Part shown: in pieces, positions 1 through 51,514 of the stretch
Layout: every line of letters begins with the position of its first letter
Position numbering within the stretch: the stretch's first letter is position 1
DNA from: Methylobacter sp.
Lineage (GTDB): Bacteria; Pseudomonadota; Gammaproteobacteria; Methylococcales; Methylomonadaceae
DNA length: 51,514 nucleotides
Assembly (NCBI GenBank): GCA_030655535.1
Contig: JAURVK010000074.1
Coordinates: forward strand, 1-51,514
Direction: 5' to 3'
Notes under the pieces: generated by a model
The model's input: the letters and a program-made list of their open reading frames with translations, nothing else
Told to the model about the DNA's origin: nothing
Databases searched by the model: none
Made by a program: the position numbers and the translations under genes

Positions 1-95
1 GGAGCAGCGTAGCGGTGTGCCGAGAGGAGATAAAGGTGCCGAATTTAGAAGTGCGACGGGCATAATCGAATCATGAAAACAATAAAGTGTAGAGG

Positions 96-713
96 TTGCA
101 GATTATGGATAAGATCGACATGACGAAAACTGAAGAGCGAAGAGGTTTTTTTCGCATTGATGATGAGGTTAATCTGTTTTATAAAAAAATAGATCAGAAA
201 CAGGCGACCGAACCGCATCATGTTTCCGACAATGTTTTGAATAGCTGTTCATTGTCCACCGCTCTTGAAATAGTGTCGCAGGATTCGGCAATACTGTTGC
301 GCAGGCTGGAAAAAATCCTGCCGGATGTGGCTGATTACTTAAGGCTAATTGACACTAAAATCGATCTTATTGCCCAAGCCATGATGATGCAGGGCCATCA
401 ATTTAAGGAGAATGACACCCGTAACGTTAATATCAGTGCATCCGGCATGGCTTTTAATTGTGAAGAAATGCTTAAAGAAGGCGATTATCTGGAAATCAAG
501 ATGCTGCTGGTATCCAGTATGGCGGTCATTGTCACTTACGCCAAAGTTGTTTTTTGCAAAAGCAGTCAAACTACCGATAGTCAGTTTCCTTATTTTGTTG
601 GCGTTGATTTTACCAATATGAAGGATGAGGAACGGGAATTGCTGATTCAGTATGTGGTCAAAAAGCAATTGCAACAGATCAGGGACAAGCAACAGATTAC
701 TAATAAATCTTAA
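96..713 (+). CDS. PilZ domain-containing protein
   Basis: ORF; RRGFFRI...NISASGMAF.....L..GDYLEIKMLL pattern typical of PilZ. Confidence 0.7.
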   Translation: MQIMDKIDMTKTEERRGFFRIDDEVNLFYKKIDQKQATEPHHVSDNVLNSCSLSTALEIVSQDSAILLRRLEKILPDVADYLRLIDTKIDLIAQAMMMQGHQFKENDTRNVNISASGMAFNCEEMLKEGDYLEIKMLLVSSMAVIVTYAKVVFCKSSQTTDSQFPYFVGVDFTNMKDEERELLIQYVVKKQLQQIRDKQQITNKS

Positions 714-720
714 GCGGGTT

Positions 721-1719
721 GTGAATATTTCAGATAAGCAAAAAAAAATTCTTACTTTATTGGCTGACGGAGAGTTTCATTCCGGCACTGAGTTGGCTAT
801 TGCCTTGGGTATCAGTCGTTCGGCTGTCTGGAAGCAGCTGAATGGCTTGGCTGAATTGGGTTTGCAGCACTCGGCAGTCAGCGGCAAAGGTTACCGGCTG
901 GAAAAATCGCTGGAGTTGTTGTTAGCATCAAAAATCAATGAAGTCATCAGCGACCAAGCTGGCGCATTAATTTCATCGCTGGAAATTCATGATCGGATCG
1001 ACTCGACCAACCGTTATTTGGTCGAACTCTCTCAAAATAACGGCCTGTCAGGTTCTGTTTGTTTTGCCGAGTATCAAACAGCCGGTAAAGGCAGGCGAGG
1101 GCGGCAATGGGTTTCGCCTTACGGCTGCAATATTTACCTGTCGATATTGTGGCGTTTTCAGCAGGGGCCTGCCGCCATTTCAGGCTTAAGTCTCGCTATC
1201 GGCGTGGCGGTCATCAGGGCGTTAAAGCAGCATCAAGTCAATGATGTCGGTCTTAAATGGCCAAATGATATTTACAACAAGGGTAAAAAACTGGGCGGTA
1301 TCCTGGTTGAAGTATCGGGTGAGACTGACGGCCCGTGCAGCGCAGTTATCGGTCTGGGACTGAATTTGTTTTTACCGGAAGCCGAAGCTCAAAGTATTAC
1401 CCAAGCCTGGACCGATTTAACTAAAATCACAGGGCAAAATCGGCTGTTCAGAAATAAATTGGCCGGTACTTTGTTAAATTATCTGTTGCCGGTTATTGCC
1501 GAGTATGAAAGTGTCGGTATTAAAACGTATGTTGATGAATGGCGCGATTATGATTGCCTGTCCGGCCAATCTGCGACCTTGTTTATCGGTCAGCAACAAA
1601 TTGAGGGTATCGTACGAGGAATCGACGATAGCGGCATGTTATTGATTGAGCGTCCGGATGGGCGTGTGCAGACCTTTGCTTCAGGAGAAATCAGTTTTAA
1701 CGGTCCGGCGTCGCCATGA
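721..1719 (+). CDS. birA: Bifunctional biotin--[acetyl-CoA-carboxylase] ligase / biotin operon repressor
   Basis: HTH N-terminus, GKGRRGRQWVSP and KWPNDIY..GKKLGGILVE motifs; likely GTG start at 721 rather than the 652 ORF start. Confidence 0.92.
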   Translation: MNISDKQKKILTLLADGEFHSGTELAIALGISRSAVWKQLNGLAELGLQHSAVSGKGYRLEKSLELLLASKINEVISDQAGALISSLEIHDRIDSTNRYLVELSQNNGLSGSVCFAEYQTAGKGRRGRQWVSPYGCNIYLSILWRFQQGPAAISGLSLAIGVAVIRALKQHQVNDVGLKWPNDIYNKGKKLGGILVEVSGETDGPCSAVIGLGLNLFLPEAEAQSITQAWTDLTKITGQNRLFRNKLAGTLLNYLLPVIAEYESVGIKTYVDEWRDYDCLSGQSATLFIGQQQIEGIVRGIDDSGMLLIERPDGRVQTFASGEISFNGPASP

Positions 1720-2447
1720 ATTTGCTGATTGATATGGGCAATACCCGGTTAAAGTGGGCGGTTACGACCGGCGGTCAAATCATGACCGGCTCACCTTTGG
1801 TTAATACCCGGATTAATCGGGATGAGCTTATTAAGCTCTGGCAAGGCCGCTATCGCCCCAGGCGGGTTGTCGTGTCTTGCGTGAGCGCAAATCAGTTACT
1901 CGAACTGGTGCAGTCGGTAGCGCGTGAGCTTTGGCTTGATGTGGATATTATCTTAGTTAAACCTCAAGCCCAGGCGTTTGGTGTGATTAACGCTTATCAA
2001 CAACCGGAAAAGCTGGGCGTTGACCGCTGGTTAGCGTTAATTGCGGTTTGGCAACAATATCACCGTCCGGCCTGTATCGTCGATTGCGGAACGGCGATTA
2101 CCGTGGATTTAATCGATGCCGATGGCAGGCATCAAGGCGGCCTGATTAGTCCCGGTTTGACGCTGATGAAAAAATCCCTGGGGCTAGGAACGGAGGCGCT
2201 GCCCTTTAGCGAAACCAATCATGCAGTCGGTCTGGCCGATTATACCGAGGCCGCAATCTACAGCGGCACCTTAATGGCAGCCATCGGCTTGATCAAGCAA
2301 GTGCTGGCAACACAAGCGGACGATACGCAATTGATTTTAACCGGCGGCGATGCCGAACTTATCGCCGGACAGCTTCATCTGCCCTGTAGTGTTGACCCGG
2401 ATTTGGTGCTGCGGGGATTGTTGTGCGTTTTGGAAGGGCACACATGA
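1716..2447 (+). CDS. coaX: Type III pantothenate kinase
   Basis: LLIDMGNTRLKWA, DRW..L, DCGTAITVDLID, GGLISPGL motifs; overlaps the birA end by 4 nt. Confidence 0.92.
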   Translation: MNLLIDMGNTRLKWAVTTGGQIMTGSPLVNTRINRDELIKLWQGRYRPRRVVVSCVSANQLLELVQSVARELWLDVDIILVKPQAQAFGVINAYQQPEKLGVDRWLALIAVWQQYHRPACIVDCGTAITVDLIDADGRHQGGLISPGLTLMKKSLGLGTEALPFSETNHAVGLADYTEAAIYSGTLMAAIGLIKQVLATQADDTQLILTGGDAELIAGQLHLPCSVDPDLVLRGLLCVLEGHT

Positions 2448-2505
2448 AGATTTTGTTCCTTCTGGGAGCGCTTCACTGCCATTAAGTTAAGGATTGAATA
2501 TTATT

Positions 2506-2564
2506 GTGGGCGCGAATTTATTCGCGCTTTTTAACGCCTGTTGCGCGAATAAATTCGCGCCCAC
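2506..2564. repeat. Near-perfect palindrome GTGGGCGCGAATTTATTCGCGC...GCGCGAATAAATTCGCGCCCAC
   Basis: 22-nt arms that are reverse complements around a ~15-nt loop; upstream of the likely true start of the next CDS. Confidence 0.9.
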
Positions 2565-2589
2565 GGCATTCACCCTAATTATTCTTATC

Positions 2590-3819
2590 GTGCTAAACAT
2601 CATCTGGATTTCCTTTTTCCTTGCCGCTTTTTGCACGGCGTTGTTCAAACTGGTTTTCTTGGGCGATCAACAGGTTTTTGCGCAAATCATGGCAGCCATG
2701 TTTGCGTTATCGAAATCGGCTTTTGAAATAGCCTTAGGTCTGACCGGCGTACTGTCCTTATGGCTGGGCATCATGCGTATCGGCGAAAAAAGCGGTTTTA
2801 TCCATTTATTAACCCAAGGACTCACGCCGTTATTCAGCCGGTTAATGCCCGATGTGCCCAAAGGCCATCCGGCTTTGGGCGCCATCGTGATGAACATTTC
2901 CGCCAATGCGCTGGGCCTGGACAATGCGGCAACGCCGTTGGGCATCAAAGCGATGCAGGAATTGCAATCCCTTAACCCCCATCCCGAAACCGCCAGCAAC
3001 GCGCAAATCCTGTTTCTGGTGCTCAACACCTCCAGCGTGACGCTGTTTCCGGTCACGATATTCACCTACCGCGCCCAACTGGGGGCTGCCAACCCTACCG
3101 ACGTGTTCATCCCGATATTGATTGCCACGTATATGTCCACGCTGGCTGGTTTGCTTGCGGTCGCTTTCGTGCAAAGAATCAACTTGCTGGATAAGGTTGT
3201 CTTGGTCTATCTGGGCGGATTCACGTTGATAGTCGGCGGTATACTGGCGTATTTTTCCAGTCTGCCGCAACAGCAGATGCTTGAGCAATCCGCCTTGATC
3301 AGCAATTTCATCCTGTTTTCCTTGGTCATCACCTTTATTCTCGGCGCGATCAACAAGGGGATTAACGCTTACGACGCGTTCATTGAAGGCGCCAAGGAAG
3401 GTTTTCATACCGCAACCACCATCATCCCTTACCTGGTCGCGATGCTGGTTGCGATCGGCGTATTCAGGGCCAGCGGCGCGCTGGAAATACTGGCCGATCT
3501 GGCACGTTATGCGGTGCAGTCTTTCATGCTCGACGACCGCTTTGTCGATGCGCTGCCCACCGCTTTGATCAAACCGTTCAGCGGCAGCGGAGCCAGGGCG
3601 ATGATGATCGACACCATGAAGACTATGGGTGCAGATTCGTTTGCCGGGCGCTTGTCGTCGATCGTGCAAGGCAGCACCGAAACCACCTTTTATGTACTGG
3701 CGATTTACTTCGGCTCGGTAGGCATCAAACATATTCGCCATGCGGCCGCCTGTGGGATAATAGCCGATTTTTCGGGTATTGTTGCGTCCATTTTTATTGC
3801 CTACTGGTTTTTCGGGTGA
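2590..3819 (+). CDS. Nucleoside recognition domain / SpmA-SpmB fusion-like membrane protein
   Basis: Multi-TM protein; NALGLDNAATPLGIKAM and FKPFSGSGARAMM-like motifs; probable GTG start at 2590, so that the upstream palindrome is non-coding. Confidence 0.75.
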   Translation: MLNIIWISFFLAAFCTALFKLVFLGDQQVFAQIMAAMFALSKSAFEIALGLTGVLSLWLGIMRIGEKSGFIHLLTQGLTPLFSRLMPDVPKGHPALGAIVMNISANALGLDNAATPLGIKAMQELQSLNPHPETASNAQILFLVLNTSSVTLFPVTIFTYRAQLGAANPTDVFIPILIATYMSTLAGLLAVAFVQRINLLDKVVLVYLGGFTLIVGGILAYFSSLPQQQMLEQSALISNFILFSLVITFILGAINKGINAYDAFIEGAKEGFHTATTIIPYLVAMLVAIGVFRASGALEILADLARYAVQSFMLDDRFVDALPTALIKPFSGSGARAMMIDTMKTMGADSFAGRLSSIVQGSTETTFYVLAIYFGSVGIKHIRHAAACGIIADFSGIVASIFIAYWFFG

Positions 3820-3834
3820 TTTGTAACTGTTGGA

Positions 3835-3903
3835 TAAAAAAGGCAAAGGGCGAAAGGCGAAAAACCAACTTTCGCGTTTTGTCTTTCGCCTTGTGCCTAA
3901 AAT
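3835..3903. repeat. Purine/pyrimidine imperfect inverted repeat (AAGGGCGAAAGGCGAAAA / TTTCGC..TTTCGCCTTGTGCC)
   Basis: Self-complementary; related in style to 7914-8014, 36389-36452 and 38095-38138. Confidence 0.5.
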
Positions 3904-3970
3904 ATCTTTATGAAGAAGCTCGATTTTATCCTTATTATCTTTGTTCTATTTTTCTAACTATAATTTCTTA

Positions 3971-5263
3971 ATGAAAGTTTACCTTAAAACACTCGGTTGC
4001 CGCCTGAACGAAGCGGAGCTGGAAACTTGGGCTCAGGCTTTTCAAAAATCCGGCCATCAAATCGCCAGGCAAGCCGAAGCGGCCCATGTTATCGTGCTTA
4101 ATTCCTGCGCGGTGACCCAGGATGCAGCCAGAAAATCCCGCCAACTGATTCGCCGTATCCATCGCGATAATCCGCAAGCCAAACTCGTGGTCAGCGGCTG
4201 TTACGCGACCTTGAATGAAGATGAGGCGGCCTCTTTGCTGGGCGTTGATCTAGTCATCAGCAACAAGGATAAGGATCAGCTGGTCGAAAAAACCCTGACC
4301 GAATTGAATATGGACAGCATGCCCGCTTTATCCACCGAACCGGGAGAAATATCGCTGTTCACTCGCGGCAGGCAACGCGCTTTCGTTAAAGTGCAGGACG
4401 GTTGCCGTTACCGCTGCACCTTTTGCATCGTCACGGTGGCGCGCGGCGAAGAAAACAGCCGTCCCGTGCAGACGGTCATCGACGAAATCAATGCCTTGCA
4501 CCGGCAAGGCATCACCGAGGTCATTTTAACCGGCGTACATTTGGGCGGCTATGGCAGCGACTTGGGCAATAATCTGTCCGATTTGATTAAAGCGATTTTG
4601 TCGGAAACAAGCATCCCGAGACTGAGATTAGGCTCGCTGGAACCTTGGGAATTGCCGGGCGATTTTTTCGAGCTGTTTAGCAATCCGCGCCTGATGCCGC
4701 ATTTGCATCTGCCCTTGCAAAGCGGCTCGGACACCGTGCTGCGCCGTATGGCAAGACGCTGCAAAACAGAAGAGTTTGCGGCTATTGTCAGCCAGCTGCG
4801 GACGCAAATTCCGCATTTTAATGTCACCACCGATATTATCGTCGGTTTCCCCGGCGAAACCGAGCAGGAATGGCAGGACAGCTTTGATTTCATCAAGCAA
4901 ACCGGTTTCGGCCACATCCATATCTTCACTTATTCCAGCCGGGAAGGCACCAAGGCTGCCGGCTTGCCGGATCAGCTGAGCAATGACATCAAAAAACAGC
5001 GCAGCAGGCAGTTGCATGAATTGGCTGACGAAATGAAGCAGACGTTTTTTGCCGATAATGTAGGTCTTGAATTTCCGGTGTTATGGGAAGGCTACAGCGA
5101 AGCTTTGGAGGATGACAAACAACGGGTGTTCGGTTATACGCCGAATTATCTTCGGGTCGGCTGTGTAATCGGCAGCGATGTGTCGGTGGAGAACCAAATG
5201 CTTAACTGCGTGATAACAGCGGTGGCAGAGGGCGGCGTTTGTGGGGAGCTTGTATTAAAATGA
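3971..5263 (+). CDS. mtaB: tRNA (N6-L-threonylcarbamoyladenosine(37)-C2)-methylthiotransferase
   Basis: MiaB-family: LGCRLN.AE, radical SAM CRYRCTFCIV, GGYGSDLG; ATG at 3971. Confidence 0.88.
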   Translation: MKVYLKTLGCRLNEAELETWAQAFQKSGHQIARQAEAAHVIVLNSCAVTQDAARKSRQLIRRIHRDNPQAKLVVSGCYATLNEDEAASLLGVDLVISNKDKDQLVEKTLTELNMDSMPALSTEPGEISLFTRGRQRAFVKVQDGCRYRCTFCIVTVARGEENSRPVQTVIDEINALHRQGITEVILTGVHLGGYGSDLGNNLSDLIKAILSETSIPRLRLGSLEPWELPGDFFELFSNPRLMPHLHLPLQSGSDTVLRRMARRCKTEEFAAIVSQLRTQIPHFNVTTDIIVGFPGETEQEWQDSFDFIKQTGFGHIHIFTYSSREGTKAAGLPDQLSNDIKKQRSRQLHELADEMKQTFFADNVGLEFPVLWEGYSEALEDDKQRVFGYTPNYLRVGCVIGSDVSVENQMLNCVITAVAEGGVCGELVLK

Positions 5264-6315
5264 CATTATCGGATTATAGACAAGGCAATTGCTTGCAATG
5301 CCTGATTTTTACACCCGTTGCCTGCCTGTTTTTGGGTGTGCTGACGGGTTGCTCGGAACCCACTGTTCAAAAGTTTGAAGGCCCGACTCAGGGCACAACC
5401 TACCATATCAGTTATTGGTCCGAAGCACCGGTGGACGCTAAAGACATTAAAGACGCTATCGAAAACGAATTAGCGGACATCGATAAACTGCTGTCCGATT
5501 ATCGCCCCGATTCGACCATAGAAATCTTCAACAACACCGAGAACACCGAGAGCCAGGAAGTCGGCAGTGAAATCGTGTCGCTGGTCAAGGTCGCAAAAAC
5601 CGTAAATCGTGCCGGTCAGGGTTGCTACGACTTAACCATCAAACCCTTGTTCGATTTATGGGGCTTCCAGGGCGATGCGCCGACAGTTCCCAAGGATTCG
5701 GCCATTGTGACCACGCTGAAACAAATCGGCATGGACAAGCTGGAAGTCGTCGATGAAACGCATCTGCGTAAAAAACAGGCCGACCTGAAAGTCGCTTTGT
5801 CGTCCATTTCCCAAGGCTATAGTGTGGAACGGCTCAGCGAGGTTCTGGAGCAAAAAGGCATAGTCCATTATCTGGTCGAGATTGGCGGCGAACTGAAAAT
5901 CAACGGCTATAAACCGGATCTCCAACCTTGGCGTATCGCTTTGGAAAGACCGCTGCCCGAAGAGCGCGTGATGCATAAAGTCATTACCATGCCCAAGGAC
6001 TCGCCGGTTGCGGTGATGACATCCGGCACTTACCGGCATTACTTCGATGACCATGGGCAGCGTTATAGTCATGTTCTTGATGCCCGTAACGGCTGGCCGA
6101 TTACCCATAATCTGGTTTCCGTTACTGTGTTATTGGGTGATCCTGTGCTTGCCGATGCCTGGTCTACGACATTGCTGTGTCTGGGTCAGAAAGAGGGCAT
6201 GTTGGCTGCGAATACAGCAAAAATTCCCGCCCTTTTCATCGAACTGCAAGACGATGAACTGACCGAATCCCGAAGTGAGGCTTTGAATGCTTTGAGCAAT
6301 ATTGCCATACACTAG
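5260..6315 (+). CDS. apbE: FAD:protein FMN transferase (ApbE), lipoprotein
   Basis: Lipobox-like LTGCSEP, GTTYHISYW, GGELKINGY, TSGTYRHYF..G..YSHVLD; ATGA overlap with mtaB. Confidence 0.88.
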   Translation: MTLSDYRQGNCLQCLIFTPVACLFLGVLTGCSEPTVQKFEGPTQGTTYHISYWSEAPVDAKDIKDAIENELADIDKLLSDYRPDSTIEIFNNTENTESQEVGSEIVSLVKVAKTVNRAGQGCYDLTIKPLFDLWGFQGDAPTVPKDSAIVTTLKQIGMDKLEVVDETHLRKKQADLKVALSSISQGYSVERLSEVLEQKGIVHYLVEIGGELKINGYKPDLQPWRIALERPLPEERVMHKVITMPKDSPVAVMTSGTYRHYFDDHGQRYSHVLDARNGWPITHNLVSVTVLLGDPVLADAWSTTLLCLGQKEGMLAANTAKIPALFIELQDDELTESRSEALNALSNIAIH

Positions 6316-6340
6316 CGTCAGAATCGAGCTGAAAAAATTA

Positions 6341-6436
6341 TCTACCACAGAGAACACGAAGGACACGGAGAAAATAACAGCATTAATTCAATGCATTAAA
6401 AACTTCGTACTCTCCGTGTTCTTCGTGGTTATTTCT
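6341..6436. repeat. MITE-like dispersed repeat (copy 1), ACCACAGAGAACACGAAGGACACGGAGA ... TCTCCGTGTTCTTCGTGGT
   Basis: Imperfect terminal inverted repeats; second copy at 48297-48410. Confidence 0.85.
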
Positions 6437-6474
6437 TATATCTATGCTAAAAACGAATTTTTCACAGCCTCTCG

Positions 6475-6903
6475 TCAATCAAGCCATTCAATAATGTGGT
6501 CTTCCAAGTCATCGATCTCGGCTTCCTTCATCGCATAACTGCTGATTGAAACACCGGCGTCCTGAACGCTATCGGGGCTTCCCGATAGCAGCGGATGCCA
6601 GCCGGGAAGCTGTTCGCCATCGCTTAATAAGCGGTAAGCACAGGTTGCCGGTAACCAGTTGTATTCGGCAAAGTCATGTTGTTTTAAGTCCAGGCATTCG
6701 GGAACTAATTGGGTGCGTTCGGTATAACGGGTGCAGCGGCAGGTATCCAGGTCAATCAGATTACAGACCGCGCTGGTAAAGTAGATGTCGCCGGTGTCTT
6801 CGTCTTCGAGTTTGTGCAGGCAGCATTTGCCGCAGTTATCGCATAACGACTCCCATTCTTCGGTGGTCATTTCGGATAATTTCTTGGTTTCCCAAAAGTT
6901 CAT
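6475..6903 (-). CDS. UPF0260/YcgN-like YkgJ-family CxxCxxCC protein
   Basis: CDNCGKCC and CRCTRYTER..LVPECLDL motifs; ATG at 6903 preferred over 6966. Confidence 0.85.
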   Translation of the reverse strand: MNFWETKKLSEMTTEEWESLCDNCGKCCLHKLEDEDTGDIYFTSAVCNLIDLDTCRCTRYTERTQLVPECLDLKQHDFAEYNWLPATCAYRLLSDGEQLPGWHPLLSGSPDSVQDAGVSISSYAMKEAEIDDLEDHIIEWLD

Positions 6904-6955
6904 TAGGGTGATTCCTGTTATCGGTTTATAGCGGTATCGAAGCGCATATGATTCG

Positions 6956-7003
6956 CTGGAGTGCAAGCTTTGCTTGCGTTTGCAGGCGAAGCCTGCACTC
7001 CGG
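6956..7003. repeat. REP-like palindrome family A copy 1 (CTGGAGTGCAAGCTTTGCTTGCG..GCAGGCGAAGCCTGCACTCCGG)
   Basis: Shares arms with 13756, 38743, 46963 and 51469 copies. Confidence 0.9.
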
Positions 7004-7055
7004 CTATTGGAAACTTACTCACTTTATTTCGTGCCTGTTCCTTAGTTATTGCGGG

Positions 7056-7889
7056 TTAACCAAGCAGTTCCCACACCGGTTTGATATTTTCAGGCAACGG
7101 CGCAATGCGACCTAATTCTACCCAGGGGTTGGCCGGATTATGAAAATCGGAACCGACGGAACCGGCCAATTCAAAGCGTGTTGCGTAAGCGGAAACTGTT
7201 TTTATTTCATCAGCATTATACCTGCCCGTAACGACTTCAATACCGAGTCCGCCGACTTCCTTGAATGCGGCTAACAGGCGTTTCATCCAGCTGGCGGTCA
7301 GTTTGTAGCGCAAAGGATGCGCCAATACCGCTACGCCGCCGGATCCGGTAATCCAGTTTACCGCCAGTTCCAGGTCGGACCAGGTCGTAGGCACAAAAGC
7401 GGCTTTGCCTGCGCCAAGATAGCGGTCGAAAGCTTCCTGTTGGGTGGATACATGGAACTGCGACAGCAGAAAGTCGGCGAAATGGCTGCGGGTAATCATG
7501 CCGTCGCCGGCGGCTTTTTTAACGGCTTCCAGCGCGCCGGGTATGCGTTTTTTCTCCAACTTATCAGCGATTTTTTCGGCGCGTTCGGTGCGCATGATTT
7601 GCAGGTTGAGGGTGGCCTCGCGCAACGGCGGATAGTCAGGATTAATGCCCAGTCCGACAATATGAAAGCATTTATTCTGCCAACTGGCCGATAGCTCTAT
7701 ACCGGGTATTAAGCGAATGCCTGTTTCGATGGCGGCAGTCTGTGCCTCTGCGATGCCTGCGACCGTATCGTGATCGGTTAAAGCCAGCGAGGTAACGCCG
7801 TGTTCATGAGCACGCTGCACTAATGCGGTGGGCGATAATGCGCCGTCCGAGGCGGTCGAGTGGCAATGTAGGTCGTAGTTTTCAGGCAT
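7056..7889 (-). CDS. PHP domain metal-dependent phosphoesterase (TrpH/YciV-like, RNase AM family)
   Basis: DLHCHSTASDGALSPTALVQRAHEHGV, ALTDHDTV, GSDFHNP motifs. Confidence 0.85.
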   Translation of the reverse strand: MPENYDLHCHSTASDGALSPTALVQRAHEHGVTSLALTDHDTVAGIAEAQTAAIETGIRLIPGIELSASWQNKCFHIVGLGINPDYPPLREATLNLQIMRTERAEKIADKLEKKRIPGALEAVKKAAGDGMITRSHFADFLLSQFHVSTQQEAFDRYLGAGKAAFVPTTWSDLELAVNWITGSGGVAVLAHPLRYKLTASWMKRLLAAFKEVGGLGIEVVTGRYNADEIKTVSAYATRFELAGSVGSDFHNPANPWVELGRIAPLPENIKPVWELLG

Positions 7890-7913
7890 AGATTTTTTAG
7901 GTTAAAGATAATT

Positions 7914-8014
7914 AAGGTGAAAGGTGAAAGGTGAAAGGTGAAAGGCGGTCATGTGGAGGGCTGTTTTTTTCGCCCTTCGTCCTTTGCTCTTCGCCTTGAA
8001 CCTTGAACCTGCCT
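7914..8014. repeat. (GGTGAAA)n heptad-containing dispersed repeat
   Basis: AAGGTGAAAGGTGAAAGGTGAAAGGTGAAAGG followed by CCTTTGCTCTTCGCCTTGAACCTTGAACC. Confidence 0.75.
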
Positions 8015-9846
8015 CACTGATACTCGCCATAAAGCTTTGCATAAAGGCCGTTTTGGTTGAGCAAGGTTTCATGCCGTCCATGTTCGCAGATTTTACCCTG
8101 TTCAAAAACATAAACATGGTCGGCCTGCTTAACGGCGCTCAGGCGATGGGCAATAATGATGGTGGTGCGGCCTGTTAAAAACTCTGTCAGCGCCTGATGT
8201 AGTTTGTGTTCTGTTTCGCTGTCCAGCGCCGAGGTGGCTTCATCCAGTATCACCACTTTGGGATCGGCGACGATCATTCTGGCAATAGCCATGCGTTGTC
8301 GCTGGCCGCCGGAAAGCCGCATGCCCAGTCGTCCGATGATGGTATCCAGTCCTTGAGGCAGATCCGCTACGATGTCTTTTAATTGCGCGATAGTCAGTGC
8401 ATTCCATAATATGGCATCGGTAGCCGGTTTACCCATCGTCAGGTTGGCGCGGATGGTGTCGTTGAACAGTACAGGGTGCTGCAGGACGGTGACGACATTT
8501 TCTCTGACGACTTCCAGACCGATCCGGTCGATGGCGACTTCATCGTAATAAATCTGGCCGCTGTCGGGCGGGTACAGGCCGATCAGGGTTTGTATTAAGG
8601 TTGATTTGCCGCCGCCGCTGGCTCCGACCAACGCCACTTTGTCACCCGCTTTGATTTTCAGTTGAATGCCGTCGAGTATTTTTTCATGCTGGGCTATCCT
8701 GTCCGGCACCCCCCGGGTAAATGCCAATTCGCTGTAACTAAAGTGCAGGTTTTCTACGCGCAGGGACACGGTTTTTTTGTTTAAAAACGGATTTTCCAGA
8801 TGGGGATAATGCGGTTCCTGTTTCAGCGCGTTAAGCCGGTTGATGCGGACTAATGCGGCCTTGGCGGCATAAAAGGCGTATTGGATGCTCAGGATTTCCT
8901 GCACCGGCGCCATCATGAACCAGAGATAACCGAACACCGCCAGCATTTGCCCGATGCTGAGGTCGGAATAAAATACCATCAGCATCGCAGAGGCGCGGAA
9001 TATGTCGAAGCCGAACAGAAATACCAGAAAACTCAGGCGCGATGCGGCATCGCTTTTCCAGGCAAAAGCGGTGGAAAAATCCTTAACTGACCGAGCCGAT
9101 TCGATCAGCTGCTGACAATAATGTTTCTCGCGGTTGCTGGCGCGTATTTGATGGATGGCTTCCAGGGTTTCGGTCAAGGATTGTTGGAAAATTTCAAAAG
9201 CGGAGTTTTCCTTTGATTTAAGGTCTTTAACGCGAGAGCCGATAATACGGGTGAAATAAATGACTGCCGGATTCAGCAGCAGGATAAATAAACCCAGTTG
9301 CCAGTGCATCCATAATAAAATGACGGCGGTGCCGATAATGGTCAGTCCGGCGACCAGCAGTTTGCTGACGGTGGTGCCGATAAAGGTGTCGATGGTATCC
9401 AGGTCTTTGACCAGATGGGTCGCTACGGTGCCGGTGCCCAGGCTTTCGTATTCGGACATCGAAATGTTTTGCAAATGCCCGATCAGGTCGGTGCGGATGC
9501 GGAACACGATGTCCTTGGCAATACAGGAAAATTGGCGGGACTGAATGATGTTGAAAATGATCGCAATAATGCGCAGCACAACGCTGATCAGCAAAACAAC
9601 GCCGATATACAGAATGGGGATTTGCCAGGCTACAGGAAACAGCAGATTAACGGTTTTAGTGATAATGCCGGGTTTGTACAATAGGACTTCATCGACCAGT
9701 AGCGGCATCAGCAACGGCACCGGAACGCTGGCAATGGTCGCCAGAATGGCGATAAAATGAGAGCCGATCAGTTCTTTTTTGTGTTCTAACGCAATTTGGT
9801 AGATAGTGTTCCAGTTGTATGATTTTGTCGCCTGTTTTGATTGCAC
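8014..9846 (-). CDS. ABC transporter, fused ATPase/permease (MsbA-like)
   Basis: Walker A GASGGGKST, signature LSGGQRQRMAIAR, Walker B VVILDEATSALD, N-terminal TM domain. Confidence 0.9.
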   Translation of the reverse strand: MQSKQATKSYNWNTIYQIALEHKKELIGSHFIAILATIASVPVPLLMPLLVDEVLLYKPGIITKTVNLLFPVAWQIPILYIGVVLLISVVLRIIAIIFNIIQSRQFSCIAKDIVFRIRTDLIGHLQNISMSEYESLGTGTVATHLVKDLDTIDTFIGTTVSKLLVAGLTIIGTAVILLWMHWQLGLFILLLNPAVIYFTRIIGSRVKDLKSKENSAFEIFQQSLTETLEAIHQIRASNREKHYCQQLIESARSVKDFSTAFAWKSDAASRLSFLVFLFGFDIFRASAMLMVFYSDLSIGQMLAVFGYLWFMMAPVQEILSIQYAFYAAKAALVRINRLNALKQEPHYPHLENPFLNKKTVSLRVENLHFSYSELAFTRGVPDRIAQHEKILDGIQLKIKAGDKVALVGASGGGKSTLIQTLIGLYPPDSGQIYYDEVAIDRIGLEVVRENVVTVLQHPVLFNDTIRANLTMGKPATDAILWNALTIAQLKDIVADLPQGLDTIIGRLGMRLSGGQRQRMAIARMIVADPKVVILDEATSALDSETEHKLHQALTEFLTGRTTIIIAHRLSAVKQADHVYVFEQGKICEHGRHETLLNQNGLYAKLYGEYQ

Positions 9847-9929
9847 GGGATTTGATCGGGATGTTTAGTGAGCGCTTGATTATATCCGTCTGAAACCCTC
9901 TTTAGGAATATATTTACTGTGAGTGAGCT

Positions 9930-11834
9930 ATGAAGTACCTGCGTGGAGAACTGTTGTTGTGTCTGTTTTTGTTTTCCGGCACAGTGCTTGGCAATACGCT
10001 CAGCCAGCAAAGAAATGATTTCTTGCAGGCAGAAAAGCTGATTGCTCAAGGACAAACTGGCGCATTTTTAGAGCTGAGCGCTTCATTGATCGATTATCCT
10101 CTGTACCCTTATCTGCGCTATCTGTGGTTAAAGGATAATTTGCACGACACCGACAAAATTCTTGATTTTTTGTCGTCATATCAGGAAACGCGTTACGCCG
10201 GGTCGTTGACGTTTAAATGGCTGGATTATCTCGCTAAGAATGAGCGTTGGAACGAGTTTTTGCAGCATTATAAACCAACCGAAAATAGCGCTCTCGAATG
10301 CCAATACAGTTTAGCGATCTATAATAAGGGTGATAAACAGCAGGCATTAAATACCGCTAAACGCTTGTGGGTAAGCGGAGATTCGTTGCCGCAAGCATGT
10401 GACCCGCTCTGGTCGATATTGATGAACTCGCCCGATTTTACGCCGGAATTGATTTGGCGGCGATTTGAACTGGCCTTGAACAAAGATAATGTCTCGGTGG
10501 CCGAATACGTGCGTCGGTTGATGAGTAAAACAGATCAGAATGTTGCCGACCTTTGGTTGCAGGTTCATCAAAAGCCTTCTTTAATAGAAGACAGTCATTT
10601 TTTAAATAAGCATAATGAACAATCCGGGCGTATTTTTGCGCATGGCGTAGACCGCTTGGCAAAGTCTGATTTGAGTCAGGCCGTCAGGCTTTGGGATACT
10701 GGAAAACGCGCTTTTTGGATAGATAATCAGGTTTTCATGCAGTTGGAGCGCCGTCTCGCGCTTGGCATGGCATACCGTCGAGATACAGGCGCCTATTACC
10801 GCTTAAGCCAATTGCCTGTTGTCGATTCCGAAGTCAATGAATGGAAGGTCAGGGCGGCTTTGCTGGAACAAAATTGGCAGCATGTCAGCGAGGCGCTGAA
10901 GGCTTTGACGACTGAAGAGCAGCAAACCTCAAAATGGCAATATTGGCAAGCCAGGGCGCTGGAGAAAACCGGGAGCTTTGTGCAGGCGCAGGCGCTATAC
11001 AATAAGGCCGCTGAAGACCGAAGTTTTTACGGTTTTTTGGCCGCTGATAATGTTCATAAGCCTTATCGATTTGCCAATAAGCCGATTTTTTCGGAGGAAA
11101 GTGAGCTTAAAAGCTTAGCCGACGAAACCGATTTTAAGGTGATCCGGGAGTTGAATTTACTGAACAGGGACGCAGAGGCCAAACGGCAATGGTGGTATGC
11201 GGTCAATAAATTAAGCAAAGAGCGGCGTATAGTCGCAGCCAAACTGGCGCAGCGTTGGCACTGGGATCAAATTGCCATTGTTACCCTGGTTAAAGCGGAT
11301 TATTGGGATGATCTGGCGTTGCGTTTTCCGGTTAATTATTCGGACCAAATTCATAATAATGCGTCTCGGAACAATCTCGATCCGTCCATTGTTTTTGGCC
11401 TGATTCGGCAGGAAAGCATCTTCAATAAAGATGCCGAGTCAGCAGTCGGCGCGCGTGGCTTAATGCAAATCATGCCTAAAACCGGTATGCAAATAGCCCG
11501 CGAACTCAAGGAACAATGGCGGTCGGATCAAAGTCTGTTTGATTCCGATGTTAATATCAGGTACGGCGCTTATTATTATAAGAAACTGCTCAATCGATTT
11601 CAGGGGCACTTTGCCTTGGCTATTGCGGCTTATAACGCCGGACCGGGGCGGGTGGCAAGATGGTTGCCGAGTGTTAACGCTATGCCGGCAGATATTTGGA
11701 TAGAAACGATCCCGTTTAAAGAAACCCGAAAATATGTTGCTGCCGTGCTTTATCATTCCATTATTTATCAGGAAATCATGCAAAAAGAAGGCTTGAAGAT
11801 AAAGGAATTGATGCTTGATGTGTTGCCCGGCTAA
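9930..11834 (+). CDS. slt: Soluble lytic murein transglycosylase
   Basis: C-terminal SLT domain: GLIRQESIFNKDAESAVGARGLMQIMP, AIAAYNAGPGRV; signal peptide. Confidence 0.9.
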   Translation: MKYLRGELLLCLFLFSGTVLGNTLSQQRNDFLQAEKLIAQGQTGAFLELSASLIDYPLYPYLRYLWLKDNLHDTDKILDFLSSYQETRYAGSLTFKWLDYLAKNERWNEFLQHYKPTENSALECQYSLAIYNKGDKQQALNTAKRLWVSGDSLPQACDPLWSILMNSPDFTPELIWRRFELALNKDNVSVAEYVRRLMSKTDQNVADLWLQVHQKPSLIEDSHFLNKHNEQSGRIFAHGVDRLAKSDLSQAVRLWDTGKRAFWIDNQVFMQLERRLALGMAYRRDTGAYYRLSQLPVVDSEVNEWKVRAALLEQNWQHVSEALKALTTEEQQTSKWQYWQARALEKTGSFVQAQALYNKAAEDRSFYGFLAADNVHKPYRFANKPIFSEESELKSLADETDFKVIRELNLLNRDAEAKRQWWYAVNKLSKERRIVAAKLAQRWHWDQIAIVTLVKADYWDDLALRFPVNYSDQIHNNASRNNLDPSIVFGLIRQESIFNKDAESAVGARGLMQIMPKTGMQIARELKEQWRSDQSLFDSDVNIRYGAYYYKKLLNRFQGHFALAIAAYNAGPGRVARWLPSVNAMPADIWIETIPFKETRKYVAAVLYHSIIYQEIMQKEGLKIKELMLDVLPG

Positions 11835-11907
11835 AAATTGAGCTGATTTTTTTTGATGCCTGTTAGATAATGCACAGTTTAGAATAATAATAATTACGTT
11901 AAGGTAT

Positions 11908-12432
11908 ATGAAGAATATGGGGAAACAGCACAGTTTTACTCGCGAAGAGTTGTTGATGTCCGGCAGGGGAGAACTTTACGGGCCGAAAAATGCGCAATTA
12001 CCTCTGCCAAATATGTTGATGATGGATCGCATTACCCTGATTACCGATGAAGGCGGCGCATACGGAAAGGGCGAGATTGTTGCCGAACTGGATATAACGC
12101 CCGACTTATGGTTTTTCGACTGCCATTTCCAGGGCGATCCGGTGATGCCCGGTTGTTTGGGTCTGGATGCGATGTGGCAATTGGTCGGTTTTTATTTGTG
12201 CTGGATGGGCGGTCCTGGTAAAGGACGCGCTTTGGGAGTGGGCGAAGTTAAATTTACCGGGCAAGTTCTGCCCACCGCCAAGAAAGTGATTTATCGAATC
12301 AATTTAAAAAGAGTGATTATGCGGAAGTTGGTTATGGGTATCGCTGATGCCACTATGGAAGTTGATGGTAAGGTGATTTATGAGGCTAACGATTTACGAG
12401 TTGGTCTATTTACTTCCACACAAGATTTTTAG
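11908..12432 (+). CDS. fabA: 3-hydroxydecanoyl-ACP dehydratase
   Basis: [25 protein letters not shown] motif. Confidence 0.95.
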
Positions 12433-12443
12433 AGGCATTAGCA

Positions 12444-13667
12444 ATGAAAAGAGTCGTAGTAACCGGTTTAGGCATTGTTTCCAGCATAGGGAATAACCGA
12501 AAAGAGGTTGTCGATTCCCTAAAAGAAGGCAGTTCAGGCATCGTTTTTGCAGACGTTTATAAGGACATGGGGTTCCGCAGTCATGTTCACGGGCCTATCA
12601 ATATCGACTTAGACGCATTCATCGACCGTAAAATCAAGCGTTTTATGGGCGATGGCGCTGCGTTCAACTATATTGCGATGCAGCAAGCGATTGACGATTC
12701 CGGCTTGGGGGAATCGGAGGTGTCGAATTTCAGAACCGGTCTGGTGATGGGGTCGGGCGGTCCTTCAACGTCAAATATTGTTGAAGCGGCCGATATTTTG
12801 CGCGAAAAAGGTATTAAACATGTCGGGCCCTATAGGGTGCCCAGAAGCATGTCCAGCACCAATACCGCCTGTCTGGCGACGCCTTATAAAATTAAGGGGG
12901 TCAATTACACAATCAGTTCGGCCTGTGCAACCAGCGCCCACTGTATCGGTCATGCGATGGAATTGATCCAGATGGGCAAGCAGGATGTGGTGTTTGCCGG
13001 CGGCGGTGAAGAAGTGCACTGGACCATGTCGATGCTGTTCGATGCGATGGGCGCATTGTCATCCAAATACAACGATACGCCGACTACAGCGTCGAGACCT
13101 TACGATGAAACGCGTGACGGTTTTGTGATTTCCGGCGGCGGCGGCGTGTTGGTGATTGAAGAACTGGAACATGCCAAAGCCCGGGGCGCGAAAATCTACG
13201 CAGAACTGACCGGTTACGGCGCAACTTCCGACGGTTACGACATGGTGCAGCCTTCAGGCGAAGGCGCCGTGCGTTGTATGCAGCAAGCGATGGCGACTAT
13301 CAAGGACTGCAAGATCGATTATATCAACGCCCACGGCACCAGCACTCCGGTCGGCGATACCAAGGAACTTGAAGCCTTGCGCAATGTGTTCGGTCAGGAT
13401 GACGTGCCGTTAGTCAGTTCCACAAAATCGCTGACCGGTCATGCATTAGGTGCGGCAGGCGTTAACGAGGCGATTTATTCGTTGTTGATGATGGAAGAAA
13501 ACTTTCTCAGCGCATCGGCTAATATCATCCAGCTTGATCCGGGCGCCGCAGGCATTCCGATCGTGCGCGAACGCAAAGACAACATTACCTTAAACACCAT
13601 CATGTCGAACAGTTTCGGATTCGGCGGCACCAACGCGACGCTGATCTTTCAGCGTTATAACGGCTAA
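12444..13667 (+). CDS. fabB: Beta-ketoacyl-ACP synthase I
   Basis: [38 protein letters not shown]; directly downstream of fabA. Confidence 0.95.
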
Positions 13668-13755
13668 CACACGCGAGTCCTACATTATAATGGGACACGG
13701 ATAAGGCGGATTTAAGCCTAGGTTTGCCATGGTTAAGTGGCGAAGTTATTGGCTG

Positions 13756-13804
13756 CTGGAGTGCAGGCTTTGCCTGCAAGCACAAGCAAAGCTTGCACTC
13801 CTGG
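13756..13804. repeat. REP-like palindrome family A copy 2
   Basis: CTGGAGTGCAGGCTTTGCCTGCAAGCACAAGCAAAGCTTGCACTCCTGG; almost identical to the copy at 51469-51514. Confidence 0.92.
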
Positions 13805-13895
13805 TTACCTCCGTGTCGCTTAGAGACATCTGCTTTTTGGCATCCGCGTCCTATTTTCTAACTACCAAGTAGTTTCCTTTTTTTAAATACTGACC

Positions 13896-14852
13896 ATGTC
13901 AGATCCAAATAAAAAATCCACCCTACAATTTAACAAGTTACAAAAACATTTGCGGCATACGGTCGGCGATGCGATTGCCGACTACAATATGATCGAAAAC
14001 GGCGACAAGGTCATGGTGTGCTTATCCGGCGGCAAGGATTCGTTCACCCTGCTGGATATCCTGATGCACTTGCAAAAAACGGCGCCGGTCGAATTTGAAC
14101 TGATTGCGGTCAATCTGGATCAGAAGCAGCCCGGTTTTCCCGAGCACGTATTGCCGGAATACTTGGCATCGCTGGGTGTGCCGTATCATATTATCGAAAA
14201 AGATACTTACAGCGTGGTAAAACGAGTCATTCCCGAAGGCAATACCACCTGCGGGCTGTGTTCGCGTTTGCGGCGCGGCACTTTATACGGTTATGCCGAA
14301 GCCAACAATGTCACCAAAATCGCTTTGGGCCATCATCGCGACGACATACTTGAAACCTTTTTCCTGAATATTTTTTACGGCGGCAAATTAAAAGCGATGC
14401 CGCCCAAGTTGTTAAGCGACGATAAGAAAAATATTATTATCCGGCCTTTGGCGTACACCCGCGAAAAAGACATCGAACGCTTGGCGGTATTTAAAAATTA
14501 CCCGATTATTCCCTGCAACTTGTGCGGCTCCCAGGAAAACCTGCAACGTCAAGCCATGAAAGTCATGTTGAAAAGTTGGGATAAGCAGTTTCCGGGACGC
14601 TTAGAAACCATTTTTACCAGTCTGAAAAATGTCGCGCCCTCGCAGTTGGCCGATACGCAGTTATTCGATTTTGCCGGGTTAACGCGCAGCCAACAAGCCG
14701 AAGAACAGGTGATGACCTTTATCGCCAGGGATGGTGTGTATGCCGTAAACCTGCCGGGAGCAGGTTCGGCGATTGCCAGGGATGGAGTGTATGCCGCTAG
14801 CCAGTCGGGAGCTGGCGCGGCGAATGCCGGTTTGGACGTGTTGGCTCAGTGA
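13896..14852 (+). CDS. ttcA: tRNA 2-thiocytidine(32) synthetase
   Basis: PP-loop [34 protein letters not shown]-terminus carries two tandem IARDGVYA repeats. Confidence 0.93.
14722..14828 (+). repeat. Two tandem copies of in-frame dispersed element family B (ATYGCCAGGGATGGWGTGTATGCC...), 51-nt period
   Basis: Direct repeat within ttcA 3' coding region, peptide [34 protein letters not shown]. Confidence 0.92.
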
Positions 14853-15586
14853 CCCAGATTGTTCTATTTACCGATTTTGGGTCGTCCGGCCCCTATATCG
14901 GGCAAATGGAATCGGTGTTACGGCAGCTAGCGCCGAATGTGCCGGTCATTAATCTGCTGAGTAATGCTCCGGCAGCCGATCCCCGTTTAAGTTCCTATCT
15001 ATTGGCCGCATTGCGGCACAGTTTTCCAGTAAACAGCATTTTTCTGGCTGTGGTTGACCCCGGCGTTGGCGGCATCCGCAGAGCCGTTGTGTTGCAGGCT
15101 GACGGACAAACCTTTGTCGGGCCGGATAATGGCTTGTTGAATACCGTCGCCGTTCATTCTCAAGATACGCAATGGTCTGAAATTATCTGGAGACCGGAAC
15201 AGTGCTCGATGAGTTTTCACGGTCGGGATCTATTCGCCCCTGTTGCCGCAAAGCTGGCTATCAATGCGGGGAATGATTTATTGCGGCCATTTGACCGGAA
15301 TGATCTAAGCGCTTGGCCTCAAGATATGGCCGAAGTGATTTATTTCGATTATTACGGCAATGCGATGACCGGCTTGCGCTACAGTATTGCCTTTTCCGGC
15401 AAGACTTTAATCATCAATGATATTACAATCCAACAGGCCGACACCTTCGGTGCAGTCGAAGAACAACAGGTTTTTTGGTATAAAAATTCCAGCGGGTTGG
15501 TCGAAATTGCGGTCAATAAAGGCAGAGCAGAACAGCAACTGAGTCTGAAACTGGGAATGCCCATTATTTTTTCGGCCGAGTGCTAG
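14849..15586 (+). CDS. SAM hydroxide adenosyltransferase family (DUF62)
   Basis: [46 protein letters not shown] motifs; overlaps ttcA stop. Confidence 0.88.
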
Positions 15587-15701
15587 CAGGACAAATCGCT
15601 AACTCGGGATGAACAGCCCCGGCTAATAGTTTATAATTACGCCCACTCAAGTTTTCACCGACCTGCGTTAGGTCTCGATTGTCATTAATTAAATACACCC
15701 C

Positions 15702-16800
15702 ATGCAAGAAATAAATCCGATCAAAAACAAAATAGCCGACTTAAAAAGCCGTGGCGATGCCCTTAGGAGGTATCTTTGACTTTGACCTTAAGAACGAGCG
15801 TTTAGTCGAAGTTTTAAGGGAACTGGAGAATCCTAAAATCTGGGATAAGCCCGAAGAAGCGCAGGCTTTGGGTAAAGAGCGCGGCCAGTTGGAAGTCATT
15901 GTTAACACCATTAATGATTTGGAACGCGGCCTTGGCGATGCCGAAGAACTGCTGCTGATGGCGGTCGAAGAAGACGATGAGGACACGGTTGAAACCGTCG
16001 TCGATGATCTGGAACACTTTGAAAAAAGGGTTGCAGACCTGGAGTTTCGCCGCATGTTCTCAGGGCAAATGGATGCCAATAACGCTTTTTTGGACATACA
16101 GTCCGGCTCCGGCGGCACCGAGGCCCAGGACTGGGCATCCATCATCGAGCGCATGTATTTGCGTTGGGGCGAGCGCAAAGGTTTTAAAACCGAATTGATT
16201 GAAGAATCGCAAGGCGATGTGGCCGGCATCAAAAGCGCCACCATCAAGTTCGAAGGCGAATATGCGTTCGGCTGGTTGCGTACCGAAACCGGCGTACATC
16301 GCTTGGTCAGAAAATCGCCGTTCGATTCGGGCAATCGCCGCCATACCTCGTTTGCGTCGGTGTTCGTATCGCCGGAAATCGATGACGATATAGACATCGA
16401 TATCAATCCCGCCGATATACGTGTCGATGTCTACCGTGCCAGCGGCGCGGGCGGTCAGCATATCAATAAAACCGAATCGGCGGTGCGCATGACTCACAAT
16501 CCGACCGGCATCGTCGTGCAATGCCAGAGCGACCGCTCGCAGCATAAAAACCGCGATACCGCGATGAAGCAATTGAAAGCCAAGTTGTACGAGCTGGAAA
16601 TGCGTAAACGCAGCGAGACGGCTCAGGCCTTGGAAGACACCAAGTCGGATATAGGCTGGGGCAGCCAGATTCGTTCCTATGTACTGGATCAGTCGCGGAT
16701 CAAGGATTTGCGCACCAGCGTAGAAACAGGCAACACCCAGGCGGTTCTGGATGGCGATCTGGATCAGTTTATCGAGGCTAGTTTGAAGAGCGGCTTGTAG
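15702..16800 (+). CDS. prfB: Peptide chain release factor 2, with programmed +1 frameshift at CTT TGA C (15774-15780)
   Basis: ATG 15702; 25 codons to in-frame TGA at 15777-15779, preceded by AGGAGGTATCTT; main frame resumes GAC TTT GAC; GGQ motif [18 protein letters not shown]. Confidence 0.95.
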
Positions 16801-16877
16801 GCGGTTACCCTGCGGATTTTTTTTAATTACGAATCCATCTATTCACTCATTTTAATTATCCTTAAATATCAATCATT

Positions 16878-18065
16878 ATGAAAATAGAAGCATTGCGTGT
16901 TAAAAACTTTAAAGCCTTCAAAGACATTAAATTAACCAATCTTCCGGCAATTTCTGTTTTTATAGGCGCAAACGGAACGGGCAAAACAACGCTGTTTGAT
17001 GTTTTTGGCTTTTTGCGCGATGCCTTGCAAGATAATGTTCGAGTAGCTTTACAAAAACGTGGCGGCTTTAAAGAGGTGATAACACGCGGTGAAAAAGGTT
17101 CGATTGAAATTGAAATTAAATTCCGGGAACATGATGATAGGTCGCATAGCCCTTTAGTCACTTATTCTTTAATTATTGAACTGGATGATAATCAACCGGT
17201 TGTTAAGCGCGAAATACTTAAATATAGACGTGGAGCGAAAGGACAGCCTTGGCATTTTCTGGATTTTAAGAAAGGCTCAGGCATGGCGATTACTAACGAA
17301 AGCAGCTACGAAGATAAAGAATCAAAAGAAACTAAAGAAGAACAAACCGTTGACTCGCCGGATATTCTGGCCTTAAAAGGCTTAGGTCAATTTCAACGCT
17401 TTAAAGCGGCTAATAGTTTTCGTAAGTTGATTGAAAGTTGGCATGTGTCTGATTTTCATATCGGTGATGCTAGGCCAAGCCAAGAAACAGGCTATGCCGA
17501 ACATCTTTCAACACGCGGCGAAAATATGGCGTTGGTTGCTCAGTTTATGTACGAGAATCATCGCTTAATCTTTAACGATATTCTCGCAAAAATGGCGCAA
17601 CGAGTACCCGGTGTTTCCAATGTGGAAGCGACAGACACCGAGGACGGACGCATTCTGTTAAGATTTCAAGATGGCTCTTTCAAAGATCCATTTATTGCCC
17701 GTTATGTTTCGGATGGTACGATTAAAATGTTTGCTTACCTTTTATTGCTGCATGATCCGAATCCGCATCCGTTATTGTGTGTAGAAGAACCGGAGAATCA
17801 GTTATATCCGAGCCTATTTTGCGGTTTAGTGGAAGAGTTTCGAGATTATGCAGATAAAGGCGGACAAGTCATGATTTCTACGCACTCGCCCGATGTTTTA
17901 AATCATATTAAACTCAGTGAAATTTTCTGCTTAATTAAAAAACAAGGCATTACGGTTATTGAGCGGGCCAGTGAAAATCCTTTGCTAGTTAATTTAATTA
18001 AAGAAGGTGATTTGCCGGGAGCTTTATGGAAACAAGGCTTATTTAATGGGCTTAATCCTCAATGA
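16878..18065 (+). CDS. AAA family ATPase (AAA_15/AAA_21, RloA/OLD-like ABC-type ATPase)
   Basis: Walker A GANGTGKTTLFD; signature-like VSDGTIK; Walker B HPLLCVEEPENQLYP; STHSPDVLNHI. Confidence 0.85.
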   Translation: MKIEALRVKNFKAFKDIKLTNLPAISVFIGANGTGKTTLFDVFGFLRDALQDNVRVALQKRGGFKEVITRGEKGSIEIEIKFREHDDRSHSPLVTYSLIIELDDNQPVVKREILKYRRGAKGQPWHFLDFKKGSGMAITNESSYEDKESKETKEEQTVDSPDILALKGLGQFQRFKAANSFRKLIESWHVSDFHIGDARPSQETGYAEHLSTRGENMALVAQFMYENHRLIFNDILAKMAQRVPGVSNVEATDTEDGRILLRFQDGSFKDPFIARYVSDGTIKMFAYLLLLHDPNPHPLLCVEEPENQLYPSLFCGLVEEFRDYADKGGQVMISTHSPDVLNHIKLSEIFCLIKKQGITVIERASENPLLVNLIKEGDLPGALWKQGLFNGLNPQ

Positions 18066-18619
18066 AACAGCTGGTTTTTTTGCTGGAAGAAGAATCGATG
18101 AAAGCATTGCTGGATATTTTATTACCGCAAATTTTACCGCCTGATGTTATATTTCTCTGTATTCCCCATGAAGGCAAACAAGATCTTGAGAAATCAATAC
18201 CGATCAAATTACGTGCATGGCAAACACCTGGGACATCTTTTGTTGTTGTTCGTGATAAAGACCATGCCGATTGTCTTGACCTCAAAAAACGCTTAGTAAA
18301 ATTATGCGAGCAGGCGGGTCGTAGCGATAGCTTGGTGCGCATCGCTTGTCATGAATTGGAATCTTGGTTTTTGGGTGATTTAGCGGCTGTTGAAAAAGCT
18401 TTCAATATCAAAAAACTGACCGCACAACAGCAAAGTAGAAAATATAGAGATCCTGATAAATTAGCCAATGCGTCTGAAGAGCTGGAAAAGTTAGTCAAAG
18501 GCTATCGTAAAGTGAGTGGAGCTAAGAAGATTGCTGCTTTTATGGCTATTGATCAAAATTATTCCCATAGCTTTAATTGTTTTATTAGTGGTGTTAACGG
18601 TTTGCTTGGAACTGGTTAA
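18062..18619 (+). CDS. DUF4276 family protein
   Basis: LLEEESMKALL, VVVRDKDHADC, IACHELESWFLGDLAAVEKAF, KYRDPDKL..ASEELEKLV; ATGA overlap with the ATPase gene. Confidence 0.8.
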   Translation: MKQLVFLLEEESMKALLDILLPQILPPDVIFLCIPHEGKQDLEKSIPIKLRAWQTPGTSFVVVRDKDHADCLDLKKRLVKLCEQAGRSDSLVRIACHELESWFLGDLAAVEKAFNIKKLTAQQQSRKYRDPDKLANASEELEKLVKGYRKVSGAKKIAAFMAIDQNYSHSFNCFISGVNGLLGTG

Positions 18620-18676
18620 CTGCACCTTGATAACCTAAATTATGTATCATCTTTTAAATTTAAATTATTAAAACCC

Positions 18677-20176
18677 ATGTCTGAAATTCAACAAGACGAA
18701 CAAGAACAAATCAAACAACGCCGCAGCAAATTAAACGAGTTGCGCGAAAACGGCGGCATTGCTTTCCCTACCGATTTTCGCCGCAATGTGGTTGCAGGCG
18801 AGCTGCTGGCCGAGTACGGCGAAAAAACCAAGGAAGAGCTCGAAGCCGAGCCGATTCGGGTAAAACTGGCCGGGCGCATGATGACGCGTCGGGTGATGGG
18901 TAAAGCCAGTTTTGCGCATATTCAGGATATGTCCGGCCAAATGCAGCTTTATGTGACCCGCGATGCGCTGCCCGAAAGCTTTTACAACGAGCAGTTCAAA
19001 AAATGGGATATAGGCGACATCGTCGGCGCTGAAGGCGTATTGTTTGTTACCCAGACCGGCGAACTGAGCGTCAAGGTCGACGATATACGCCTGTTGACCA
19101 AGGCCTTGCGGCCATTGCCGGAAAAATTCCATGGCATTGCCGATCAGGAAATCAAATACCGCCAGCGTTATTTGGATTTGATCATGAGCGAAAGTTCGCG
19201 CAATACCTTTTTGATCCGTTCCAAGGTGGTCGCCTATATCCGCCAATTCCTGATCGATCGCGATTTTCTGGAAGTTGAAACGCCGATGATGCAAATGATC
19301 CCAGGCGGAGCAACGGCGCGTCCTTTTACCACCTTTCATAACGCGCTGGACATGGAACTGTATCTGCGTATCGCACCGGAATTGTATTTAAAGCGTCTGG
19401 TCGTCGGCGGTTTCGAACGGGTATTTGAAATCAACCGCAACTTCCGTAATGAAGGTTTATCGACCCGTCACAATCCCGAATTCACCATGTTGGAGTTTTA
19501 TCAGGCTTACGCCGAATATGACGATTTGATGGATTTGACTGAAGCCATGTTGCGCGGCATTGCGGTTGAAGTGTTGGGGCAAACCGAGATTACCTATCAA
19601 GGCGAACAATACGATTTCGGCAAGCCGTTCGACCGGATGACTGTGGTCGAGTCGATATTGCATTTTAACCCCGAGTTAACGGCGGACAATATCGCCACCC
19701 GTGAAGCGGCCGTTGAAGTCGCCAAAAATCTGCATATTCCGCTCAAAGACGGTTACGGTTTGGGCAAAATTCAGATCGAGATATTTGAGAAAACCGTGGA
19801 AAGCCGGTTGATGAATCCGACTTTTATCACCGCTTATCCGGTTGAAGTCTCGCCCTTGGCTAGGCGCAATGACGATAACCCGCATGTCACCGATCGCTTC
19901 GAATTCTTTGTCGGCGGCAGGGAAATCGCCAACGGCTTTACCGAGCTGAACGATGCCGAAGATCAGGCCGCGCGTTTCCAAAAACAGGTCGAAGAAAAAG
20001 AAGCCGGTGATATTGAAGCCATGCATTTCGATGCCGATTATATCGTTGCGCTGGAACACGGGATGCCGCCGACGGCAGGCGAGGGCATCGGTATCGACCG
20101 ATTGGTGATGCTGTTTGCCGATGCGCCGTCAATACGCGATGTGTTGCTGTTTCCGCATATGAGACCGAAGGGTTAA
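18677..20176 (+). CDS. lysS: Lysyl-tRNA synthetase, class II
   Basis: Class II motifs: [36 protein letters not shown]. Confidence 0.95.
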
Positions 20177-20211
20177 GGAAGCAGGCTATTCTGGATTGTG
20201 GTAGCGACGCC

Positions 20212-20263
20212 TGTGGGAGCGACGCCCTCGTCGCGATTAAAAGCGTGGGCGTCGCTCCCACAA
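20212..20263. repeat. Palindrome GTGGGAGCGACGCCC..GGGCGTCGCTCCCAC
   Basis: 15-nt perfect arms, between convergent lysS and gloB; could act as bidirectional terminator. Confidence 0.85.
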
Positions 20264-20266
20264 TAG

Positions 20267-21031
20267 TTAAAATGTGTCTTTCAACCGCCTGATTTCCGCA
20301 AAAACTTCCACCGGCTTTTTGTTCACCCTCTTAATGGTTTCCTGCAACGCCAAACTGTCTTCCCTGAAAAACGGGTTAGTCGCCAACTCCTGCTCTATCG
20401 TCGACGGCACAGTCGGCAAATGATTTGCCCTCAGTTGATTGATAACATCCATTCTTTGCTGTAACTGCCGATTATCGGGTTCTACGGTTAAAGCAAACCG
20501 GCCATTGACTTGTGTGTATTCATGAGCGCAATAGATTCGAGTCGATGCGGGCAATGCCTTCAATTTCTGCAACGAATGCCACATCTGTTCGGCAGTGCCT
20601 TCAAACAACCGGCCGCAGCCCATTACAAATAACGTGTCCCCGCAAAACAGCGTGTTGTCGCCTGCAAAATAATAAACCACATGGCCGCTGGTGTGGCCGG
20701 GAGTCGAGATGACTCTGGCCGAATGTTTGCCGAGCGTTATCACATCGCCGTCAACAACGCCGCGATCAATGCCGGGAATCCGATTTTGATCCGAAAGGGG
20801 CGCAATAATGGTGCAGCCGGTTTTTTGTTTCAGCGCCAGATTGCCGCCGACATGATCCGAATGGTGATGGGTATTCAGGATAGTGGTTAGCCGCCAGCCC
20901 TTTTGCTCCAGAACATCCAGAACCGGTTGGGCAACAGCGGGGTCGATAGCCGCTGTCTCGCCTGAGACGGGATCGTGCAGCAGATAAATGTAATTATCGT
21001 TTAAGGTGGGGAGTTGCAAGATGGTCAGCAT
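20267..21031 (-). CDS. gloB: Hydroxyacylglutathione hydrolase (glyoxalase II)
   Basis: Metallo-beta-lactamase THHHSDHVGG, TPGHTSGHVVYY, FCGDTLF..GCGRLFEG, CAHEYT. Confidence 0.93.
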   Translation of the reverse strand: MLTILQLPTLNDNYIYLLHDPVSGETAAIDPAVAQPVLDVLEQKGWRLTTILNTHHHSDHVGGNLALKQKTGCTIIAPLSDQNRIPGIDRGVVDGDVITLGKHSARVISTPGHTSGHVVYYFAGDNTLFCGDTLFVMGCGRLFEGTAEQMWHSLQKLKALPASTRIYCAHEYTQVNGRFALTVEPDNRQLQQRMDVINQLRANHLPTVPSTIEQELATNPFFREDSLALQETIKRVNKKPVEVFAEIRRLKDTF

Positions 21032-21132
21032 GTTTTTAAGTCCTCACGATATGGGTGGTCTTGAGCGCTAAACAGCATGAGTATGTCGAAGGCTATTTTT
21101 AGCATTTTGTGGATAGGCGGCAAGAAATCGTT

Positions 21133-21462
21133 TTAATGTCCTTTTCCTAAGCTTCTGATTTCTTTTAATTTGCCATTTTCGAAACGAAGATAATACTGTA
21201 AACGGGAAGAGCCGAAATTGTACAGCCACTCTTCTATCTGGATCTCTTCATATTCATGAATATCAAGGGTTCTGCGCGGATGATGTAGCGTACTACCCAC
21301 TATTTTAGTCCGATATCCAATGGATTCCGGCTTACCGCACTGAGCAATTATATCGCCTTTATGATCACCCAATATAATCAGATTGTGTCCGCATCGTATC
21401 GCCGATAGAGCATTGAAAGAGCATAAACTCAGAACCAAGACCCATGTAGCGCTATTTTTCAT
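21133..21462 (-). CDS. DUF2845-like periplasmic protein
   Basis: Signal peptide; RCG..LI..GD...I..CG.P and EEWLYNFG motifs. Confidence 0.65.
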   Translation of the reverse strand: MKNSATWVLVLSLCSFNALSAIRCGHNLIILGDHKGDIIAQCGKPESIGYRTKIVGSTLHHPRRTLDIHEYEEIQIEEWLYNFGSSRLQYYLRFENGKLKEIRSLGKGH

Positions 21463-21865
21463 TTACATAAACCTTTATCAAAAATGTCAGTATGAATTTT
21501 GATGAAACCATAGATACTTCATATTACTCGCTGATTCTATTAACGAAAATTGAATCTCAGCGCATTGCCCGGTCAATAAGAACAGAACAAATGCGACATC
21601 CATCACATAATTCAATTCGTTAAGCGGCCATTAAGATTAAATCGAATAATATAGTCTAAAGTTTGTCACGGGATAATTATAGGAAATTGATTTCATTGCC
21701 GGATTCAGCAACTAACTCCGGCACTTTTGTTGGTAACCAGCTGATTTTCGTCATGTACAGAGATTCGCCCTATTAATTATTATTGAATACACTTGGAGGT
21801 AATAGAGTTTAAAACTAAGTTAAGTAAATAAAATAAACTATCACAAAAATATATAGGTAAATTAA

Positions 21866-22366
21866 ATGAACAAAATAATTCTATTTTTTGCAGCACTATT
21901 GATTTCAACTGTAGCTTTTGCCGAAGACAACGACAACGACAAAGGCAAAGGCAAAGGCAAAGATTGCGATAACGGTTCTTTGACAGGACGATACGCTTAT
22001 GAAGTGAGTGGGGTCAATTCATTTCCCCTTCCTGAAGGTCTTGTTACTCGGAGTACTCATGTGGTCGGTCAAGTATCGTTTAACGGAGAAGGGCAGGCCG
22101 ATTTCATTGGATTTGGATCTGCCGCTGGGCAGGTTGTAGAAAAGACCGGTACGGGAACCTATGTAGTAAATCCGGATTGTACCGTTCAAGGTACGATGAA
22201 TTGGGAAGGCCCCGGCCAATTGACGTCAACATTTAATATTATGCTGGATCAAATGGATAGCAATCCAAAAACCAACAAAGCGTATCACGCATATGTGTTG
22301 GCTACAGATAACACAGGTTCTTCAGCATCAGGTTCGATCACTAGAATGGAACGATTTCCTAAATAG
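21866..22366 (+). CDS. Hypothetical secreted protein
   Basis: Clear signal peptide MNKIILFFAALLISTVAFA; KGKGKGKD tract; no family recognised. Confidence 0.65.
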   Translation: MNKIILFFAALLISTVAFAEDNDNDKGKGKGKDCDNGSLTGRYAYEVSGVNSFPLPEGLVTRSTHVVGQVSFNGEGQADFIGFGSAAGQVVEKTGTGTYVVNPDCTVQGTMNWEGPGQLTSTFNIMLDQMDSNPKTNKAYHAYVLATDNTGSSASGSITRMERFPK

Positions 22367-22510
22367 TTCGATAAATAACGCGAAGCCTTAGGAGTTGTGG
22401 CATAACATAATACAGCATTCTGTCGTAAAGTTACTCTGTAACTAAATCCTGCGATGTGAACTGTAGGACTGATTCGCCGTGAGGCAATCAGCCGCCACAA
22501 ACGGAGCGAT

Positions 22511-22553
22511 AAAAAAACCCCTGTTCGGATTTTTCCAGGCAGGGGCTTTTTTA
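22511..22553. terminator. Rho-independent, possibly bidirectional terminator
   Basis: AAAAAAACCCCTG..CAGGGGCTTTTTT between convergent 21866 CDS and dxs. Confidence 0.7.
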
Positions 22554-22572
22554 TGTCTGATTGTTTGCTGAT

Positions 22573-22612
22573 TGGCGGTTTCTACCTCCTGCATCCGTGC
22601 AGTCGTGTCGCG
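22573..22612. repeat. Dispersed element family C, intergenic copy (TCTACCTCCTGCATCCGTGCAGTCGTG)
   Basis: Matches segments inside rpoS (39770) and nlpD (40540-40710). Confidence 0.75.
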
Positions 22613-22749
22613 ATTATCCTACGCTTATATCGATGTCGTGACTTAGATCATGCCATGAAAAAATAGAGAATTGGGCGGGACGGGTTTTAATGCGGCTTAA
22701 CAAAACCCGGCCGGGCGCCCTTTGCTAGGAACGTTACACTATAATGTTT

Positions 22750-24612
22750 CTAGGCACAAAACTTTTCAATCTTGGCAAAAATGCCCTGTATATCCAGGCC
22801 GCATAGCGACAGCAATTCCTCTCTAGTACCTTGCTCGACAAAGCTGTCCGGCAGTCCGATATTCAGCACCGGCATCAGGATTTGTTGCGCCTGCAGGAAG
22901 TCGTTGACGGCACTGCCTGCACCGCCGGCGAGTACATTTTCTTCGACGGTGATCAGCACATCGTGGCTCTTGGCTAACTCAAGTATCAGTTCGGCATCGA
23001 TAGGTTTGACAAAACGCATGTTAACTACGGTTGCGTCCAGTTGTTTGCCCACTTCCAGTGCCGGGGTTACCATGCTGCCCCAGGCCAGAATGGCAATGCG
23101 GCTGCCTTGATGACGAACGTCGGCTTTACCTAACGGCAATGCGGTCATGGTCTTGTTGACCGCAACGCCGGGGCCTTTACCGCGCGGATAACGTACGGAT
23201 GCGGGGCCTTCGTGCATAAAACCGGTATAAAGCATTTGCCTGCATTCGTTTTCGTCGGCAGGGGCCATAACCAGCATATTGGGGATGCAACGCATATAGC
23301 TGTAATCGAAACTGCCGGCATGGGTCGGGCCATCGGGGCCTACAAGACCTGCGCGATCCAACGCAAACAACACATCGAGATTCTGGATGGCGACATCATG
23401 AATCATCTGGTCGTAAGCTCGTTGCAAGAACGTCGAATAAATCGCCACTACGGGTTTTGCGCCCTGGCAAGCCTGTCCTGCGGCCAGCGTTACCGCATGT
23501 TGTTCGGCAATGGCAACATCGAAATAACGCTTTGGATAGCACTGTGAAAACTTGACTAATCCAGAGCCTTCGCGCATGGCGGGCGTAATGCCCAATAAGC
23601 GCTCGTCTTGTGCCGCCATATCGCAGAGCCAGTCGCCGAATACTTCGGTATAAGTCGGATGCGGGGAGGGTGTCGATTTAGGCAGGCAATCTTTGCTGGG
23701 ATCGAAAGCCGGTACGCCGTGATAAGCCAACGGATCTTTTTCTGCCGGCGCGTAACCTTTGCCTTTTTGAGTGACGATATGCAAGAAACGCGGTCCGGTA
23801 ATATGTTTCAGGTTTTCAAGCGTCGACACCAGCATGTCCATGTCATGCCCGTCTATCGGGCCGATATAGTTAAAGCCGAGCTCTTCAAACAAGGTGCCGG
23901 GTACAACCATGCCTTTCATGTGTTCTTCGGTGCGTCGTGCCAGTTCCCAGACGCTGGGCATGCTGCTCAAGGCTTTTTTGCTGTTTTCGCGCATTGAAGA
24001 ATAAAATTTGCTGGACAAGATCTTGGTCAGGTAATTATTCATCGCGCCGACCGGCGGCGAGATCGACATATCGTTATCGTTCAGAATCACCAGCAGATTG
24101 GCATCCAGAGCGCCCGCATGATTCATTGCTTCAAAAGCCATGCCGCCGGTAATGCTGCCGTCGCCGATAATCGCGATCATTTTCTTGTCTTCGCCTTTTA
24201 ATTCCGAGGCAATCGCCATGCCTAAAGCCGCGCTGATGGAGGTGCTGGAATGACCGACGCCGAACGCATCGTATTCGCTCTCTGCCCGGTTGGGGAACGC
24301 CGATACCCCGTCCTTGGTGCGAATGGTGGTCATCCGGTCTTTGCGTCCGGTCAGAATCTTGTGCGGATAAGCCTGATGACCGACATCCCAAACCAGCTGG
24401 TCGGATGGCGTGTCGAACACGTAATGCAAGGCTATCGTTAACTCAACCGTACCTAAGCCTGCGGAAAAGTGACCGCCGGAAATGCTCACGGTATGGGTTA
24501 AAAAATCGCGCAGTTCTTTTGCTAAAGGTTTAAGCTGGCTTTTCGACAGCTTGCGCACATCGGCCGGGATGTTGATGTCTTTGAGCAGTGGGTAGTTATG
24601 TATTGTATTCAT
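22750..24612 (-). CDS. dxs: 1-deoxy-D-xylulose-5-phosphate synthase
   Basis: [45 protein letters not shown] at 24612 preferred. Confidence 0.95.
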
Positions 24613-24613
24613 A

Positions 24614-26404
24614 TTAATAAAGGGGTTCACGATAAAACATCAGGATGATGCCAATCTGAAACAGGGCGGCAACAGAAATAAAACCGGCAATCTTCGCGAC
24701 TGCCAAGGATGGCGGCCGCGATTGCTTCCGGTAGTCGTCGGCATTCCCTCCATCCATGGCGGTCAGAAGTGTCGCAATCGGCAGGGAACCGATGCGACCG
24801 CCAGTTCCCGACAGGCTTGCGGCATACACACCATCCCTGGCGATATCTTTGCTTGGGTTATCCAATTTCAACTCCAGCCAGCGACCGCATGCCAGAATAA
24901 GAGAAAAAATTCCCATTGTGGTGTGGCCGACCTGGATAAGAAAAGCACTTTTGGCTTGAAAGCCTACATGTGAATGGGTCAGCAACATTAAACCGCCAAA
25001 AGCTGCCAGCAACGGAAAAACAAAAGGGAGTTTGCTGTTCGGGTTTTTGCTTATCCGGGCACTGAGTTCCATAATGCCGAGCACGAATACCAGTAAGGTC
25101 GCAATCCGGTGCTGTAACACCTCGCCGTTATTAAAAGTACTTTCCCAGAAGCCTATCGGCCCCAAGGGCCAGGTTTCTGCATCGCTACGGAAAAACAGGA
25201 AGATGCCCAGTCCGACGAAACCCAACGGCCAGTATTTGAAGTGTTCAAAGCCGGGCTTTTTTACATAAGACAGCATCGCAAAGAAGCTCATCAGCGTCAG
25301 GAAAATACCGGCAATGTTGTGGTTGTAGTTCGACCATTCGGTTGCCGCCAGGGAGGGAACTTGGCCGACAATGGCGACGCGTCCCGGCTCGCCCGCAATC
25401 AAATCCGTATGCGTTGGGGAGCTTGTTTGGGGAATTTGCGGGTTAAAGGTGTTCAGGACTTCCTGCCAACTTGCCGTCAGGTTTGGAATATCAATAGCCG
25501 GGGGCTGGGAGGCCAAGCTGGCGGCAGTAAACAACAAGGTGACCAAAACAAAGGTTTCCGCTTCAATGTAATAAGGAACGCGGTTATCTAATGCGTGATT
25601 ATTGCCGGAAAATTCGAATTCCACAACGGCGGATTTATTTAACCAGGCAAATCCCAAGGCGATGGTCATTAAGGTGACTTTTACCAGCAATAAATTGCCG
25701 TAGCCGGTACCGATCAGGCCGTTCCAGGTGTCGATGTATTGCAACGCAATAGGCAAGCCTGAGATCAGGATCATCGCAATCGAGGCTATGCCGAACGTAG
25801 AGAAACGCTTAAGCAATAAAGGCCATAATCCGGCGTCAACCTGATTATTGCTGCGTAACAGCCAAAGGTTGACCAGCTGAAAAACTCCGCCGATCCAGGC
25901 TGCTGCGGCCAGTTCATGGATGACTGTCAGCGCCATTAATAGTAATTGATTTTCAAAGCGTCCAGCGCCATGTACCAGCCAAGCGCCGGAAATAATCATC
26001 GGCAAGGCTACGATACCGGCGGTTACCCAGTGCTGTTTGGAAAATGGATTTCTGCTGAGGTATCGATAGCAGTATGTTGCTAAAAATAGAGTCAGTATCG
26101 TACGTACTATGCCGCCTACGAATTGCGTGGTTTCGGCGAATTCGGGAAACGGCGAGCGCTCAAGGACGGCGGCCATTAACCATACTTTAAGGATTATTTT
26201 GAAAAGTTGGGCGGCAGCCAGCCAAAAGCCGCCTTTGTATAAAAGAGTGATGGTTTTTTGCAGTAATAGCCCTGAGTATCCGTCTTGGTACTGCCACGGG
26301 CGTAACACAAAAAGTCCCCAGAACAGGCTGCCGATTGCTAACGAATAGCAAATCAGGTCAAACCCGCCAATCAGAGAATCGAGAAAATCAGCTATGCCGG
26401 CCAT
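24614..26404 (-). CDS. copD: CopD-family copper resistance membrane protein with in-frame repeat insertion
   Basis: Multi-TM; adjacent to copC; contains [33 protein letters not shown] segment between TM segments. Confidence 0.75.
24737..24846 (-). repeat. Dispersed element family B inside copD (one full copy plus an adjacent degenerate copy)
   Basis: Reverse complement of ATCGCCAGGGATGGTGTGTATGCCGCAAGCCTGTCGGGAACTGGCGGTCGCATC. Confidence 0.88.
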
Positions 26405-26412
26405 TGCGTGTC

Positions 26413-26769
26413 CTATTCGGAAACGGAAAAATGAATAAGGTCTTCGGTTAAATGACCGTCAGCAGCGAAGACTTTAAATCTGAGGGCATAATCGCCGGAC
26501 TCCAGCGGCGGAATCCGGACAATAACTTGGCCTTGTTTGCTGCCGTTGACGGCTGCTAATAATTGATGTTTATCGCCTTTACTGACCAGAAAAATCTGCG
26601 ACAAGCCCAGTTCTATCTGAGAATTAAACGACAGTTCGACTTTTGCCGGGCTGCCAGCATGAATAGGCGTGATTTTTAGCGAATAATCGGTTATCACCGC
26701 ATGAGCGAAGGCCCAATGTGTCTGGCACAAAGTTAAAAATAATAAACACATTGAAATGATTTTCTTCAT
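26413..26769 (-). CDS. copC: CopC domain copper resistance protein
   Basis: Signal peptide, HAVITDYSLKI.P...GSPAKVELSFNSQIEL, DYALRFKVFAADGHLTED. Confidence 0.82.
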   Translation of the reverse strand: MKKIISMCLLFLTLCQTHWAFAHAVITDYSLKITPIHAGSPAKVELSFNSQIELGLSQIFLVSKGDKHQLLAAVNGSKQGQVIVRIPPLESGDYALRFKVFAADGHLTEDLIHFSVSE

Positions 26770-26905
26770 TGCTTTTCCAGTTTGTAACTATTTGCAGATA
26801 CAGATATTAATAATAGAACGCTGATAATTATGATTGAATAAGGTTTTTTGAATTATCTGTGTACATATATTCATCTGCGCCATCCGCGTTCTATTTCTCT
26901 AACTT

Positions 26906-28306
26906 TTACTGTTTTTTGCCCTTCAAGGCATGGCCGGCCAGATTCTTGCCTAATTCCCAGATGGAGCCGGGAATTTGATGGGTATCGGCGATGGCTTTAT
27001 CGAATGAATTGACTATAGTGTCGCGGTCTTTTTGCGTTAAGGTTAAGGGCGGCAGCAGTTTGACCACGTTCATGCCGTGTCCTGCGACCTGCGTTAATAT
27101 GTGGTGTTCTTTAAATAAAGGAATGGTGATCATTTGACAGAACAAACCTTTATTGGCCGCTTCCAGCATCGTCCAGGCCGCTTTGAGTTTCAGGCTTTTT
27201 GGCGATTGGAATTCGATTGCTATCATCATGCCTTTACCGCGCGCTTCTTTCAGGAATTCATATTTTCCGGCCATCGCGTTCAGGCTGTCGATAATATCGG
27301 TGCCGACTTTCATGCTGTTTTCTACCAGTTTTTCGTCTTCCATAACGTGCAGCGTGGCAAGACCTGCCGCCATCGCCATATTATTTTTGGAAAACGTGGA
27401 ACCATGCACGACAGCCCGATCCATGCGGTTATAAACGGTATCCATGATTTTCTGAGTCATGGCGACCGCACCGATTGGAACAAAGCCGCCGGACAGAGCT
27501 TTGGCCATGCAAATCATATCGGGTTTAACGTTCCAGTGATCGATAGCCCAGAATTTTCCGGTGCGTCCCAAGCCGGTCTGTACCTCATCGGCGACGAACA
27601 AGGTGCCGTATTTTTTGCACAAGCGCTCGACTTCCGGTAAATAATGTTCGTCCGGCACATTAACGCCTTTACCTTGAATCGGTTCGACGACGAACGCGGC
27701 GACATCTTTGTTGCTTAAAGCTTTTTCTAATGCGGCAAGATCGTTAAAAGGAACGGCGCTGCAACCGGGCAGCAGTGGGCCGAAACCCTCGCGGAAAATT
27801 TCTTCGCCGTTTAATGACAGCGAACCCAGGGTCAGTCCGTGATAGCCGTGTTCGCAATAGACGATTTTTTCACGTTTGGTGGTATAGCGGGCAAATTTGA
27901 TTGCCGCTTCGACGGATTCGGTGCCTGAATTGCAAAAGAACATCTTGTTCAGATTGTCCGGCGTGGTTTTCAGGATTTCCTGCGCCAATAATCCGCTGAG
28001 TACCGATACATCCATTTGCACCAGGTTAGGCAGTTCCAGGGTTAAGGTCTCGGTCAATGCGCTGATGACGGCCGGGTGATTGCGACCGATCGCAAATACC
28101 CCGAAACCGCTGAGCAAGTCCAGGTATTCCGTACCCTCCTGGTCGTAGAGATACTGTCCGACACCCTTTTTATAGTGGCGATCGTAGCCTATGGTCTTCA
28201 ACACTCTGACCATTTGATTGTTTAAATATTGTTCGTGCAGATCGAATTTATCAGTGCTGTGTTGAGAAAAAAGTTCGGCGATACTGAATGACATTAGATA
28301 CCTCAA
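26906..28306 (-). CDS. hpnO: Class III aminotransferase, hopanoid-associated HpnO-like
   Basis: PLP class III motifs (NSGTESVEAAIKFAR, VADEVQTGLGRTG, HGSTFSKN); located in hopanoid cluster. Confidence 0.8.
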   Translation of the reverse strand: MRYLMSFSIAELFSQHSTDKFDLHEQYLNNQMVRVLKTIGYDRHYKKGVGQYLYDQEGTEYLDLLSGFGVFAIGRNHPAVISALTETLTLELPNLVQMDVSVLSGLLAQEILKTTPDNLNKMFFCNSGTESVEAAIKFARYTTKREKIVYCEHGYHGLTLGSLSLNGEEIFREGFGPLLPGCSAVPFNDLAALEKALSNKDVAAFVVEPIQGKGVNVPDEHYLPEVERLCKKYGTLFVADEVQTGLGRTGKFWAIDHWNVKPDMICMAKALSGGFVPIGAVAMTQKIMDTVYNRMDRAVVHGSTFSKNNMAMAAGLATLHVMEDEKLVENSMKVGTDIIDSLNAMAGKYEFLKEARGKGMMIAIEFQSPKSLKLKAAWTMLEAANKGLFCQMITIPLFKEHHILTQVAGHGMNVVKLLPPLTLTQKDRDTIVNSFDKAIADTHQIPGSIWELGKNLAGHALKGKKQ

Positions 28307-28310
28307 AAAA

Positions 28311-30941
28311 TTAAATGCTTTTGCCGCTGAAAGCAGGCAGGACTATTAAAGAACACGTCACTGTGAAAGTAAGGCCTATGGCCAAGAGTAATCCCATGCT
28401 GGCCATGCCCTGATGAGCGGTGAAAGCTAAGCTGGAAAAACTGCACAAAGTCGTTACGGAGCTGAAAATAATGCCTCGGGTAGTGCTGCTTTGCAGTAAA
28501 TTTTCATCCTCGCCTATGGAGTGGTGCCTGTGCATGATCAGGATGCTGCTGTCGATACCTATGCCCAGCAGTAACGGCAGGGCGATGATATTGGCAAAAT
28601 TGAATGGATTATCCAGTAATACGTTGGTCGCACCGGTTAACAAAGCGGCAAGCAATAATGGCATGACAACCAGCAAGGTCTTTCTGACGCTTCTGTACAT
28701 CAGCAATAATAACACCACAATGGCAATAAAAGCACCGCTAAAGGCTTTGATAAATGCCTTGACTACCGCGTCACCACCCGCCTGATTGATGATCGGCAGG
28801 CCGGAAATTGTGTCGTTAATCGCCTGCACTTGGGTGGCAAATTCTTTCAGATTTTCAGGATTATTTTGGTCTTTTTCAGGCGTGATCAGCACTCTATAAA
28901 GACCGGTAGCGCTGACCCAGTGAGAGCTTATGTATTTCGGTAGATCATCCAGTCCAAAAGGCATGGCAGTCAGACTGGTTCTGAGTCGTTCTAGAGTAAA
29001 CGGCAGTAGACCTAAAATATTTTTTTCCAGTTGTATGTAACCGGCTGTTGGCGTTTGAGTGGCGTTCGTCTGTTTCATGAACGCTTCGATACGCTGATGT
29101 AATTGCGCTAAGGTTTGTTGCGGCAGATCAGGGGATTTTTCAATAATGGCTTTTTTCAGCACTTCATTAAATTTAATCAAAGCGGCCTGCTGATTGGTGT
29201 TATCAAGTGTGCCGTCAAAATTTTCAAGTTGCCCGCCCAGCATCAAATTTAAATCTTCAATAGTATCCAGCTTCTGATCCTGATCAAGAGCCACAAAACT
29301 GGCCAAGGTGATGACTTCGTGGACAGATGACTGTTGCTCCAGTTGAGCGGTGATTTTGTCGGCGGCTTCCAGATTGTTTGCCAATGCGGTTAGGGCGAAC
29401 GGGGATTCGGTTTTGGACTTTAATAATTCTTTAATGGTTGAAACCGATTCGCTGTTTGGGTCTCTGAGATTAATAGGGTTGTTATCAAAGGTAAGATGGG
29501 TCAATACAAAGCAGGCACCGATGCCCAGCAATAGGGAGACGACTTTGATGCCGGTTGCAAAGCGAAAAGGGAAGGCGATGATAAATGCTGAGATTAATGG
29601 TGAGCGGATCGGCTTAACATTATTGACCGGTAAAATGCAGAAGAAAGCCGGCAATACGGTTAGTGAAATAATCAGGCCGATAAAGATACCGCCGCCCGAA
29701 ATAATGCCCAATTCGGATACGCCCGCATAATCTGTGGGTATAAACGCAAGAAAACCAATCGCTGTGGACAGGGCGCATAAGAGCAATGAAGAGCCGACAT
29801 CGCGGATGCTGACCAGGATGGCTTCGCTATTGGGCAGACCTTTTGCTCTGCCTTCGCGATAATGCAGGCAGATATGTATCGCGTAATCTACCCCCAGTCC
29901 GATATATAAACAGGCAAAGGCGATGGAAATGACATTTAAATGTCCTACGCTGATGGCGGCAAATCCGGCTGTAAATATCAAGCCCATAACCAGGACGAGA
30001 GAGGTGGCAATCAGTAGCTTTATTGAACGCAGGGCTATCCATTGAATTACGCACACTAAAATCAGTGACAACAAGCCGGCGAAAGCAGCGCCTTTGCTGA
30101 CACTTTCAAGCTCTTCGTGTTCCAGAGCGGTCTCGCCGGTTATACGTATGCTCAGTGACGGGTTTTCAGCCATGATTGTACGACTGATTTCTCGCGCTGC
30201 CGACAGCGCGATATCGGCAGGCAGCATTTCATCAAAATGCATTTTAGGCTTGGCGATGACGATAGTCCGGTTGAATTTGGTCTGCGCTCCGGCATCCTTG
30301 TAGTCGTCGGTATTCGGCTTGTTTTCGGCCAGTATGTTTTGCCAGGACAAATAGTGCGCTTGACCGTTTAACTGATTCTTGAGGGTATCGTCAATGGCAA
30401 TCAGTATCGGATTCAGGTTCATAGGCAAGCTATCGTCATGCCGGTTAAGCGCCTGACCGATAATGCCGAACAGGCCTTCAAGATGATAATTCTGAGCCAA
30501 GTGGCCTATAAAGGGTTGGGCATCGGTGAGTTTTTTGGCCAATTTATCCAGGTCGTTTTGATCGAGATAAAGCAAGGCCTGCTGTTTGAAAAAGGCATTG
30601 TCGGTGGGTATATAGACGGAGCCGAAGCGATCTTTGGCATTGCCTAACTGTTCGGCAAGTTTGCCTGCAGCTTGAGAGGTTTCTTCCGGCGTTGCGGCAT
30701 CAACCACAAAAATAATGGTGTCGGCATCCTGGGGAAATGCCTGATTTAAACGGGCCTGATTTTGCTGGAAAGGCAGGTCGGGAGACAACATCTCAGCGGT
30801 GTTGGTGTTAATCTCCAGATTTTTAATGGTGTAGGGCAAGGTTGCGCCGCACAGCAATAGCGATAGCAACAACAGCGTCCACGGACAGCGCATGATTTGC
30901 CGTTCGCACCAGTTAAGAAGAGTGTTGAAAAAAGATGACAT
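28311..30941 (-). CDS. hpnN: Hopanoid transporter, RND/MMPL family (HpnN)
   Basis: Two MMPL/RND modules, GLGVDYAIHICLHYREG and LGIGIDSSILIMHRH; cluster context. Confidence 0.85.
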   Translation of the reverse strand: MSSFFNTLLNWCERQIMRCPWTLLLLSLLLCGATLPYTIKNLEINTNTAEMLSPDLPFQQNQARLNQAFPQDADTIIFVVDAATPEETSQAAGKLAEQLGNAKDRFGSVYIPTDNAFFKQQALLYLDQNDLDKLAKKLTDAQPFIGHLAQNYHLEGLFGIIGQALNRHDDSLPMNLNPILIAIDDTLKNQLNGQAHYLSWQNILAENKPNTDDYKDAGAQTKFNRTIVIAKPKMHFDEMLPADIALSAAREISRTIMAENPSLSIRITGETALEHEELESVSKGAAFAGLLSLILVCVIQWIALRSIKLLIATSLVLVMGLIFTAGFAAISVGHLNVISIAFACLYIGLGVDYAIHICLHYREGRAKGLPNSEAILVSIRDVGSSLLLCALSTAIGFLAFIPTDYAGVSELGIISGGGIFIGLIISLTVLPAFFCILPVNNVKPIRSPLISAFIIAFPFRFATGIKVVSLLLGIGACFVLTHLTFDNNPINLRDPNSESVSTIKELLKSKTESPFALTALANNLEAADKITAQLEQQSSVHEVITLASFVALDQDQKLDTIEDLNLMLGGQLENFDGTLDNTNQQAALIKFNEVLKKAIIEKSPDLPQQTLAQLHQRIEAFMKQTNATQTPTAGYIQLEKNILGLLPFTLERLRTSLTAMPFGLDDLPKYISSHWVSATGLYRVLITPEKDQNNPENLKEFATQVQAINDTISGLPIINQAGGDAVVKAFIKAFSGAFIAIVVLLLLMYRSVRKTLLVVMPLLLAALLTGATNVLLDNPFNFANIIALPLLLGIGIDSSILIMHRHHSIGEDENLLQSSTTRGIIFSSVTTLCSFSSLAFTAHQGMASMGLLLAIGLTFTVTCSLIVLPAFSGKSI

Positions 30942-30949
30942 ACTGCTTA

Positions 30950-31666
30950 TTAGCCTTGGCTTGGTTGTGCGGTCACATTGTTGAGTTGATTGGCGATCAA
31001 TTTTAATGTGATTTTTGCGGCATTGAAATGCAGGCCAAGTTTTATGAGTCCTGGTAATTCAGTCGGGTGTAGTGCGACATATAATAACAATTTACTCAAA
31101 ACGATGTCGCCTTCATTATTAACAGAATGATTGATGGCTTTGGGTAAATCCATGCCGGCCGGATCGGCAACGGCTCGAATCGCTAAAAAAGGTAGGCTGT
31201 TTTGCCGGGCAACTTTGGCTATGGCGATACTTTCCATGTCCAATGCGATCGCGCCGGTTTGGGTATATAGATGCTTTTTGTCTTGGGCGGCAGCTACGAT
31301 ACTGTTGCTTTCAGCCAAACTGCCGGTATGGACTTTGAGCGTGCTTGAAAGCAGATTTTTGGTGTCACTGTGCCAGTCAGAGTGAATGGCAAATTGAGCG
31401 TTATCGGCATCTATTAAGTTATCTGCCAAGACCAGATCGCCCGGTTTTAGCGTTTCGCTGAGGGCTGCGGCGCAACCCCAGCTGATCAAGCGGGTCGCGC
31501 CTTGTGCAATCAATAGCTCGGATGCGGCCTGTGCATTGTTGGCGCCTGCGCCGGAATAAGCGAGAACGATAGCGTCGCTAATAAAAACACTGCTCCCCTT
31601 ATCAATCTTTTTTGAGGTCAGGGTGCCGAGTTCTTCCGGTAAAGCAACAATAATGCCGGTGATCAA
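30950..31666 (-). CDS. hpnG: Phosphorylase family protein, HpnG (adenosylhopane nucleosidase)
   Basis: Nucleoside phosphorylase fold: SWGCAAAL, ALDMESIAIAKVAR..LPFLAIRAVAD; directly after shc. Confidence 0.82.
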   Translation of the reverse strand: MITGIIVALPEELGTLTSKKIDKGSSVFISDAIVLAYSGAGANNAQAASELLIAQGATRLISWGCAAALSETLKPGDLVLADNLIDADNAQFAIHSDWHSDTKNLLSSTLKVHTGSLAESNSIVAAAQDKKHLYTQTGAIALDMESIAIAKVARQNSLPFLAIRAVADPAGMDLPKAINHSVNNEGDIVLSKLLLYVALHPTELPGLIKLGLHFNAAKITLKLIANQLNNVTAQPSQG

Positions 31667-33675
31667 TTTTTATCGCCAGGGATGGTGTGTATGCCACAAG
31701 CCGGTAGGGAACCGGCGTGGCGATCGCCCTTGAGCTCGTTACGGTAACGCGCTAATGCCCAAAGCGGGAAGAACTTGTCGTAACCGTGGTATTTAAGATA
31801 GAAAACTTTAGGAAAGCCGGGCGCAGTAAAGCATTCGTCATTCCATACGCCGTCAGCTTGCTGGTTGCGCAAGATGAAATCGATGCCTGCTTTGACTTCA
31901 GGACTGTGCGCCTCGCCGGCAGCCATGAGTCCTAAGACGGCCCAGGCCGTTTGGAATGCAGTGCTGAAACGATATTTTCCGCTATGGCTGGTATCGTGAT
32001 AGCTGTAGTTGTCTTCGCCCCAGCCGCCATCGCCGCGTTGTACGCTTTTTAGCCATGTTGCGGCTTTGGTGTAAAGCGGATCGCTTTTAGGCAGGCTGGT
32101 TTGCTCGAGTCCAAGTAATACCGACCATGTGCCGTAGATGTAGTTGGTTCCCCAGCGGCCAAACCATGAACCGTTTTGTTCCTGTTCGCTACGGATATAG
32201 TCGATAGTACGCTCTAGCGCAGGCAGGTATTCATCATGATTCTGCGCTACTCTAGCCATCAGCATTGCGCAGCGTGCGCTGACATCGGAAGTAGGCGGAT
32301 CTAATAACGCGCCATGATCGGCAAAGGGGATTTCGTTCAAGTAATAATAGGTATTATCGACATCGAATGCGCCGTAACCGCCGTTTTTAGATTGCATGCC
32401 GACTATCCAACGGGTAGCACGATGTATCGATTCATCCAGATGCGGCAGGTTCGATTCCGCCATGGCGAAGGCGACAACTGCCGTGTCGTCGACATCGGGG
32501 TAATACGGGTTTTCAAATTGAAATGCCCAGCCGCCGCCTGCTAAATCAGGCTTGGAAATTCGCCAATCACCCGGCTCGTCGGACAGTTGTTTGCTTTTAA
32601 GCCAGTCGTAGGCGCGAGTCAGGCTTTGGCTGTTGCCTATTTTGTCGGATTCCTGTAAAGCCAGTGCGGCCAGCCCTGTATCCCAAACCGGGGACAAACA
32701 GGGCTGGCAGTAGGCGTCATGTTCATTGATAACTAATAATTTGTCGATTGCTTTACGCGCGGTGACGACGAACTCATGATCTTTAGGCATGCCAAGCAGC
32801 AGTAAAGCCTCGTAAGCGGCCATCATCGCCGGAGAAATTCCACCCAGGCCATCTTCGCCGTTCAGGCGTTCGATAATCCAGTCTTTGGCTTTTTCGATGG
32901 CGAGATTGTGCAGTTTTTTGGGGATTAACGGCCGTGTTGCTCGGCCCAGTTTGTCCAAGCCCAGAAAAATCTTATTTAATGTTGTTCTTTCAGGAAAGTA
33001 GTGCTGTTCTTCATCCGGGTGGGTGGTGAACAGTTCCAGTATATCAATGTTGTTTGGATTTTTTGCGGTCGCTTTTAAGGTGCAAAGAATAAACAGCGGT
33101 ACCATAACGGTTCTGGACCAATAGGATACTTTATCCAAATGGAAGGGGAACCAGTTGGGAAGCAGCATGATTTCGACAGGAATATACGGAACGCCGCGCC
33201 AGGGTAATTGCTCAAAGGTTGCCAGCGCAATGCGTGTGAATACGTTGGCTTTTGCCGCACCACCTTGGTTGAGAATATAATTTCTTAATCGGGTCATGTG
33301 CGGTGCGTCGACAGAATCTCCCGCCATTTTCAAGGCGAAATAGGCTTTAACGCTGCAACTAAGGTCGCCCGCACCGCCGGTAAACAGCGGGTAGCTGCCA
33401 TTTTCAGCTTGACGAGATCTTAGATAGTTGGCAATTTTGGCCTGTAGCGGCTGATCAATTTCACCTAGGTAGTGCAGCATCATGATGTATTCTGACGGGA
33501 TCGAGCAGTCTGCCTCCAATTCGAATACCCAATAGCCGTCTTTGTCCTGCAGGCTTAATAATTTATCCTGCGCTTTGCTGATGGCTCGATTGAGATCGGT
33601 TGTGTAGTGATTAACGGTATTCGAGGAACTCGAAATAGTGCCGGTATTGATCTCTGAATTTGCTTCGTTAAACAT
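31663..33675 (-). CDS. shc: Squalene-hopene cyclase
   Basis: DVDDTAVV, QW-type repeats (QNGSWFGRWGTNYIYGTWSVL, GDGGWGED). Confidence 0.95.
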   Translation of the reverse strand: MFNEANSEINTGTISSSSNTVNHYTTDLNRAISKAQDKLLSLQDKDGYWVFELEADCSIPSEYIMMLHYLGEIDQPLQAKIANYLRSRQAENGSYPLFTGGAGDLSCSVKAYFALKMAGDSVDAPHMTRLRNYILNQGGAAKANVFTRIALATFEQLPWRGVPYIPVEIMLLPNWFPFHLDKVSYWSRTVMVPLFILCTLKATAKNPNNIDILELFTTHPDEEQHYFPERTTLNKIFLGLDKLGRATRPLIPKKLHNLAIEKAKDWIIERLNGEDGLGGISPAMMAAYEALLLLGMPKDHEFVVTARKAIDKLLVINEHDAYCQPCLSPVWDTGLAALALQESDKIGNSQSLTRAYDWLKSKQLSDEPGDWRISKPDLAGGGWAFQFENPYYPDVDDTAVVAFAMAESNLPHLDESIHRATRWIVGMQSKNGGYGAFDVDNTYYYLNEIPFADHGALLDPPTSDVSARCAMLMARVAQNHDEYLPALERTIDYIRSEQEQNGSWFGRWGTNYIYGTWSVLLGLEQTSLPKSDPLYTKAATWLKSVQRGDGGWGEDNYSYHDTSHSGKYRFSTAFQTAWAVLGLMAAGEAHSPEVKAGIDFILRNQQADGVWNDECFTAPGFPKVFYLKYHGYDKFFPLWALARYRNELKGDRHAGSLPACGIHTIPGDKN
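31671..31729 (+). repeat. Dispersed element family B at shc 3' end
   Basis: ATCGCCAGGGATGGTGTGTATGCCACAAGCCGGTAGGGAACCGGCGTGGCGAT; translated antisense as [21 protein letters not shown]. Confidence 0.9.
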
Positions 33676-33686
33676 AGGTTGCGTCC

Positions 33687-34787
33687 TTAAAGGTTTGTCT
33701 TGGCTTTTGAGGATGGTGTTGAGTATGTCCAGTCGGGTGTTTTGAGTTCGCGGCTTGTTAAATTGAACAGTAAACTAAGCAGGGTGTTGCTGCGTCCGGT
33801 TAATCGGGTCGCAAGAATAGTCGCCTTAACGCTGGTGCGAGTAATTTTGACTTGGCCGGAATTGTGAAAATCCGGATTTTGTTTGATCTTTTTTAAGGTC
33901 AGAACGGCCATGCCTAACGCCCAAAGACAGAAGTTACGAATGCCGGTTTCATGAGCGGGAAGCAGTTGTGTGTACTTCAGCGCGTTATGTAAATGGTTGT
34001 GAGCGATGCCGATCAAGTGCTCCAGACCTAAGCTGAAGTTTTCTGAATGAGTTTCCGGTGTCAGGTTTTTAAGATCGAACTCTGTTTCGGTAAAAATATC
34101 CTGCGGTAACCAGCAAACGCCACGTTCGGCATCGTCCCATATATCTTTTAATATGTTGGTCATTTGCAGTCCTTGGCCAAAAGACACGGACAGGCTAAGC
34201 AGTTCGTCTTTGTGTCGAGCAATTTCCGGCGAGTAATGGCAAAAAAGCTTGGCCAACATTTCGCCTACGCAACCGGCAACGTAATAGCAGTATCTGTCCA
34301 AGTCGGCAAGTGTTTCAAGGCCGCCATGCAGATCCATGGCCTGAAAGATCGGCATGCCTTCGGCCATGGTTTCTACGCAGGTAGCCAATGCCTCGATTTG
34401 ATCGGGGTCAAATTTATGAGTAATTTGAATAACTCGTGGCAATACATGAATTAAGGTGTGCTCGGCGGGAATGGTTTGCTCAGAAAGCAGCGGTGCAAGT
34501 TCTACAGCAAACGGCTCTGAATTACTTCCGGTTTTTACGACACGAATAAACTCCGAGCAAAAATATTTTTTTTGTTCGGGGGACAGGGAAATTTCATCTT
34601 CTATAGTGTCGACAATGCGACATAACAAATAGGCGTTAGCGACTGCACCGTATAATTTTTCCGGCAACTGCGGAATAGTTAGCGCAAATGTTCTGGAGAC
34701 GCCTTCAAGTAATAATGCCTGGAATTCATCGTCAGAACATTTGTTGAGTGATTTTGGGTTATCAAGGGATATTTGAGTTTCACTCAT
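33687..34787 (-). CDS. Squalene/phytoene synthase family (probable squalene synthase)
   Basis: DTIEDE and QMTNILKDIWDD Asp-rich motifs; upstream of shc. Confidence 0.85.
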   Translation of the reverse strand: MSETQISLDNPKSLNKCSDDEFQALLLEGVSRTFALTIPQLPEKLYGAVANAYLLCRIVDTIEDEISLSPEQKKYFCSEFIRVVKTGSNSEPFAVELAPLLSEQTIPAEHTLIHVLPRVIQITHKFDPDQIEALATCVETMAEGMPIFQAMDLHGGLETLADLDRYCYYVAGCVGEMLAKLFCHYSPEIARHKDELLSLSVSFGQGLQMTNILKDIWDDAERGVCWLPQDIFTETEFDLKNLTPETHSENFSLGLEHLIGIAHNHLHNALKYTQLLPAHETGIRNFCLWALGMAVLTLKKIKQNPDFHNSGQVKITRTSVKATILATRLTGRSNTLLSLLFNLTSRELKTPDWTYSTPSSKAKTNL

Positions 34788-35267
34788 GATATTTTGTTGT
34801 CGACGTACAGGGTAAATTTAAGTTGGTTAATTATAATAATAGACTGTTTGTTGGTATTTTGCAAAGCAATGTTGTTTTGTTGCAAATATGCACACTCTAT
34901 AATTCAGGTAATAAATTTATTATTAATTAAAATAGTAAGTTAGCTGCGTTTGTCGCGTATTTGTGTGGGCAGTATGAGCTTGCATTCTGTGTGGGCGTCT
35001 ACACAGACATGCTATAAAACTGGAGTCGTCAGTTAAAAGATAGTATTCTAGTCGGCAATAGATAAGCGATTGTATTATATAATGGGCTTGCCGGTATTCC
35101 CTGATTTTCGTTGTGCAAATGCAGTAGACGTTTGTATTATGGCGGGTGTTGTCTGGTTGTTGTTTTATTAATACAGGTTTGTCGTCTTGCAGTGTATGTG
35201 GTTTCAGGGCGGTCATTTTTATGTGGGCGTCATTAAGTTTATCGAAGTTTTTTTGGAGGGTTTGCTC

Positions 35268-36380
35268 GTGGGAGTTCCTTTACGTCAGCAGTTGACTGTA
35301 GGCAGTTATTTGATTAAGCAAAAGTTGAAAGGGGTTAAAAAATATCCTTTGGTGCTGATGCTTGAGCCTTTGTTTCGTTGCAATTTGGCCTGTGCAGGCT
35401 GTGGTAAAATCGATTATTCTGATGATATTCTCGATCAGCGGCTTTCATTTGAAGAGTGTATGCAGGCGGTGGACGAATGTGATGCGCCTATGGTGTCCAT
35501 TCCAGGCGGTGAACCGCTTATTCATAAAGAAATGCCGCAAATTGTTGCGGGTATCATCGAGCGGAAGAAATTCGTTTACCTGTGTACTAATGCACTGTTG
35601 TTGAAAAAGAGAATTGACGATTATAAGCCATCTCCTTATTTAACCTTTTCTATCCATTTAGATGGCATGCATGAAAGGCATGATACCTCCGTCTGCCAGG
35701 AAGGTGTTTTTGAGCGAGCCGTTGAAGCGATAAAATTGGCGCTGGAAAAAGGCTTTAGGGTTACGATAAACTGTACGCTGTTTCAGGGTGAAAACTCTCA
35801 GGAAGTTGCCGATTTTCTGGATTATGCGATGGAACTTGGTGTCGAAGGTGTGACTATTGCCCCCGGCTTCAGTTATGAGCATGCGCCCCAGCAGGATGTG
35901 TTTATTAAAGGTAGCGATGTTAAGGATTTATTCCGGGGTATTTTCAGAATCGGTAAAAAGCGCAATTGGAAATTAAATCATTCGTCGCTATATCTTGACT
36001 TTCTGGCAGGCAACCAAAATTACGATTGTACCCCTTGGGGTAATCCGACTCGTAACGTGTTCGGCTGGCAAAAACCTTGTTACTTGCTGGCTGATGAAGG
36101 TTATGTTTCAAGTTTTCAAGAGCTTCTGGATACTACGCCATGGGAAAAATACGGCTCGGTTAATAATCCTAAATGTGCAAGCTGCATGGCGCATTGCGGT
36201 TATGAAGCGACTGCGGTTGAAGACATGTTAAGTCATCCGTTGAAGGCCTTGTGGACGTCCATTAGAGGCCCGAAAACCGAGGGTGCAATGGTGCCTGTGG
36301 CAACTCCTGAGTATGCAAAAGAAGAACGGGCATCAGCAACCATTGCAGGAATTCCTGTAAGAGTAGAGGTTGCCGATTAA
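35268..36380 (+). CDS. hpnH: Hopanoid biosynthesis radical SAM protein (adenosylhopene-forming)
   Basis: CNLACAGCGKI radical SAM, PGGEPLIHKEM, C-terminal Cys-rich region; GTG 35268 with GGAGG SD upstream. Confidence 0.92.
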   Translation: MGVPLRQQLTVGSYLIKQKLKGVKKYPLVLMLEPLFRCNLACAGCGKIDYSDDILDQRLSFEECMQAVDECDAPMVSIPGGEPLIHKEMPQIVAGIIERKKFVYLCTNALLLKKRIDDYKPSPYLTFSIHLDGMHERHDTSVCQEGVFERAVEAIKLALEKGFRVTINCTLFQGENSQEVADFLDYAMELGVEGVTIAPGFSYEHAPQQDVFIKGSDVKDLFRGIFRIGKKRNWKLNHSSLYLDFLAGNQNYDCTPWGNPTRNVFGWQKPCYLLADEGYVSSFQELLDTTPWEKYGSVNNPKCASCMAHCGYEATAVEDMLSHPLKALWTSIRGPKTEGAMVPVATPEYAKEERASATIAGIPVRVEVAD

Positions 36381-36388
36381 AGTTTATT

Positions 36389-36452
36389 TAGGTTCACGGC
36401 ACAGGGCACAGGGGGCAAGGTTTTTTCGCCTTGCGCCTTGCACCTTTTACCT
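36389..36452. repeat. GGCACAGGG..../CCTTGCGCCTTGCACC dispersed repeat
   Basis: Imperfect inverted repeat, similar style to 3835, 7914 and 38095 loci. Confidence 0.45.
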
Positions 36453-36480
36453 GATTTAATTTTTGCGAGGTTTTTTAATT

Positions 36481-37098
36481 ATGATTTTAAAAAATATGAA
36501 GTTAACTGTTGTTTTCATGTTCTTTTTGTTTGGGACAATGAATGCTTTCGCTCTGGATGAAGGCGGCGCAACTGCAAAACAAGTTGTAGAAAAATTTCAG
36601 GCCGATCTTATTGAAGTGATGAAGGACGGTAAGAAATTGGGCTATGCCGGAAGATATGAGAAGCTCAAGGAGTCTGTTTCCAACAGCCACGAACTGACAA
36701 AAATCGCCCGTATTGTTGTCGGTAAGGAGTGGGAGAAGTTATCCGAGGAACAACAGCAGAAGCTGGTCGATGTGTTCAGTCAGTTGAGTATTGCCTCTTA
36801 TGCGCACAACTTTAAAGATTATTCGGGGGAATCATTTGTATTCGATTCGGAAGAAGAAACGACGAGAGGCGGTGTTGTTGTGCATTCTCACCTGGTTATT
36901 CCTGATGACAAGCCCGTTAAATTTGATTACATGTTAAAGGAAAATGGCAATAGCTGGCGTATTATTAATATTATTGCCAACGGTGTCAGTGATTTAGCCT
37001 TGAAAAGGTCGGAATACACGACTATTTTGCAGCGTGAAGGCTTTGATGTATTAATAACCAAGATTAACGAAAAAATTAATAATTATTCAAAACAATAG
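36481..37098 (+). CDS. MlaC/Ttg2D-family phospholipid-binding protein (HpnM-like)
   Basis: Signal peptide; DYMLKENGNSWRIINIIANGVSDLALKRSEYTTIL motif. Confidence 0.85.
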   Translation: MILKNMKLTVVFMFFLFGTMNAFALDEGGATAKQVVEKFQADLIEVMKDGKKLGYAGRYEKLKESVSNSHELTKIARIVVGKEWEKLSEEQQQKLVDVFSQLSIASYAHNFKDYSGESFVFDSEEETTRGGVVVHSHLVIPDDKPVKFDYMLKENGNSWRIINIIANGVSDLALKRSEYTTILQREGFDVLITKINEKINNYSKQ

Positions 37099-37103
37099 GT
37101 TTC

Positions 37104-38093
37104 ATGCCGATGAATAGACTACACAAAGGCAATCGTAGCGTTAAAATGCAATATACATTCTCAGGGTTCCTGATTGTAATTGCGCTCACTCTGGGCGGTT
37201 GTGCAACAACAGGTGATGTTGAACAACAAACTGTAGTGAGCAAGACCGATCCTTATGAAAGCTTTAATAGAAAAATATTTGGTTTTAACGATAGCGTCGA
37301 TAATTATGTCGCTGAACCTATTTCAAATGCTTATAAATGGATAACTCCGCAGTTCATGCAAACGGGTGTTTTCAACTTCTTTAATAATCTGAAAAATGTA
37401 AATGTAGTTATTAATGATGTTTTACAGGCTAAATTTTCACAAAGCGCTGAAGATACCGGGCGTTTTGCCATCAACTCAACAATAGGATTGGGTGGTCTGG
37501 TTGATGTGGCCAAGCATGTGGGACTGGAACAAAATGAGGAGGATTTTGAACAGACCCTAGCGGTATGGGGTGTGCCTCAAGGTTCTTATCTGGTGTTGCC
37601 TATTCTGGGGCCGTCAACTGCGCGTGGTATTCCAGGAGCGGTATTCGATACGGCGGCAAATCCGGTCAGTTACATAGGCATGCCTGTGCAGTTGTTGTCT
37701 ATGCTGAATGCCAGAGCTAGTGCGGAAGGGGCATTAAAATTCATTAATGAAGCTGCGTTGGATCCTTATGTATTTACGCGTGAATCTTTTTTGCAGTGGC
37801 GTAATCATCTGGCCACGGATGGAAAGGCGGAGGCGTCATTCGATATAGATGGTCTTGAAGACGAGTCACTTGAGGGTGATAATGGCGCGGCTTTTAGTCA
37901 AGACTCGTCTGGCGATGCCAATGCAAGTGACAAACCAGGTTTTGCTCTGCGCCTAGACGAAAAGACTAAAGAGATTGAGCAAGTCTCGTATTCATTTAGC
38001 AGTGTCGCTCAATCATTTGATGCTACCGCCAAGTCATTTGAACAGGCCGGTAACAAGCTGGATGAATTGAAAAAATTAAGAAGACGTAGGTAA
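37104..38093 (+). CDS. mlaA: MlaA/VacJ family lipoprotein
   Basis: Lipobox GGCATT; DPYESFNRKIFGFND; DFEQTLAVWGVPQGSYLVLPILGPSTAR. Confidence 0.92.
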   Translation: MPMNRLHKGNRSVKMQYTFSGFLIVIALTLGGCATTGDVEQQTVVSKTDPYESFNRKIFGFNDSVDNYVAEPISNAYKWITPQFMQTGVFNFFNNLKNVNVVINDVLQAKFSQSAEDTGRFAINSTIGLGGLVDVAKHVGLEQNEEDFEQTLAVWGVPQGSYLVLPILGPSTARGIPGAVFDTAANPVSYIGMPVQLLSMLNARASAEGALKFINEAALDPYVFTRESFLQWRNHLATDGKAEASFDIDGLEDESLEGDNGAAFSQDSSGDANASDKPGFALRLDEKTKEIEQVSYSFSSVAQSFDATAKSFEQAGNKLDELKKLRRRR

Positions 38094-38094
38094 A

Positions 38095-38138
38095 GAAGGT
38101 GAAAGGTGAAAGGTGAAACCTTGAACCTCGAACCTCAA
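38095..38138. repeat. (GGTGAAA)n heptad-containing dispersed repeat, second locus
   Basis: AAGGTGAAAGGTGAAAGGTGAAACCTTGAACCTCGAACCTC. Confidence 0.7.
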
Positions 38139-38711
38139 TTAATAATGCAATAACGAATGAACTTCGTAACCCCTTAGCTTTTCCCTTCCTTCCAGAAAAT
38201 CCAATTCCACCACAAAGGCGCATGCCTCTACCTTTGCACCCAATTGTTCAACTAATTCACAGCTCGCTTTTGCTGTTCCGCCGGTAGCCAGTAGGTCGTC
38301 AATCAGTAAAACATGATCGTTCGCATCGAAGGCGTCGATATGCGCTTCCAGTGTGGCTGAGCCATATTCAAGGTCATACGATACACTTTGCACATCGTAA
38401 GGCAGTTTTCCCGGTTTTCTCAATGGCACAAATGGAAGCCCCAGTTCCCAGGCAACCAGAGAGCCGAAAATAAAACCGCGCGCCTCCATCCCTGCAACTG
38501 CGGTAATATTTCTGCCTAAAAAAGGCTGTAGTAGTTGATGGACGGAAAGCCTCAGTGTAGCGGGATCTTTTACCAGTGGCGTAATATCTTTGAAGATAAT
38601 ACCGGGTTTTGGGAAATCGGGGATGTCGCGGATTTTATCTCTTAATCGATTCATTATTTTAATAGGTAGGTATTTAAGGTAAAAACGGCTTTGTCGATTG
38701 CCTTGCTTCAT
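38139..38711 (-). CDS. apt: Adenine phosphoribosyltransferase
   Basis: DFPKPGIIFKDITPL, AGMEARGFIFG, VLLIDDLLATGGTA. Confidence 0.94.
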   Translation of the reverse strand: MKQGNRQSRFYLKYLPIKIMNRLRDKIRDIPDFPKPGIIFKDITPLVKDPATLRLSVHQLLQPFLGRNITAVAGMEARGFIFGSLVAWELGLPFVPLRKPGKLPYDVQSVSYDLEYGSATLEAHIDAFDANDHVLLIDDLLATGGTAKASCELVEQLGAKVEACAFVVELDFLEGREKLRGYEVHSLLHY

Positions 38712-38742
38712 TTTAGTTTTACCAACGTAAAACTGGGCAAAT

Positions 38743-38788
38743 CAGGAGTTCAGGCTTTGCCTGTTCGCAAGCAGAGCTTGCACTCCGC
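38743..38788. repeat. REP-like palindrome family A copy 3 (diverged)
   Basis: GGAGTTCAGGCTTTGCCTGTTCGCAAGCAGAGCTTGCACTCC. Confidence 0.82.
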
Positions 38789-38886
38789 CTGTCATAGTCT
38801 ATTCACGCTACCCCGTCTTAATTGGATAGCCGGTTTTCTGTACTGCTGCAAACTTTTGGTTGCAGTCTTGATCCGGGCAAGTTGGT

Positions 38887-39936
38887 TTAATTGAAAATAG
38901 TTTCGAAAGAATAGCCGTTGCATTCCATGATTTCTTTCATTCTTTTTAATCCATCCATTTGGATTTGTCTGACACGCTCTCGGGTTACGCCCAACTCTTG
39001 AGCAACCTGCTCAAGGGTAGAGTCTTCATAACCGCAAAGCCCATAGCGGCGACAAATAACTTCGCGTTGTTTTTCAGAAAGTTGAAACACCCATTTGGCA
39101 ATGTTATGTCTGATACCGTCTTCTTGTATTTTCTCAGCGGGCGATAAGCTGTCGCTATCAGAAATCGACTCTACCAAGGGTTTATCAAAATCCTTGCCGG
39201 CCGACATGTCTATTGATGTAACCCGCTCGTTGAGTTTAAGCATTTTTTCGACTTTATTAACCGGTATGTCCAGATGAACTGCAATATCTCTGGCATTAGG
39301 TTCATGATCGAGTAACTGTGCCAAATGACGTTGAGCTTTAAGATAAGTGTTCATTTCCTTGACAATATGAATCGGCAAACGGATGGTTCGCGTTTGATTC
39401 ATAATGGCTCGTTCAATAGTTTGCCTGATCCACCAAGTGGCATAGGTTGAAAATCTAAAACCTCTTTCAGGATCAAATTTTTCAACTGCGTGCATCAAGC
39501 CCAGATTGCCTTCCTCAATCAAATCCAGTAACGGCAAGCCTCTGTTCAGGTAACGACGGGAGATTTTAACGACTAGGCGTAAATTGCTTTCGATCATGAT
39601 TTTGCGGGCAGCTTCATCGCCTAGCAAAGCCCTGGATCCGTAAAGTTTTTCTTGGTCGGCAGTCAGTAATTGTGATCGAGATAGTTCGTTTAAATAAACC
39701 CGTGTCGCATCAATGCTTTTATCTTGCTGCGAGGTATTGGTAATTGTCTCGTCAGTATCCTCGGTTTGTGCGCCATGCATTGTTCTACCTCCTGTATTCA
39801 TGCAGTCGAATACCTCAGCGATAGCGGAATTTTTCTGAGGTTCATCGTCAAAAGACAAATCATCAAATAACACACAAACATCATCGTCTAACATACAAAC
39901 ATCATCGTCCAATAGCTCAACTAATTCTGCTTTCAT
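38887..39936 (-). CDS. rpoS: RNA polymerase sigma factor RpoS
   Basis: Sigma70 regions 1.2-4 ([37 protein letters not shown]); downstream of nlpD. Confidence 0.93.
39770..39812 (-). repeat. Dispersed element family C inside rpoS N-terminal coding region
   Basis: TGCGCCATGCATTGTTCTACCTCCTGTATTCATGCAGTCGAATAC; peptide [15 protein letters not shown]. Confidence 0.8.
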
Positions 39937-39979
39937 GATAACCTCTACATTGTTCGACCAAAGCCGAAATGGTTTTTTA

Positions 39980-41002
39980 TTATTTGCCCGGTAAAAGGTT
40001 AAGTGGATTTACCGGTTTTCCGTTTTTTCTTATTTCGAAATGCAGCGACGCTTGGTTTGATCCCGCTTGGCCTGCTTTTGCAATAACCTCACCTTTGCTC
40101 ACTGTACGGCCCTCTGTAACAAGCAGTTGGCTGTTATTGGCATAAGCGCTTAAATACAAATCGTTGTGTTTGATAATAAGCAAATTACCGTAGCCAATCA
40201 GGCCTTGTCCGCTATAGACAACTTTACCTGCTTCAGCCGCACTCACGTCTTGTCCTGTTTTTCCGGCTATATCAATGCCTTTGTTATGGGCTGGAGAAAA
40301 ATATTTTAAAACTTTTCCTTTGATTGGCCATTGAAAGTTTAACTTTAACATGTTTCTATTATCAATTGAAATAATTGATTTTTTTTGTGATCTTGTTCCG
40401 GATTTAATCGCGATATTTTTAATCGACTGGATTTTATCAGTCGGATTCGGTTTGTTATTTAACGGAATGGCATTTGTATTCTGTGAGTTCATTTTATTTA
40501 TTACAGTTGCCGTTACGATTTTTTTATTTGTCCCGGCAATTGCTCCATGCATTGCTCTCGGCAACTGCTCCATGCGTTGCTCTACCTCCCCCGTCCGTGG
40601 GGTCGTACCTCCTCCGTCCATGGAGTCGTCGGTAACGGTTTCTGCTTTTGGCGGCCGTTCCATGTGTCGCTCTATCGGGGTTGTGCTTCCTGCATTCGTG
40701 TGGTCGTACGTGGATATGCTTTCCAAGTTCGGGTCGGAGAGTCTGATTTTTTGATTTATTTCTATCGTATAAGGGGAGGCGATCCGGTTCCATTGCGCTA
40801 ATTGCCGATAATCCATGTCATAAATCAGGCTTATTCCATACAAGGTGTCGCCTTTTTTTACCTGATGATATTTTGTATCGTCTTTTGCAATATCAGGGTT
40901 ATTTGTGCTGACAGGGGCATAGTTTTGCGGTATTTCCGCACAGCCATTCAGTAAAGCCGGCAGTATTGCAATAAAAACAAGCTTTGAATTAGTGGATGTC
41001 AT
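39980..41002 (-). CDS. nlpD: LysM + M23 peptidase domain lipoprotein
   Basis: Lipobox LNGCAE, Lys[17 protein letters not shown]23 [25 protein letters not shown]; upstream of rpoS. Confidence 0.9.
40540..40710 (-). repeat. Cluster of about three family C element copies within nlpD
   Basis: Repeats of TCCATGCATTGCTCT / TCCATGCGTTGCTCTACCTCCCCCGTCCGTGGGGTCGTACC / TCCATGTGTCGCTCTATC..TTCCTGCATTCGTGTGGTCGTACG. Confidence 0.82.
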
Positions 41003-41008
41003 AGAAGG

Positions 41009-41503
41009 TTATTTTTTTAATAAAATCTTTTTAGCCAGATTTATTTTTGCGGCCAAATAATTTGATCCGCCACGATCAGGATGAATTTTTTGCATTAATT
41101 TACGATGAGCGGCGATAATTTCAGCCTCCGATGCGCCCATCTTCAAATCCAACACTTCATAGGCTTCTTCAATCGACATATCGCCTTTAGTGGTCGTTTT
41201 GTTGGGTCGTTGCGAGGTGTTCCGTTTTGCAGAATCAAATTGCGACCATAGTCGATGTAAATAGGGCGCATAACGTAACAATGCAGGCATTAAGCGGAAT
41301 ATAAAAGCAATAGCCACACCTGCCAGAGCAAAAAACCAGTTCAAACGTCCGGTTACGGCTAAATAAAACACGATCAGTCCCGTAACGAGTAGAAACAAAA
41401 ACTTGGCGTAACGAGCCAATACAGCTGGCGAGGTTTTTAAAAACGCACGTACCCCGAAAAATGCAATGATGATCAATATCAACATCAGATAAATTCGAAT
41501 CAA
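41009..41503 (-). CDS. DnaJ domain-containing membrane protein
   Basis: TM segments, C-terminal MSIEEAYEVLDLKMGASEAEIIAAHRKLMQKIHPDRGGSNYLAAKINLAKKILL. Confidence 0.88.
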   Translation of the reverse strand: MIRIYLMLILIIIAFFGVRAFLKTSPAVLARYAKFLFLLVTGLIVFYLAVTGRLNWFFALAGVAIAFIFRLMPALLRYAPYLHRLWSQFDSAKRNTSQRPNKTTTKGDMSIEEAYEVLDLKMGASEAEIIAAHRKLMQKIHPDRGGSNYLAAKINLAKKILLKK

Positions 41504-41659
41504 GGTTTACTCCTGGATTAATGATCTGTTTAAGGCCGCTCTCAAGGCTTTTCCCCTTACCTATATCTGCGGCGGCCATGGATGGTGCGAATGCCGTAAG
41601 ACTGTTAGAGCGTTCACGACCACGTATCCATAGTATTTGAATAAATAATACCTTAAAAT

Positions 41660-42223
41660 ATGAGATCTTATGATAACAATTTAATGTTGGTTGATATGTT
41701 AAATGTCAAAGTTTCAGTTTTAGGTTTTGTCGCCGCAAGCGGAACCGGTAAAACCACGCTATTGACCCAATTGATTCCGATTTTAAAACAAAGCGGTTTG
41801 CGCATCGGCTTGATCAAGCATAGTCATCATAATTTTGAAATTGACCAACCGGGAAAAGACAGTTTTCGCTTGCGGGAAGCCGGTGCCTCGCCAGTTATGC
41901 TGGTATCCCGGTATCGGCGCGCGATTATTACCGAGTTGGCCCCGGAACAAGCGCTCCGACTGGAAGATCAGTTGAAGCAATTCGATCAATCTGAACTGGA
42001 CCTGATCTTGGTGGAAGGCTTTAAGTCGGAAAAATTTCCTAAAATTGAATTGCATCGACCTGCGCTTAGACAGCCCCTGCTTTACCCAAACGACCCGGAC
42101 GTCATTGCGATAGCGACCGATGCGGCACTGGAAACGCCAGACTATTTGATGCAATTGGAATTGAACCATCCCGAAATGATTGCCGAATTTATCCAACACC
42201 ATGTTATGAAAAACTATGATTGA
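41660..42223 (+). CDS. mobB: Molybdopterin-guanine dinucleotide biosynthesis adaptor protein
   Basis: GFVAASGTGKTTLLTQLIP, IKHSHHNFEIDQPGKDSFRLREAGA. Confidence 0.9.
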   Translation: MRSYDNNLMLVDMLNVKVSVLGFVAASGTGKTTLLTQLIPILKQSGLRIGLIKHSHHNFEIDQPGKDSFRLREAGASPVMLVSRYRRAIITELAPEQALRLEDQLKQFDQSELDLILVEGFKSEKFPKIELHRPALRQPLLYPNDPDVIAIATDAALETPDYLMQLELNHPEMIAEFIQHHVMKNYD

Positions 42224-43460
42224 CTCATGCAGTCGGGAATCCAGGCCGCTATTGTCTGCGGAAGACGCGCTGGATAACATCAAAGCCGCTATACAAGCTG
42301 TAAGCGGTACAGACAAATTGGAGTTAAAAAATGCCTTGGGCCGAGTGCTGGCGGAATCGGTTTATTCGCCGATCAATATTCCCCATGACAGGAATGCCGC
42401 TATGGATGGCTATGCGTTTGCCGGTCGCGATAAGGCTGACGGGCAAGCGTTCATGCTTAGTTTGGTGGGGACTTCCTGGGCTGGACGGCCATTTCAAGGT
42501 CAGTTGCAAGCCGGTCAGTGCATCAGGATTTTTACCGGAGCGGTTGTGCCGGAACATGCCGACTCAGTCATCATGCAGGAACATGTGCAAGTTCAGGAAC
42601 AAACCGTACGTTTTCCGGCGGACACACGAGTACTGCAAAATATCCGGGAAATCGGCGAAGATGTAAAACAAGGCGCCTGTTTAATAGCCGAACCTAAAAA
42701 GCTGACAGCGGTCGATCTGGGTTTACTGGCCTCTGCCGGAATTGATCAGGTTATCGTTAAGCGACAGTTAAAAATCGCTCATTTTTCTACCGGCGACGAA
42801 CTAAGCTCATTAGGTCGGCCGCTGGAGCCTGGGAAAGTATACGATAGCAACCGCGCTATGTTAGGCGGATTATTGGCAGACCCCGGCTACAGCGTTACTG
42901 ATTTAGGTGTCATTCCCGACAATAAGCAGTTGCTTGAAGACGGTTTTATTGAAGCTTCCAAAAACCATGATGTGATCATAACTACCGGCGGCGCTTCAGT
43001 CGGTGAGGCCGATTATGTCAAAGAAATCCTGCAAAGCTGCGGGGAAGTCAATTTCTGGAAAATGGCGATAAAACCCGGAAAACCATTGGCCTTTGGCAAA
43101 ATAGGGGGGTGTTATTTTTTCGGTTTGCCCGGCAATCCGGTTGCCGTAGCGGTAACCTTTCAGCAGATAGTGGCTCCCGCGCTTAGGCAGCTTTCCGGTG
43201 CGCCGCTTGCCAAACCGTTAAGATTTACCGCGACTTGCACCTCGGTATTAAAAAAATCTCCCGGACGGCAGGAATATCAGCGCGGCATCCTCAGTCAAGA
43301 TGAGCGTGGCGAGTTTTCTGTCGCTTCAGCGGGTCGGCAAGGCTCGCATATCCTCAGCTCCATGAGTCAGAGCGGCTGCTATATCGTCTTGCCAAGAGAG
43401 TGTGGTGGCGTACAAGCAGGCGACAAGGTCATTGTTGAGCCGTTTAGTGTGTTGATATAG
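42216..43460 (+). CDS. moeA: Molybdopterin molybdotransferase
   Basis: AMDGYAF, RIFTGAVVPEHADSVIMQE, TGGASVGEADYVKEIL, FGLPGNPVAVAVTF. Confidence 0.93.
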   Translation: MIDSCSRESRPLLSAEDALDNIKAAIQAVSGTDKLELKNALGRVLAESVYSPINIPHDRNAAMDGYAFAGRDKADGQAFMLSLVGTSWAGRPFQGQLQAGQCIRIFTGAVVPEHADSVIMQEHVQVQEQTVRFPADTRVLQNIREIGEDVKQGACLIAEPKKLTAVDLGLLASAGIDQVIVKRQLKIAHFSTGDELSSLGRPLEPGKVYDSNRAMLGGLLADPGYSVTDLGVIPDNKQLLEDGFIEASKNHDVIITTGGASVGEADYVKEILQSCGEVNFWKMAIKPGKPLAFGKIGGCYFFGLPGNPVAVAVTFQQIVAPALRQLSGAPLAKPLRFTATCTSVLKKSPGRQEYQRGILSQDERGEFSVASAGRQGSHILSSMSQSGCYIVLPRECGGVQAGDKVIVEPFSVLI

Positions 43461-43480
43461 CATTCCCACACTCTTATATA

Positions 43481-43822
43481 TTAGGCCTTTTTAACAAATT
43501 CTGATTTAAGTTTCATTGCGCCAATGCCGTCGATTCTGCAGTCAATATCATGGTCGCCGTCGACCAGACGGATGATTTTGACTCTAGTGCCGACTTTGAC
43601 AACCGATGATGAGCCTTTGACTTTGAGATCTTTGATTACGGTGACGGTATCTCCGTCTTGTAACACGTTGCCGTTTGCATCCTTAATGATACGGACATCG
43701 GAGTTATCTTCGGCTGTCCCATCTTTTGGCCATTCGTGTGCGCATTCAGGGCAGACGTACATAAGATCGTCTTCGTAGGTGAATTCTGAGCCGCATGCGG
43801 GGCATTTTGGGAGGTTACTCAT
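43481..43822 (-). CDS. PhnA/YjdM zinc-ribbon domain protein
   Basis: [25 protein letters not shown] ... [26 protein letters not shown]. Confidence 0.9.
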
Positions 43823-44119
43823 TGCTTTTACCTAATGTAGGGTTGTCTCAACCTTGCGGGGTACAAGGTGTATTGAGGCGACATGATGCCAGATTTAGGC
43901 GGTTATTGTCCATTTCACGAGGGGACTATGCCTATTGGGGACGGGAAATTACCGGTGAAAGCAGCTGTGTACGGGGAAGGGCGTCCACGCCCTTGGTGGT
44001 GATTTTAGATAATGCCCCCATTTTGATAGCCCAGAAATTTGGGATAAATATAAAGTTCTTTATACGGAACTTGAGCAGGGGCCGGACGCGCTGGCGGATT
44101 AATTGAAATCCCCGGTCGA

Positions 44120-44908
44120 TTAATTCACCCGGTCGACTTTAACCAGAATACGCATCCGGCTTTCGCCAACCTGGCGCGTATTAACAAACGCACCGCTTGA
44201 ACTGCTGTTACTGTTTTCGCCAACTCCCCCGAGTTCTACCCATTCGCCAAGATTGATTCTGAGTGTCGATTGCGCATTTTGGACTTCGATCCGGCCTCGG
44301 TTGTTCAGTTTATCCGACCAGGGCGAAACGCTAAGAATGACTTGCTGTCCGGCCAGTCTGGGGACTACCGCAAAACCGGTGGTCGCTTCGGTAAATTCGG
44401 TTGCCGTAGAGTAACCATAGCTGGAAGAATATTGACTTGGATAAACATTGCCCGCTTTAATATGAGCCGGGACGCCTTCCATGGTTCGAATGGTCTGGGT
44501 GTTTTGATCGGCGTTCTTCTCTTGGGTCTGATAAAGGTGGCCGCCTATTCTGCCGCCGAATCTTGACGGATCATCAACCGGAACATTCAGTTGAACTCTG
44601 GCGGTCGCGTTAAGTTCATCGGCGGTAGTCTGCTTGCTTTGCATGACGGTGATGATCAGATTGCTTTGGCGCACATCCAGTTGCTTGACGATGGATTTGA
44701 TTTCGGCCAGCTTGTCAGGCGTGGTCTTGACCAGTAGATTGGAGCCGTTATCAATCAACTGGGCGGTATTGCCAAGCAACGGAACAAGCAACGGCAGTAT
44801 CTCGAATGCCGGTCGATTGCTTAAGGGGATGACTTCAATAATAGTGTCAGCGGCAAAAACGCTATTGCCCAGCAGGCTTATGAAAATTAATGCTAAAAAT
44901 TTTTTCAA
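44120..44908 (-). CDS. Secretin/NolW-like short-domain secreted protein
   Basis: Signal peptide; IIEVIPLSNRPAFEILPLLVPLLGNTAQLIDNGSNLLVKTTPDKLAEIKSIVKQLD typical of secretin N-domains. Confidence 0.65.
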   Translation of the reverse strand: MKKFLALIFISLLGNSVFAADTIIEVIPLSNRPAFEILPLLVPLLGNTAQLIDNGSNLLVKTTPDKLAEIKSIVKQLDVRQSNLIITVMQSKQTTADELNATARVQLNVPVDDPSRFGGRIGGHLYQTQEKNADQNTQTIRTMEGVPAHIKAGNVYPSQYSSSYGYSTATEFTEATTGFAVVPRLAGQQVILSVSPWSDKLNNRGRIEVQNAQSTLRINLGEWVELGGVGENSNSSSSGAFVNTRQVGESRMRILVKVDRVN

Positions 44909-45125
44909 GGGGATGCTCCGGTACAGGTAACCATGAGTCTCTATGGTATAACGTTATATGTGTCATTCGAAATTCTTTTTCGTCATGCTGATCTTGGCGA
45001 TTTGACGCCTGCTTTAGACAGCCGATTTTTGCTAAGGTAACGTCGTCTTCCGATAGTTATCCAGAACTGATTTGTCCCTGTTACAATCAGAAAAAACAGG
45101 ACAGAATTTTTCCGGATAGCTAACT

Positions 45126-46271
45126 ATGAATTCACCGGGCAAAAAACCCCTCATTATCATCATCGGCATTGCGCTGATGGTTGTCGTTTATTTTTTCACG
45201 AAACAGCCGGATTTTGTTGATGTTGAAATCGTCACGCTTGAACAAGGCGAGGTGAGGGCGACGGTATCCAATACCCGCGTCGGTACGGTTAAAGCCTGTA
45301 GACGCGCCTATTTGGCGCCTGCAACAGGCGGACAGGTTGCCATGCTGCATGTCAAAGAAGGCGACAGCGTCAAACAAAACCAGTTGCTGCTGGAGGTCTG
45401 GAATAAAGACCTGAAAGCGCAAGTCAAATTGCAGGACGCTCAAATCAGGGCCAACCGGGCATCGGCCGAACAAGCCTGCCAACTCGGCGCAGGCGCTGAA
45501 CGCGAGGCCGAGCGTTTGTCGCGTTTGCAAAAATTCGATCATATCGTTTCCGAAGAACAGGTCGATATTAAAACGACCGGCGCACGCGCCAAACGCGCAT
45601 CCTGCAACGCAGCCCTTGAGGCCATCGCCGTTAGTCAGGCCAACCGCGGCGCGGTTCAGGCCGCCGTCGAGCGTACCCTGATTATTGCGCCTTTCGACGG
45701 CACCGTGGCTGAAATCAATGCCGAGTTGGGGGAATTTATCACGCCGTCGCCGCCCGGCATTCCGACTTTGCCCGCCATCGATTTGCTGGATGTCAGCTGT
45801 TTGTACGTGTCAGCGCCGATTGATGAAGTGGACGCGCCGCAGATCAAAACCGGCATGAGCGCCTGCGTGTCGCTGGATGCTTTTGCTGAAAAGCGTTGTT
45901 CCGGCACGGTAAGCCGCATCGCCCCCTACGTGTTGGAAAAAGAAAAGCAGGCGCGCACCGTCGAAGTTGAAGTTAAATTAACCGATCCGAAAGATCTTAA
46001 AGGGCTGCTGCCCGGCTACAGCGCCGATATTGAAGTGTTGTTAGCCAGTAAAGCTCAGGCGCTCAGGGTGCCTGCCGAAGCGGTGCTGGAAAATAACCGG
46101 GTTTTGGTGATGCAAGAGAACGGCTTGCTGGAAGAGCGCCGCTTTAAACCGGGTCTGGCCAACTGGAATACCGTGGAAGTGCTGTCGGGCCTGAATGTCG
46201 GCGACAAAGTGGTGTTGTCGGTAGGCCGGGAAGGCGTCGTTGCAGGCGCCTATGCCCGCGAACAAAAATGA
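45126..46271 (+). CDS. Efflux periplasmic adaptor (MacA/HlyD-like)
   Basis: N-terminal TM, MFP lipoyl/hairpin architecture (ATGGQVAMLHVKEGDSVKQNQLLLEV), upstream of ABC genes. Confidence 0.85.
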   Translation: MNSPGKKPLIIIIGIALMVVVYFFTKQPDFVDVEIVTLEQGEVRATVSNTRVGTVKACRRAYLAPATGGQVAMLHVKEGDSVKQNQLLLEVWNKDLKAQVKLQDAQIRANRASAEQACQLGAGAEREAERLSRLQKFDHIVSEEQVDIKTTGARAKRASCNAALEAIAVSQANRGAVQAAVERTLIIAPFDGTVAEINAELGEFITPSPPGIPTLPAIDLLDVSCLYVSAPIDEVDAPQIKTGMSACVSLDAFAEKRCSGTVSRIAPYVLEKEKQARTVEVEVKLTDPKDLKGLLPGYSADIEVLLASKAQALRVPAEAVLENNRVLVMQENGLLEERRFKPGLANWNTVEVLSGLNVGDKVVLSVGREGVVAGAYAREQK

Positions 46272-46927
46272 TACGGCTGGAACATATCCACCGCTATTTC
46301 CAGGTAGGCGAGCAATGCGTTCATGCCTTGAATGACATCAGCGTCACTATCGAAAAAGGCGAATATGTGTCGGTTATGGGGCCGTCGGGTTCCGGCAAAT
46401 CGACGTTATTAAATGTCATCGCCCTGCTAGACCAGCCGAGCTCAGGCCGCTATCTGCTGAACGATCAGCCGGTTACCCAGCTTAGCGATGATGAGCTTGC
46501 CAAAGTTCGCCGCGAAAACATCGGCTTTGTGTTCCAGTTTTTTCATCTGATTCCGCGTCTGTCGGCGGCTGAAAACATTGAAATGCCGATGATACTGGCG
46601 GGCGTAGCGGTCAAGGAGCGCAAACAACGGGTGCTGGAAGCGCTGGCATCGGTCAGCCTGCAGGATCGGAGCTACCACCGGCCGGATCAGCTTTCCGGCG
46701 GACAGCTACAGCGCGTCGCCATTGCCAGGGCCATGATCATGCGGCCTGCGATTTTATTGGCGGACGAGCCGACCGGCAATCTCGACAGCAAATCCGGCAA
46801 GGAAATTATCGAGTTGCTGGAAGGGCTTAACCGGCAGGGCGTAACGTTGATGATTATTACCCATGACCAAAGTTTGGGTGACCGGGCGCACCGCAAAATT
46901 CGCATTGTCGATGGGCAGCTCAGTTAA
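46268..46927 (+). CDS. ABC transporter ATP-binding protein (MacB/LolD type)
   Basis: GPSGSGKSTLLN, LSGGQLQRVAIARAM, ILLADEPTGNLDS; ATGA overlap with adaptor. Confidence 0.92.
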   Translation: MIRLEHIHRYFQVGEQCVHALNDISVTIEKGEYVSVMGPSGSGKSTLLNVIALLDQPSSGRYLLNDQPVTQLSDDELAKVRRENIGFVFQFFHLIPRLSAAENIEMPMILAGVAVKERKQRVLEALASVSLQDRSYHRPDQLSGGQLQRVAIARAMIMRPAILLADEPTGNLDSKSGKEIIELLEGLNRQGVTLMIITHDQSLGDRAHRKIRIVDGQLS

Positions 46928-46962
46928 CCCGTGTTCATCGTATGAGCAGTTAAATATGGAAG

Positions 46963-47010
46963 ATGGAGTGCAGGCTTTGCCTGCAAGGGCGGGCAAAGCC
47001 TGCACTCCGG
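46963..47010. repeat. REP-like palindrome family A copy 4
   Basis: TGGAGTGCAGGCTTTGCCTGCAAGGGCGGGCAAAGCCTGCACTCCGG; near-perfect palindrome. Confidence 0.93.
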
Positions 47011-47072
47011 TTGCTCTGTTTTCCATTATAACGGCAGCGATGCAGAGTAATTACGCCGAATCAGGATAAAGC

Positions 47073-48278
47073 ATGCTCATTAAAGACACATTAACCCAAT
47101 CCTTAGGCGCCATCCGCACCCAGCGCTTGCGTGCGGGCTTGATTGTTCTGGCAATGAGCATCGGCATCGCTTCGGTTTCGGTGTTGACGGCCCTGGGCGA
47201 AAGCGCCCGCCGTTATGTGGTGAACGAGTTTGAAGCCTTGGGCACAAACCTGGTTATCGTGCTGCCGGGGCGCACCGAAACCACGGGCGGACAGCCGCCG
47301 CTATTTGGCGAAACGCCAAGGGACTTGACGCTGGATGACGCCGAGGCCTTGTTACGCAGTCGTCATATTGCCGCCATCGCACCGCTGACTGTCGGTTCCG
47401 CGCCGGTTTCAGCGCAAGGACTGGAGCGCGAAACCAATGTTCTGGGCTCGACCCACGCACTAAGACGGGTGCGCCGTTTGACCGTGGCGCAAGGCAGTTT
47501 CCTGCCGCAAACCGAGATCGATAAGACCCTGTCGGTGTGCGTGATCGGCCAAACCATACGCAAAGAACTGTTTGCCAATCAACCGGCGCTGGGGCAATGG
47601 TTGCGCATCAACGACCGGCGCTTCCGGGTAATCGGCGTGCTGGCATCGGAAGGGCAATCTATCGGCACCGATTTTGACGAAATCGTGATTATTCCGGTGG
47701 CTTCCGCACAGGCTTTGTTCGATACCCATTCGTTATTCAGGGTGCTGGTTGAAGCCAAATCCAAGTCGGACATGTACAAGGCGGTCGATGAAATCAGGGA
47801 CATCATCAAGACCCGCCATGAGGGCGAAGACGACGTGACGCTGATTACCCAGGACAGCGTGGTCAGCACCTTCGATAAAATATTGACCGCGTTGACCCTG
47901 ACTGTTGCCGGTATCGCCGGAATCAGCCTGGCGGTGGCCGGTGTTTTGGTGATGAATGTGATGCTGGTCAGCGTCACGCAACGTACTGCCGAGATCGGCT
48001 TGCTGAAAGCCTTAGGCGCGACCAAGCGACAGCTGCTATGGCTGTTTTTGATCGAAGCGGCCATGTTGTCGCTGGCAGGCGCCTTGCTGGGCGTGATGTT
48101 GGGCTACCTAACCCTTGGGGTGTTGCAGGCTTTTTATCCGGATTTTCCGATGCAATTGCCAAGCTGGGCATTGCTCGCCGCCTTGGCGGTTTCGTTGTTT
48201 ACGGGGCTATTGTTCGGCGTATTGCCGGCCAGAAAAGCGGCCAATCTCGATCCCATCGCCGCCTTGGCAAAGCGGTAA
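47073..48278 (+). CDS. ABC transporter permease (MacB/FtsX family)
   Basis: N-terminal TM + MacB-PCD + C-terminal FtsX domain (RTAEIGLLKALGATKRQLL). Confidence 0.9.
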   Translation: MLIKDTLTQSLGAIRTQRLRAGLIVLAMSIGIASVSVLTALGESARRYVVNEFEALGTNLVIVLPGRTETTGGQPPLFGETPRDLTLDDAEALLRSRHIAAIAPLTVGSAPVSAQGLERETNVLGSTHALRRVRRLTVAQGSFLPQTEIDKTLSVCVIGQTIRKELFANQPALGQWLRINDRRFRVIGVLASEGQSIGTDFDEIVIIPVASAQALFDTHSLFRVLVEAKSKSDMYKAVDEIRDIIKTRHEGEDDVTLITQDSVVSTFDKILTALTLTVAGIAGISLAVAGVLVMNVMLVSVTQRTAEIGLLKALGATKRQLLWLFLIEAAMLSLAGALLGVMLGYLTLGVLQAFYPDFPMQLPSWALLAALAVSLFTGLLFGVLPARKAANLDPIAALAKR

Positions 48279-48296
48279 CGTGCGGGACTGTGAAGA

Positions 48297-48410
48297 ATTA
48301 TTTACCACAGAGGACACGAAGAATACGAAGGAAATAATTATGTTAATTCAATGTGTTGAAAACTTCGTACTCTTCGTGATCTCCGCGTCCTTCGTGGTTA
48401 TTCTTTTAAT
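48297..48410. repeat. MITE-like dispersed repeat (copy 2)
   Basis: ACCACAGAGGACACGAAGAATACGAAGG...AACTTCGTACTCTTCGTG...TCCTTCGTGGT; matches 6341-6436. Confidence 0.85.
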
Positions 48411-48431
48411 GTCTACTGAAAATATAATTCC

Positions 48432-49628
48432 ATGCGCTACGCCGACCTGATCTCATTGTCGTACCGGACGGTTATCAGTCACCAACTGCGCTCGGCGCTG
48501 ACCGCGTTGGGGCTGATTATCGGCATCGCGGCGGTGGTCGTATTAACCTCGATAGGTCGCGGCATTCATACCTTTGTGCTGACGGAATTCACCCAGTTCG
48601 GCACCAATCTGGTCGGCGTTCATCCCGGAAAAACCACCACCTTCGGCATGTCGGGCGCAACCATAAGCACGGTCAGGCCGTTAGTTCTAGCCGATGCGGT
48701 CAGCTTAAGCAAAGTGGAAAACATCATTGCCGCATCCCCCATGGTGCAAGGCAATGCGCGAATCGAAGCAGGGGAAAAACAGCGGCGCACCAATGTGCTG
48801 GGGGTCGGTTCTGCGGTGCCGGAGATCTGGAAAATCAAGGTCGTCAACGGGCGTTTTTTGCCGGAAGAAGAAAGCAATCCGCGCGCCTTTGCGGTGCTGG
48901 GCAACAAATTGGCGACCGAATTGTTCGGCACAGCCAGCCCTTTAGGCCGACGCATCAGGATCGGCAGCGACCGTTTCCGGGTCATCGGCGTGATGGAAAA
49001 AAAAGGCCAGATGGTCGGCTTTGACATGGACGACACCATTTACATCCCGGCCGCCAAGGCGCTGGAGCTGTTCGACAGGGAAAGCCTGATGGAAATTCAC
49101 CTGCTCTATAAAAGCAATACCGCGATTGCCGGCGTAGAAAAAGCGATCAAACGAAACCTGATTGCCCGGCACGGCAGGGAAGATTTCACCATCGTCACCC
49201 AGAACCAGATGCTGAAAAGCATGGATTCCATCCTGAACATCCTGACGCTGGCGGTAGCGGCATTAGGCAGTATTTCCTTGCTGGTAGGTTCGGTCGGCAT
49301 ATTAACCATCATGACCATCGCCGTTTCCGAACGCATTTCCGAAATCGGCTTGCTGCGGGCGGTAGGCGCAGAACGCAGAACCATTTTTCAGCTGTTCCTG
49401 TGCGAAGCCCTGGCGCTAAGCGCCGCAGGCGGGCTGTGCGGCGTGTTGTTGGGGATAGCCATAGTCAAGATTCTCGATGCCGCGTTGCCCGCCTTGCCGG
49501 TGGAGCTGGCCTGGGCCTATATCGTTGCGGCCTTTGTGGTCTCGTTGTTGATCGGCATAGCCGCCGGAGTAGCTCCGGCTGTGAAAGCCGCACGGTTGGA
49601 GCCGTTGGAGGCTTTGCGGGCCGAGTGA
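48432..49628 (+). CDS. ABC transporter permease (MacB/FtsX family), second paralog
   Basis: Same architecture as the 47073 gene; ERISEIGLLRAVGAERRTIFQLFL. Confidence 0.9.
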   Translation: MRYADLISLSYRTVISHQLRSALTALGLIIGIAAVVVLTSIGRGIHTFVLTEFTQFGTNLVGVHPGKTTTFGMSGATISTVRPLVLADAVSLSKVENIIAASPMVQGNARIEAGEKQRRTNVLGVGSAVPEIWKIKVVNGRFLPEEESNPRAFAVLGNKLATELFGTASPLGRRIRIGSDRFRVIGVMEKKGQMVGFDMDDTIYIPAAKALELFDRESLMEIHLLYKSNTAIAGVEKAIKRNLIARHGREDFTIVTQNQMLKSMDSILNILTLAVAALGSISLLVGSVGILTIMTIAVSERISEIGLLRAVGAERRTIFQLFLCEALALSAAGGLCGVLLGIAIVKILDAALPALPVELAWAYIVAAFVVSLLIGIAAGVAPAVKAARLEPLEALRAE

Positions 49629-49663
49629 TTTACGTAACATTTTTACTGAAACATCACCCTTTC

Positions 49664-49908
49664 CTTATAGGCATAGCTATCTACACAAGTTATTTCTCGC
49701 TCTCACGCAAGAGCGTCACTGCTATTAAGTTAAGACATGGACAGGATTGTGGCGGCGACTATTTTGTCGGGTCTACTCCTCATTGCTTTCATTTAGGCGT
49801 GAATCCGCGCCTGACAGTTTTTCAATCGTGCAACGGGAGTGCGAACTTTACTTGCGCTCCAGATGCCAAAATTCAGTAAGACTTGCGTAGATACCTATGC
49901 CTTATAGG
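49664..49908. mobile_element. Putative non-autonomous element with ~27-nt imperfect terminal inverted repeats
   Basis: CTTATAGGCATAGCTATCTACACAAGT at 49664-49690 and reverse complement-like ACTTGCGTAGATACCTATGCCTTATAG at 49882-49908; no transposase ORF inside. Confidence 0.6.
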
Positions 49909-50121
49909 TAAACTTCAGTCGCGCACGATGCTGAAAGTATCGTTTTTAAGAGTTGTTATTGGATTTCGTGCGCGCCTGAAGTCGCGGCTCCGAATACCCT
50001 TGACACATTTCTGAACCAAGGCCAAACAATTCTCGCAAAGCTTTAACTGGATCGATAAGCGCCATTTGATAGTGATTTTTGCTGATGAATCGCAAGGCTT
50101 GTGCATCGCTACCGTCGGCAA

Positions 50122-50811
50122 TTAAGATGCGGTTTTCGATTGATCTATAGCCTGTTTTATTTGCCTGATTGACGAGCCGTTTAATTGCGCTGTTCTGTTG
50201 TGATCCAGACATAATGCGCCTCTGAAACCCAAGTAATCCGGCTGGCAGGGTATCAATTCGGCTATGTCGTTCAGCCTGAGCGAACCGGCCAGTCCGCAGA
50301 GCATAGACCGGTCTTTTGCCAGCCGGACAAATTGCGCAATGTCGGCTTTTGCCATCGCCTGGGTTAAGGAGCCGTTGGTTTTGTTCATGGTGTCTAGCAT
50401 CACGCCTTTGAACCCGGCATTTTTTATCGCATCTATAATGGCAATATCCGGTTGGGTATCGGCGAATAATACCGCTATCAAGTTCATCGTTCGCGGGAAC
50501 GTAGCGAGTTTTTTTAGGGTTCTCTGCCAGTCGCCGCCGGGAAAAAAACCGATTTTGATGTAATCGACGCCGGTTTCGGCCATCTCTGTTACTGCCTGGT
50601 AAACAATTTCAGGCTGCATCGGCAGGTCGCCAACGGTTGCGCTAATGGGGCAACGACCGTTAATCGCAACAACAATGTTTTTGACAATGTCGGTTTCCAG
50701 CGCCCCCAAGGCGCCTAAAGCGGGTTGTTTCAAGTCGATAATATCGACATTCGCGCTTAAAGCCAACAAGGCTTCTTCTACGCTGTTAACGCTGGCGAGC
50801 ATTCCGGTCAT
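50122..50811 (-). CDS. mfnB: (5-formylfuran-3-yl)methyl phosphate synthase (DUF556/MfnB)
   Basis: MLASVNSVEEALLAL...DIIDLKQPALGALGAL, ISATVGDLP, YIKIGFFPG, MLDTMNKTNGSL, LAGSLRLNDI. Confidence 0.88.
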   Translation of the reverse strand: MTGMLASVNSVEEALLALSANVDIIDLKQPALGALGALETDIVKNIVVAINGRCPISATVGDLPMQPEIVYQAVTEMAETGVDYIKIGFFPGGDWQRTLKKLATFPRTMNLIAVLFADTQPDIAIIDAIKNAGFKGVMLDTMNKTNGSLTQAMAKADIAQFVRLAKDRSMLCGLAGSLRLNDIAELIPCQPDYLGFRGALCLDHNRTAQLNGSSIRQIKQAIDQSKTAS

Positions 50812-51410
50812 TGGCCGACCTCGGTCTTTACCGCAGCATCTCTCTGCCGGTTTGCTGCGTAGTTTTCAATTACCGTCATCAACCAACTCCAGGCCTCCAG
50901 TTCCCTGTCCCCGGCTGTTTTTTCCAGGCCGATACGCAGATAGTCGATTTCGGCTTGTATTTTTTCCAGCGGAAGCATGTTTAACCGGCTGATTAAAATA
51001 GCCGCTTCCAGTACCGAATACTGGGCGCGATTAAAGCCTCTAAAGGGTGCGTGATTGACGCTATGCACGGCTTTGCAGAATAGTTTGGGCCGGGTTTCGT
51101 CTTCTTCAATACGAACCAATTCAATTTCGGTATGTGCCAACGCACAATCAAGCACTTGGCCATCGATTTTTTCCGCCGGTTTTAACGGCCAGTCGCGCCG
51201 CCCGGTCAAACATCCGGCAAACACCCGCACATCATCGCAATAGTTGATCACTGCAGTTTTGCTTGCCAACAGATTATTGAGTGTTGTTGAGGGGCGAAAC
51301 GGCAGGATGATGAATTCGTCTGGCGATCCGGAGGGTATGTGTATGCCCATCGGCGCAATATGCGCCTTGCCTGAACTGTTTTGGGTGATGACTAGGGTTT
51401 CTTGAATCAT
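50808..51410 (-). CDS. DUF447 family protein
   Basis: ETLVITQNSSGKAHIAPMGI..., FRPSTTLNNL, NRAQYSVLEAAILISRLNML; 4-nt overlap with mfnB. Confidence 0.8.
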   Translation of the reverse strand: MIQETLVITQNSSGKAHIAPMGIHIPSGSPDEFIILPFRPSTTLNNLLASKTAVINYCDDVRVFAGCLTGRRDWPLKPAEKIDGQVLDCALAHTEIELVRIEEDETRPKLFCKAVHSVNHAPFRGFNRAQYSVLEAAILISRLNMLPLEKIQAEIDYLRIGLEKTAGDRELEAWSWLMTVIENYAANRQRDAAVKTEVGQ

Positions 51411-51468
51411 GGTAACTTCTTCATAAAATTAGGCGATGTCACCTTTAATGGTGAAAACGGCTGATTAC

Positions 51469-51514
51469 TGGAGTGCAGGTTTTGCCTGCAAGCACAAGCA
51501 AAGCTTGCACTCCT
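51469..51514. repeat. REP-like palindrome family A copy 5 (reaches window edge)
   Basis: CTGGAGTGCAGGTTTTGCCTGCAAGCACAAGCAAAGCTTGCACTCCT. Confidence 0.9.

Follow-up and report, generated by a model that had tools for sequence, protein, structure and literature searches.

The stretch of DNA analysed here, which we call the window, is a 51,514-nucleotide contig (JAURVK010000074.1) of Methylobacter sp., and it contains several copies of a short repeat, family B. One of these lies inside a copD-like copper resistance ORF on the minus strand (24614..26404; 596 aa; PF05425, E=5e-17), where an exact 39-nt sequence of the family occupies 24806..24844 on the same strand with 0 mismatches, as the sequence-only reading had reported. 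The window holds three matches to this 39-mer at ≤3 mismatches (14721 on the plus strand, 24806 on the minus strand and 31672 on the plus strand), the number expected by chance being 0 in 100 shuffles of the window. The full B unit is longer than the 39-mer first named and comprises 51 nt. Two units stand in tandem on the plus strand in the C-terminal part of the ttcA ORF (13896..14852, plus strand), at 14721..14771 and 14772..14822, with a spacing of exactly 51 nt; at this site four relatives are empty, reading CATTT followed directly by AATGCC, and others have a single unit or two. A further unit (31672..31722, plus strand) runs across the 3' terminus of shc (ORF 31663-33675, minus strand) and supplies a new C-terminus of 14 residues, the corresponding site being empty in M. 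tundripaludum SV96. The squalene-hopene cyclase thus has a C-terminal tail (31663-31722) that reads the B unit in an antisense frame. An intergenic, degenerate B-like remnant with 3 mismatches in the core is located at 41572..41622 (plus strand), and an Rfam scan of the window gave no match.

Alignment with empty orthologues places the whole foreign insert in copD at 24692..24844 (minus strand), a segment of 153 nt or 51 codons between ...AAAGAT and ATTGCC..., which corrects the interval of 24737-24846 proposed earlier. Within the insert a single B unit adjoins a related repeat of about 103 nt, and the whole lies in the loop before the last TM helix. The B unit (24799..24844, minus strand) retains positions 1-46 of 51, and its second hairpin is damaged and folds poorly because the right end has been replaced by the next repeat. 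That second repeat (24697..24799, minus strand) has a hairpin of its own (GGTCGCATCGG/CCGATTGCGAC) followed by a core with the same two-hairpin plan as B (TGACCTCCATGGATGGAGG...GACTGCCGGGAGCAGTC), and it occurs elsewhere at 87-92% identity (loci L183-L187, L358 and L370). It is a relative of B and not merely a decayed B unit; the adjacent degenerate copy of the original description is part of this separate 103-nt repeat. We note that the 103-nt repeat is abundant, with many further translated matches inside long open frames across the genus.

The B unit in copD translates in frame to a 17-residue peptide, which forms part of a hydrophilic loop flanked by the hydrophobic segments 488-506 and 573-591, in agreement with the loop between TM segments predicted from the sequence at the outset. 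An AlphaFold model of CopD computed with 19 close relatives as input had a mean pLDDT of 51 and was set aside. CopD has 596 aa in the window and 545 aa in relatives without the insert. Among 19 full-length orthologues the loop has 8 residues in 11, and 25, 25, 42, 42, 49, 59, 66 and 74 in the other eight; a partial twelfth empty gene (L179) also has a loop of 8 residues. At the DNA level, alignment with the orthologues shows that the empty site reads GGCAAGGAT directly joined to ATTGCCGG, and two species have exactly one 51-nt B unit at this point. The site is empty in most Methylobacter relatives, including G017, a genome with no B copy anywhere. The sequence-only reading had argued for mobile insertion tolerant of reading frame, and had named as contrary evidence any CopD homologue that kept the loop sequence in a genome free of the element; the comparison was made, the G017 gene has no such sequence, and the precise empty sites bear out the insertion.

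The inserts of the eight filled copD genes differ in length, but all are multiples of 3 and all are stop-free, as expected if the insert is translated. This bears on the proposal that B is harmless because it never reaches the final product, being eliminated from the RNA or during translation. Bypass elements of this kind are known in yeast mitochondria, and B shares with them the property of being a short structured element within genes; however, a unit length that is a multiple of 3, frames that are all open, and filled copD genes whose varied insert lengths conform to translation all speak against removal, and we regard it as highly improbable. A copD tree built with the loops left out does not unite the filled genes as a clade. 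It contains strongly supported sister pairs of differing state (G015 filled and G014 empty; G010 filled and G013 empty) and forces at least three state changes, such that a single origin of the copD insertion is unsupported. Any of three processes could account for these changes: repeated insertion at a single favourable target, precise loss, or exchange between species.

Precise empty sites are not confined to copD and ttcA. When the joined flanks of 22 other B copies in the window's own genome were searched against four relatives, about a dozen further precise empty alleles were recovered, relative to which the filled alleles gain exactly 51 or 102 nt, with neither duplication nor loss of target sequence. 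Family B is thus a real mobile insertion. The base preceding the unit is T in 190/195 copies and the fourth base after it (+4) is G in 162/197, and both bases are already there in most empty alleles; 5' of the left end there is only YKWT, in which the last T is strong, in addition to the G at +4 on the right. B therefore inserts precisely at T^NNNG without target duplication or loss, and the empty sites rule out a TA-type target duplication.

The consensus of the 51-nt unit, derived from 252 contexts, is ATCGCCAGGGATGGTGTGTATGCCGCAAGCCNGTCGGGAACNGGCGCGGCG. It begins with ATCGCC and ends with GCGGCG, and in nearly all contexts it has GTAT at positions 18-21 and the ends ATCG/GGCG. It is open in all six frames and its length corresponds to 17 codons. 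Folding predicts two hairpins, one pairing positions 3-7 with 12-16 around a GGGA loop, and the other pairing 22-34 with 40-50 around a CGGGA loop and including an AA bulge. In the second stem 94.3% of cells are paired, and its covariation is 0.365 compared with 0.166 in shuffled alignments (reached in 0/500) and ≤0.12 when the stem is slid; pair 32-42 is paired in 172/186 units as against 79.5 expected (TA 75, AT 58, CG 17, GC 14). In the first hairpin, pair 4-15 is paired in 184/186 units as against 166.9 expected (GT 164, TA 9, AT 6, GC 5). The stems are thus kept by compensatory changes, showing selection at the level of structure. Variants of this plan occur as well. Locus L350 contains tandem units CTGACTGCCAAGGATGGTGGGAATGCCGCAAGATTGCCTGGAGCAATCGCGG with a period of ~52 nt that represent a two-hairpin relative of B with a different left end, and in two loci (L008 ~1497 and L013 ~1497, reverse strand) a GTAG-type palindrome, GTAG...CGACCGGCCGGTCG...CTAC, takes the place of the inner hairpin in a second B unit, having been either nested within B or swapped into it.

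Conserved hairpins could also be kept for a function in RNA. The motif CAGGGAUG in the B loops resembles the CsrA/Rsm binding motif, as does the GGGA-loop hairpin CCAGGGAUGG at positions 5-16, and B might then recruit CsrA and constitute a mobile regulatory site, not only selfish DNA. Both loops contain GGA and the window's own genome has one csrA gene. We nonetheless consider a role of this type very unlikely: of the B copies within ORFs 55 are sense and 40 antisense, a bias that is only mild, antisense copies would present no motif in the mRNA, and many copies lie deep within coding regions.

B enters protein genes freely. A stop-free frame extends across 150 nt on each side in 108/180 arrays, and the same is true of 63-68% of random positions in the same loci; genes are hardly avoided, as the closeness of the two rates indicates. 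A unit of 17 codons with six open frames lengthens the product by 17 residues, in frame, when it lands in a gene, and this is often tolerated in loops and at protein ends. Host genes whose identity is confirmed by curated models include valyl-tRNA synthetase, RapA, GlnE, RNase R, PurH, dihydrolipoyl dehydrogenase, SufD, HolA, RecO and MinC; the first three of these have two B sites each, with three units at one of the valyl-tRNA synthetase sites. In the valyl-tRNA synthetase gene of a Methylovulum MAG (L082, 1216-4266), one array, of three units, lies near residue 24 and another near residue 803. In the 95 cases with a single open frame, B is read in frame +0 in 45, -0 in 23, -2 in 13, +2 in 9, -1 in 4 and +1 in 1. 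The copD and ttcA copies do share a translational phase, as the sequence-only reading had it, but this is not a general rule, since other copies use all six frames including the antisense ones. CopD itself is an example: three relatives have a second, antisense B insertion in an N-terminal loop of the protein, where it reads SPRQFPTDLRHTHRPWQ or similar. Because one DNA element gives unrelated peptides within the same protein, it is the DNA and not the peptide that recurs. The recurrence of one peptide in two unrelated proteins was rightly attributed to mobile insertion, and the identity of peptide and phase is incidental.

A peptide-level explanation would make the shared sequence a conserved protein motif, owed to common descent or to convergent function, and would treat the DNA identity as secondary; it can point to frame +0 as the commonest. 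It has practically no credence with us: copies are read in all frames and on both strands, the DNA ends and hairpins are conserved in intergenic copies too, and the antisense copies and exact empty sites refute it.

The 180 arrays comprise 133 single units, 38 doubles, 8 triples and 1 quadruple, and the tandem spacing is exactly 51 nt in 57/57 cases. Tandem arrays are strongly polar. In a set of 58 arrays, drawn from loci not picked by their left junction and including some that are orthologous between species and so not all independent, the right-hand unit is the more defective of the two in 44, as against 7 in which the left-hand unit is (P = 1e-7); scoring 5' mismatches alone gives 23 versus 5 (P = 9e-4). 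The analysis was first run on loci picked by a leading T, which favours intact first units, and the effect held on the unbiased loci. The left unit is thus the least decayed. This is what growth by insertion at the left junction predicts, as the sequence there, T followed by ATCG, fits the target. Replication slippage or unequal recombination, in place of new insertions, could also change the number of units in arrays and in copD. Adjacent units are in fact more similar than shuffled pairs (7.73 versus 9.95 differences), and some local duplication of B units probably occurs. As the source of the arrays we find slippage or recombination rather unlikely, however, in the face of the strong left-right polarity of decay, the match of the left junction to the target, and the 10-18 positions at which neighbours often differ; moreover, it would account for arrays alone and not for dispersal.

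The window's own genome (2.76 Mb) has 35 matches to a 21-nt core of B at ≤3 mismatches, and a reversed control has 0. B is present in 22/23 genomes of the genus, mostly in 15-60 copies, the only B-free genome being G017 (99% complete; 0 copies). In the order it is found in 33/201 genomes, all within the window's family, with 0 copies in the genomes of the other seven families sampled. Named records with B are mostly Methylobacter and Methylovulum, along with Methyloglobulus and other Methylococcales; the named matches are methanotrophs, and the isolates include M. tundripaludum SV96 and M. marinus A45. Searches of phage and plasmid collections for B gave no match.

Taking these features together, we think it probable that B is a tiny, non-autonomous and selfish element that inserts precisely at T^NNNG, extends its arrays at the left junction, and would be mobilised in trans as single-stranded DNA by an enzyme of the HUH/Y1 type. 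Repeated use of its left junction as a target explains the exact head-to-tail arrays in which the youngest unit is leftmost, and its effect on the host protein may be close to neutral. The step in which an HUH/Y1-type transposase would read the hairpins and move B in trans is a best guess to which we give somewhat less than an even chance. A small strand bias is consistent with it: 34/54 copies are on the G-rich strand (P=0.04-0.08), rising to 18/24 at strong skew (P=0.02), an excess that is partly confounded by gene orientation and has the sign that ssDNA transposition on the lagging template would produce. Y1 genes number 1 in B-free G017 and 8-13 in B-bearing genomes, although the B-free side of this comparison is one genome. 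Against this step, no transposase could be tied to B. The window's own genome has 12 Y1_Tnp matches, and no B-like core is found at these 12 loci; these and 30 further Y1 loci have only 10-14-nt matches to B, at chance level. The surroundings of B copies show no enrichment of RAYT genes (2 in 934 kb), and the genes that recur next to B are all orthologous hosts. An autonomous partner with ends matching B was not found in the loci examined.

Elements of the IS200/IS605 family have two subterminal hairpins on one strand, make no target duplication, insert 3' of a preferred sequence, and show a weak strand bias. B is like them, and like their non-autonomous derivatives, the PATEs, in its precise empty sites without target duplication and its two hairpins supported by covariation. 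It differs from IS200/IS605 derivatives in being only 51 nt long, in having a single strong base as its left target, and in the extra G at +4, which we do not know as a feature of IS200/IS605 targets. Such a two-sided target would also suit a double-strand DDE transposase acting on B as a MITE, a site-specific recombinase or an IS110-like enzyme, with the ends and T^NNNG as recognition sites and the hairpins as mere DNA shape or guide RNA. The ends ATCGCC/GGCGAT are inversely complementary, target information is present in both flanks, and the right flank AATGCC is similar to the left end ATCGCC, a likeness that can also exist between the donor and target cores of recombinases. We nevertheless see mobilisation of this kind as unlikely, though a serious contender: the precise empty sites are all without the target duplication of ordinary DDE elements, and covariation within an internal stem is unneeded by enzymes that read a duplex. 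We are similarly doubtful of a more far-reaching interpretation of single-stranded mobilisation, in which B, a two-hairpin ssDNA unit of 51 nt with six open frames, would be a minimal transposon of a new class. It would form polar tandem arrays by taking the junction at its own left end as a target, and selection for passage through protein genes would have shaped its length and open frames. If this is true, B recurrently lengthens the same proteins across a bacterial family (copD in two loops, and valS, rapA and glnE each at two sites).

Selfish DNA that is read in frame within proteins has been known since the Rickettsia palindromic elements (RPEs) of 2000. The RPEs and the Wolbachia palindromic elements are short palindromic repeats, inserted in frame into protein genes, where they encode an additional peptide, occurring in core genes and in surface-exposed parts of the products, and their mode of movement is unexplained (PMC10969869, PMC2229807, PMC3767692). 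B likewise is a palindromic repeat found in frame in many unrelated protein genes, core genes among them. RPEs, however, are 100-150 bp long, with long stem-loops and terminal inverted repeats, and inhabit obligate intracellular Alphaproteobacteria (Rickettsiales), whereas B has 51 nt and two hairpins, inserts at a defined target, forms exact tandem arrays, is absent from many empty sites, and resides in free-living gammaproteobacterial methanotrophs. REPs, the GTAG/CGTC-tagged repeats associated with genes for RAYT (Y1) transposases, are similar to B in being short hairpin units with covarying stems that are often clustered, and some REP families lie within genes (PMC3733652). In contrast to REPs, B has GTAT at the foot of its hairpin and neither a GTAG nor a CGTC tag; it forms head-to-tail arrays at exactly 51 nt and not inverted dimers; it does not lie beside RAYT genes in its own genome; and it occurs in genes about as often as random sites do, REPs being mainly intergenic. 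Bacterial MITEs such as Correia, ERIC and RUP are also non-autonomous and dispersed, and some have open frames fused to genes (PMC2229807), but MITEs are typically bounded by terminal inverted repeats and duplicate a TA-type target, and B makes no duplication. The closest relatives of B are the RPEs in behaviour, and the intragenic GTAG/CGTC REPs in size and structure; it is a member of neither group, as it lacks the tags, length, host group and RAYT association. We found no description of this Methylobacter element in the open-licence literature, and B constitutes a new family of palindromic elements that invade proteins, known from one family of methanotrophs.

RPEs live in obligate parasites, and B presents a related phenomenon in a genus that is free-living and represented by isolates (M. 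tundripaludum, M. marinus and M. luteus), for which the evidence of precise insertion and directional array growth is unusually good. With many pairs of filled and empty species and a defined unit, target and polarity, its mobility, its choice of target and its effects on proteins are directly testable, and the polarity predicts where the next copy will land. Core enzymes such as valyl-tRNA synthetase evidently take repeated 17-residue inserts, and annotators should be aware that these inserts are not domains.

Finally, we note that the window contains another palindromic repeat, GGAGTGCAGGCTTTGCCTGC...GCAAAGCTTGCACTCC, in four copies (6956-7002, 13756-13802, 46963-47009 and 51468-51514). A copy of this repeat adjoins a Y1/RAYT-like gene elsewhere in the same genome (L220 ~1234), of which it may be the true REP.

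Follow-up and report, generated by a model that had tools for sequence, protein, structure and literature searches.

The repeat units in the NlpD linker of Methylobacter sp. are copies of a dispersed 47/48-bp double-hairpin DNA element, nearly all of which is hairpin. This element is very probably (roughly 85%) non-autonomous mobile DNA of 47–48 bp, comparable to REPs and to Rickettsia palindromic elements. The combination of a two-hairpin family, a wide and patchy range, length classes split by location, in-frame self-nesting and repeated change at one site in rpoS appears to be new. A literature search by short sequence words returned no report of the element; figures lie outside such a search, and absence from it is not proof.

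Element anatomy and fold

The element has the layout CGAC-stem1-NGGA-stem1'-GGAGGTAG-A-stem2-loop-stem2'-CCGA, and the minus strand is the reading that best suits the window (the whole stretch of 51,514 bp analysed here). Loops, linker and ends are constant, and the stems co-vary. Copies excised with a stem-free pattern are 47 bp (n = 84), 48 bp (n = 85) or, in four cases, longer. An earlier note, made from the sequence of the window alone, had described a repeat with a varying palindromic core and co-varying arms. The repeats and the covariation stand, but the natural unit is the 47/48-bp double hairpin on the minus strand, and the variable part is in fact stem 1, which surrounds a constant NGGA loop.

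Hairpin 1 consists of C and four pairs, NGGA, then four pairs and G; CA-NGGA-TG is invariant, and the outer stem positions vary on both sides. Among distinct variants from a stem-free search, stem pairing reaches 84% (shuffle maximum 76%) with 28 double changes in the stems (shuffle maximum 19). Because kin sequences may exceed such shuffles, we place the weight of the covariation on the distinct arm sets around NGGA, namely TGCA/TGCA, TCCA/TGGA, CCCA/TGGG, TACA/TGTA and GCCA/TGGC. In hairpin 2, C:G is exchanged for T:A (104 and 43 copies, with 3 mixed), and the extrahelical A is retained despite replacement of the stem (GCAAC..GTTGC versus ATCGC..GCGAT). This hairpin folds more strongly as ssDNA than its shuffles, and DNA parameters give stronger folding relative to shuffles than RNA parameters do. 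A single base separates the motif GTAG from the foot of hairpin 2, which is bulged (GGTAG-A-hairpin 2, the A being extrahelical). An Rfam search of the window gave no match.

Copies in nlpD, rpoS and the rest of the window

The repeats, and both peptides into which the earlier note had translated them, are present in nlpD as described (Table 1). That the repeats had expanded in the NlpD linker is, however, a misleading description, as a genome-wide mobile element has landed in the linker and in its own earlier copy. On the minus strand the order is CGACTCCATGGACGGAGGAGGTA, CGACCCCACGGACGGGGGAGGTAGAGCAACGCATGGAGCAGTTGCCGA, GAGCAATGCATGGAGCAATTGCCGG, and the linker copies span 40533-40706. One 48-bp unit thus lies inside another, split between GGTA and GAGC, so these copies are not tandem repeats. 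Judged from the reading frame, insertion of the element has lengthened the flexible linker of NlpD and left the gene unbroken. Nor is NlpD special: a copy occurs in the neighbouring rpoS (38887-39936), which adjoins nlpD, the left half of an element lies elsewhere in the window, and many other genes are affected. A further candidate at 30281-30306, with 69% identity to the reference, is probably a chance match and not a copy.

Table 1. Element copies in the window, with the host gene nlpD
Feature	Position	Strand	Description
nlpD CDS	39980..41002	minus	340-aa lipoprotein; LysM and M23 domains as named in the earlier note
Older decayed copy	about 40648-40706	minus	Boundaries approximate; encodes the 18-letter peptide of the earlier note; common to G006
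Outer element, left part	40606..40628	minus	CGAC, hairpin 1 (CTCC/GGAG), GGAGGTA; 23 bp
Inner element, complete	40558..40605	minus	48 bp, CGACCCCACGGACGGGGGAGGTAGAGCAACGCATGGAGCAGTTGCCGA; divides the outer element
Outer element, right part	40533..40557	minus	Hairpin 2 GAGCAATGCATGGAGCAATTGCCGG; 25 bp (23 + 25 = 48 bp)
rpoS N-terminal copy	39761..39808	minus	48 bp, read as 17 protein letters
Left half of element	22580..22605	minus	Hairpin 1 and GGAGGTAG; intergenic

Each of the 23 genomes of the genus has an nlpD orthologue. A linker conserved across distant NlpD proteins would, according to the earlier note, have spoken against its reading; within the genus such conservation is absent, and of the 15 other readable orthologues, only that of genome G006 carries the inserts, sharing the older decayed copy as well as the element-in-element pair. 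The G006 protein has one additional copy, and tandem copies are present in it. A first copy may have entered the linker and since decayed, to be followed by the element-in-element pair, which could have arisen in two steps or arrived as a ready composite.

Copy number and distribution

The core pattern of the earlier note, allowing up to 3 mismatches, occurs at 38 places in the 2.76-Mb draft genome to which the window belongs (88% complete, 179 contigs), 26 of them exact. The reversed-pattern control gave 0, which places the repeats beyond chance. The 211-bp stretch itself, used as a query, found 43 matching places. The note had counted a lack of further copies as evidence against its reading; such copies are abundant. 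Across the genus, a search for the core TGCAGGAGGTAGAGCAAYGCA that allowed one mismatch found it in 23/23 Methylobacter genomes; the highest count in a single genome was 107 copies, and controls gave 0. The exact core occurs in 44/121 genomes of the family, covering 19/29 sampled genera, and is scattered over 19/369 genomes of the class, with Shewanella, Pseudoalteromonas, Neptunomonas, Endozoicomonas, Thiohalomonas and Sedimenticola among the named carriers. An identical core is thus patchily present across gammaproteobacterial families. Large Pseudoalteromonas replicons listed as plasmids carry the element outside their listed genes, and the core is present on six IMG/VR contigs; the phage records searched gave no match. 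The copies analysed in detail were drawn from loci that earlier searches had returned, and their counts are samples rather than censuses.

These results bear on a purely local origin, in which a protein-level repeat expanded within the NlpD linker and was selected for length. Several copies do lie within 180 bp, and the tandem copies of G006 look like such an expansion. The genome-wide copies already refute it, however: the same DNA is intergenic, enters many unrelated genes in five frames, is nested in NlpD and shares identical cores with other families. We regard this origin as extremely improbable.

Short stretches resembling the element also occur in pglX (BREX-1) on a Salmonella plasmid (NZ_CP133280.1, 11617-11653) and a Moellerella plasmid (NZ_CP093250.1, 127705-127741), where 37 nt of the element match at 97% identity in each case.

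Insertion sites and site history

Insertion is exact and leaves no target duplication. At 102 independent sites, the flanks have A at -1 in 81% and G at +1 in 90%, with conservation of the target to the left and right of the junction alike. Landing sites include the loops of other palindromic repeats, for example between CCGGTA and GGGAACCGG, as well as CACGAAG repeats and CCCTCTCCC repeats. The element also inserts into its own linker, between GGA and GGTAG and between GGTA and GAG. The 3' junction remakes the A-G target, which would account for tandem arrays that repeat every 47 or 48 bp. Long palindromic repeats of the CACGAAG/CTTCGTG type, which elsewhere in the genome are a favoured landing site, occur in the window at 6333-6453 and 48293-48422.

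The site in rpoS can be compared directly between sister species: it is empty in L331 (GCATTGGATATTGACG), and exactly 48 bp stand between T and G in L329. Together with the genome-wide copies and the co-varying stems, such exact occupied and empty site pairs give good support to the hairpin-preserving copying mechanism that the earlier note had suggested. Eight rpoS orthologues are filled at this site and 12 are empty. On the rpoS tree this distribution needs 7 changes of occupancy, at least 3 of them on well-supported branches, and a single clade of filled sites is rejected. Possible causes are precise loss on several occasions, several gains at the one site and local gene conversion. Because of the repeated change, one can test directly whether a REP-like element is excised precisely. 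Between sisters, L321 has a single copy and L323 a nested one, which indicates that nesting can follow a first insertion. The rpoS loci of two other Methylobacter species, L323 and L326, contain an element within an element at the same type of internal site as in NlpD.

Empty sites were also folded to see whether the junctions fall in loops, and the outcome was weak and inconsistent: coding sites were unpaired (p 0.017) and non-coding sites pair-enclosed (p 0.012), with null results otherwise.

Copies inside genes

Genes were defined by an open frame, and copies were assigned as coding or non-coding with an ORF test, which placed 42 of the classified copies in open genes and 61 outside. The two groups differ in length: 38/42 copies in open genes have 48 bp (16 codons), and 45/61 non-coding copies have 47 bp (Fisher p 4e-12 for 48 bp versus other lengths, coding versus non-coding). 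To some extent the ORF test itself produces this split, since the frame would not stay open after an insert of 47 bp. With just 15% of randomly chosen positions classed as non-coding, however, the 47-bp form does avoid genes. By predicted translation, the palindromic insert sits in frame in unrelated genes, on both strands and in five of the six frames, the remaining frame being the one in which the element has a TAG. Ten host proteins match Pfam families, and the match spans the insert in a nitrogenase component, an E1 dehydrogenase, a response regulator and TPR_21. The nitrogenase component 1 type protein (L204:3667-5136) has its in-frame copy inside the Pfam domain. Selection would retain the 48-bp form in genes, chiefly where a loop or linker tolerates an insert, and the inserted peptide may be filler.

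The hairpins might instead be kept for action in transcripts, where copies could recruit or titrate CsrA. In favour of this, the hairpin-1 loop CANGGATG agrees with CANGGANG, the motif bound by Rsm/CsrA (PMC6849547), and CA-NGGA-TG is constant within changing outer pairs. This reading of the loop is post hoc, however, and the copies have no orientation preference relative to neighbouring genes, lie on both strands and use five frames. Exact gain or loss would require a mobile element in any case, and we consider an RNA-level element very unlikely. A portable ribosome-binding site (AGGAGGT with ATG) was also considered and rejected, since 1/31 in-element ATGs opens an ORF of at least 60 codons.

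Proposed mobility and comparison with known systems

For mobile DNA of this kind, the lack of target duplication, the exact empty sites, the co-varying hairpins with an extrahelical base and the GTAG at hairpin 2 point to handling of single-stranded DNA by an HUH/Y1 enzyme. We propose that an enzyme acting in trans would recognize the folded single strand. It would most likely be a transposase of the HUH/Y1 type (IS200/IS605- or RAYT-like) that cuts and rejoins exactly and that reads the GTAG by the foot of hairpin 2 with its bulge. Handling of the folded strand by such an enzyme has, in our estimate, about an even chance of being correct.

Y1_Tnp genes are present in 23/23 genomes of the genus. 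A single copy of the element, near the edge of L282, was found among about 70 Methylobacter loci with Y1/RAYT genes, and 0/30 such loci of other carriers had one. The genes bracketed by neighbouring copies in Methylobacter tundripaludum, inspected by eye, included none recognizable as a transposase. Separated halves of the element, in a limited set, enclose only other repeats or nested copies, and no autonomous element encoding TnpA was seen there. Lagging-strand transposition of ssDNA would be expected to leave a bias towards one replication strand. Strand counts are 21 plus and 30 minus on contig 1 and 17 plus and 5 minus on contig 2, with GC skew too noisy for assignment to replication strands.

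These searches weigh on the closest alternative, a true GTAG REP family in which RAYT (TnpAREP) would move hairpin 2 as an ordinary REP, with hairpin 1 an attached partner. With its short stem, its bulge and a GTAG one base away from the foot, hairpin 2 is like the REPs of RAYT subclass 2.5, and the presence of Y1_Tnp genes throughout the genus agrees with this. REPs inside genes or in palindromic targets have been described, as have compensatory stem changes (PMC3733652), and in-frame REPs occur even within tnpAREP genes (PMC6006769). REPs are expected in many copies that lie chiefly between genes; the element reaches 107 copies in a genome, and the classified copies divide into 42 in open genes and 61 outside. 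The tested Y1 genes, however, lack the flanking copies that are the usual sign of a cognate pair. Head-tail REP dimers are moreover rare (PMC3733652), and here two hairpins form one fixed unit with different flanks. We therefore treat membership of a GTAG REP family as doubtful. Since the flanking test failed, we file the element as one resembling a REP or an IS200/IS605-type miniature element in the way it works, and not as a member of either group.

GTAG-/CGTC-tagged REPs (PMC3733652), intragenic ones included, resemble the element: they are short palindromes that have GTAG near the foot and compensatory stems, they sometimes insert into palindromes, and they have in-frame copies in genes. 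In the element, by contrast, two hairpins make up one fixed unit that has a left hairpin of its own (CGAC...NGGA); its 47/48-bp split and the lack of a transposase gene nearby are further differences. The repeats associated with RAYT/TnpAREP subclass 2.4 genes (PMC6006769) also make frame-keeping insertions in peripheral regions, but they flank and enter tnpAREP genes, whereas copies of the element flank no tested Y1 gene. Rickettsia palindromic elements, as summarized in PMC3733652, are likewise small mobile palindromes that add in-frame peptide blocks to unrelated proteins. By description they differ in sequence, size and host group (the hosts here being gammaproteobacteria), and many copies of the element lie between genes and are, at 47 bp, a little shorter; five frames are used. 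Miniature derivatives of IS200/IS605 share subterminal hairpins, one extrahelical base, the lack of target duplication and exact empty sites (in part after PMC6006769). The element differs from them in having a target conserved on both sides and no gene inside, and an autonomous parent was not found in the limited set. In IS200/IS605 elements, the 5' side of the target dominates. The SDRs of cyanobacteria, very small mobile repeats cited in PMC3733652, are tiny dispersed repeats nested in other repeats, a likeness to the element that goes with different sequence and hosts, again by description.

A bolder possibility, which we put forward tentatively and think rather unlikely, is that these are near-minimal, gene-less 48-bp two-hairpin transposons. 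They would be moved by a non-RAYT enzyme with exact excision and insertion, would spread between gammaproteobacterial families and would again and again add 16-codon blocks, at times nested ones, to core proteins such as RpoS, NlpD and a nitrogenase component. The element offers a clean natural system for studying the movement of very short palindromic repeats and the gain of protein segments. Its boundaries and target, its empty sites and the two length classes are all known to the base, and Methylobacter has cultured members (Methylobacter tundripaludum). It could also serve as a marker for finding its mobilizing enzyme.

Related repeats

A related-looking double-hairpin family, CGCCAGGGATGGTGTGTATGCC...CTGCCGGGAGCAGG, occurs in the window at 14718-14828, 24799-24845, 31669-31728 and 41574-41640. 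Its hairpin 1 has the same CA-NGGA-TG loop as the element, and its hairpin 2 has a GGGA loop; the linker is different. It is probably a sister family of the element. Families can also be nested: a double-hairpin element composed of CCACA-GGGA-TGTGG, GAATGC and AGATATTGC-AGGA-GCAAATATCT is inserted in the hairpin-1 loop of the 47/48-bp element in L046, L047, L056, L058, L059 and L060 (around 1440-1600). Another 47-bp palindromic repeat, GGAGTGCAGGCTTTGCCTGCA...TGCACTCC, is found in the window at 6956-7002, 13756-13802, 46963-47009 and 51468-51514, and resembles an ordinary GGAG-type REP pair.
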